DNA of 36,818 nucleotides from contig CAIWTU010000019.1 of assembly GCA_903915655.1 (NCBI GenBank), positions 1-36,818 of the forward strand, given 5' to 3'. The DNA comes from an uncultured Geobacter sp. GTDB lineage: Bacteria > Desulfobacterota > Desulfuromonadia > Geobacterales > Geobacteraceae. Shown here piece after piece: positions 1 to 36,818 of the stretch (the stretch's first letter is position 1; each line of letters begins with the position of its first letter). The position numbers and the translations under genes are program-made. Under the pieces are notes generated by a model, which ran no database searches, had not been told where the DNA came from, and saw only the letters and a program-made list of their open reading frames with translations.

Positions 1-1238
1 CGATTGGCTCGTAACACACGGCAGCTTCTCGATATTTCTGATTACTTCCAAAAATATGATGCTGCACTTATCAGTTTAGAGGAGAGCATTGACACCACTT
101 CGCCCGCAGGAAGGCTCCTCTATACCGTTATCGGCGCATTGGCTCAGTGGGAGCGTGAAGAAATATCTGCTCGCGTTGCAGCATCTATCCCTATCAGGGC
201 AAAATTGGGTAAGAACACTGGCGGGAAGGGGCCATTCGGTTACCACTGGGTTGATGGTAAGATTATTCCCAATCCAGATGAGGCTCCTGTCGTAAAGAGG
301 GCGTACCAGATCTTTCATGAAACAGGCAAGTTGCTAACCACGTGCAATCAACTAAAAGAAGAAGGACTTTATTCGAGGAGCAAGAAGGTCTACAAGCCGA
401 CGTCCCTCAAAAGGCTTCTTTCAGATACCATCTACAAGGGAATACGCAGGGCAAATTACGCAAAGAGTCTTGGCAATAAAAAGAACTGGGTACTAAAGCC
501 TGAGAAAGATTGGGTTTACACGAACGTTGAACCACTGGTGTCTGAAGAGGAGTGGGATGCTGCAAACAAGATATTCGAGGAGACCGCAAGACGATATACA
601 TCATTCAAAGCGGTCCCAAAAGTAGGAAGGTTTCTGTTTTCCGGAATACTGATGTGTAACTGCGGCGAGAAACTCTACGTTGCTCCATATCCTTCAATGA
701 AAATCCCACGTTATGCGTGTAAAAAATGTCGACTTAGGATCAATGAAGATGTTATCGACGAAAACCTCCGAAAGGCTTTGAGAGAGGTGGCTGTTGCTCC
801 GGAACATCTACTAGGTAATGAAAACCTTGAGCAGGAACTGCAAGAAAAGCAGGACAGGCTGGATCTGCTGAAAAAAGAACAGAAGGATGCAAACGCAAAA
901 GCTGATGTGTTGGTCGACTTGTACAGCAAAAACGGCATTGATCTAAATATGTTCAAGGATAGATTTGACCCGATCAAGCTCAGGCTGGACAGCATTTCCT
1001 TGGAAATTCCTCGTCTTCAGGCAGAAATTGTTTTCACCAAGACCAACGCAATTGGCAAGGCTTATGTAATAGCTAGAGCAACTACTCTGGCGGCATTATG
1101 GGACACAATGAGTTACGAAGCTAGGCTGCAAATCGTGAAAGAGCTTGTTGAGAGGATTGACGTCTGCGAGGATTCTCTGCATTTTGTCTTCTTTTATATC
1201 CCTTCGTTCGAGTCAGTAGAGAAAGGTTCACACACCTC
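1..1238 (+). mobile_element. Right end of an integrated element (serine-recombinase type) inserted in comM
   Basis: The sequence left of about 1238 does not continue the comM reading frame, and it carries a large serine recombinase gene pointing toward the junction. The comM homology starts at about 1239. The rest of the element and the other half of comM should lie to the left, outside this window. The element could be a prophage, an integrative conjugative element or a mobilisable island; nothing visible here tells these apart. Confidence 0.75.
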
Positions 1239-1248
1239 CAGGGGTTGA
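1..1248 (+). CDS. Large serine recombinase (site-specific integrase), 5' end beyond window
   Basis: This recombinase cuts and rejoins attP and attB DNA to integrate or excise its element. The reading frame is open from base 1 and the first visible residues, R-L-A-R-N, match the middle of a resolvase catalytic domain, so the nucleophilic serine lies upstream of the window and the true start is not visible. The order seen is: the end of the catalytic domain and its long helix (about 1-65), the recombinase DNA-binding domain (about 75-190), a zinc ribbon with a CxC pair (MCNCGEKL) and a CxxC pair (ACKKC) at about 217-243, a coiled coil rich in E, K, L and D (about 265-335), and a C-terminal tail. 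The last two or three codons and the TGA stop lie in host comM sequence (see junction). Codon use looks more AT-rich than in the neighbouring chromosomal genes. Confidence 0.9.
1236..1248. other. Element/host junction (att site) within comM
   Basis: Read on the minus strand, comM is normal up to codons for L-N-P. The next codon would be Cys in the conserved N-P-C motif but is TGG here, and homology is then lost. The crossover is therefore placed at about 1238-1240. The exact core dinucleotide cannot be fixed without the other junction or the empty site. Confidence 0.65.
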
Positions 1249-2293
1249 GCGCCGCGACCAGCATGAAACTCGACGGGTAGGTGATCGACATGAGGGCGCG
1301 GGAGATTGTCACCTTTCCGTCTTCCATCGGTTGGCGCAGGACTTCAAGCACATGCTTCTTGAATTCCGGCAGTTCATCAAGGAAAAGTACACCGTTGTGC
1401 GAGAGGGATACTTCGCCGGGGCGGGGTGTGTTCCCGCCGCCGATGAGTCCTATATCGGAAATGGTGTGATGAGGTGAGCGGAAAGGTCGATTTGCTATAA
1501 GAGCCTTTTCTCTCTCAAGTAATCCCATAACACTATAGATTTTTGTAGTTTCTATCGCTTCGTCAAAGGACATTCGGGGAATGATGGACGGAATACGCCT
1601 TGCCAACATGGTCTTACCTGATCCTGGGGGACCGATCATCAGGATGTTATGCGCACCGGCGGCGGCCACTTCAAGTGCGCGCTTGGCCTGTTCCTGACCC
1701 TTTACTTCGGAGAAGTCTTCATTGTATTCAGTGTCTCGCTTAAAAAATTCCTGAACATCAATGGAATGTGGCGTTATTTCTGTTTCGCCATTGAGAAAAG
1801 TCACAACTTCCGCCAATTCGGTGATACCGATTATGTCGATCCCCTCCACAACAGCTCCTTCGCAGGCGTTTTCTTTGGGGACCAGAATGCCCTTCAAGCC
1901 GGCTTTTTTTGCGGCAACAGCAACTGAAAGGCAGCCCCTGACCGGTTTGACCCCTCCGTCCAGCGAAAGTTCACCGAGCAAGAGGAAATCCCTGAGTCTG
2001 CTCTGGTTTACAACCCCTGTGGCGGCAAGAATACCGATGGACATCGGAAGGTCGAAAGACGCCCCCTCTTTTTTAATGTCTGCCGGAGCAAGATTAACGG
2101 TTATGCGCCGAGGAGGAAAGTCGTAACCCGAGTTTTTTAGTGCGGACTTGACCCTGTCCTTGCTTTCCTTAACTGCGCCATCAGGTAATCCTACCGTGGA
2201 AAACTGGGGTAACCCCGGAGCGATATCTACCTCTACTTCTACCAGAATGGCGTCGATTCCGAAGAGAGCGCTGCTGCGTACTTTGGCAAGCAT
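1239..2293 (-). pseudogene. comM: comM/yifB Mg-chelatase-like AAA+ ATPase, truncated by insertion
   Basis: ComM (YifB) is a cytoplasmic AAA+ protein with an N-terminal Lon-like/ChlI domain. In naturally transformable bacteria it acts as a branch-migration helicase during integration of incoming DNA. About 351 residues remain of the roughly 505 usual for the family. Visible are the N-terminal [15 protein letters not shown] region (about 34-48), the Walker A motif GPPGSGKT (221-228) and the Walker B region [10 protein letters not shown]. The frame loses similarity after FMLVAALNP, exactly at the junction with the integrated element. The open frame continues to 1121 through unrelated sequence, adding about 39 foreign residues. 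The sensor and C-terminal domains are missing, so the product is probably inactive unless the element excises. Confidence 0.88.
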
Positions 2294-2692
2294 GAATCCC
2301 CCGTTAGAAAATAATAATCTTCACACCTTACAGTATAAAGGTTAATTTGCCAAGAACCGATTGATAAAAAAAGTAAGAACCCTTTCCTTATTAAAAGGGT
2401 GGGGGAGAAATTACGTCAATTTACATTTCTTCGAATCGAGACCGTCCGGAGCTTTCATGGGAAGAAACCAGTCAATAATCGTGCTCCAGACTGCAATGCA
2501 GCAGGTGAAAGGGTTGAAGGGGTAATGGATGCTGTTATCAATAAAACATAGTTATAAACAAACCCTTCAATAAGTTATGCTTTGTTTCTCCCGGTCCTTG
2601 CATAGGTTGCTATTTCGTTGATATATTTCAGTAAAATAAAACAAAAATCCAAACTGATTGATAATGCGAGAGACTGTTGCCAAGAAATTTAC

Positions 2693-2720
2693 GGTTTCAA
2701 CTAATCACTGATTTGAAACC
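2693..2720. promoter_or_regulatory. Inverted repeat, candidate operator upstream of the permease promoter
   Basis: Perfect 8-bp arms GGTTTCAA (2693-2700) and TTGAAACC (2713-2720) are separated by 12 bases. The site ends about 38 bases before the predicted -35 box, a usual place for an activator site. The regulator is unknown. Confidence 0.4.
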
Positions 2721-2757
2721 ATTATCAAAATGATAGAACAATATTTTAAAATATCTA

Positions 2758-2786
2758 TTGACATGATGCCCGCTAGCGATTAAAAG
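2758..2786 (+). promoter_or_regulatory. Candidate sigma-70 promoter for the acetate permease gene
   Basis: A perfect TTGACA (2758-2763) is followed after 17 bases by TAAAAG (2781-2786, 4 of 6 matches to TATAAT). A run of A/T lies just upstream, like an UP element. The leader to the ATG would be about 88 bases. Confidence 0.5.
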
Positions 2787-2880
2787 TACATTTCGTCAAA
2801 ATATGGGTTTGCAATTTCTGAAGTCTGTAATTTAACTGAATTGTAGAAGTACTATCATATTTTAGAGGGGGGTAGCAAAA

Positions 2881-3615
2881 ATGGCGGAACAAACAAAGCA
2901 GGGCGACCCAAAGGCGACAGGCCTCAACAGTTTTATCGACGAAACCAGAGAGCGTTTTGCTAAAGCCGGGACAGGGGTAACTGACCTGGAAGGCTCTCAT
3001 GCGGTTTTCCACGACCTGGGTGACGGGGTCACCAGGGCGGAAATAGCTGTCAGTGATACAACCGCAAATCCGGCCCCTCTTGGCCTGTTTGCCTTCGGCT
3101 TGACAACGGTGCTCTTGAATCTGCACAATGCCGGCTATTATCCGCTGGATTCGATGATTCTTGCCATGGGAATCTTCTATGGTGGTATTGCCCAGGTTAT
3201 AGTCGGGATAATGGAATGGAAGAAAAAGAATACCTTCGCCACCCTGGCATTTACCTCTTACGGTTTCTTCTGGCTTACCCTGGTCGGGCTGATAGTTATG
3301 CCAAAGTTAGGATGGGCTGCAAAGCCGGGAGACCCGGCAATGATTTCCTTTCTGGTCGTCTGGGGTCTTTTCAGTGCTCTTCTCTTTATCTGCACTTTCA
3401 AAATTAACAGGGCTCTCCAGTTTGTTTTTGCTTCCGTAACGATCTTGTTCTTCATGCTTGCATATGCTGATTATACCGGGGATGCAGGTTTCAAAATCAT
3501 GGCCGGCTACGAGGGTATTATTTGCGCCTTGTCGGCCATGTATACGGGAATTGCCCAGGTATTAAACGAAATGCACGGTAAAACCGTCCTGCCGCTGGGT
3601 CCTATGAAAAAATAA
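2881..3615 (+). CDS. satP: Acetate/succinate permease, GPR1/FUN34/YaaH (SatP) family
   Basis: This inner-membrane carrier is likely to import acetate, the main carbon and electron source of Geobacter-type bacteria. The family signature NPAPLGL begins at residue 63 and is followed by six hydrophobic segments to about residue 235. The N-terminal part, about 60 polar residues, is an extension over the roughly 190-residue E. coli SatP and should be cytoplasmic. The start is supported by a G-rich ribosome binding site (GAGGGGGG) about 8 bases before the ATG. The gene stands alone: a promoter precedes it and a clear terminator follows. Family assignment is firm; acetate as the substrate is inferred from the family and the probable lifestyle. 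Confidence 0.9.
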   Translation: MAEQTKQGDPKATGLNSFIDETRERFAKAGTGVTDLEGSHAVFHDLGDGVTRAEIAVSDTTANPAPLGLFAFGLTTVLLNLHNAGYYPLDSMILAMGIFYGGIAQVIVGIMEWKKKNTFATLAFTSYGFFWLTLVGLIVMPKLGWAAKPGDPAMISFLVVWGLFSALLFICTFKINRALQFVFASVTILFFMLAYADYTGDAGFKIMAGYEGIICALSAMYTGIAQVLNEMHGKTVLPLGPMKK

Positions 3616-3634
3616 TTTGCTGAAGAAAAGAGCA

Positions 3635-3671
3635 AAAAAAGCCCCGTTGCTGTTCTGGACGGGGTTTTTTT
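3635..3671 (+). terminator. Rho-independent terminator after the acetate permease gene
   Basis: The stem GCCCCGT/ACGGGGT is preceded by A6 and followed by T7, with an 11-base loop. It lies 20 bases after the permease stop codon. Confidence 0.9.
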
Positions 3672-3814
3672 GTCTGGATATACCTCCTTCTAAGTTGAGA
3701 AAAAATGGAGTATTTGCATTAATTCAACAACTATCGGTTTTCATCTTGCAGTAATTATGATAAGAAGATGTATATATCCCGATGATTATCAATGTTTAAG
3801 GAGTCAGGAATATT

Positions 3815-4057
3815 ATGAGCAACAGAAATAATGAAGTTCCAGCAGTGCTGGCCTTTCTTGCAGGAGCGGTTGTTGCGGCAGGAGTTACTCTGTTGTTGAC
3901 TCCGCGACCGGGAAGAGAAGTGCGGGAAAAACTCGGAGATGTAAAGGAAGATACCGTGCAGATACTGAAAGGGTGTGCCAGGGAAGCCAGGTTCAAGGTT
4001 AGTCCAAAGACAAAAGAGAATGCCTTTTTTTATGAAGGTGGCGATTGCTGGATATGA
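3815..4057 (+). CDS. Small YtxH-like membrane-anchored protein
   Basis: The protein has 80 residues: a short polar N-terminus, one glycine/alanine-rich membrane segment (about 10-28, LAFLAGAVVAAGVTLLL) followed at once by TPRPGREVREKL, and then a charged amphipathic helix. This glycine-rich helix followed by T-P-x-x-G-x-x-x-R is typical of the YtxH family, whose members are often envelope-stress or general-stress proteins of unknown biochemical role. A ribosome binding site, AAGGAG, lies upstream. The last 15 residues do not resemble the family and could reflect a frameshift, since another frame stays open from 3975 to 4253. Function is unknown. Confidence 0.65.
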   Translation: MSNRNNEVPAVLAFLAGAVVAAGVTLLLTPRPGREVREKLGDVKEDTVQILKGCAREARFKVSPKTKENAFFYEGGDCWI

Positions 4058-4084
4058 CCAGTTTTCGGCAGGCAAACTCCGGAT

Positions 4085-4124
4085 GAGAAACTATTGGTTT
4101 CCAATATGGAAACTGGTTTGTCTC
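4085..4124. repeat. Nested palindrome of GAAAC/GTTTC half-sites upstream of exeA
   Basis: Within 40 bases there are four half-sites in alternating orientation: GAAAC (4087-4091), GTTTCC (4097-4102), GGAAAC (4108-4113) and GTTT (4116-4119). GAGA and TCTC form the outer edges. The core GTTTCC-AATAT-GGAAAC is a perfect hairpin. A closely similar core occurs at 6590-6605, after gspB. Confidence 0.5.
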
Positions 4125-4279
4125 AAGCATAAACCATGTTTGCTGCGACGTTGTTTTATTCAGGTCTCAAATGCTGTCTCCCTCCGGTCCCCTATCTCTG
4201 ATTTTATGTTACCTTCAATTTCTCCTGAAATACAATCTGCCGCTTCAGAGTAGCTTCTGTTTGAAGTGAGAAAGGCATC

Positions 4280-5914
4280 ATGTATTGCACCTGCTTCGGC
4301 TTTACGGAAAAACCTTTTAACATAACTCCCGACCCTGCCTTTATCTTCCTCAGCGGAAATCACCAGGAGGCTTTTGCCCATCTATTATATGGAATTGACA
4401 ACCATGTCGGCTTTATCGAGCTTACCGGGGAAGTGGGGACAGGGAAAACCACTATTCTTAGAACTCTTCTCAACCACCTTGATACAATAAGCTACCGAAC
4501 GGCAATAATTTTCAACCCCTCCCTTTCTTCCAGCGGCCTCCTGCAGAGCATAAACCGCGAATTCGGTATTCCTTTCCAGAATCTCAATGATCAAGACCTT
4601 ATCGATACACTCAATCAGTTTCTTGTCCGGCAAAATGCAGCGGGAAGTACTGTTGTCCTTGTAATCGACGAAGCCCAAAACCTGAAACAGGAGGTGCTTG
4701 AACAGATCCGCCTCATCTCGAATCTGGAAACGGAACGGGATAAACTCATTCAGATAGTGCTGGCCGGGCAGCCGGAACTGAAGCAGCTTCTTGAAAAGCC
4801 GGAATTGCGGCAACTGAATCAACGCATAATGGTGCGCTATCACCTCCTGGCCATGGATTTCAAGGATACCAGGGATTACATAAACCATCGGCTCAATGTT
4901 GCGGGGCTGAAGTTTTTCGATACGTTCAGTCCCGGTGCGTTGAAAAAAATATTTCGGTTTTCTGGAGGGTATCCAAGGCTTATCAACATTCTCTGCGACC
5001 GGGCGCTCTTGCTCGCTTATACTAAAGGAGTCAGAGTCATCTCGTCCGCCATGGCCGGGACGGCCATCAAGGATATCCGCAAAACCGAAAAAACCTGTAT
5101 TTCCGCGCTGCTTTTTTATTCGGGGGGGATCATACTCGCTCTACTGGTTCTTGCTGCTTTGATTTCGGGGGTACCGCAAAAAATTACAGGGAGAACCGAT
5201 CTCTCGAATATTATTTCCGTTCCTGTAGGCCAACAGGATAAAGAGGCCGATTTTTCGGGAGTTTTGCGTAAGGCAATGTCAGGCATGACCGAGAATGAAA
5301 GTGCAATACTGGGAATCAACGCCCTGGCAAAACTCTGGCAGGTTCCCCCTTACCTTTCTGCCAATTCTGAAAAGAGTCCTTTGGACATGAACCGGCTCGC
5401 AAGTGAGATGCTGCTGCAGTACTCCCGATTCAATGGGAGTCTGGGCGCACTTGTGCGGATTAACTATCCGGCCCTGCTGGAATTGACTATTCCGGGAGTT
5501 GCCGGCAAGCGATATTTGGCACTGACGGGAGTAGCAAACAATCGGTATTTTGTCAGTCCGGTGGTTCATGGGCGCAATTTTATTACGAGCGCCGAACTGG
5601 AGAGTGTCTGGTCAGGGCGTTGTTACCTGATCTGGAAAAATTTCCTGAATATTCCGCCCGGACTCAAAGATGGGGTTAAAGGAGAGGCTGTGGGGCGGCT
5701 GCAAAGTCTGCTCAAGGCAGCCGGTGTCTATCGGGGGGATGAAACCGGTATTTTTGATAAAGACACGATTGCTGCGATAAAAAGTTTTCAGACAGATCAG
5801 GGGATGGAGCCTGACGGTTTGGCAGGGAAGCAGACTCTGCTGCTATTGTATCGTTCGGCAGGTGGTTTTCAGTCACCTGAACTGGCGAAGAGAGAAAGGC
5901 TGCGGAAAGGATGA
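4280..5914 (+). CDS. exeA: ExeA/GspA-type AAA ATPase with peptidoglycan-binding domain
   Basis: ExeA/GspA is an inner-membrane ATPase that, with its partner GspB/ExeB, uses ATP and peptidoglycan contact to help insert the type II secretion secretin GspD. The order seen is: the ExeA N-terminal motif FGFTEKPFNITPDPAF (7-22), Walker A GEVGTGKT (50-57), Walker B VVLVIDEAQ with D130-E131, one membrane helix (about 275-297), a periplasmic linker, and a peptidoglycan-binding type 1 domain (about 461-525). At 544 residues it has the usual length. Its stop overlaps the gspB start by ATGA, so the two are translationally coupled. No other type II secretion genes are in the window; the machinery would be encoded elsewhere, or the pair may serve a type IV pilus or other secretin. 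Confidence 0.85.
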   Translation: MYCTCFGFTEKPFNITPDPAFIFLSGNHQEAFAHLLYGIDNHVGFIELTGEVGTGKTTILRTLLNHLDTISYRTAIIFNPSLSSSGLLQSINREFGIPFQNLNDQDLIDTLNQFLVRQNAAGSTVVLVIDEAQNLKQEVLEQIRLISNLETERDKLIQIVLAGQPELKQLLEKPELRQLNQRIMVRYHLLAMDFKDTRDYINHRLNVAGLKFFDTFSPGALKKIFRFSGGYPRLINILCDRALLLAYTKGVRVISSAMAGTAIKDIRKTEKTCISALLFYSGGIILALLVLAALISGVPQKITGRTDLSNIISVPVGQQDKEADFSGVLRKAMSGMTENESAILGINALAKLWQVPPYLSANSEKSPLDMNRLASEMLLQYSRFNGSLGALVRINYPALLELTIPGVAGKRYLALTGVANNRYFVSPVVHGRNFITSAELESVWSGRCYLIWKNFLNIPPGLKDGVKGEAVGRLQSLLKAAGVYRGDETGIFDKDTIAAIKSFQTDQGMEPDGLAGKQTLLLLYRSAGGFQSPELAKRERLRKG

Positions 5915-6531
5915 GTGTAATTCTCGACGCACTGAAAAAATTGGAGCAGGAAAAGTTGTCGTCCCGGTCCGGTCCGGTGGACATAGTTCCGGGAATGGTC
6001 AACCGCCAGGTAACGAGAGAAGATAAAGGCTACCGGCGGATTACTCTCCTTATAACCGGAGCTGTTGCCGTTACCGCTGTTGTGACCTTCTTTGCCATGG
6101 GGGGGGGGCGTACGGGCATGCAGCGACCCGTTCCTCTCGCATCCGGTCCGGTAGCGAATCTTCCCGAACCTCTGCCGGTGCCACAAACCGGAAAGCAGGT
6201 GAGTCAACCGGCGGTGCGTAGCGGAAACACCCCGGAACCGGCGCTTACGCCGACAGCTGATCTTTTGCCCCGGCGGCGGCAGTCGAAAGCTCTGGCCTCT
6301 CAGGGTTCAGATGGTCTGTCGCAGGGAGCCGGTTCTTCCTCTCCTTCTACACTGAAAGTATCAGGCATTGCCTGGCAGGAAGAGAGACTGGACCGACGGG
6401 CGGTAGTTAACGGGGTCCTGGCTTCGGAAGGGGAGGTTATCGAGGGCGCGCGTATCGTTTTAATCGACCAGGAGAGGGTTCGTTTTTCCCGTGGTGGAGA
6501 TACCTTCGAAGTTGCCGTCTCTGGGAGATAA
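5911..6531 (+). CDS. gspB: GspB/ExeB-like general secretion pathway protein B
   Basis: The protein has 206 residues. It begins MSVILDALKKLEQEK, the usual GspB N-terminus, followed by one membrane helix (about 44-62), a proline- and serine-rich periplasmic linker (about 70-145), and the C-terminal GspB domain LKVSGIAWQEERLDRRAVVN to FEVAVSGR. GspB binds GspA and bridges it to the secretin. The gene overlaps exeA by four bases. A run of ten G residues at 6099-6108 encodes Gly-Gly-Gly just after the membrane helix; slippage there would shift the frame and remove the whole periplasmic part. Confidence 0.82.
   Translation: MSVILDALKKLEQEKLSSRSGPVDIVPGMVNRQVTREDKGYRRITLLITGAVAVTAVVTFFAMGGGRTGMQRPVPLASGPVANLPEPLPVPQTGKQVSQPAVRSGNTPEPALTPTADLLPRRRQSKALASQGSDGLSQGAGSSSPSTLKVSGIAWQEERLDRRAVVNGVLASEGEVIEGARIVLIDQERVRFSRGGDTFEVAVSGR
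6099..6108 (+). repeat. 10-base poly-G tract inside gspB
   Basis: Ten consecutive G residues lie within the coding sequence. Such tracts are slippage-prone and in some bacteria act as phase-variation switches. They are also a common place for sequencing error. Confidence 0.9.
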
Positions 6532-6589
6532 TGTCACCGGTGCTCGATATTATCCGTAATGGGCGAGCGGCTAGAATCTAGTTTAATTG

Positions 6590-6605
6590 GTTTCCGGATG
6601 GAAAC
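6590..6605. repeat. Hairpin GTTTCC-GGAT-GGAAAC after gspB
   Basis: Six-base perfect arms surround a 4-base loop. The element is preceded by AATTG and followed by TACTTG. It resembles the core at 4097-4113 on the other side of the exeA-gspB pair. No U-tract follows, so it is not a typical terminator. It lies between convergent genes. Confidence 0.5.
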
Positions 6606-6621
6606 TACTTGATTTATGTTG

Positions 6622-6990
6622 TTATCTTGCCGGAATTTCGGCGCTGCCGTCGACACGCTGGTAGTCGTCGTGGAACCTGACGATGTCGTCTTCACCCAGG
6701 TATTCTCCACACTGGACCTCGATAATGGTGAGTGGAATTAACCCCGGGTTTTCCAGCCGGTGCATCATTCCCACCGGAATGAAGGTTGACTCGTTAACAT
6801 TCACGATCGATTCTCTCTCGCCGCAGGTTGCCTTTGCCGTGCCGGAAACGACTATCCAGTGCTCGCTCCGGTGATGGTGCCTCTGCAGGGAGAGCCTGTG
6901 CCCCGGGTTCACCTCGATCCGTTTGATCTTGTAGTTTTTGTGCTCTTCAAGGACGATGTAACATCCCCATGGTCTTTCGCCCGTCTCCAT
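6622..6990 (-). CDS. Cupin protein, mannose-6-phosphate isomerase type II-like domain
   Basis: This single small cupin of 122 residues starts with GERPWGCYIVLEE and carries the metal-binding cupin motif around HHHRSEHWIVVSGTA (38-52) with a second motif at about PVGMMHRLENP. It matches the C-terminal isomerase domain of bifunctional ManC-type enzymes but lacks the GDP-mannose pyrophosphorylase part. Its start codon shares one base with the rfbD stop (TAATG), so it is the third gene of the rfbBD operon. It probably isomerises a sugar or sugar nucleotide in surface-polysaccharide synthesis; the exact substrate cannot be told. Confidence 0.75.
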   Translation of the reverse strand: METGERPWGCYIVLEEHKNYKIKRIEVNPGHRLSLQRHHHRSEHWIVVSGTAKATCGERESIVNVNESTFIPVGMMHRLENPGLIPLTIIEVQCGEYLGEDDIVRFHDDYQRVDGSAEIPAR

Positions 6991-7820
6991 TATTTATCCC
7001 TCTCGTTCAGGTATTTTTTCAAGGTGTTTCGCCATCCATCCATATTCAGACCGGTGTCCCTCAGCAGTTTGCTGCAGTCCAGTACGGAGAAAAGGGGTCT
7101 CGCCGCCGGTCTTGCCAACTCCTCGCTGGTGATTGGGCGAAGCCCCATCTTTATCCCTTGTTCGGCGAAGATCGCCCCCGCAAAATCGAACCAGGTGCAG
7201 TAACCGGAATTGACCGCATGGTAAGTCCCGCGACAATCCTTCTCTATCAGCCTCCTGATTGCTTGGACTAGATCAGCTGTCCAGGTAGGGGAGCCGGTCT
7301 GGTCATTGACGATGTTGAGCTCATTTTTCTCATTAGCCAGGCTCAGCATGGTTTCAACAAAGTTCCTGCCGTTCAGTCCGTACAGCCACTGGGTGCGGAT
7401 TATCAGGTGATCCGGATTGAGTCGGGCGTTCTCCTCACCGGTCAGCTTCGATCTTCCATAGATGCTGAGCGGGTTGACAGGGTCTTCTTCGAGGTAGGGA
7501 GACCCCTTCGTCCCGTCAAAGACGTAATCGGAGCTGATCTGGACCAGTTTAGCGCCGATCTCTCCGGTTAATTCGGCAAGATGTCGTACTCCTTCACCGT
7601 TCACCATAAAGGCTTGCTCTTGTCTGCTTTCGCAGCCATCAACGTCGGTGAAGGCCATGGCGTTGATCACTACAGCCGGTTTAAGGGTCAGCAGCACTTT
7701 CTGCACCGAAGCAAATGAGGTTATCTCCATTTCCTTCCGACAGACCCCTCGGGTTGTGCCGTTGTAGATGGCGAGTAATTCGCCCCCCAGCATCCCGCTG
7801 GCACCGGCTACAAGGATCAT
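6990..7820 (-). CDS. rfbD: dTDP-4-dehydrorhamnose reductase
   Basis: RfbD reduces dTDP-4-dehydro-L-rhamnose to dTDP-L-rhamnose using NAD(P)H, the last step of the dTDP-rhamnose pathway. The 276-residue protein starts MILVAGASGMLGGEL with the GxxGxxG nucleotide motif and contains the catalytic Y-x-x-x-K in YGRSKLTGE. The ATG at 7820 is chosen because it overlaps the rfbB stop as ATGA and begins exactly at the Rossmann fold; a longer in-frame start would add 22 unrelated residues inside rfbB. The start fixes translational coupling with rfbB. The pathway enzymes RfbA and RfbC are not encoded in this window. Confidence 0.9.
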   Translation of the reverse strand: MILVAGASGMLGGELLAIYNGTTRGVCRKEMEITSFASVQKVLLTLKPAVVINAMAFTDVDGCESRQEQAFMVNGEGVRHLAELTGEIGAKLVQISSDYVFDGTKGSPYLEEDPVNPLSIYGRSKLTGEENARLNPDHLIIRTQWLYGLNGRNFVETMLSLANEKNELNIVNDQTGSPTWTADLVQAIRRLIEKDCRGTYHAVNSGYCTWFDFAGAIFAEQGIKMGLRPITSEELARPAARPLFSVLDCSKLLRDTGLNMDGWRNTLKKYLNERDK

Positions 7821-8893
7821 TCCCTTCCCTCGTACATGTTGCGGTAGTAGTCCAGATAGGCGCCTGACGTCACCTTGTTTACCCACTCCTGGTTTGCCAG
7901 GTACCAGTCGATAGTTTCATCTATCCCATTTTCAAAGGTATACGACGGTTCCCATCCGAGTTGACACTTGATTTTAGCGGCATCAATGGCGTAGCGCAGG
8001 TCGTGCCCTGGGCGGTCTTTGACGAAGGTTATAAGGGAGTTGCTGGTCCCCTGTGCCTTGTCAAGTTTTCTGTCCAGCAGGTTGCAGACCAGGTTTACGA
8101 TGTCGATGTTCTGCCATTCGTTGTTGCCCCCGATGTTATATACCTCTCCAGTTGCGCCGTTTTTAAGAACAGTGGCCAGGGCTAGTGAATGGTCCCTGAC
8201 ATGGAGCCAGTCCCTTATATTCTTCCCATCTCCGTAGACCGGAAGGGGTTTGCCTGATAGAATATTGTGGATCAGCAGAGGAACCAACTTCTCAGGGAAC
8301 TGGCAGGGGCCGTAGTTATTGGAGCAACGGGTGGTGATGGCCGGGAATCCGTACGTTTCATGATAGGCCCTGACCAGCAGGTCGGCGCCTGCCTTGCTGG
8401 CGGAATAGGGGGAGTTTGCGGCGAGCGGTGTTTCTTCGGTAAAAAAGCCGTTTTTCCCGAGACTACCATAGACCTCATCGGTCGAAACCTGGATATAGCG
8501 GAAGGGGTCGACGATTTTTTTCAACCAGTATTTGCGACTTTCCTCGAGGAGTACCTGCGTCCCGAGTACATTGGTCCTTACAAAGAGCTCCGGTCCCAGA
8601 ATGGAACGGTCTACATGGGATTCTGCTGCAAAATGGACAACCGCGTCTATTGTCTCCTCTTCCAGTAAAGATGCAACCAGTCCGGCGTCGCAGATATCCC
8701 CTTTGACAAATCGGTATCGGGCGTTATTCTCGATGTGACTCAGGTTTTCCAGATTGCCGGCGTAGGTGAGAAGGTCAAGATTAATTACCCGGACATCGGG
8801 ATGGTCTTTAATGAAATGGTTGATGAAGTTTGAACCGATGAATCCGGCGCCGCCGGTTACCAGAACGGCCTGGGGATTGAAAGTTGTCGACAT
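7817..8893 (-). CDS. rfbB: dTDP-glucose 4,6-dehydratase
   Basis: RfbB converts dTDP-glucose to dTDP-4-keto-6-deoxyglucose with bound NAD+. The 358-residue protein shows TGGAGFIGSNF at the N-terminus, the catalytic STDEVYG region and Y-S-A-S-K in NSPYSASKAGADLL. I place the start at the ATG at 8893 because an AAGGA ribosome binding site (complement of 8901-8905) sits 7 bases upstream; a TTG two codons earlier would be too close to it. It is the first gene of the operon, coupled to rfbD by ATGA. The gene order rfbB-rfbD-cupin lacks the rfbA and rfbC found in common dTDP-rhamnose operons. Confidence 0.93.
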   Translation of the reverse strand: MSTTFNPQAVLVTGGAGFIGSNFINHFIKDHPDVRVINLDLLTYAGNLENLSHIENNARYRFVKGDICDAGLVASLLEEETIDAVVHFAAESHVDRSILGPELFVRTNVLGTQVLLEESRKYWLKKIVDPFRYIQVSTDEVYGSLGKNGFFTEETPLAANSPYSASKAGADLLVRAYHETYGFPAITTRCSNNYGPCQFPEKLVPLLIHNILSGKPLPVYGDGKNIRDWLHVRDHSLALATVLKNGATGEVYNIGGNNEWQNIDIVNLVCNLLDRKLDKAQGTSNSLITFVKDRPGHDLRYAIDAAKIKCQLGWEPSYTFENGIDETIDWYLANQEWVNKVTSGAYLDYYRNMYEGRE

Positions 8894-9097
8894 TTGCAAT
8901 TCCTTTTAAAAAAGTTGTTGTTTCATTGCAGTGGCTTTTCTCCGTGACATAGTTGGTGTTTCCGGCTTCGAAGGGATAGGACTCTGTCAGCGTGGGAAGG
9001 GTGGGGCAAATCAGACATATGACTACCCTGTCTGGAAAAAAAGATAACACAGGCTGATTGGAAAAAACAGAGAAATTATCGACTAAAGGACCCGCTG

Positions 9098-11791
9098 ATG
9101 AGGAGTTTTATCGGAAATGTCACCCCCGGATGGCTCGAAGCCCAGTACCTTTTATGGAAAGAGTCTCCGGAGAGGGTTTCTCATGAATGGCGTCTCTTCT
9201 TCCAAGGTGTTGAAGTCGGGCTGGGGACCACCTCCGATAGGGAGCCTCTGGCACCTGAACTCGCACTCAAACAGTCAGGCGTCCACGCCCTGATCCACCG
9301 TTATCGTGATATCGGACATCTGCTGGCCTGTACCGACCCGCTATCTGCATGCAGTACCTGCCACCCGCTGCTCGAACCAGAGGTTTTCGGCCTTGATGAG
9401 GGGGATATGGAGAGGGTATTCCGGGTCAGAAACTTCGTCAAGAGTGATGCAACCCTGCGTGAGATAGTGGAGGTGATGCGGGAGACTTACTGCCGCTCCA
9501 TTGGCGTCGAATTCATGCATATCCAGGAGCATCTGGAGAGGGAGTGGCTCATTGAACGGATGGAGACCGCCAGGAACCGGCCGCAGCTCTCTCTGGAAAA
9601 GCGTCTCTCCATTCAGGGGAAACTCCTGCAGACGACCCTTTTTGAGGCCTTTCTCAACAGGAAGTTTCCTGGGGAGACCCGTTTCTCCCTTGAGGGGGGA
9701 GAGACGTTGATCCCCATGCTTGATGAAATCGTCACCTCTGCCGCCACTCATGCTATTACAGACATCGTCCTGGGGATGTCTCACCGGGGGCGCTTGAGCG
9801 TACAGGCAACTATTTTGGGAAGAGCGTACGAAAATATTTTCGCTGAATTCGGGGAGAATGCAGGAGTTGGTTTTGCTGGTGACGGCGATGTCAGGTACCA
9901 CAGCGGGTTTTCGGCCGATCTTGACCTTGCCGACGGATCAAGCGTTCACCTTTCTCTTGCACCGAACCCGAGCCACCTTGAGGCGATTGACCCGGTGGTT
10001 GAAGGGAAGTGCAGGGCCAGACAGGATCGTCACGGCGATAGTGGCGCAAAAAAGGTTCTCCCCCTCCTTATACATGGTGATGCTGCATTTGCCGGACAGG
10101 GGATAGTTGCCGAGACCCTGAACATGTCCAGGTTAGAAGGATACGGGACAGGGGGCACCTTTCATATAGTCCTTAACAACCAGATAGGTTTTACCACGGC
10201 CCCTTCCGAAGCCCGGTCGACCCGGTATGCAACAGATATCGCGAAGATGCTCATGGCCCCCATCTTTCACGTCCACGGGGAAAATCCGGAGGCTGCGGTT
10301 CACACCGTTGCGCTTGCCCTTTCCTACCGTCAGAAATTTGGCAGGGACGTGGTTGTCGAGTTGATCTGCTACCGCCGTCATGGCCACAATGAAGGTGATG
10401 AACCTTATTTTACCCAGCCGCTCATGTGTGAAAAGATAATGAATCGTATTCCTGTCTGCCGGATATATGGCGATAAGTTATTGGCAGAGGGTGCCGACCA
10501 GGGAGCGGTTGCGGAAATGGCCAAGGGGATAAGCGAACGGCTGGAGGTGGCGTACGGAAAGGTCCCCTCTGGTGTCACTACCGGATTCAAGGGGCAATGG
10601 AAAATTTTCGAGACCGAATACTCTTCAGGCAAAGTCGAGACAGCTGTCGAACCTGCTCTCCTCCGCTCCATGGCGGATGCCCTTGCGGTGGTTCCGGATG
10701 CTTTTGTGCCACATCCCAAAATTGCCCTCCTGCTTCAGAAACGTCGTGATGCAGTGCTGCATGGGGGAGGTATCGACTGGGCAAACGCCGAAACCCTGGC
10801 TTTTGCAAGCCTGCTCAGGGAGGGGGTTTCCGTTCGGTTGAGTGGTCAGGACAGCAGACGTGGGACCTTCAGTCAGAGGCATTGTCTTATCGTAGATATG
10901 CAGACCGAACTGCCGTATCTGCCGTTGGCTTCGGTGGGGGAGGGGGGTGCTCTCTTTTACCCCTATGACAGTCTTCTGTCGGAAGCCGGAGTACTTGGCT
11001 TCGAATATGGCTATTCCACGGAGTCACCGGAAATATTGACCATATGGGAGGCCCAGTACGGTGATTTTGCCAATGGCGCCCAAATAATAATCGATCAGTT
11101 TGTCTCAAGCGGCGGGACCAAATGGAGAAAAGGGAGCGGCTTGGTTATGTTATTGCCCCACGGTTATGAAGGGCAGGGTTCCGAGCACTCCAGCGCAAGA
11201 ATCGAGCGCTTTCTGCAGCTTTGCGGAGATAATAACATGCAGGTTGCCTTCCCGACGACCCCTGCCCAGTTTTTTCACCTCCTGCGCCGACAGGTAAAAC
11301 AACCTTTTCGAATCCCGCTGGTCGTATTTACTCCAAAAAGTCTGCTTCGGCACCCCCTGTGCGTTTCCCGTCTCGATGATTTCAGTGGGGATTGGTTTCA
11401 GGAGATTCTGCCGGGTGCGGAAAATCCTGAAATAATCAGAGCGGTTCTAATCTGTTCTGGTAAAATATATCTTGAACTTCTTGAGTGGAAAAAGAGGTCC
11501 GCCAGGGAGGATGTGGCACTGATCCGGATAGAGCAATTGTATCCTCTTCGTCTGGACCTGCTGCGGCATGAGCTTTTCCGGTACCGAAAGGCCGAAAGCT
11601 TTGCGTGGGTACAGGAAGAGCCCCGTAATATGGGCGCCTGGACATATATCCGCCCGTATCTTGCCAAACTCATCGGTAAAGATCCTGCCTATAAAGGGCG
11701 AAAGGAGAGCGCTTCACCAGCCGTCGGATCACGGCGGCAGCATAAGCTCGAGCAGGAACGGGTCATTGCCGAGGCGTTTACCAGGAAGTAG
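9098..11791 (+). CDS. sucA: 2-oxoglutarate dehydrogenase E1 (decarboxylating) subunit
   Basis: E1 uses thiamine diphosphate to decarboxylate 2-oxoglutarate and pass the succinyl group to the lipoyl arm of SucB in the TCA cycle. The 897-residue protein has the N-terminal E2-binding segment (about residues 11-32, ending SHEWRLFFQG), GMSHRGRLSV (about 225), the diphosphate-binding GDAAFAGQG (about 326), NNQIGFTT, the RRHGHNEGDEP motif and SGQDSRRGTFSQRH. Length is close to the usual 930. It is divergent from rfbB across a 204-base gap. sucB follows after 164 bases containing a palindromic element. Geobacter-type bacteria also use ferredoxin-dependent 2-oxoglutarate oxidoreductase, so this complex may be accessory; that is inference. 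Confidence 0.95.
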   Translation: MRSFIGNVTPGWLEAQYLLWKESPERVSHEWRLFFQGVEVGLGTTSDREPLAPELALKQSGVHALIHRYRDIGHLLACTDPLSACSTCHPLLEPEVFGLDEGDMERVFRVRNFVKSDATLREIVEVMRETYCRSIGVEFMHIQEHLEREWLIERMETARNRPQLSLEKRLSIQGKLLQTTLFEAFLNRKFPGETRFSLEGGETLIPMLDEIVTSAATHAITDIVLGMSHRGRLSVQATILGRAYENIFAEFGENAGVGFAGDGDVRYHSGFSADLDLADGSSVHLSLAPNPSHLEAIDPVVEGKCRARQDRHGDSGAKKVLPLLIHGDAAFAGQGIVAETLNMSRLEGYGTGGTFHIVLNNQIGFTTAPSEARSTRYATDIAKMLMAPIFHVHGENPEAAVHTVALALSYRQKFGRDVVVELICYRRHGHNEGDEPYFTQPLMCEKIMNRIPVCRIYGDKLLAEGADQGAVAEMAKGISERLEVAYGKVPSGVTTGFKGQWKIFETEYSSGKVETAVEPALLRSMADALAVVPDAFVPHPKIALLLQKRRDAVLHGGGIDWANAETLAFASLLREGVSVRLSGQDSRRGTFSQRHCLIVDMQTELPYLPLASVGEGGALFYPYDSLLSEAGVLGFEYGYSTESPEILTIWEAQYGDFANGAQIIIDQFVSSGGTKWRKGSGLVMLLPHGYEGQGSEHSSARIERFLQLCGDNNMQVAFPTTPAQFFHLLRRQVKQPFRIPLVVFTPKSLLRHPLCVSRLDDFSGDWFQEILPGAENPEIIRAVLICSGKIYLELLEWKKRSAREDVALIRIEQLYPLRLDLLRHELFRYRKAESFAWVQEEPRNMGAWTYIRPYLAKLIGKDPAYKGRKESASPAVGSRRQHKLEQERVIAEAFTRK

Positions 11792-11929
11792 CTTTCATAA
11801 GAGGCTCGACAAATGATTGTCATCCCCGAATGCCTCTATCGGGGATCCAGTCTTTTCAGCCGGTTAAAATCTGGATTCCGGCTAGAAGCCTGCCGGAATG
11901 ACAATTATTCCGACTTTTGCAAGAGGCTC
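11792..11929. repeat. Imperfect 16-bp direct repeats flanking the sucA-sucB palindrome
   Basis: CTTTCATAAGAGGCTC (11792-11807), starting right after the sucA stop, and CTTTTGCAAGAGGCTC (11914-11929) match at 13 of 16 positions in the same orientation. They enclose the palindrome at 11816-11905 but do not touch its ends, so they are either part of a larger element or a decayed target duplication. Confidence 0.55.
11816..11905. repeat. REPIN-like imperfect palindrome between sucA and sucB
   Basis: Two inverted arms of 35 bases (11816-11850 and 11871-11905) flank a 20-base spacer. The outer ends ATTGTCAT and ATGACAAT and the inner ends ATCCAG and CTGGAT match exactly. Each arm itself contains a smaller hairpin, CCCCGA/TCGGGG in the left and CCGGC/GCCGG in the right. 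Two REP-like units in inverted orientation is the structure of a REPIN. In mRNA it would form a large hairpin between E1 and E2 and could change their relative expression. Confidence 0.75.
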
Positions 11930-11955
11930 ATAAAATTTGAATAACGGAGTATTGC

Positions 11956-13074
11956 ATGGAAATCAAGGTTCCTGAAGTTGGTGAATCCATTTACGAGGGA
12001 CTGCTGGTCAAATGGCACAGGCGCAATGGTGAGATGGTGAAGAGGGATGAGCCCCTCTGCGAGATAGAGACGGACAAGATAACCATAGAGCTGAATGCCG
12101 AAGTTGATGGTCTCCTCTCGATTCGCGCAGAGGAGGGGGCTACGGTAAAGATCGGCGCCGTTATAGGAATTATCGGGGAGGATTCCCCCTTGCAGGCGCT
12201 CTCTGAAAAATTACAGGGAAAGGTGGCCCCTGCAGTCGTAATCCCCGGCTCTGCCGGACCTATCTCTCCTGCTGCACGTAAACTGGCACGGGAAGCTGAG
12301 CTCAAAAAGGGGGAAGACCTTCAGACTCCGGCAGTCCGCTCCGAAGATCAAACCGTCTATAAAGGCTCCGGGGAAGAAAGGGTTACCCGTAAGGCGATGA
12401 CCCCAATCCGCAGGCGGGTTGCGGAAAGAGTGCTGGCAGCTAGGCAGCAGACGGCAATGTTGACCACCTTCAATGAAGCAGACATGGGGAGAGTGATTGC
12501 ACTGCGGCAAAAGTACAGGGAGGCCTTCAAAAGGAAGCATGGAGTTGATCTCGGGCTCATGTCATTCTTTGTCAAGGCATCTGTGGAGGCGTTGCAGGAA
12601 TTCCCGGAGGTGAATGCCAGGATTGACGGAGATGAAATCGTTTACCACCATTTCTATGATATCTGCGTTGCCATCGGGTGGGAGAAGGGGCTCGTAGCGC
12701 CGGTCATACGGGATGCCGACCGGCTCCATTTCGCGGAAATAGAAAAGAGTATCGATAATTTCGTTGAAAAGGTGAAGAGCGACCGACTGAATATTTCCGA
12801 CCTCGAAGGCGGCACGTTTACAATCAGCAACGGTGGAGTCTACGGGTCGCTCTTTGCCACACCGATCCTGAATTCACCCCAGAGCGGCATTCTAGGGATG
12901 CATGTTATCCAGGACCGGCCTATGGCCTTGAATGGTAAAGTCGTTATCCGGCCGATGATGTACCTGTCGCTTACCTATGATCACCGGATCATCGACGGCA
13001 GGCATTCGGTACAATTTTTGAAAAAAGTCAAGGAATATCTGGAGGATCCGGAGGAGATGCTTCTGGAGGCGTGA
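11956..13074 (+). CDS. sucB: Dihydrolipoyllysine succinyltransferase (E2 of 2-oxoglutarate dehydrogenase)
   Basis: E2 carries the succinyl group on a swinging lipoyl arm and transfers it to CoA; it forms the core of the complex. The 372 residues comprise a lipoyl domain (1-75) with the lipoylated lysine K41 in [10 protein letters not shown], a linker, a peripheral subunit-binding segment [16 protein letters not shown] (101-116), and the catalytic domain (about 145-372) with [11 protein letters not shown] and the active site YDHRIIDG (H343, D347). Unusually, the binding segment keeps only its first helix: the G-T-G-x-G-G-R-x-x-x-x-D-V half seen in E. coli SucB is missing. The catalytic part is complete. 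E1 is encoded upstream and E3 downstream. Confidence 0.94.
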
Positions 13075-13230
13075 AGGGTCCGCAGATCCCTTGTACGATG
13101 CCTGGATTCATTTCCGTTATTGAGAATCGTTATTCGGGGTAATCGAAGCAGAATCCGGAATTCGGGAAGCCCGGAGTCCCTTTTTTGCAGTAGTGACAGA
13201 GTGAGAAAAAAACCGAACAGGAGGGATTGA

Positions 13231-14655
13231 ATGCCTGGAGATATATTTGATCTGATAGTTATCGGCGCCGGCCCCGGAGGGTACGTGGCCGCTATTCGTG
13301 CCGCCCAGCTTGGAATGAAGGTTGCGGTGGTGGAAAAGAGGGCATGCCTCGGCGGGGTCTGTCTGAACGAAGGATGCATACCGAGCAAGGCGCTGCTGGA
13401 TTCCAGCGAGCTGTTCGCTCTGGCAAGGGATAGATTTGCCGGTCACGGGATTGCTCTTGGTGCTCTGGAGCTCGATCTGGTTAAAATGATGTCGCGCAAG
13501 GACGATGTGGTCCGAAAACTGACCGATGGCATCGCCTTTCTTTTCAAGAAAAACAGGATTAATCGCTTCTCCGGCACTGGAAAACTGGCAGGCCAAAGGG
13601 CGGATGGCTTGCAGGTAGTTGCCGTGACTACCGCTGATAACCCGGCCATCCCGCAGCTTTTAAACGGCAACAAAGTCCTCCTGGCCACAGGCAGCCAACC
13701 TGTTGGGCTCCCTTTTCTCCCTTTTGACGGTACTACGGTGGTCAGCTCTCGGGAAGCACTGGCCTTTACGGCCGTTCCCGAACATCTGCTGGTGGTAGGG
13801 GGAGGGTGTATCGGTCTGGAGCTTGGATCGGTCTGGAACCGTCTCGGCGCGAAGGTTACGGTGGTGGAGACGCTCCCCTGGCTCCTGCCGAATACAGACC
13901 GGCAGTTGGCCGATGCACTGGTCCGCTCTCTCCGGAAACAGGGGGTCAACTTTCTGCTTCAGTCAGGGGTTACAGGTGCGGAGCTGCGGAGTGGGACTGC
14001 TCAGGTGACTGTTCAGACTGGAGAGAAGAGAGAAAAAATAACCTGCGACAAGGTCCTGGTTGCTGTCGGCAGAAAGCCCCTTACCGTAAACCTCGGGCTG
14101 GCCGAGGTCGGTGTTGAACTTGACGGGAAGGGTCGGGTGAAAGTTGATGCCAATTATCTAACCACTGTTCCCAATATTTATGCCATAGGGGACTTGATAC
14201 CCGGACCGTTGCTGGCGCACAGGGCGATGGAAGAGGGGGGAGTCTGCGTAGAACGTATTGCCGGACAGGCTTCCCGGGTGGAGTACGAATACCTTCCCGG
14301 AGTAGTTTACACCTGGCCGGAGCTTGCCTTCGTCGGGAATACCGAGGAGGAACTGAGGGCTGGAGATATTCCGTATGCTGCGGGTCGTTCCCCCTTTTCA
14401 GCTAACGGAAGGGCAAGATGTATCGATGAAATAGATGGTTTCGTCAAGATTCTCGCCCACAAGGAAACCGGAGTGGTTCTCGGCATCCATATTGTCGGGC
14501 CGCGTGCTTCTGAGATGATTGCCGAGGCAGTTACGGTTATGACATACGGTGGCAGCGTCCAAGATATAGCTTTGACTTTCCACGCTCATCCGACCCTCTC
14601 CGAGGCAGTGAGGGAGGCGGCCCTGGATCTGGAGAAGCGTTCGATACACGCATAA
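13231..14655 (+). CDS. lpdA: Dihydrolipoamide dehydrogenase (E3)
   Basis: E3 reoxidises the dihydrolipoyl arm of E2 with FAD and NAD+. The 474-residue protein has the FAD motif GAGPGGYVAA (12-21), the redox disulfide in CLNEGC (C44, C49), an NAD-binding motif VGGGCIGLELGS, the second FAD motif IYAIGDLIPGP, and the C-terminal catalytic pair H453 and E458 in HAHPTLSEA. A good ribosome binding site, AGGAGGG, precedes the ATG. The gap of 156 bases from sucB holds no recognisable gene. Location in the cluster points to service in the 2-oxoglutarate complex, though such enzymes can be shared. Confidence 0.95.
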   Translation: MPGDIFDLIVIGAGPGGYVAAIRAAQLGMKVAVVEKRACLGGVCLNEGCIPSKALLDSSELFALARDRFAGHGIALGALELDLVKMMSRKDDVVRKLTDGIAFLFKKNRINRFSGTGKLAGQRADGLQVVAVTTADNPAIPQLLNGNKVLLATGSQPVGLPFLPFDGTTVVSSREALAFTAVPEHLLVVGGGCIGLELGSVWNRLGAKVTVVETLPWLLPNTDRQLADALVRSLRKQGVNFLLQSGVTGAELRSGTAQVTVQTGEKREKITCDKVLVAVGRKPLTVNLGLAEVGVELDGKGRVKVDANYLTTVPNIYAIGDLIPGPLLAHRAMEEGGVCVERIAGQASRVEYEYLPGVVYTWPELAFVGNTEEELRAGDIPYAAGRSPFSANGRARCIDEIDGFVKILAHKETGVVLGIHIVGPRASEMIAEAVTVMTYGGSVQDIALTFHAHPTLSEAVREAALDLEKRSIHA

Positions 14656-14791
14656 ATGATAGGGCAAAAGCTTTTATTCCTGGGATTTCTAGTGGAATTT
14701 GCGGAAAGCGCACGAAAACCCTTTCATGATGCCCGCATGATTGATGGAAATCAAAATTAGACGGGAATTCTCTTTGAAGGAGGAGGTACGC

Positions 14792-17215
14792 ATGTTTACA
14801 GATGAACGTAAAGTTCCGGCGCATAGGCTTTCCTGGAAATGTGAGCAGGAGCTGTTTGAATTTCAGACCACCGAAGAGTTGGAGGAACTTGAAGGCTCTA
14901 TCGGCCAGGAACGTGCCGTCCGTTCCATTGAATTTGGCCTCGGCATGGTTGCCAGCGGGTTCAACCTCTTCCTGTCAGGTGAAACAGGGACAGGACGCAC
15001 TTCATCCATTCTAAACCTGTTAAAAAAACGGGCCAAAAGCGGACCTCCTCCCCAGGACTGGTGCTATGTCAATAATTTCAAGTACCCGGACAACCCGATC
15101 TCGCTTTCCCTGCCGATAGGCATGGGGAAAGAGTTGGAGAGCGAGATGCGGGAGCTCCTCCTGGCGGTCAAAATAGATATTCCCAAGGCACTGCAGAGCA
15201 AAGACTATGAACTGCACAAGACAGCGGTCATCCTGGAGAACCAGGAGAAGAATAACCAGTTGTTCAGCTCTCTTGAGAAGGAAGCAATCGGTAAAGGATA
15301 TGTCCTGCAGAGGACCGTTTCCGGTCTGGTCGTGGTACCCCAGCTTGAAGGGCGCAATATGACTAACGGCGAATATGAAAGCCTTTCCGAGGAGGAACGG
15401 GAAAAGATTGATGCCGCCGGCAACGAATTGAAGGGTAAGCTTGCCGACGTTCTCATTGAGGTGAGGGAAAACGAGAAAGCTCTCAGGGATGCATTGGGAA
15501 AACTGGACCGTGACCTTGGTTTTGCTGCAGTGGGACATCATATCGATCGATTGAAATCCAAGTTTGCCGGGAATGCAAAGGTAATCGATTATTTGGAGTC
15601 GGTGCAAGAGGATTTCCTTCTCAACCTGGACGATTTCAGAGGGGCGGAACCGCAGCAGCAGGTAATCCCGGGGATGAGGATGCTTTCACCACAGGCCCCT
15701 TCTCTGGAAAGGTACGCGGTTAATGTGTTCGTCGACAACCAGGATACCGTCGGGGCACCCGTGGTATGCGAACCGAATCCAACCTACAATAACCTGTTCG
15801 GTCGTATCGACCATGTCATGCAAATGGGAGGTGTCGCGACTACCAGCTTTACCCAGATAAAGGCTGGCGCTCTGCACCGGGCAAACGGCGGCTATCTGGT
15901 TGTCAACGCCCGTGAGGTTCTTATCAATCCCTTTGCCTGGGATGCCCTGAAGCGATGTATTCGCAACAGCGAAATAAAAATAGAAGATGTCATGGAGCAG
16001 TACCGTGTACTAACAGTCGTGTCGCTGAAGCCGGAACCTGTACCGCTTAAAGCGAAAATCATCTTGACCGGTTCCCCCATGATTTATTACCTCCTTTTCC
16101 ATCTTGAGCCCGACTACCGGAAGCTTTTCAAGGTGAAAGCCGATTTTGACAGCCAGGTCACCAGAACACCGGAAGTAATGAGGGACTATGCCCTTTTTGT
16201 CTCGAGCCACTGCAAAAAGGAAAACCTGGTCCCTTTTGCCAGATCCGCCGTAGCCGGGCTTCTTGAATATGCGGCACGCTGTGTAGAGGATCAGGGAAAA
16301 CTTACATCGCAACTGATGGAGCTGACCAACCTGATCCGGGAGGCTGACTATTGGGCGAGGGAAGAGAAAAAAACCGTCGTTGACCGGGATGTCTTCAATC
16401 GGACAATAGAAGAAAAGGTTTACCGCAGCAACCGGATTCAAGAGCGCCTGCAAGAGTTGATCGAAGAAGGCACCCTGCTGGTGGACACTGCCGGAACAGA
16501 AGTTGGGCAGGTAAACGGGCTGTCTGTGATGCAGCTGGGAGACTACAGCTTCGGCAGACCTTCTCGGGTGACGGCACGCATCTACATGGGGCGTGGAGGG
16601 ATGGTAAATATAGAGAGGGAGGTGAAGCTTTCCGGTCCGATCCATGACAAGGGAGTCTTGATCCTTACCGGCTATCTGGGGGGGAAATATGCCTTTGACA
16701 AGCCCCTCTCTTTTTCTGCGTCTCTCTGTTTTGAGCAGTCATATGAAGGGGTCGAAGGTGATAGCGCCTCCTCCACTGAGCTCTATGCCCTGCTCTCGGC
16801 CCTATCCGGGGCGCCGATCAGGCAGGGGATTGCAGTAACCGGCAGCGTCAATCAGCTTGGAAAAGTTCAACCCATCGGCGGGGTAAACTACAAAATAGAA
16901 GGGTTCCATGCGGTCTGTATGATAAACGGACTTACCGGGGAACAAGGTGTAATGATTCCAAAAAGCAACGAGCGGAATCTGATGCTGAAAGATGAAGTGA
17001 TTAACTCGGTTCAGGAAGGGAAGTTCCATATCTGGAGTGTGGAGACAATCGACCAGGGGATTGAAATACTGACCGGAATTCCCGCCGGCGAGCTACAGCC
17101 CGATGGAAGCTATCCGGACGGGACTATTAATTATCTGGTGGACAAGAAACTGCGGGAACTGATCGAGAATATGAAGAAATATTCTGGCATGGGAGAAAGA
17201 GACGAGAAAAAGTAG
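14792..17215 (+). CDS. Lon-family (S16) ATP-dependent protease, LonB-like
   Basis: This is a cytoplasmic AAA+ protease of the Lon-related class with an AAA_32-type ATPase domain, distinct from classical LonA. From the chosen start it has 807 residues. The catalytic dyad is S658 in GDSASSTE and K701 in GGVNYKIEG; their spacing of 43 equals that of E. coli Lon. The P-loop reads GETGTGRT (about 63-70), with arginine where the Walker lysine normally stands. A long helical insertion (about 120-270) follows. The ATG at 14792 is chosen because GGAGGAGGT lies just upstream; a longer frame from 14741 has no such site. Substrates are unknown. Confidence 0.85.
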   Translation: MFTDERKVPAHRLSWKCEQELFEFQTTEELEELEGSIGQERAVRSIEFGLGMVASGFNLFLSGETGTGRTSSILNLLKKRAKSGPPPQDWCYVNNFKYPDNPISLSLPIGMGKELESEMRELLLAVKIDIPKALQSKDYELHKTAVILENQEKNNQLFSSLEKEAIGKGYVLQRTVSGLVVVPQLEGRNMTNGEYESLSEEEREKIDAAGNELKGKLADVLIEVRENEKALRDALGKLDRDLGFAAVGHHIDRLKSKFAGNAKVIDYLESVQEDFLLNLDDFRGAEPQQQVIPGMRMLSPQAPSLERYAVNVFVDNQDTVGAPVVCEPNPTYNNLFGRIDHVMQMGGVATTSFTQIKAGALHRANGGYLVVNAREVLINPFAWDALKRCIRNSEIKIEDVMEQYRVLTVVSLKPEPVPLKAKIILTGSPMIYYLLFHLEPDYRKLFKVKADFDSQVTRTPEVMRDYALFVSSHCKKENLVPFARSAVAGLLEYAARCVEDQGKLTSQLMELTNLIREADYWAREEKKTVVDRDVFNRTIEEKVYRSNRIQERLQELIEEGTLLVDTAGTEVGQVNGLSVMQLGDYSFGRPSRVTARIYMGRGGMVNIEREVKLSGPIHDKGVLILTGYLGGKYAFDKPLSFSASLCFEQSYEGVEGDSASSTELYALLSALSGAPIRQGIAVTGSVNQLGKVQPIGGVNYKIEGFHAVCMINGLTGEQGVMIPKSNERNLMLKDEVINSVQEGKFHIWSVETIDQGIEILTGIPAGELQPDGSYPDGTINYLVDKKLRELIENMKKYSGMGERDEKK

Positions 17216-17281
17216 GGGCGGAGGCGAGCCACTTTACCTGCAAAACAGAAAGTCAGCTGTCAGGGGGATCCGTCAGGAGCG

Positions 17282-17815
17282 TTATCGATGCTCGCTCCTG
17301 TACTGCCGAGCGTAGTTCACATAATTCTCCGCAGATTTTTGCAACCGGACAATCTCTTCAGCTGTAAGATCGCGCTTGTATCTGGCAGGTGACCCTGTCC
17401 AGAGAGTATGGGGTGGTATCAAAGTTCCTTCCGTGACGAGCGCGCAGGCACCAACCAGCGCGCCTTCACCGACAACCGCCTTGTCCATGACTACGGCCCG
17501 CATGCCGATAAAGGCTCCGTCCTCCAAGGTACATCCATGGAGAGTGACACTGTGTGCAACTGTCACTCTGTTCCCGATGATCAAAGGGGCACCGGGGTCA
17601 CTCTCGTCTTTTTTGTGGGTGACGTGGAGAACGGAAAGATCCTGGATATTGCTGTGGGCGCCGATTCTTATGAAATTGACATCGCCCCGAAGGACGCAGT
17701 TGTACCAGACGCTACTGTAAGGACCAATCTGCACGGCCCCTATGACAACGGCAGTTTCCGCAATGAATGCGCTGGGATCGATATCAGGGGTGACGCCTTT
17801 GAATGACCGGATCAT
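17282..17815 (-). CDS. Gamma-class carbonic anhydrase-like protein
   Basis: The 177-residue left-handed beta-helix protein has hexapeptide repeats throughout. Zn-ligand histidines are seen in SVLHVTHKK and VTVAHSVTLHGC, in the arrangement of gamma-carbonic anhydrases (YrdA/CaiE/PaaY-like). It may hydrate CO2, but many members have no measured activity and the substrate cannot be told here. It is downstream of nadA on the same strand with an 11-base gap, so the two are probably co-transcribed. A hairpin, CAGGAGCG with CGCTCCTG, at 17274-17300 overlaps its 3' end but has no U-tract. Confidence 0.85.
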   Translation of the reverse strand: MIRSFKGVTPDIDPSAFIAETAVVIGAVQIGPYSSVWYNCVLRGDVNFIRIGAHSNIQDLSVLHVTHKKDESDPGAPLIIGNRVTVAHSVTLHGCTLEDGAFIGMRAVVMDKAVVGEGALVGACALVTEGTLIPPHTLWTGSPARYKRDLTAEEIVRLQKSAENYVNYARQYRSEHR

Positions 17816-17826
17816 AATTTGTTATA

Positions 17827-18741
17827 TTAATCCCTCGGGATGGCAAGCATTCGATCCAGTGCGAGTTTCGCAGGGATCCGCACTTCCTCCGGAACTTTCA
17901 CGACAGGCGCCATGGTTTTCAGCGCGGCGAGAATATCTTCGAGTGAAATCAGCTTCATGTTGGGGCAGATTAGAGATGGAGATGCGAGGATAAATTCCTT
18001 CTCCGGATTTTCCTTTTTCAACCGATAAAGGATTCCCATCTCGGTTCCTATGATAAAGCTCTTTGAGAGACTCTTTCTGCAATATTCATACATTCGGCTT
18101 GTAGAACAGGCTTGATCGGCCAGGGCTGAAACTGCAGGGGTGCATTCCGGGTGGCATATGAACTCGGCATCAGGATATTCCAACCTGAGGCGAACGACCT
18201 CTTCCGGTTTCAACCGTTCGTGGGTAGGGCAGAACCCTTCCCAGAAATGGAAGGTCTTGGTGGCGAACTTAGCAACGAATCGACCCAGATTCCGGTCAGG
18301 GGTGAAAATCAGCTCGTTCTCCGAAAGGGAGTTGACCACCTTTACCGCATTTGCCGAGGTGCAACAGATATCGCTCTGCGCCTTGACCGCGGCGGATGAA
18401 TTGACATACGTTACAACCGGAACTCCGGGATGCTTTGCCTTCATTTCGAGAAGGCCTTCCACCGTGACCATGTCCGCCATGGGGCATCCGGCATCCAATC
18501 TAGGCAGAAGTACCGTCTTGTCAGGTGAAAGTATCGATGCCGATTCCGCCATAAAATGGACTCCGCAGAAGACAATAACGTCGGCGGAGGTTTCTGCTGC
18601 TTCGATGGAGAGTGCGAGAGAGTCACCAGTGATATCGGCTAGTTCCTGCACTTCATCCCGCATATAGTTGTGCGCTAGCAGGACGGCGTTTTTATCTTTG
18701 AGAAGCGATTTAATCTCCACCCTTATTTCGTTTGCATCCAT
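17827..18741 (-). CDS. nadA: Quinolinate synthase
   Basis: NadA condenses iminoaspartate with dihydroxyacetone phosphate to quinolinate in de novo NAD synthesis and needs a [4Fe-4S] cluster. The 304-residue protein has the three cluster cysteines C86 (DAGCPMAD), C171 (WEGFCPTHE) and C259 (SLICPNM), plus the HNY motif near residue 24 and VNSSAAVKA. Its length is that of the short, Thermotoga-type enzymes. The partner nadB is not in the window. Confidence 0.95.
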
Positions 18742-19095
18742 CGTTCATTCCCGTCCGTTTCTTGAGATTCTGATATAAACAAACTGCAAAAATTTGAGAA
18801 ATAGTAGCCAAAATCAGATGTCATGTCAAACTCTTTACTGAGACTACTCAATAAATGTGCTGCATTGCGGTATCGGCAAGAAGAAAAGCGCAGTTTTTAG
18901 CCATACCATAATCGGGCAGTTACTGTTTCAACGCGTAGTCGGACTACTGTTGTTCCATGTCCGGTTGATCATGCTCCCCTGCGACAGCAGCAAAGTTTAC
19001 ATCGGAATCTGCCACGACAGGCTTCTTGACACACCGGTTCAAAACCTTTATTATTCCTTTAAGTATGTTATCGCTCAAAACCTGTGAGGTCCCTT
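18742..19095. other. Divergent intergenic region nadA / tat gene
   Basis: The 354-base region holds the promoter of the tat gene near its right end (19026-19054). One 76-codon open frame (18857-19087) has no ribosome binding site and no familiar motifs, and I do not call it a gene. I see no RNA gene or repeat. Confidence 0.5.
19026..19054 (+). promoter_or_regulatory. Sigma-70 promoter for the tat gene
   Basis: TTGACA (19026-19031), a 17-base spacer and TATTAT (19049-19054) match the consensus at 11 of 12 positions. The start codon is about 42 bases after the -10 box. Confidence 0.7.
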
Positions 19096-19365
19096 ATGTT
19101 CGGAATAGGCATGCCGGAGTTGATAATCATCCTTGTGATAGCACTTATCGTGTTAGGGCCGCAAAAACTTCCTGATCTTGCAAGGTCGCTCGGGAAGGGA
19201 CTTGCAGAATTCAGGCGTGCTACGGAAGATCTGAAGCAGAATATTGAAGAAGAGAGCCGGGCAGATGAAAAAAAGGAGGCTCTGGCGAAAGCAGCTTCTG
19301 AAAACAGTGGTGCGACGATAAGGGATGAATCTGCAGAAAAGAAAAAAGAAGAAAAAGTTGTTTAG
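19096..19365 (+). CDS. tatB: Sec-independent (Tat) translocase subunit, TatB-like member of the TatA/B family
   Basis: The 89-residue inner-membrane protein begins [20 protein letters not shown], a membrane helix, followed by the hinge [19 protein letters not shown] and a charged amphipathic tail. TatA/B proteins work with TatC to export folded twin-arginine proteins. The L-G-P-Q-K-L-P hinge resembles TatB more than TatA, which normally has F-G there, but short proteins of this family are hard to sort. The ATG at 19096 follows GAGGT by 5 bases; the longer GTG start at 19084 would sit on that ribosome binding site. No tatC is nearby. A strong promoter and a terminator make it a single-gene unit. 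Confidence 0.82.
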
Positions 19366-19382
19366 TCTGTGGCACAAAAGTA

Positions 19383-19414
19383 AGAAAAATAGGCGGGTCA
19401 TCCCCGCCATTTTT
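19383..19414. terminator. Bidirectional rho-independent terminator
   Basis: The stem GGCGGG (19392-19397) / CCCGCC (19403-19408) has A-rich sequence on its left and T5 on its right. It can stop transcription of the tat gene from the left and of cpoB from the right. Confidence 0.85.
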
Positions 19415-19449
19415 GTGTTCACAAACCAGCGCTAAGTTCTGGCGCCGAA

Positions 19450-20244
19450 TTATTTCATCCCCTTCAGCTTATCCTTGGCCCTCTTGGCTTCCTCACTGCG
19501 GGGGTGCTCTTCAATCAGCTTTTTGTATATATATCTGGCGCTTTTATCGTCTCCCAATTCTTTAAAGGACATCGCCTGTTTAAGCATTGCAGCGGGGACC
19601 TTTTCTTTTCCGGGATACTTTTTGATGACTTCCTGGTATTCAAGAATCGCCTGCTCGTAGTTTTTCTGGATGAAGTAGGTTTCCCCTATCCAGAAATGGG
19701 CATTTGACGCGAGAACATTTTTTGGGTGGTGTTCGGTGAATTGTGTGAAAATATCCCGGGTTCTCTGCATATCATTGCTTTTGAAGGCATCAAGTCCGCT
19801 CTGGTAAAGAGATTCGGGGGTTACCTGCTTCTTTTCGGTCGGGGTTTTCCCCGTATCCGCCACTTTTCCCTCAAGAGTCGTAAGGCGACGGTCGAAATCT
19901 TCCTTCAGGAGAGTCATCTCTTCGGAAGGTTTCATGGCCAGTTGCCTCGCATCATCAATTTTGCCGGACAATGACAGTATGTCGACCCGGTTGATGTCCT
20001 GGGCTGCCTGAAGGTCAGCTAGCGTTTTGCTCATATTTTCCAGGTCTTTCTGAAGGCCCTTTAAAGTGCTCTCGGTCCCTTCCCTGGTTTCAACCCGGAT
20101 GCTGCTGATATCCTTTTCCATCTTGCTGAGTCGAGTATTGACCTCATTCAGATCATGCTGCAGATACTGCATATCATCACGACTCGCACAACCGGACGCT
20201 GCAAAGAGTGACAGAAGCAGGAAGAATACCGTTCTTGTTCGCAT
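19450..20244 (-). CDS. cpoB: Tol-Pal system protein CpoB (YbgF), lipoprotein form
   Basis: CpoB coordinates outer-membrane constriction with septal peptidoglycan synthesis in the Tol-Pal system. The 264 residues are a signal peptide with the lipobox AASGC (Cys19), a coiled coil (about 25-125) and three TPR-like repeats (about 140-260) such as ALYQSGLDAF-type and FWIGETYFIQKNYEQAILEYQ. A lipid anchor differs from the soluble E. coli protein. A ribosome binding site, AAGGAG, lies about 10 bases upstream. The gene is downstream of pal, behind a terminator, so it probably receives only read-through or its own transcription. Confidence 0.88.
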   Translation of the reverse strand: MRTRTVFFLLLSLFAASGCASRDDMQYLQHDLNEVNTRLSKMEKDISSIRVETREGTESTLKGLQKDLENMSKTLADLQAAQDINRVDILSLSGKIDDARQLAMKPSEEMTLLKEDFDRRLTTLEGKVADTGKTPTEKKQVTPESLYQSGLDAFKSNDMQRTRDIFTQFTEHHPKNVLASNAHFWIGETYFIQKNYEQAILEYQEVIKKYPGKEKVPAAMLKQAMSFKELGDDKSARYIYKKLIEEHPRSEEAKRAKDKLKGMK

Positions 20245-20333
20245 AAGTAATTAACTCCTTATGTTTCTTCATGTCAGGGATACTGCCTTGCAAGCCAGTT
20301 TGAGTTTGGCACAAAGCATTGCCGGCAAATACC

Positions 20334-20359
20334 AAAAAGGAGCCCTGAGGCTCCTTTTT
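20334..20359 (-). terminator. Rho-independent terminator after pal
   Basis: Perfect 11-base arms AAAAAGGAGCC and GGCTCCTTTTT enclose a CTGA loop. It lies 17 bases past the pal stop codon in the direction of transcription and separates pal from cpoB. Confidence 0.88.
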
Positions 20360-20375
20360 GACTGTAAAACAGAGT

Positions 20376-20930
20376 CTATTTAAGGATGACGAGGTCGTCT
20401 CTTCTGTTTTTCGCCCAGGCTGCTTCATTATGCCCGGTATCAAGAGGCTTCTCTTTACCGAAACTGATAACGGAGAGTCTGTCTGCCGGCACGCCGAGTG
20501 TAATCAGATATTTCTGGGCTGTTTTAGCCCTGTTCTCTCCGAGTGCCAGGTTGTATTCTGCAGAGCCGCGCTCATCGCAATTTCCCTGTATCTGTACCTT
20601 GGAGGTAATTTTTTTGATTGCATCGGCATTCTTTTTGAGTACATCGCTGGCATCGGCAGTCAACACATATTTATCGAAACCAAAATATACCGACTGAAGC
20701 ACGACTACCGGAGCAACTACAGGAACAACCACCGGAACTTCCTTGACCGGCGCCACTACAACCGGGGCAGGTGGCGGTGCAGGCGCGGGCGCAGGAGGCG
20801 CTTCGACAACCTTAACCGGCGGAGCAATCGGCTCCTCAACCTTTACATCTTCCTTCAGGCAACTGCAGCCGCTAATTAAAAAAGCACCAAAACAAACCAC
20901 AAGTAAAAGTTTCGCCATTTTCTGTTTCAT
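20376..20930 (-). CDS. pal: Peptidoglycan-associated lipoprotein Pal
   Basis: Pal is an outer-membrane lipoprotein that binds peptidoglycan and TolB. The 184 residues show a signal peptide with the lipobox ISGC (Cys22), a long proline/valine/alanine-rich linker (about 32-75), and an OmpA-like domain with the binding motif GNCDERGSAEYNLALGENRA (about 115-134). The linker is longer and more proline-rich than in E. coli Pal. A GGGGGG ribosome binding site precedes the ATG. It has its own promoter in the gap after tolB. Confidence 0.93.
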   Translation of the reverse strand: MKQKMAKLLLVVCFGAFLISGCSCLKEDVKVEEPIAPPVKVVEAPPAPAPAPPPAPVVVAPVKEVPVVVPVVAPVVVLQSVYFGFDKYVLTADASDVLKKNADAIKKITSKVQIQGNCDERGSAEYNLALGENRAKTAQKYLITLGVPADRLSVISFGKEKPLDTGHNEAAWAKNRRDDLVILK

Positions 20931-20997
20931 GATACCCCCCTTAAGTTTTTATTGCCGTTATTACAGGTAAAGATTTACCCGCAGACACAATGTCGTT

Positions 20998-21025
20998 ATT
21001 ATACATAAATTTATTCAATATGCAA
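20998..21025 (-). promoter_or_regulatory. Sigma-70 promoter for pal
   Basis: On the minus strand TTGCAT (21025-21020) is followed after 16 bases by a perfect TATAAT (21003-20998). It lies in the tolB-pal gap and would give a leader of about 60 bases. It lets pal be made independently of tolQRAB. Confidence 0.65.
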
Positions 21026-21061
21026 TAACTCATAAATTTTAAACCGGGTAGTTCTTTGACT

Positions 21062-22348
21062 CTACAAATGGTTGGACCAGGCGGGCTGCATGTCTCTGCT
21101 CCCATTTCGTGAGACACGGGTCTTTCCCGTGCCGTCGGCGCGCATAACGTAAATTGCCTCACCCCCGGCAGGATTCGCGCTGAATGTTATGAAACGTCCA
21201 TCAGGAGACCAATGTGGATTTTCGTTTCTCCCGTCTGTAGTCAGTTGGGTGTTGCCGGTTCCATCGGGGCTGATTGTATAAATCTGGAAGCCACCCGCCT
21301 CCTGACGGCTGTACAGAATCCGGTCACCCTTTGGCGACCAGTCAGGGTTGACATTATATTTGCCGTCATAGGTAAGCCTCCGCAGATTTGAACCGTTGGA
21401 GTCCATTATGAATATCTGCGGACTGCCAAGTCGATCGGAAACAAAAGCAATATGTGAACCATCCGGTGACCAGGATGGGGATATATCTATTGCTTCATGA
21501 TGTGTCAGTCTGGCCAGTTCGTTGCCGTTCTTCCCTATGATGTAAATTTCGGAGTTGCCGTCTTTGCTCATCGCGAGGGCGATTCTGCTTCCATCAGGCG
21601 ACCACGCCCCGGTAATATTTGCCCCTTGCCGTGATGAAATGCGGGCCTCGACGCCGGTGGTGATTTCCCTTCGGTAAAGGTCGGGGTTCCCTTTTTTATA
21701 TGAGGTATAGATTATTTCCCGCCCATTTGGCGAAAAGTCCGGATTGATGTTTATCGTGCCGTTATTGGTTATCTTTTGAACGTTGTAGCCGTCGTAATCC
21801 ATGACAAAAATTTCTTTGTTTCCGGATAATGGTGAAACGTAGGTAATTTTACCGGTAAAAGGACCTTTTTCGCCTGTAATGACAAAGAGTGTCTCATCGG
21901 AGAATGTATGAGTCATCTTGCGCAAATCCTTCAAGACCCCGGTATAACGTTTTGAATCCAGAGACTTACCGTTCAGAACATCGTACATCCTGAATTCGAG
22001 GGTGATACTGTTGCCGGTGATAGCGTAGCCGGATTTTATGAGAAAGGCTGCGCCAATGGAACGCCACGGGGCAAAATCGAACTCACCGGGCCGAATGCCG
22101 CTGGATGCTTCGTTTGCCGAGCCAGTTAGGATCGAAAAGGGTCCGGCAAGGTTCAGGTCAAACTTCAGGATGTCGCCGATTTCCCTTGCAATCGTCTCAT
22201 TGGGAGTCCCTCCGAGGTTCTTGACCGGGGCGATGGCCAGGTAGACCTGTCTGTTACCCTGGGCCGTAACTTCGGTATAACTCGGGTCGGCAAACGAGGC
22301 GGTTGGAAACAGGAGGAGGGTAATAATCAAGCAGAGAGCTGATTTCAT
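21062..22348 (-). CDS. tolB: Tol-Pal translocation protein TolB
   Basis: TolB is a periplasmic beta-propeller that links Pal to TolA. The 428-residue protein has a cleavable signal peptide ending near ASFA (about residue 20), an N-terminal TolB domain and at least five PD40 propeller repeats with the pattern W-S-P-D-G-x-x-I (for example ITGAWSPDGSRIALA and ISPSWSPDGSHIAFV). Its start overlaps the tolA stop as ATGA, so translation is coupled. Confidence 0.95.
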   Translation of the reverse strand: MKSALCLIITLLLFPTASFADPSYTEVTAQGNRQVYLAIAPVKNLGGTPNETIAREIGDILKFDLNLAGPFSILTGSANEASSGIRPGEFDFAPWRSIGAAFLIKSGYAITGNSITLEFRMYDVLNGKSLDSKRYTGVLKDLRKMTHTFSDETLFVITGEKGPFTGKITYVSPLSGNKEIFVMDYDGYNVQKITNNGTININPDFSPNGREIIYTSYKKGNPDLYRREITTGVEARISSRQGANITGAWSPDGSRIALAMSKDGNSEIYIIGKNGNELARLTHHEAIDISPSWSPDGSHIAFVSDRLGSPQIFIMDSNGSNLRRLTYDGKYNVNPDWSPKGDRILYSRQEAGGFQIYTISPDGTGNTQLTTDGRNENPHWSPDGRFITFSANPAGGEAIYVMRADGTGKTRVSRNGSRDMQPAWSNHL

Positions 22349-23085
22349 TTTTTCTTTACTCCTTCGGGCCTGAAAACAAAAGGATGTTCAAAATCCTCAC
22401 CGTCGGGTGGGGCCTTCAAATTTTCGCGGGCCATATCGATTGCCCTCCTGACAGCCGCGTCAAAAAGGATGTCACGGGAACTCTGTTCTATTCTAAAGTC
22501 AATCTTTCCGTAGCGGCTTATCCGGAGCAGCAGCTTTACTTCAGGCTTTTTACCCTTATAGACCATTGGTGAATAAAAGGCGTCTTCCAATCTGGATTTG
22601 ACGTAACTGGCGTAATCACTCCCTGCCTGGTCCCCCTTCCCTCCTGGCATTCCGGTCCTGCCGCTCCCGGCTTTATTGCGGATTGTGTCAAGGGCGGAAC
22701 TGGTATGTTTTTCTTCTACCCTTTTTTGCAGTTTTGCCATCTGCTTTGACAACTCTTCTCCCGTTTCGGACGCCGGTTTAACCTTTGGAGGCTTTTTGGT
22801 CGCAAGCGGCGTCGCGATTTTTTTCGGGGACTTGTCAGGTAGCGTCACTACCTGCCGTGCAGTTGAGGATGCCGGTGGGGAGGCCTTCTCTGAGGCGGAA
22901 GCGCCGGATCGGGGGCGGGCCACCGGCAGGTTGACAAGATCAACGTAGTAGGTTTGCTCCTGCGAGTAATTTGCACGCTGCAACTTGTTGTATTGATAGA
23001 TGAGTGCATAAATGGTCAAATGCAGCAAGAGTGAAGAGGCTACCATTAGACCGAACCGCGGATTATTTTTCAACGTACGACTCAT
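22345..23085 (-). CDS. tolA: TolA, energy-transducing Tol-Pal protein
   Basis: TolA is anchored in the inner membrane and reaches across the periplasm to TolB and Pal, driven by TolQR. The 246 residues contain a membrane helix (about 12-30), a basic, proline- and alanine-rich linker, a short helical part (about 105-130) and a C-terminal TonB/TolA-like domain (about 145-240). It is much shorter than the 421-residue E. coli protein, mainly through a shorter helical stalk. The identity rests on gene order as well as on the domain plan. It overlaps tolR and tolB by four bases each. Confidence 0.88.
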   Translation of the reverse strand: MSRTLKNNPRFGLMVASSLLLHLTIYALIYQYNKLQRANYSQEQTYYVDLVNLPVARPRSGASASEKASPPASSTARQVVTLPDKSPKKIATPLATKKPPKVKPASETGEELSKQMAKLQKRVEEKHTSSALDTIRNKAGSGRTGMPGGKGDQAGSDYASYVKSRLEDAFYSPMVYKGKKPEVKLLLRISRYGKIDFRIEQSSRDILFDAAVRRAIDMARENLKAPPDGEDFEHPFVFRPEGVKKK

Positions 23086-23501
23086 TTCCCCTGGGAAGGC
23101 TCTGTAATCATGCCGAGGCGTTCTATGCCGGCTCCTTTGATTTCTGCCATTGCCCTCACAACCTCGCCATATGGGACATCCTTGTCGGCTTTAAGGAGAA
23201 CCTCTTTCTTTGTTTTTGTCTCGAACATGGTTGCCAGCTTGGCTTTCAATTCGCCAGAAGAGACCTCCTGACTGTTTATAAACGTCTTGCCCGATCTCTC
23301 CATGGAGACCACGACGGTTTCCTCCTGTGCATTAAGCGCCTTCGCCTGGGTCTTCGGAAGGTTGACCTGAACGCCCTGCTGCATCATGGGGGCCGTTACC
23401 ATGAAGATTATAAGGAGTACCAGCATGACGTCGACCAAAGGGGTGACGTTAATGTTCGACATGGCGTTGCGGTTGCTGTTGTCTCTGCTTCCCAGTTCCA
23501 T
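23082..23501 (-). CDS. tolR: ExbD/TolR-family proton-channel protein TolR
   Basis: TolR forms with TolQ the proton-driven motor in the inner membrane. The 139-residue protein has the family motif NVTPLVDVMLVLLIIFMV with the proton-relay aspartate D24, then a periplasmic domain. The stop overlaps the tolA start (ATGA), and the gap to tolQ is 9 bases. Confidence 0.94.
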   Translation of the reverse strand: MELGSRDNSNRNAMSNINVTPLVDVMLVLLIIFMVTAPMMQQGVQVNLPKTQAKALNAQEETVVVSMERSGKTFINSQEVSSGELKAKLATMFETKTKKEVLLKADKDVPYGEVVRAMAEIKGAGIERLGMITEPSQGK

Positions 23502-23510
23502 TCGAGCCCC

Positions 23511-24185
23511 CTATTTCCTGGAGAAGGTGCGCTGCACCACGTTCAGGTACTCGGTGGAAAAACTGTCCATCTCACCGATCAGCACTCTTATCTTGTGCTG
23601 GAAATGGTTATAACCGATAACCGCCGGAATTGCGGCTACCAGGCCGATGGCTGTAGCTATGAGCGCCTCGGCGATACCGGGGGCGACAACGGCCAGGGAA
23701 GCTGATCCCGTTTCACCAATCGCCTTGAATGAAGTCATGATTCCCCATACCGTTCCGAAAAGGCCGATGAAGGGTGCCGTTGAGCCGGTAGTGGCTAAAA
23801 AGGTCAGATATTTTTCCAGACGTGCTATCTCCGAGGTTGTGGCCCGGCGCAGTGCCCGCGCAATGTTGTCTATTCCACCCAGTTCGGTGCTGATAATTTC
23901 CGCTTCTTCTTTCTGAACCCCTTTTCCCAGTAATTTTTTCATTTCGATGTAGCCTTCGCTGAAAAGGACAGCAAGGGGAGAATGGCCAAAGCGGTCGAGC
24001 TGTTCGTTTATGGCGTCAAAGCGCTTTGTTTTCCAGAAAAAATCCATGAAACGGATAGATTCCCTGTTTGCCCGATGAACCTGCAGGAATTTGTAGAAAA
24101 TAATTGCCCAAGAGACTACCGAGAAAAAAATCAGTACAAGCAAAACCAATTTCACGACCAGGCCGGTCACGGCGAAGATTGCCAA
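23511..24185 (-). CDS. tolQ: MotA/TolQ/ExbB-family protein TolQ
   Basis: TolQ is the multi-helix scaffold of the TolQR motor. The 224 residues show an N-terminal helix (about 8-28), a cytoplasmic part, and two further helices around TGSTAPFIGLFGTVWGIM (about 129-150) and the region IAEALIATAIGLVAAIPAVI (about 168-187). The start codon is TTG at 24185: GGAGG lies 9 bases upstream and the next residues A-I-F-A-V lead into the first helix. It is the first gene of tolQRAB. Confidence 0.94.
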   Translation of the reverse strand: MAIFAVTGLVVKLVLLVLIFFSVVSWAIIFYKFLQVHRANRESIRFMDFFWKTKRFDAINEQLDRFGHSPLAVLFSEGYIEMKKLLGKGVQKEEAEIISTELGGIDNIARALRRATTSEIARLEKYLTFLATTGSTAPFIGLFGTVWGIMTSFKAIGETGSASLAVVAPGIAEALIATAIGLVAAIPAVIGYNHFQHKIRVLIGEMDSFSTEYLNVVQRTFSRK

Positions 24186-24525
24186 GAGTTATTACCTCCA
24201 AAGTTTATTCGTATAAATCCTTACCAAAATATTACTTAAGTGCGTCGAAGTCAATACGATTTTTGCCCTGTTAATAAGAGGCGCAGCCGCTCCTTCATCC
24301 AGAATTAGAAGTCAGCAATTAATGGGCGAGCCGCCTGTCGGTACCAGGCAGAATAGAGGTTTACTAAATCACGACATATGCTTTATACTTAGATCTCCTT
24401 ACAACAGTTGCCTGAAATTAAATTTTTTACAAAGAAAGTGGACTGATACTGTCGGGGGAATGGCTGAGAATGTTCAAGGCATTTCTTGCTCTTCCACTCT
24501 GTTTTTGTCCTCCTGGTCAACCTGT
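24186..24525. other. Divergent intergenic region tolQ / hemW
   Basis: The region carries the tolQ promoter (24226-24254). A hemW reading frame remains open back to 24322, but the extra residues do not resemble HemW. No RNA gene or repeat is apparent. Confidence 0.45.
24226..24254 (-). promoter_or_regulatory. Sigma-70 promoter for tolQRAB
   Basis: On the minus strand TTGACT (24254-24249), a 17-base spacer and TATTTT (24231-24226) are found, 41 bases before the tolQ TTG. Confidence 0.6.
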
Positions 24526-25683
24526 ATGCCCGCTACTGTCAAGCTCTCTCTCTACATTCATTTTCCGTTTTGTCTCAAAAAATGCCTCTATTGCAGTTTT
24601 AATTCAGTTGCCGGAATAAATTTGCCCGTGGATGAGTACGTGGCTACGTTGATTCGGGAGATGGAACTCTGCAGGGAAAATCTTGGCGCTCATCTCTCTG
24701 CGCATACCCTCTATTTCGGCGGAGGCACTCCCTCCCTTATCTCTCCGGAACTGGTAGGGCGGATTATTGATTCTGCTGCAGGGTTCTTCAATCTGGCGGC
24801 CGATGCCGAAATCACCATTGAGGCCAATCCCGGTTCTGTCACGCGGGAGAGGTTGTCCGCCTACCGTGCATCAGGAATTAACAGGCTATCCCTCGGGGTC
24901 CAGTCCTTTAATGATCACTTTCTGCAGAGACTTGGCCGGGTCCACAACTCCGAACAGGCCGTCGAGGCCTATGTTGCGGCGAGAGAGGCCGGTTTCACGA
25001 ATATCGGGGTTGACCTGATAAACGGTCTGCCGGGACAAACCGCACAAATGTGGGAATATGACCTGAGCATGGCAACAGACCTTCGACCGGAGCATTTATC
25101 GGTCTATGGTTTGACTGTTGAAGAGGGAACACCCTTTGCCGAGATGGAAAAAGAGGGCCGGTTATTGCTCCCGGGGGAGGAAGAAGCGGCTCTCATGTTC
25201 GAGAAAACGGCGCAACACCTCAATAATGAAGGCTTCGAACAGTATGAAATTGCAAATTTTGCCAGACAGGGGTACCGGTCGAGGCACAACCAGGGATACT
25301 GGCTGCGAGATGATTATCTCGGGTTTGGCGCCGGGGCGCACTCTTTTATGAAAGAATCCGGTTTTGGGGCTAGATGGAAAAATCGGGATGATCTCCAAGA
25401 GTACAGCCAGTCGGTGAAGGAGGGGGTGCTCCCTTGGCGGGAAAGAGACTTTTTGTCATCACGGGAGGCAATGGAAGAGCGGCTCTTTTTAGGGCTGCGG
25501 ATGCTGGAAGGAGTATCTCTGGAGGATTTCCGGTCTGAGTTCGGAGTTTCCGTCTACGAGGCATATCCGAGGGAATCTGCCTCTCTACTCGGAAACGGTT
25601 TGATTGAAATCCGGGATGGCCGGCTCAGGATAGTGGAAAAAAAGCTGATTATTGCGAATCAGATTTTTATGGCGTTCCTCTGA
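24526..25683 (+). CDS. hemW: Radical SAM heme chaperone HemW (coproporphyrinogen III oxidase-like)
   Basis: HemW binds heme and delivers it to target proteins, using a radical SAM fold. The 385-residue protein has the [4Fe-4S] motif C-x3-C-x2-C in HFPFCLKKCLYCSF (about 13-26), YFGGGTPSL, the HemN/HemW-type LSLGVQSFND region, and the HemN C-terminal domain. It differs from true HemN, which is longer. The ATG at 24526 is chosen by family length and by the start of homology; it has no clear ribosome binding site. Alternative starts at 24460 or 24322 are possible. Confidence 0.85.
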   Translation: MPATVKLSLYIHFPFCLKKCLYCSFNSVAGINLPVDEYVATLIREMELCRENLGAHLSAHTLYFGGGTPSLISPELVGRIIDSAAGFFNLAADAEITIEANPGSVTRERLSAYRASGINRLSLGVQSFNDHFLQRLGRVHNSEQAVEAYVAAREAGFTNIGVDLINGLPGQTAQMWEYDLSMATDLRPEHLSVYGLTVEEGTPFAEMEKEGRLLLPGEEEAALMFEKTAQHLNNEGFEQYEIANFARQGYRSRHNQGYWLRDDYLGFGAGAHSFMKESGFGARWKNRDDLQEYSQSVKEGVLPWRERDFLSSREAMEERLFLGLRMLEGVSLEDFRSEFGVSVYEAYPRESASLLGNGLIEIRDGRLRIVEKKLIIANQIFMAFL

Positions 25684-25813
25684 GTCTGGTCTCGGAGTTG
25701 CGGAGATGAAAACCTGCAGGTGGGGCCTGCTCCGCCCGGATCGAGGGTCCAGCAACCCCCCCCCCTGATGGCTTGGCGGCAGGATCTACAGCTTCGGTAG
25801 AGGGAAATTGGCC

Positions 25814-25842
25814 TTGACAAATGGCTCCCTGGTTGTTACCTT
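25814..25842 (+). promoter_or_regulatory. Candidate promoter of the hrcA-grpE-dnaK-dnaJ cluster
   Basis: TTGACA (25814-25819) is followed after 17 bases by TACCTT (25837-25842), a weak -10 box. The CIRCE operator starts 8 bases after it, which fits repression near the start site. Confidence 0.45.
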
Positions 25843-25850
25843 GGTGTCGG

Positions 25851-25877
25851 TTAGCACTCGGATGTTTCGAGTGCTAA
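25851..25877. promoter_or_regulatory. CIRCE operator (HrcA binding site)
   Basis: A perfect CIRCE element: TTAGCACTC (25851-25859), a 9-base spacer and GAGTGCTAA (25869-25877). HrcA binds it and represses the chaperone genes; heat stress relieves this. It lies just upstream of hrcA, so the gene is autoregulated. Confidence 0.97.
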
Positions 25878-25898
25878 CTGTATTTAACGGGGGACTGA

Positions 25899-26924
25899 AT
25901 GATGGAAAATCTTTCAGACAGAAGCAGGGTAATCCTGGAAGCAGTTATTGAAGATTACATCAGAACCGCCGAACCGGTAGGGAGTCGTTCGATTAGTCGG
26001 AAGCACACTCTTTCTCCAGCTACGATACGGAACGTAATGTCCGATCTTGAGGAGATGGGTTTTCTTCTCTCTCCCCATACCTCGGCAGGGCGGATTCCCA
26101 CTGACAAGGCTTTCCGGTTTTATGTCGATTCTCTCCTGACGGTGCGTACGATAGAAAAGGAACAGCAGGATCAGATACTGAGCCAGTACAAGCTGCATGG
26201 TAGGGATGTAGCTGAAATTCTAAAGGAAACCAGCCGTATCCTCTCTTCGTTTTCCCATTACATGGGCGTTGTCGTCACCCCCCGCTTTAACGCCACAGTT
26301 TTTCGCCATATGGAATTTGTCAAGCTTGGTGGCAGGACTATTCTGGCGATTCTGGTAGCAATAAACGGAGTCGTGCAGAACAAGATCATAGAAACAGATG
26401 AAGTGATCTCCCCCGAAGAGCTGGTTAGAATGTCGAATTATCTGAACGAACTACTTGAGGGCTTAACCATAGCGGAAGTGAGAAACAGGATTCTGCTGGA
26501 GATGGAGGATGAGAAGGTCCGGTATGACACTATGCTGGCCAGGGCCTTGAATCTTTCAGCGCAAACGCTCGATGAGAACGGGACTGAGGTTTTCATCGAA
26601 GGGCAGTTCAATATCCTCGAACTCCCTGAATTTGCCGACGTGACAAGGATGAAGGATGTCTTTCATGCCTTCGAAGAAAAAAATCAACTGGTAACCCTCC
26701 TGGATCGCTGTATTCAGTCGGAGGGGGTGCACATATTTATCGGAGCCGAGAACTATTTGAGCCGTATGGAAAAGATGAGTGTCATAACCGCACCATACAT
26801 GACCGGCAACAAAACAGTCGGTATTCTAGGAGTGATAGGGCCGACCAGAATGGGATATGACAGGGTAATTCCGATAGTCGATTATACCGCAAAGCTGCTG
26901 AGTAAACTGCTGGATGCGGAATAA
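25899..26924 (+). CDS. hrcA: Heat-inducible transcription repressor HrcA
   Basis: HrcA is the CIRCE-binding repressor, which needs GroEL for folding and so senses free chaperone. The 341-residue protein has an N-terminal winged-helix domain (about 1-75) with EDYIRTAEPVGSRSI and SPATIRNVMSDLEEMGFL, then the GAF-like and dimerisation parts. Two adjacent ATG codons open the gene; the first is listed, and GGGGGAC lies upstream. It heads hrcA-grpE-dnaK-dnaJ, the typical order. Confidence 0.96.
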   Translation: MMENLSDRSRVILEAVIEDYIRTAEPVGSRSISRKHTLSPATIRNVMSDLEEMGFLLSPHTSAGRIPTDKAFRFYVDSLLTVRTIEKEQQDQILSQYKLHGRDVAEILKETSRILSSFSHYMGVVVTPRFNATVFRHMEFVKLGGRTILAILVAINGVVQNKIIETDEVISPEELVRMSNYLNELLEGLTIAEVRNRILLEMEDEKVRYDTMLARALNLSAQTLDENGTEVFIEGQFNILELPEFADVTRMKDVFHAFEEKNQLVTLLDRCIQSEGVHIFIGAENYLSRMEKMSVITAPYMTGNKTVGILGVIGPTRMGYDRVIPIVDYTAKLLSKLLDAE

Positions 26925-26952
26925 TTCGTATTAAATCAAAAGGAGGATGGAC

Positions 26953-27588
26953 GTGGAAAGGAAAAGGCATGGCGCCGAAAAACAAGGCGCCGCTAATATA
27001 GAAAACGTTGAAGCTGCGGCCGGTGAGGAGTCGAAGGAACATGTTGGTGGCGAGGGGTTTCATGCCGTTCCGGATACCGGATCTCCCGGAGAGGAGCCTT
27101 GTTCCGAGATCAAACAGCTGGAGGAGGCGTTGTTGCAGAAGGAGGCCGAGTCCTCAGCGAACTGGGATAAATATCTGCGCGAGCGGGCAGACCTGGAGAA
27201 TTACCGTAAACGTGTGCAGAGGGAGAAGGAAGATCTGCTAAAGTACGGCAACGAGTCTCTGCTTCTGGAGATACTCCCTGCTGTCGACAGTATGGAGATG
27301 GCTCTCTCTCATGCTACCGAAGAGAGTGGTTCGGCAGTTATCGAGGGAGTAACCCTGACATTGACGATGCTTCTTTCGACTCTCAAAAAATTCGGTGCAA
27401 CACCGATGGAGTCGAAAGGGAAGGTTTTCGACCCCGCTTTTCACCAGGCTATGACGCAGGTGGAAAGTAGTGGCTCTGCGCCCAACACCGTTATCGATGA
27501 GTATCAGAAAGGGTATATGCTTAACGATCGACTTTTACGGGCTGCCCTTGTTTCCGTGGCAATGGCGCCGAAAAAAGTTGATCTATAG
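26953..27588 (+). CDS. grpE: Nucleotide exchange factor GrpE
   Basis: GrpE releases ADP from DnaK. The 211-residue protein has an acidic, variable N-terminus, a long helix that ends [20 protein letters not shown] (about 78-97), and the C-terminal beta domain with [10 protein letters not shown] and [18 protein letters not shown] place the start at the GTG at 26953 because AGGAGG (26941-26946) lies 6 bases before it; the ATG at 26947 directly abuts that site and would be too close. The gap from hrcA is 28 bases. Confidence 0.93.
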
Positions 27589-27661
27589 ACTTTAGCCCCT
27601 TGCTTTTTTGCATTGTAGTTACTACCTTGAAAAAACAGATCCTAAAGGAGGAATGCCAGAT

Positions 27662-29575
27662 ATGAGTAGAGTTATAGGTATTGACCTCGGGACCACGAAC
27701 TCCTGTGTAGCAGTGATGGAGGGTGGGGAACCCGTTGTAATAGCGAATGCGGAGGGTAGCAGGACAACTCCGTCCATGGTTGCTTTTACCGAGAGTGGCG
27801 AGATACTGGTCGGCCAGCAGGCCAAACGGCAGGCGGTAACGAACCCGGAAAACACGCTCTTTGCAATCAAACGATTGATCGGGCGTAAATTTGATACTGA
27901 CGTGGTAAAGAGGGACATTGCCATATCGCCCTTCAAAATCGTCAGGGCCGATAACGGAGATGCCTGGGTAGATGTAAGGGGGAGGAAGTATTCTCCACCG
28001 GAAATCTCGGCGATGGTGCTGCAAAAGATGAAAAAGACTGCTGAGGACTATCTGGGTGAAACGGTAACGGATGCAGTGATCACCGTGCCTGCCTACTTTG
28101 ATGACTCCCAGAGGCAGGCGACCAAAGATGCGGGGAAGATTGCCGGTCTCAACGTGCTCCGCATTATAAACGAGCCTACTGCAGCCGCGCTCGCATATGG
28201 ACTGGATAAAAAGAAGGAAGAAAAAATAGCGGTTTTCGACCTGGGTGGCGGTACCTTCGATATCTCGATCCTGGAGCTGGGTGAAGGGGTTTTTGAGGTG
28301 AAGTCTACGAACGGCGACACCTTCCTGGGTGGCGAGGATTTTGATCAGAAGGTTATCGACTGGATTGCAGATGAATTCAAGAAGGATGCCGGGATCAACC
28401 TGCGAAGCGACAAGATGGCCCTGCAACGCTTGAAAGAGGCTGCGGAAAAGGCCAAGTGCGAGCTTTCCACCTCCCTTGAAACCGATATTAACCTCCCTTT
28501 CATTACCGCCGATGCCTCAGGCCCGAAACATCTCACCATGAAGTTGACAAGGGCCAAGCTTGAAGCCCTCTGTGCCGACCTGATTGAAAGTCTGGTAAGT
28601 CCCTGCCGGACCGCCCTCAGGGATGCAGGCCTTTCCCCGAGCGAAATCGACGAGGTAATTCTGGTCGGTGGAATGACGAGGATGCCGATTGTCCAGAAAA
28701 AAGTGCAGGAGATTTTCGAAAAGGTGCCGAACCGCGGTGTGAATCCCGATGAGGTGGTCGCCGTAGGCGCATCGATACAGGCGGGCGTTCTTCGTGGCGA
28801 AGTCAAGGATGTCCTGCTCCTTGATGTCACTCCACTTTCACTCGGGATTGAAACCCTGGGCGGGGTAATGACCAAGCTTATCGACAAGAATACCACCATT
28901 CCCTGTCGGAAAAGCCAGGTTTTCTCTACTGCCGCCGACAATCAGCCGGCTGTTACGATTCATGTGCTCCAGGGAGAGCGGGAGATGGCGCCGGATAACA
29001 AAACGCTCGGCAATTTTGAGCTGGCCGGTCTCCCCCCTGCGCCACGCGGCGTACCGCAGGTCGAAGTAACCTTTGACATAGATGCCAACGGCATAGTCCA
29101 TGTTTCTGCCAAGGACCTTGGCACTGGCAAGGAGCAGTCGATCCGTATTACTGCATCGTCGGGTCTTTCCAAGGAAGAGATAGACAAGATGGTAAGGGAT
29201 GCGGAAGCCCATTCTGCTGAAGACAAGAAAAGACGGGAGCTGATCGAGAATCGAAACCAGGCTGACAGCCTGATCTACTCGACCGAGAAATCACTCAAGG
29301 AATTCGGAGAGAAGATTGACTCCGCGGAAAAGAAAAAGATAGAAGATGCCGTGGCCGCGCTGAAAAAGACCATGGAGGCTGATAACGCGGAAGCCATCAA
29401 GAAGGGGACCGAAGAATTGACCCAGGCCGCCCATAAGCTCGCCGAGGCGGTCTATGCCAAGGCTGCACCCGATGATGGTTCGGGACAACCGGGCGAACCC
29501 CCCCATGAAGAAGGGGGCAAGGGTGAAAATGTTGTCGAAGCCGAGTTTGAGGAATTAAAAGAAGAGAAGAAATAA
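27662..29575 (+). CDS. dnaK: Chaperone DnaK (Hsp70)
   Basis: DnaK is the ATP-driven Hsp70 that binds hydrophobic stretches of proteins. The 637-residue protein starts [22 protein letters not shown], with the ATPase signatures [16 protein letters not shown] and [11 protein letters not shown], a linker [12 protein letters not shown], the substrate-binding domain and an acidic tail ending [13 protein letters not shown]. The ATG at 27662 gives the conserved N-terminus; AAAGGAGG lies upstream. A longer frame from 27608 would add 18 unrelated residues. Confidence 0.98.
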
Positions 29576-29604
29576 AATATATTCGGGCTGGTGGCCTGGT
29601 GGCT

Positions 29605-29664
29605 AAAGGCTAAAGGTTAAGGGGTCGGTCAAGTGGTTATTGATTCCTTCAACCGTTAGCCTTT
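29605..29664. repeat. Long-loop inverted repeat in the dnaK-dnaJ gap
   Basis: AAAGGCTAAAGGTTAA (29605-29620) pairs with the complement of 29648-29664 (AAAGGCTAACGGTTGAA) at 14 of 16 positions. The 27-base loop and lack of a U-tract argue against a terminator. The left arm also contains a tandem GGCTAAAGGCTAAAGG. It could be a remnant of a dispersed repeat or tune dnaJ expression. Confidence 0.45.
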
Positions 29665-29687
29665 TGCCATTTGCAAAGGGACATATT

Positions 29688-30803
29688 TTGGCAAACGGTG
29701 AAAAACGCGATTATTATGAGGTTCTTGGCGTACACAGGAATGCATCGGAGACGGAGATAAAGAAGGCTTACCGCAAGCATGCCCTTCGTTATCATCCGGA
29801 CAAGAATCCTGGCGACAAGCAGTCCGAGGAAATGTTCAAGGAAGCAGGGGAAGCATATGAGGTGCTTTCCGATGCGCAGAAAAGGGCACAGTACGATCAA
29901 TTCGGACATGCGGGTGTGGGGTCGGGCGGCTTCTCCTCTGGCCCTGGCTTTGGGGCCGGATCTCCATTCGGCGATATTTTCAGTGATATTTTCGGGGATA
30001 TCTTCGGCGGACAGCAGAGGGGACGGGGGAAGCGAGGCGATGACCTGCTGTACAATCTGGAAATCAGTTTCGAGGAAGCTGCCTTCGGCGTAGAATCAAA
30101 GATCGATGTCCCTTATAACAAGCGCTGCGGCACCTGTGGTGGCAGCGGCGCTAAACCCGGCACTGACCCGAAGGTCTGTCCGACCTGCCGTGGTGCCGGC
30201 CAGGTAAGATTTCAGCAGGGCTATTTCAGTATGAGCCGAACCTGCAGTCAGTGTGGCGGCGAGGGGCGGGTTGTCGAGAGTCCTTGTCCCGACTGCCGTG
30301 GTGCGGGGAGCACAAAGGACCAGAAGACTATCCCTGTGAAAATTCCTGCTGGAGTGGAGACAGGCAACAGGCTGAAGCTGGGAGGTGAAGGCGGCCAGGG
30401 GACAAAGGGTGGACAAAACGGTGATCTGTACGTGGCGATAAGCGTCCGCAGGCATTCCGTCTTTACCCGGGAAGGGAACGATGTGTTATGCGAGCTTCCC
30501 ATAAGTTTCGCCCAGGCGGCGATGGGATGCGAGTTGGATGTTCCTACCCTGGAAGGGAGCGTACCTCTTAAAATTCCGGAAGGGACCCAGTCAGGAAAGG
30601 TTTTCAGGTTGCGCGACAAAGGTATACCGGCGTTGCAAGGTTATGGCCGGGGCGATCAGCGGATAATAATAAGGGTCGAAACCCCGGTCAACCTGAATAA
30701 GCGTCAGAAAGAACTTCTGGAGGAATTTGCTGCGATAAGTGGCGAAGAATTTCATCCCCTGAGGAAAAATTTTTTTAAAAAAGTAATGGACATAATCAGC
30801 TGA
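29688..30803 (+). CDS. dnaJ: Chaperone DnaJ (Hsp40)
   Basis: DnaJ stimulates the DnaK ATPase and delivers substrates. The 371-residue protein has a J domain (about 6-70) with the HPD motif in YHPDKNPGD, a Gly/Phe-rich part, four CxxCxGxG zinc motifs ([32 protein letters not shown]) and the C-terminal peptide-binding domains. The start is taken as the TTG at 29688: it gives [14 protein letters not shown] directly and has AAAGGG 7 bases upstream. A longer frame from 29640 would add 16 residues without similarity to DnaJ. Confidence 0.95.
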
Positions 30804-30812
30804 GAGGTCATT

Positions 30813-30835
30813 GCCCCCCTCCGTAGGGGGGCTTT
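30813..30835 (+). terminator. Hairpin terminator after dnaJ
   Basis: Perfect 8-base arms GCCCCCCT and AGGGGGGC enclose CCGT and are followed by a short TTT. The stem is very stable though the U-tract is short. Confidence 0.65.
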
Positions 30836-30858
30836 CCACTCTGACCAAGGATAATTCC

Positions 30859-31455
30859 ATGCACAACTATTTCTGTCTGTTGCTGCAACGCTCCCTGATG
30901 CCGTCTCGTGCAGTGGCGGGGCTTCTGGTTCCCCTGATTCTACTCCTTTCCGCCGCTTTTGCTCCAGTTTCAGCTTTCAACGGTTGCGTCGAAACTGTTG
31001 CCCTCCTAAAAAACCGGGAGTACCCGCAGATCCTCCTTAAAGAAATAAGAGGCGCCAGGAAGGAGGTCATCTTTTCCTTTTATCTGTTCAAGATCGGCCC
31101 GTTACCCGGTAATCAACCCCGCAGGATTGCAGAAGAACTCATAAGCGCAAGGAATCGTGGCGTTGCCGTAACCGTGATCCTTGAACGGTCGGATAAGAAG
31201 GATGATCCGCTCAATGTCGAGAACAATAAAACTGCGGCGCTGCTGTCACAAAATGGAATCAAAGTACTCTTTGACTCCCCCGGCATAACCACCCACACAA
31301 AGGCTGTCCTGATCGATAACCGGTATGTCTTTATCGGCAGCCACAATCTTACCCAGAGCGCGCTGCAATATAACAACGAGCTTTCCGTGCGCATCGATTC
31401 GCCGGCCATGGCCGAGGAAATACGGAGCTACCTCAACCGGTTTACGACCCGTTAA
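30859..31455 (+). CDS. Secreted single-HKD phospholipase D-like protein
   Basis: The 198-residue protein starts with a hydrophobic leader ending near APVSA (about residue 37), so it is likely exported. It has one HKD motif, HTKAVLIDNRYVFIGSHNL, with H, K and D in the H-x-K-x4-D spacing and the following G-S-x-N. Single-HKD proteins of the PLD superfamily act as dimers and include the Nuc-type nucleases as well as lipid-modifying enzymes. The short length fits a Nuc-like enzyme, but the substrate is unknown. AAGGA lies upstream of the ATG. It stands alone, 55 bases after dnaJ. Confidence 0.8.
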   Translation: MHNYFCLLLQRSLMPSRAVAGLLVPLILLLSAAFAPVSAFNGCVETVALLKNREYPQILLKEIRGARKEVIFSFYLFKIGPLPGNQPRRIAEELISARNRGVAVTVILERSDKKDDPLNVENNKTAALLSQNGIKVLFDSPGITTHTKAVLIDNRYVFIGSHNLTQSALQYNNELSVRIDSPAMAEEIRSYLNRFTTR

Positions 31456-31626
31456 CCTTGCCACTTCAATTGATAGAGCTGATCAAGGCAATCAAACCCC
31501 TTTGGCAGGCATACGGTCTCGCAGTCACTGAGTCCCTTTGGGTCTAAAGAGTGCCGGCAGAGATAAAATTCTTCGACGTTTGAGGGCCCGGATATCCCCC
31601 CGTAAGGTCGAAGGCAATAGTGTCTG

Positions 31627-32679
31627 TTACCTCAAGCTCAGGTAATTCCCCTGCTGCTCCATTTTTACGACGTACCGCCCCCCTTTTGTGCCGATCTCCG
31701 TTCCGAGTGGCTTTGACAGCACGTTCATCTGCCGGATGACATCAAGCCCCTGTTTGCCCTGAAAAATTTGTGGCTGAAAGTGGACCCGGCTGTTCAGGAC
31801 GTCGAGGGGAATAAGCTCAACCTCTCTGATCCCTTTGTCGAGGATGATCCTGGCTATGGCGCTGGTTCTTGAGTTCGGACTCGTGCTGCCGAAGGCAAAA
31901 TTGCCGAGACTGTAGAAAATAATCCCCTTTTTATAACGTTCTACCCCCTGAAGGACATGGGGATGGTGGCCTATGACGATGTCGGCGCCGGCGTCGATTG
32001 CCTGATGCGCTGCAAGAAGTTGATATGCCTTGGGAGTCGCCGACTTTTCCGCTCCCCAGTGAAAGGATACCACCACATAATCGGCACGACGTTTCGCATT
32101 TATTATATCTTCCCTGTAGTGGGCAGCAAGACCGGATGCGGTGCCGGCCCTATCAGCTCTTGCATAAAACTCCTCTGGAAGTGTCAATGAGTAAGCAAGA
32201 AAAGCTATTTTACTGTTTTTCACCAGGAGCAGGGCCGGTTTCCTGGCTGAAACCAGGTCGTTGCCCGCTCCGGCATAAAGGATCTTCTCTCTGTCCAGAT
32301 GAGACAATGTCTCATGTAGACCTTTGGCGCCGAAATCAAGCATGTGATTGTTGGCGAGTGTGAGGACTGAAAAGCCGGCGCGTTTGAGCGCGGCGGCAGC
32401 TTTTGGCCTGGCCTTGAAGCGAAATTTTTTCCCGGTGAATTCTGAACCATGCTCGGTTATCGGCGACTCGAGGTTCCCAACGTTTATATCGGCGCTGTTT
32501 AATTCGTCTCTGGTTGCGGCAAAGGGGTAGTCATAACCCATCCGGGCAAAGGTTCGGGCGCTGCTGCCGGCGAGCATGATGTCACCAACGGCGTTAATGA
32601 TGATCTGCCGGGCAGAGGCAGGAAAAGCAATGGCATGACAGAAGAAGAGGCAAAACAGTGCGGTTTTGAATAAAGGCAT
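31627..32679 (-). CDS. CapA-family protein (PGA_cap metallophosphoesterase fold)
   Basis: The 350-residue protein has a signal peptide ending near PASARQ (about residue 24) and then the family sequence INAVGDIMLAGS, NVGNLESPITEHG, LTLANNHMLDFG and VVSFHWGAEK, all typical of CapA/PgsA-like proteins. Members take part in poly-gamma-glutamate capsule synthesis, yet most bacterial homologues have no known role. No capB, capC or other capsule genes are near, so a general metallophosphoesterase-like role is as likely. GGAGGT precedes the start. Confidence 0.85.
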   Translation of the reverse strand: MPLFKTALFCLFFCHAIAFPASARQIIINAVGDIMLAGSSARTFARMGYDYPFAATRDELNSADINVGNLESPITEHGSEFTGKKFRFKARPKAAAALKRAGFSVLTLANNHMLDFGAKGLHETLSHLDREKILYAGAGNDLVSARKPALLLVKNSKIAFLAYSLTLPEEFYARADRAGTASGLAAHYREDIINAKRRADYVVVSFHWGAEKSATPKAYQLLAAHQAIDAGADIVIGHHPHVLQGVERYKKGIIFYSLGNFAFGSTSPNSRTSAIARIILDKGIREVELIPLDVLNSRVHFQPQIFQGKQGLDVIRQMNVLSKPLGTEIGTKGGRYVVKMEQQGNYLSLR

Positions 32680-32696
32680 CGGACCTCCTGTACTTT

Positions 32697-32715
32697 TACC
32701 GAGTATACCTCGGTA
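32697..32715. promoter_or_regulatory. Palindrome TACCGAG-N5-CTCGGTA upstream of capA-like gene
   Basis: Perfect 7-base arms surround TATAC. On the minus strand the centre contains TATACT, a 5-of-6 match to a -10 box for the capA-like gene, so the palindrome could be an operator over that promoter. A -35 box is not clear. Confidence 0.4.
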
Positions 32716-32738
32716 TTTAATCGAAAAAGATTGACTAA

Positions 32739-32766
32739 TTGACCTCCAAATGCTACAAGGTATAGC
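32739..32766 (+). promoter_or_regulatory. Candidate promoter for serS
   Basis: TTGACC (32739-32744), a 16-base spacer and TATAGC (32761-32766) are found, 31 bases before the serS ATG. Confidence 0.4.
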
Positions 32767-32797
32767 TTTCTTTGAATCAATGTAAAGGCTTTTTGCT

Positions 32798-34066
32798 ATG
32801 CTCGATGTAAAATATATCCGTGAAAACCTCGAAAAGGTTGAAAGTCAACTCAAAAAGCGGGGAGAAAACGTCAATCTCAGCAGCTTCCGGGAATTTGATT
32901 CGCGTCGTCGTGAGCTCCTGCAGGAGGGCGAATCTTTGAAGGCCCTTCGCAACAAGGTTTCCGAAGAGATAAGCCGGATCAGCGACAAGAGCCAGGTTCA
33001 GGACCGTATAGCGGAGATGCGGGAGGTTTCCCGGAAAATAAAAAGCATAGATGACGATTTGAGAGACGTCGAGGAGAATTTTCAGTCGTATCTCCTGACT
33101 ATTCCCAATATTCCTCATTCAACGACCCCAGTTGGCGTTTCCGAAGCCGACAATGTCGAAATCAAAAAGTGGGGCAAAATTCCGGAGTATCCCTTTGCCC
33201 CCAGACCACACTGGGAAATAGGCGAGTCGCTTGATATTCTCGACTTCGAACGGGGTGCACGGATAACCGGCACACGTTTTACCCTTTACAAGGGGGTCGG
33301 GGCCAGACTGGAGCGGGCGCTGATAAATTTCATGCTCGACCTTCACACCGATCGGCATAATTATGTTGAAATGCTTCCCCCCTTTATGGTAAACAGGGAG
33401 AGCATGACGGCCACCGGGCAGTTGCCGAAATTTGAGGATGACCTCTTTCATCTGGAAGGGGTTGATTATTTTCTCATTCCCACTGCAGAGGTCCCGATAA
33501 CCAACATTCACCGCGGTGAAATAGTGAAGGGATCGGACCTGCCGATCCGTTATGCGGCGTATACCCCCTGTTTCAGGAAAGAGGCCGGCTCCCACGGAAA
33601 AGACACCCGCGGGCTTATTCGCCAGCATCAGTTCAACAAGGTAGAGTTGGTGAAGTTTGTGCGCCCTACCGACTCATATCTGGAACTGGATCTTTTGTTG
33701 GCGGATGCTGAGCAGGTTCTTCAAATTTTGGGTCTCCCTTACCGGGTTATTGACCTCTGTACCGCCGACCTCGGTTTTTCGGCGACAAAAACCTTTGATA
33801 TTGAAGTCTGGTTGCCGGGGCAGAATACCTACAGGGAGATATCCTCCTGCAGTAATTTTGGGGATTTTCAGGCACGTAGAGCCTCAATCCGCTTTCGTGA
33901 CGGAGAACAGGCCAAGCCTGCATACATACATACCCTGAATGGTTCCGGCCTTGCCGTAGGAAGGACGGTGGTCGCGATACTGGAGAACTATCAGCAGGCA
34001 GACGGTTCTGTGCTGATTCCCGATGCACTCCATTCCTATATGGGTGGGTTGAAAAAAATAGGCTAG
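32798..34066 (+). CDS. serS: Seryl-tRNA synthetase
   Basis: SerS charges tRNA-Ser (and tRNA-Sec) with serine. The 422-residue class II enzyme has an N-terminal coiled-coil arm for the long variable loop of tRNA-Ser (about 30-100), motif 2 in [17 protein letters not shown], and motif 3 in [18 protein letters not shown]. The length is normal. Directly downstream, separated by only 6 bases, lies a tRNA-Ser gene, and a second follows. Confidence 0.97.
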
Positions 34067-34072
34067 TATTTT

Positions 34073-34158
34073 GGAGGGATGGCCGAGTGGCTTAAGGCGG
34101 CGGTCTTGAAAACCGTTGAACGAAAGTTCCGTGGGTTCAAATCCTACTCCCTCCGCCA
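34073..34158 (+). tRNA. tRNA-Ser (anticodon TGA)
   Basis: A cloverleaf with acceptor arms GGAGGGA (34073-34079) and TCCCTCC (34148-34154), discriminator G and an encoded CCA. The anticodon loop CTTGAAA reads TGA. The long variable arm typical of class II tRNAs is present. The T loop sequence is GGTTCAAATCC. Confidence 0.96.
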
Positions 34159-34231
34159 TAATAATCAGGCTCTAGCGGTTAAGCACCAGGATGTTTTGTC
34201 CGTTATCGCTAGGAGCTATGTACTGTTTTTA

Positions 34232-34324
34232 GGAGAGATGGCCGAGTCGGCCGAAGGCGCTCGCCTGCTAAGCGAGTATACTGGGAAACCGGTATCGAGG
34301 GTTCGAATCCCTCTCTCTCCGCCA
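34232..34324 (+). tRNA. tRNA-Ser (anticodon GCT)
   Basis: Acceptor arms GGAGAGA (34232-34238) and TCTCTCC (34314-34320), then G and an encoded CCA. The anticodon loop, CTGCTAA, reads GCT. The long variable arm marks a serine tRNA, and GGTTCGAATCC forms the T arm. Confidence 0.96.
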
Positions 34325-34369
34325 TTTATCAGCTTGAGTGTCTGAACAGGCAAACGCCCCGGAGGTCTA

Positions 34370-34867
34370 ATGAAATACCTGTTAAAGGCATTTCTCATGC
34401 TCCCGTTTTTGCTTACTGCATTGACCGGATGTAAAGAGATGCAGGGAGGGCCTGAAGGCGCGGTTTCTCCCCCCCACGGGATGGGTGCCAAAAAGAATTT
34501 ACCGGTTGTTGTCCCTGATTCGGTAAAGGGAAAATGGAAAGCTGTCAAGATTACCGTTACTGAAAAGGGGGGTAACAGGAGCGTCGAGTATCAGGTACCG
34601 ATCGGTTCGGGGTTTGTCATCCCCGGCGCAGGACTGGTTCTGACCGTGGATGCATTCCTGCCGGAATTTTCAATGACGGGGACCAGTCTGACTTCTGTCT
34701 CAAACGAACCGAAAAACCCGGCAGCTCAGGTGAAAATTACTGAAGCCGGCAAGGAAGTCTTCAGGGGATGGCTTTTTGCAAATTTTCCGTCGGTACATGC
34801 TTTTGACCATCCAAAATACAGTGTTACACTTGTCAGTGGTGTCCCTGCCGGCCAGGGTACGCTTTAA
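34370..34867 (+). CDS. DUF2155-family lipoprotein of unknown function
   Basis: The 165-residue protein has a signal peptide with the lipobox LTGC (Cys21), a short linker and a beta-rich domain. The C-terminal EVFRGWLFANFPSVHAFDHP matches the conserved G-W-x-F-A...A-x-x-H-P block of DUF2155 proteins. The function is unknown. It lies between tRNA genes: tRNA-Ser upstream and tRNA-Arg 5 bases after its stop. GGAGG precedes the ATG. Confidence 0.75.
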   Translation: MKYLLKAFLMLPFLLTALTGCKEMQGGPEGAVSPPHGMGAKKNLPVVVPDSVKGKWKAVKITVTEKGGNRSVEYQVPIGSGFVIPGAGLVLTVDAFLPEFSMTGTSLTSVSNEPKNPAAQVKITEAGKEVFRGWLFANFPSVHAFDHPKYSVTLVSGVPAGQGTL

Positions 34868-34872
34868 CGAAT

Positions 34873-34949
34873 GCGCTCGTAGCTCAGCTGGATAGAGCAA
34901 CGGACTACGAATCCGTAGGTCGGGGGTTCGAATCCCTCCGAGCGCGCCA
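34873..34949 (+). tRNA. tRNA-Arg (anticodon ACG)
   Basis: Acceptor arms GCGCTCG (34873-34879) and CGAGCGC (34939-34945), then G and an encoded CCA. The anticodon loop CTACGAA reads ACG, whose first base is normally modified to inosine. T arm: GGGTTCGAATCCC. Downstream lies accessory DNA. Confidence 0.97.
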
Positions 34950-34950
34950 T

Positions 34951-34996
34951 AAACAACAAGGGGGTTACAGTTCATGCTGTAGCCCCTTTGTTGTTT
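34951..34996 (+). terminator. Strong terminator after tRNA-Arg
   Basis: Two 20-base arms pair along their whole length with two G-U wobbles and a 6-base loop (TTCATG); the right arm ends in TTTGTTGTTT. It begins just after the tRNA CCA end. Confidence 0.9.
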
Positions 34997-35086
34997 CTCG
35001 TTGTCATGTTTTACTGACATATGCCGTGTGAAGCGGCAGTTATTAAACGAGTTGACGTTACAAGTCAAATCGTATATACAAAAAAC

Positions 35087-35374
35087 ATGATCTACGAATG
35101 GGATAGTAACAAGCGGTTGAAAAACTTCGAAAAGCATGGATACGACCTTGCCGATGGGCAGCTTGTTTAGGAGTCTCCAAAAAAGATCACAGTTGAAAGT
35201 CCCCGACCTCATGAGCGCCGCTGGCTAGATATTGCCGAAGTTGGCGGCGAACTGGTAACCCTTACTCTTGCCTATGCGTTACGCGGAGAGGCAGTTCGCT
35301 GTTTCTCGCTACGGAAGGCAAGTCGTAAAGAAAGGAGCCTTTACTATGAGCAAAATAGTCAGAAAAACCTCTAA
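35087..35374 (+). pseudogene. brnT: brnT toxin gene with in-frame stop codon
   Basis: BrnT is a RelE-fold ribonuclease toxin inactivated by BrnA. Reading from ATG 35087 gives MIYEWDSNKRLKNFEKHGYD, the classic BrnT start, to residue 27. Codon 28 is TAG (35168-35170). The same frame then continues with ERRWLDIAE, CFSLRKASRKERSLYYEQ and a stop at 35372-35374, the typical end of BrnT. The single nonsense change leaves all later sequence intact, so it is a recent loss or a sequencing error. The last 29 bases overlap brnA. The reading is not frame-shifted, which supports a point mutation. Confidence 0.85.
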
Positions 35375-35693
35375 AGAAATCGAAAGCATGCGTTCCAGAG
35401 GAGAAATCATGACTGACTCGGAACGAGTCAGTCATCTTTCAGAAGAGTCTGTTGAACGCATGGCTACAGACGACCCGGAAAATTTCCTTAAAACCGATGA
35501 GGATTGGGCAGAGGCTATCATTCTTCGTCCGGGTATTCGTGGGCCTCAGAAAGCCCCTACAAAAAAGTCAATTGCTATCCGACTGTCTCAAGATGTGGTA
35601 GAAAATTTCAAATCCACTGGCACTGGTTGGCAATCACGGATTGATGATGCTTTAAAAATGTTTTTGAAAGAGCACCCATTGAAGCATGGTTAA
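35346..35693 (+). CDS. brnA: BrnA-type antitoxin
   Basis: BrnA binds and neutralises BrnT and represses their shared promoter. The 115-residue protein has the acidic N-terminal half (residues 1-70) and a C-terminal ribbon-helix-helix-like part, SIAIRLSQDVVENFKSTGTGWQSRIDDALKMFL. The ATG at 35346 follows GGAG by about 7 bases and begins MSKIVRKTS; a longer frame from 35268 would run through brnT. The frame appears intact although its toxin gene is broken. Confidence 0.83.
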   Translation: MSKIVRKTSKEIESMRSRGEIMTDSERVSHLSEESVERMATDDPENFLKTDEDWAEAIILRPGIRGPQKAPTKKSIAIRLSQDVVENFKSTGTGWQSRIDDALKMFLKEHPLKHG

Positions 35694-36204
35694 CGAGACT
35701 GCTGGGGCAGGTTTCCCGCCTTGACGCAACTCCGGTAATATTGAGGCTGCGCGCTATGGCAACTCCACTATGGCCGATTTTTAAGGCCATATGGCTGATA
35801 ATGCCGCATGAACTTCAAGAGGGGGGCTCTCCTTCACCCTGAGCAGCAGGTGAAAGTGGTTCGATAAAAGCGCCTACGCAAGGCATTTTGTCTCCGTCGA
35901 TTCTAGAAGGTGAGAAAAACGGGTGACGGAATCATATCGGTCATCGTCGCTGGTGAATATGTCGTGTTTCTCGATCCCTCTCACGATAACGTGCTGAATG
36001 ATATTCGGAATGTTTATACGGGCTGAACGTGGCATGGGGTGGGAGATGGCAGAAAAAGGAAGTTAATCAAGCTTTTAAGAGCGTCCCTTTAGTCCTCCTT
36101 CAGAAATTGCTTCGGACATCTGCGGACCCCCTCATGATTTATTGCTTGAAGAGGTCACTGTAGAGGGAACGAAGGTGGAAAACAAGATGGGCTATATTTG
36201 ACGG
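35694..36204. other. Gap holding a decayed transposase
   Basis: Between brnA and the zinc-ribbon gene, the only thing I recognise is a broken minus-strand RAYT gene (35700-36035, listed separately). The 169 bases from 36036 to 36204 show no gene. Confidence 0.6.
35700..36035 (-). pseudogene. REP-associated tyrosine (Y1/HUH) transposase, RAYT, degraded
   Basis: On the minus strand, from ATG at 36035, the frame reads MPRSARINIPNIIQHVIVRG and then residues to 53, followed by TAG (35876-35874). After the stop the same frame reads ALLSNHFHLLLRVKE, the HUH motif H-x-H of IS200/RAYT proteins, and soon stops again. A different frame from 35790 gives SGVAIARSLNITG, similar to the helix-turn-helix at the C-terminus of these proteins. 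The central part with the catalytic tyrosine is missing. At least one nonsense change and an internal deletion have inactivated it. These transposases mobilise REP/REPIN sequences. Confidence 0.75.
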
Positions 36205-36336
36205 TTACGGGGAGGCCGGGGACGGGTCACCCGCCATTACGGGTGACCTGCATGCGTGGCACTGTCCGATTTGCGCTGCAAACTCGTTTTTCACGATGGC
36301 CGTTCCGCCGCAGGTGCATGTCACCTTGGTCGCCAT
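36205..36336 (-). CDS. Zinc-ribbon microprotein, 43 residues
   Basis: The frame begins at an ATG (36336) preceded by GGAGG 4 bases upstream and ends TAA at 36205. The protein begins MATKVTCTCGGTAIVKN and has C7, C9, C26 and C29: a C-x-C pair and C-x-x-C pair separated by 16 residues, a likely zinc ribbon. The end is a short P/S-rich tail. A perfect 9-bp hairpin (36225-36248) lies inside the coding sequence. I do not recognise the family; regulatory or adaptor roles are common for such proteins. Confidence 0.65.
   Translation of the reverse strand: MATKVTCTCGGTAIVKNEFAAQIGQCHACRSPVMAGDPSPASP
36225..36248. repeat. Hairpin GGTCACCCG-N6-CGGGTGACC
   Basis: Perfect 9-base arms with a CCATTA loop, inside the end of the zinc-ribbon coding sequence. 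No U-tract. It could affect the mRNA end or be a protein binding site. Confidence 0.45.
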
Positions 36337-36399
36337 GAAACCTCCAGTGGTAACGGTACGGTTACGTGCCTTTGTATCCCCTTTGACCCCTGACCTTTT

Positions 36400-36699
36400 C
36401 TATTCGCCGGATTCACTCGGCCTTAATAGTCGATGTCCTTCAAAAACGGTAAGTATTTCTAAAACTTCCCCCTTGAATCTGTACACAATGCGGTATCCCC
36501 GGTAAATAAGCTCTCGTATGTCAGAATTGCTTATTTCCGGAACGACCCTGCCGCTTCTCGGGTTATCTGCCAAAATTGTCTCAGCATGATCAATCAGGGC
36601 ATCAACAAACCGAGCAGCGCGATCCAGGCTGTCACGTGAAATGAAAATCTCGATCTCAATCAGATTTTCACTGGCTTCTCGTGACCAGGTGAGTCTCAT
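36400..36699 (-). CDS. RelE/ParE-family toxin
   Basis: The 99-residue protein starts MRLTWSREASENLIEI and has the ParE-like sequence DNPRSGRVVPEISNSDIREL and YRGYRIVYRFKGEVLEILTVFEGHR. ParE toxins inhibit gyrase and RelE toxins cut mRNA; sequence alone does not decide, though ParE is favoured. Its ATG overlaps the stop of the upstream antitoxin (ATGA), the normal antitoxin-toxin arrangement. Confidence 0.85.
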   Translation of the reverse strand: MRLTWSREASENLIEIEIFISRDSLDRAARFVDALIDHAETILADNPRSGRVVPEISNSDIRELIYRGYRIVYRFKGEVLEILTVFEGHRLLRPSESGE

Positions 36700-36818
36700 G
36701 AATTGGCCACACTTCTTCGTGCTTGCAGAGATTTTCGCAGTTCATCAGTTGTTTCGGTCCGCTCGTTTTCTGCGTCCGCTATACCCCTCTCGACAGAATC
36801 AAGAAACGATTTCCGGTA
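36696..36818 (-). CDS. Antitoxin partner of the ParE-like toxin (partial)
   Basis: The last 40 codons of a gene on the minus strand read in frame to a TGA at 36696-36698, with the toxin start overlapping by ATGA. The visible end, SFLDSVERGIADAENERTET, then DELRKSLQARR, has the charged helix typical of a toxin-binding antitoxin tail. The DNA-binding N-terminus is beyond the window edge, so its class (CopG, Phd or other) cannot be told. Confidence 0.7.
   Translation of the reverse strand, partial: YRKSFLDSVERGIADAENERTETTDELRKSLQARRSVANS

Follow-up and report, generated by a model that had tools for sequence, protein, structure and literature searches.

The integrase gene at the start of the DNA analysed here reads out of an integrative element into the host gene comM, from which it takes its stop codon, and on the circle modelled from the two element ends the same frame very probably continues into a protein with two helix-turn-helix (HTH) units, as a single gene that integration would split. 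The stretch, referred to below as the window, is a whole contig of 36,818 nucleotides (G000:C19, 1-36818) from an uncultured Geobacter sp., with the integrase on the plus strand and comM on the minus strand. Confidence in the one-gene structure was lowered slightly because of two genomes, G095 and G309, that are described below. The best overall explanation, which is considered likely, is a serine-integrase element in comM with its attP inside the integrase-HTH gene, so that integration splits that gene.

The integrase frame and the split comM gene

The first 1,248 bases of the window are one open frame with Resolvase and Recombinase domains (Pfam). About 79 N-terminal residues are absent (the profile match begins at position 80) because the contig begins inside the gene. 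The full-length integrase of a near-identical locus, L009, has 500 amino acids, with the Resolvase catalytic domain at its N terminus in addition to the Recombinase domain. The window integrase matches a PHROG integrase family, and its profile also matches solved serine integrases. The final codons are TCC AGG GGT TGA. The frame crosses the element/comM junction before its stop, and the TGA spans the L-N codons of the comM motif A-L-N-P, read antisense. The analysis confirmed that the integrase frame crosses into comM and borrows its TGA from the antisense strand of that gene, as a sequence-only reading of the window had proposed.

Table 1. Positions of the features discussed in the text; those without a contig name are in the window.
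Feature	Position	Strand	Basis or remark
Large serine recombinase (integrase), element-derived part, 5' end missing	1..1238	+	Pfam Resolvase, Recombinase; 100% protein identity to L009/L010
Right-hand attP arm GTAGAGAAAGGTTCACACACCTC, up to the CA core, mirroring the C12 arm	1216..1240	+	Symmetry read directly from the sequences
CA crossover dinucleotide	1239..1240		Same comM position in tabulated left ends and examined right ends
N-terminal half of disrupted comM (YifB/ComM family AAA+ ATPase), up to ...A-A-L-N-P	1241..2293	-	Pfam ChlI + Mg_chelatase
Integrase TGA stop from antisense comM (L-N codons)	1246..1248	+	Read from the sequence
Tandem arrays (L131-L143, L150, others)	G098:C45 52-119 kb; G007:C1 978-1032 kb
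Tandem arrays, further contigs	G023:C11, G093:C57, G103:C146, G120:C64

The same integrase protein (415/415 amino acids) is present at L009 and L010, in two metagenome-assembled genomes labelled uncultured Geobacteraceae. Window positions 1 to 1242 differ from these loci at 8 of 1242 DNA positions; positions 1200-1244 are 100% identical, no mismatch follows 1242 until 1247, and three stretches past the junction are 66 to 74% identical. Because identity falls to that level where comM begins, the element boundary must lie at or before 1246, and the collapse past the junction indicates that the same element end sits in different host comM genes. The genomes that share this near-identical integrase DNA are assigned to different families, which reflects either very recent transfer or mis-binning.

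The remainder of comM was found in the same genome, at the end of contig C12 (L008:9154-9684), as the sole Mg_chelatase_C match among 171 contigs (3.36 Mb); that search returned no second comM C-terminal half (C-half). The gene resumes there at P-C-P-C-G, preceded by the mirror-image arm, and about 118 bases of the left element end are attached to it before the contig stops. The proposal that an integrative element sits in comM was thereby borne out at both ends, with the integrase abutting the N-terminal half (N-half) and the left end, which the sequence-only reading had suggested looking for, attached to the C-half. In other genomes the site is uninterrupted in the intact comM genes L061, L073, L074 and L246.

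At several loci (L011, which holds the attR of Trichlorobacter thiogenes ATCC BAA-34, L023, L028 and L039) the comM N-half next to the integrase has been truncated or broken up, which suggests that comM decays after insertion. Several comM C-halves, each with its own left element end and differing in comM sequence within one genome, occur in G122 and G125 (L080-L084) and in G020 (L085); they are possibly fossil attachment junctions from other hosts, carried inside the element.

An assembly or contig-edge artefact, or a dead relic, was weighed against these data. The contig begins inside the integrase gene, the element of this genome seems to be scattered among contigs, and a search of the bin for the remainder of the L009 element did not find it, giving a single 106-base match at 71%. 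However, the same junctions lie inside long contigs of G116, G121, G125 and G122, and a near-identical integrase is found in different host comM genes. An artefact or relic is thus hardly credible.

The crossover dinucleotide

The CA dinucleotide lies in the comM N-P-C codons, at the identical comM position in all 27 tabulated comM left ends and in all 12 right ends of a 12-lineage table. In right and left ends of many elements the attP arms are nearly symmetrical and centred on CA; one junction, L131 (G098), is exceptional in having CC. In lineages such as G035, G093 and G112 the two junctions have nothing but CA in common, which fits a serine integrase and not target duplication. Target duplication had been considered for the CAGGG common to the two junctions of this genome, and was rejected since this shrinks to CA in other lineages.

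Stop codons in related integrases

A search of 141 genomes of the order gave an integrase match in 68, of which 43 were weaker than 1e-40. Right ends were examined in 27 order genomes, with the right-end fragments of G067 and G086 left out. The comM N-half adjoins the integrase in 24 of these 27, and in every one of those 24 the frame runs through the core to a stop in antisense comM. The sequence-only reading would have been undermined by relatives ending with their own stop at the same residue; every comM-site relative examined in the order ends in host sequence instead, and the own-stop cases are a sister clade that uses another gene, rpsI, and one genome outside the order, G309. Often the host stop, TGA or TAA, comes some eight codons further along, antisense to F-M or I-M codons; it comes earlier in the window because of a Leu codon there. 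A functional role for the host-encoded tail was considered and rejected, as the tails vary in length and sequence among hosts.

The other three genomes, together with a second copy in G091, represent a clade whose target is the 3' end of rpsI (L019, L037, L044 and L213). Three of these four loci were read to the end and have their own stop in a hairpin-like tail; the G091 locus was read for its site only. In the tree, which was rooted by two very long outgroup rows and leaves five phylum lineages outside, L035, the main comM clade and the rpsI clade form one group (100/99) that excludes other comM integrases, and given that root the own stop of the rpsI clade looks derived. The HTH protein described below was sought in these relatives, with a best match of E 0.49 in the fetched G091 region and none in G074 or G109.

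Beyond the order, 21 of 395 phylum genomes gave matches at 1e-40, a few of them belonging to the order itself. Fourteen phylum loci were inspected. Six (L222, L225, L226, L228, L229 and L230) are full-length, lie beside comM and end in host sequence; L227 resembles them, but its contig ends, and L224 (G309) has an in-element TAA and a right end without CA. The remaining loci are more remote, are broken or lie elsewhere.

One frame from integrase to HTH protein on the modelled circle

At the left end, the frame that continues the integrase phase across the core encodes the two-HTH protein, of roughly 140 to 180 residues. Joining the two ends as on an excised circle gives a single integrase-HTH frame of about 632 to 677 amino acids in 12 of the 13 lineages with both ends. 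Right and left ends were paired within genomes for 16 of the 21 order genomes that have both comM ends (in G104, G075 and G108 the comM C-half was not found). All 19 pairings give one open circle frame, in which 17 reach a stop and two (G000 and G068) run off the contig; in the genome of the window itself (G000) the HTH frame is visible for 42 codons only, after which contig C12 ends. The five remaining order genomes were checked separately. Of these, G087 and G092 keep the phase; the joined frames of G096 and G098, whose left end is disrupted, close after 29 codons. In G095 the comM left end, L058, belongs to the other phase class and stays open for 8 codons only with the right end of that genome, but another left end, preceded by a second type of right end (R2, see below), is in phase with it for 163 codons. 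L058 (G095:C170), whose phase class is the rarer one, has two consecutive HTH frames separated by Ns.

Among the phylum lineages with both ends, five of six (G360, G478, G398, G166 and G169) are in one frame of 632 to 677 codons; the joined frame is absent in G309, whose left end lacks the HTH frame. No left end was found in G299.

The relation between the two frames was examined in the 12-lineage table, in which the integrases are 43 to 85% identical to that of L009 and from which G309 was left out. The C of CA occupies codon position 3 in ten lineages and position 1 in two (G068 and G112). When right and left ends were paired all against all, own and same-class pairs stayed open for 147 to 183 codons past the core, versus 8 to 80 codons for cross-class pairs. 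A chance phase between the integrase and HTH frames was rejected on this all-against-all pairing. Because G068 and G112 are not sisters in the tree, at least two changes of phase must be placed on it, and each affected both ends.

Read in the frame that continues the integrase, the linker from the core to the first HTH shows coding constraint. Over its codons 10 to 32, the third codon position accounts for most of the variability (share 0.546; permutation P = 0.00025). This test used 39 of the 53 distinct left-end junctions; 46 had 459 bases, and L182, which is without the alignment motif, and six junctions with a premature stop (L119, L124, L129, L161, L170 and L188, of those 46) were omitted.

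An alternative explanation is an incidental run-on, in which attP overlaps the 3' end of an integrase gene whose last residues are unimportant, the HTH protein is a separate regulator starting from a GTG or TTG beside the core, and the phase match arises by chance, by inheritance or as a by-product of the arm sequence. An ATG, GTG or TTG is present at codons 1 to 4 past the core in 10 of the 12 lineages, so the HTH protein could be translated alone. The integrase is also domain-complete without the HTH part, the frames of close relatives are not independent, and G095 is out of phase with its comM left end. A trivial explanation was also considered by the authors who described a comparable overlap in Dehalococcoides, in the passages available (PMC3146451). 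However, chance would give the matching phase in 1 of 3 independent lineages, and the two phase classes co-vary at ends that are 16 to 161 kb apart where both are on one contig. Furthermore, the HTH frame of G068 has no ATG, GTG or TTG from the core to codon 48, and the rpsI clade shows that an integrase of this kind can attain its own stop. An incidental run-on is therefore considered improbable.

The sequence-only reading had predicted a different integrase C terminus in the excised circle. The modelled circle does have one, but a "different end" was too weak a description, in that the frame is fused to a two-HTH protein. The meaningful change on integration would be the loss of the HTH domain and not the gain of a host tail. 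Overall, that reading was partly supported.

The joined form was also sought directly. None of the 53 distinct left-end junctions has an integrase tail joined to the HTH frame (attP), and an attP-like pattern had no match in viral contigs. With the window sequence as the query, no integrase relatives were found in viral contigs; with an alignment as the query, three integrase loci were found there, none HTH-fused, and one of them (L257) abuts comM. Searches of plasmids and phages gave only integrase relatives below 60% identity.

Proposed mechanism

The window is interpreted as holding attR, the right end of an element in comM that is integrative and probably conjugative. In a relative, G116, about 54.5 kb separate attR from attL and include open reading frames that read by eye as F-type tra genes. 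A large serine integrase would have inserted the element at the CA of the comM N-P-C codons. On the circle, one gene of about 632 to 677 codons would encode the integrase together with a domain of two XRE-like HTH units that begins with a beta hairpin, and integration would cut this gene. The integrase would retain about 480 to 510 element codons, with its stop read from antisense comM, and the HTH part would be left at the opposite end of the element as a gene of its own, with a start at the core or upstream of it. We infer the existence of the circle and the translation of the fusion from junctions, a host stop, a phase match and a linker constraint that are read in the sequences.

The left-end protein has two XRE-like HTH units, which match HTH families. 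Its structure model (pLDDT 88) has beta strands within residues 2 to 21 and two HTH bundles. The HTH part matches phage regulator and repressor families. A fold search with the model gave no match at E ≤ 0.001, and the best, weak, matches of the HTH part include P22 c2, 434 Cro, DdrO and Stl; both the families and the weak fold matches resemble repressors. A second, complete copy of the HTH gene is present in this genome (L144, G000:C95, 745-1237). Its core is preceded by yet another right end (a hairpin and about 30 bases), and beyond it on C95 are open reading frames that read by eye as tra genes and that the assembly does not join to the window.

Three functions for the HTH domain can be considered. 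In the one that we prefer, and consider an evenly balanced proposition, the fusion would act on the circle (attP x attB), the loss of the HTH domain on integration would limit re-integration, and excision would need the HTH protein in trans from attL. The second is that the HTH domain is a recombination directionality factor (RDF). In that case the fused form on the circle would promote attL x attR and work against re-integration, so that the element stays circular for transfer, and the integrase and free HTH protein of the integrated state would give regulated excision. To our knowledge, RDFs share no common family, and sequence therefore cannot decide this point. Artificial integrase-RDF fusions do catalyse attL x attR recombination with a reduced efficiency of attP x attB, according to the available part of the report (Olorunniji 2017, PMC5737554), but a fusion of this type would hinder integration in a recipient, where the gene of the circle is alone present, and the HTH families and weak fold matches look repressor-like. 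An RDF function is thus regarded as rather unlikely.

The same family and fold matches favour the third function, in which the HTH domain is the repressor of the element, attP lies in its frame so that only integration releases the repressor, and the integrase is merely a carrier. There is a precedent in mycobacteriophage BPs, whose repressor gene contains attP and yields a shorter product after integration (passages seen of PMC4557955). However, the BPs repressor loses its C terminus, whereas the HTH part here would lose an N-terminal partner. A repressor released by integration appears no less doubtful than an RDF. Returning to a fusion that acts on the circle, if the fused and cut forms act differently, directionality or self-limitation would be built into the positions of the two parts of the gene.

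Tandem arrays of units that share the left end

A pattern for the left-end arm matched 61 places in 30 of the 141 order genomes, and the reversed control pattern matched none. These gave the 53 distinct left-end junctions, of which 36 abut a comM C-half (counting L051 and L136, labelled "other"), 14 abut R2 and 3 abut something else. The C-half junctions number several per genome in some genomes and derive from divergent comM genes. R2 is a second conserved right end of about 62 bases with a hairpin, found at 20 places in 10 of the 141 genomes (control, 0). Seventeen of these sites lead into another left end, two into a comM N-half and one elsewhere.

Such units are arranged in tandem (Table 1). 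Each opens with the CA core and an HTH gene and closes with R2, and the cargo is mostly different; the neighbouring genes were different at 10 R2 copies, apart from a pair of copies in G098 with the same neighbours. In G007, 62 kb separate the junction of R2 with the comM N-half from the junction with the comM C-half, and G007 is not among the genomes with an integrase match in the order search. The R2 units are read as integrase-less units that accumulated in tandem, via integrase supplied in trans or by homologous recombination between HTH genes.

A broader scheme would combine these observations in a self-limiting integrase, in which a fusion found only on the circle integrates, destroys its own gene and leaves a truncated integrase and a free HTH protein that jointly make up a state controlling excision, with units that retain the HTH half but have another right end instead of the integrase gene using the enzyme in trans to build the comM array. 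This scheme is put forward tentatively, as a possibility on the doubtful side. If correct, it would help to explain comM as a loading dock for large arrays of accessory genes, and it would suggest natural integrase-partner fusions for genome engineering. The family of these integrases extends over many Geobacterales and more distant relatives.

Comparison with known systems

The literature searched, in which subscription papers were mostly uncovered, gave no description of a natural serine integrase that integration separates from an HTH domain, which is weak evidence for novelty. Two components are already in print: comM-type genes as targets of serine integrases, and a serine integrase that overlaps att and lacks its own stop (DsiB). 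What would be new here is what the circle should encode, an integrase fused to an HTH frame.

Homologs of magnesium chelatase/ATP-dependent protease, which are taken here to be comM, were targeted by 12.4% of predicted site-specific integrases (Durrant et al. 2022, PMC10083194, in the passages available). As in the present case, a gene of this kind is disrupted by a serine integrase. Those passages of PMC10083194 make no mention of an integrase gene that is split, of a stop from the host or of a fused HTH domain, all three of which were read or modelled here.

There is a close resemblance to Dehalococcoides DsiB, which always overlaps att and has a stop only outside the ssrA island (McMurdie et al. 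2011, PMC3146451, in part). The authors suggest, as a possibility, that DsiB is fully functional only on the circle (PMC3146451). The element described here has the same feature, a serine integrase frame that overlaps att with its stop outside the element, and the tandem islands with repeated target ends described in the available text of PMC3146451 are counted as a further likeness. The DsiB islands differ in targeting ssrA instead of comM and in carrying a second, small serine recombinase, DsiA, and that text names no partner domain on the circle (PMC3146451). The HTH frame is a candidate for such a partner here, and thus a candidate answer to the question raised in 2011, how such an integrase would end when it is encoded by the circle.

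The modelled circle has attP in a coding frame, as is required of an integration-dependent gene switch, with G095, G096, G098 and G309 as exceptions. The recombinase of mycobacteriophage BPs is a tyrosine integrase. BPs resembles the present system in that attP lies inside a coding gene and integration alters the end and the activity of a protein in BPs, but the split gene of BPs is a repressor and the one here is an integrase (PMC4557955, in part). The integrase-RDF fusions of Olorunniji also unite an integrase and a small partner in one polypeptide, as modelled here, but they are engineered and, as far as the portion consulted goes, are not made or broken by recombination (PMC5737554).

Two further systems share either the split gene or the target with the element analysed here. 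The integrases of SSV-type archaeal viruses are tyrosine recombinases with attP inside the integrase gene, which is split on integration; the integration-split integrase gene is shared with the present system, but the enzyme is a tyrosine recombinase of archaeal viruses. AbaR islands insert in the same target gene, comM, of Acinetobacter by transposition with target duplication. In contrast, the comM junctions described here share CA alone in G035, G093 and G112, without a target-site duplication, and a serine integrase abuts the junction.
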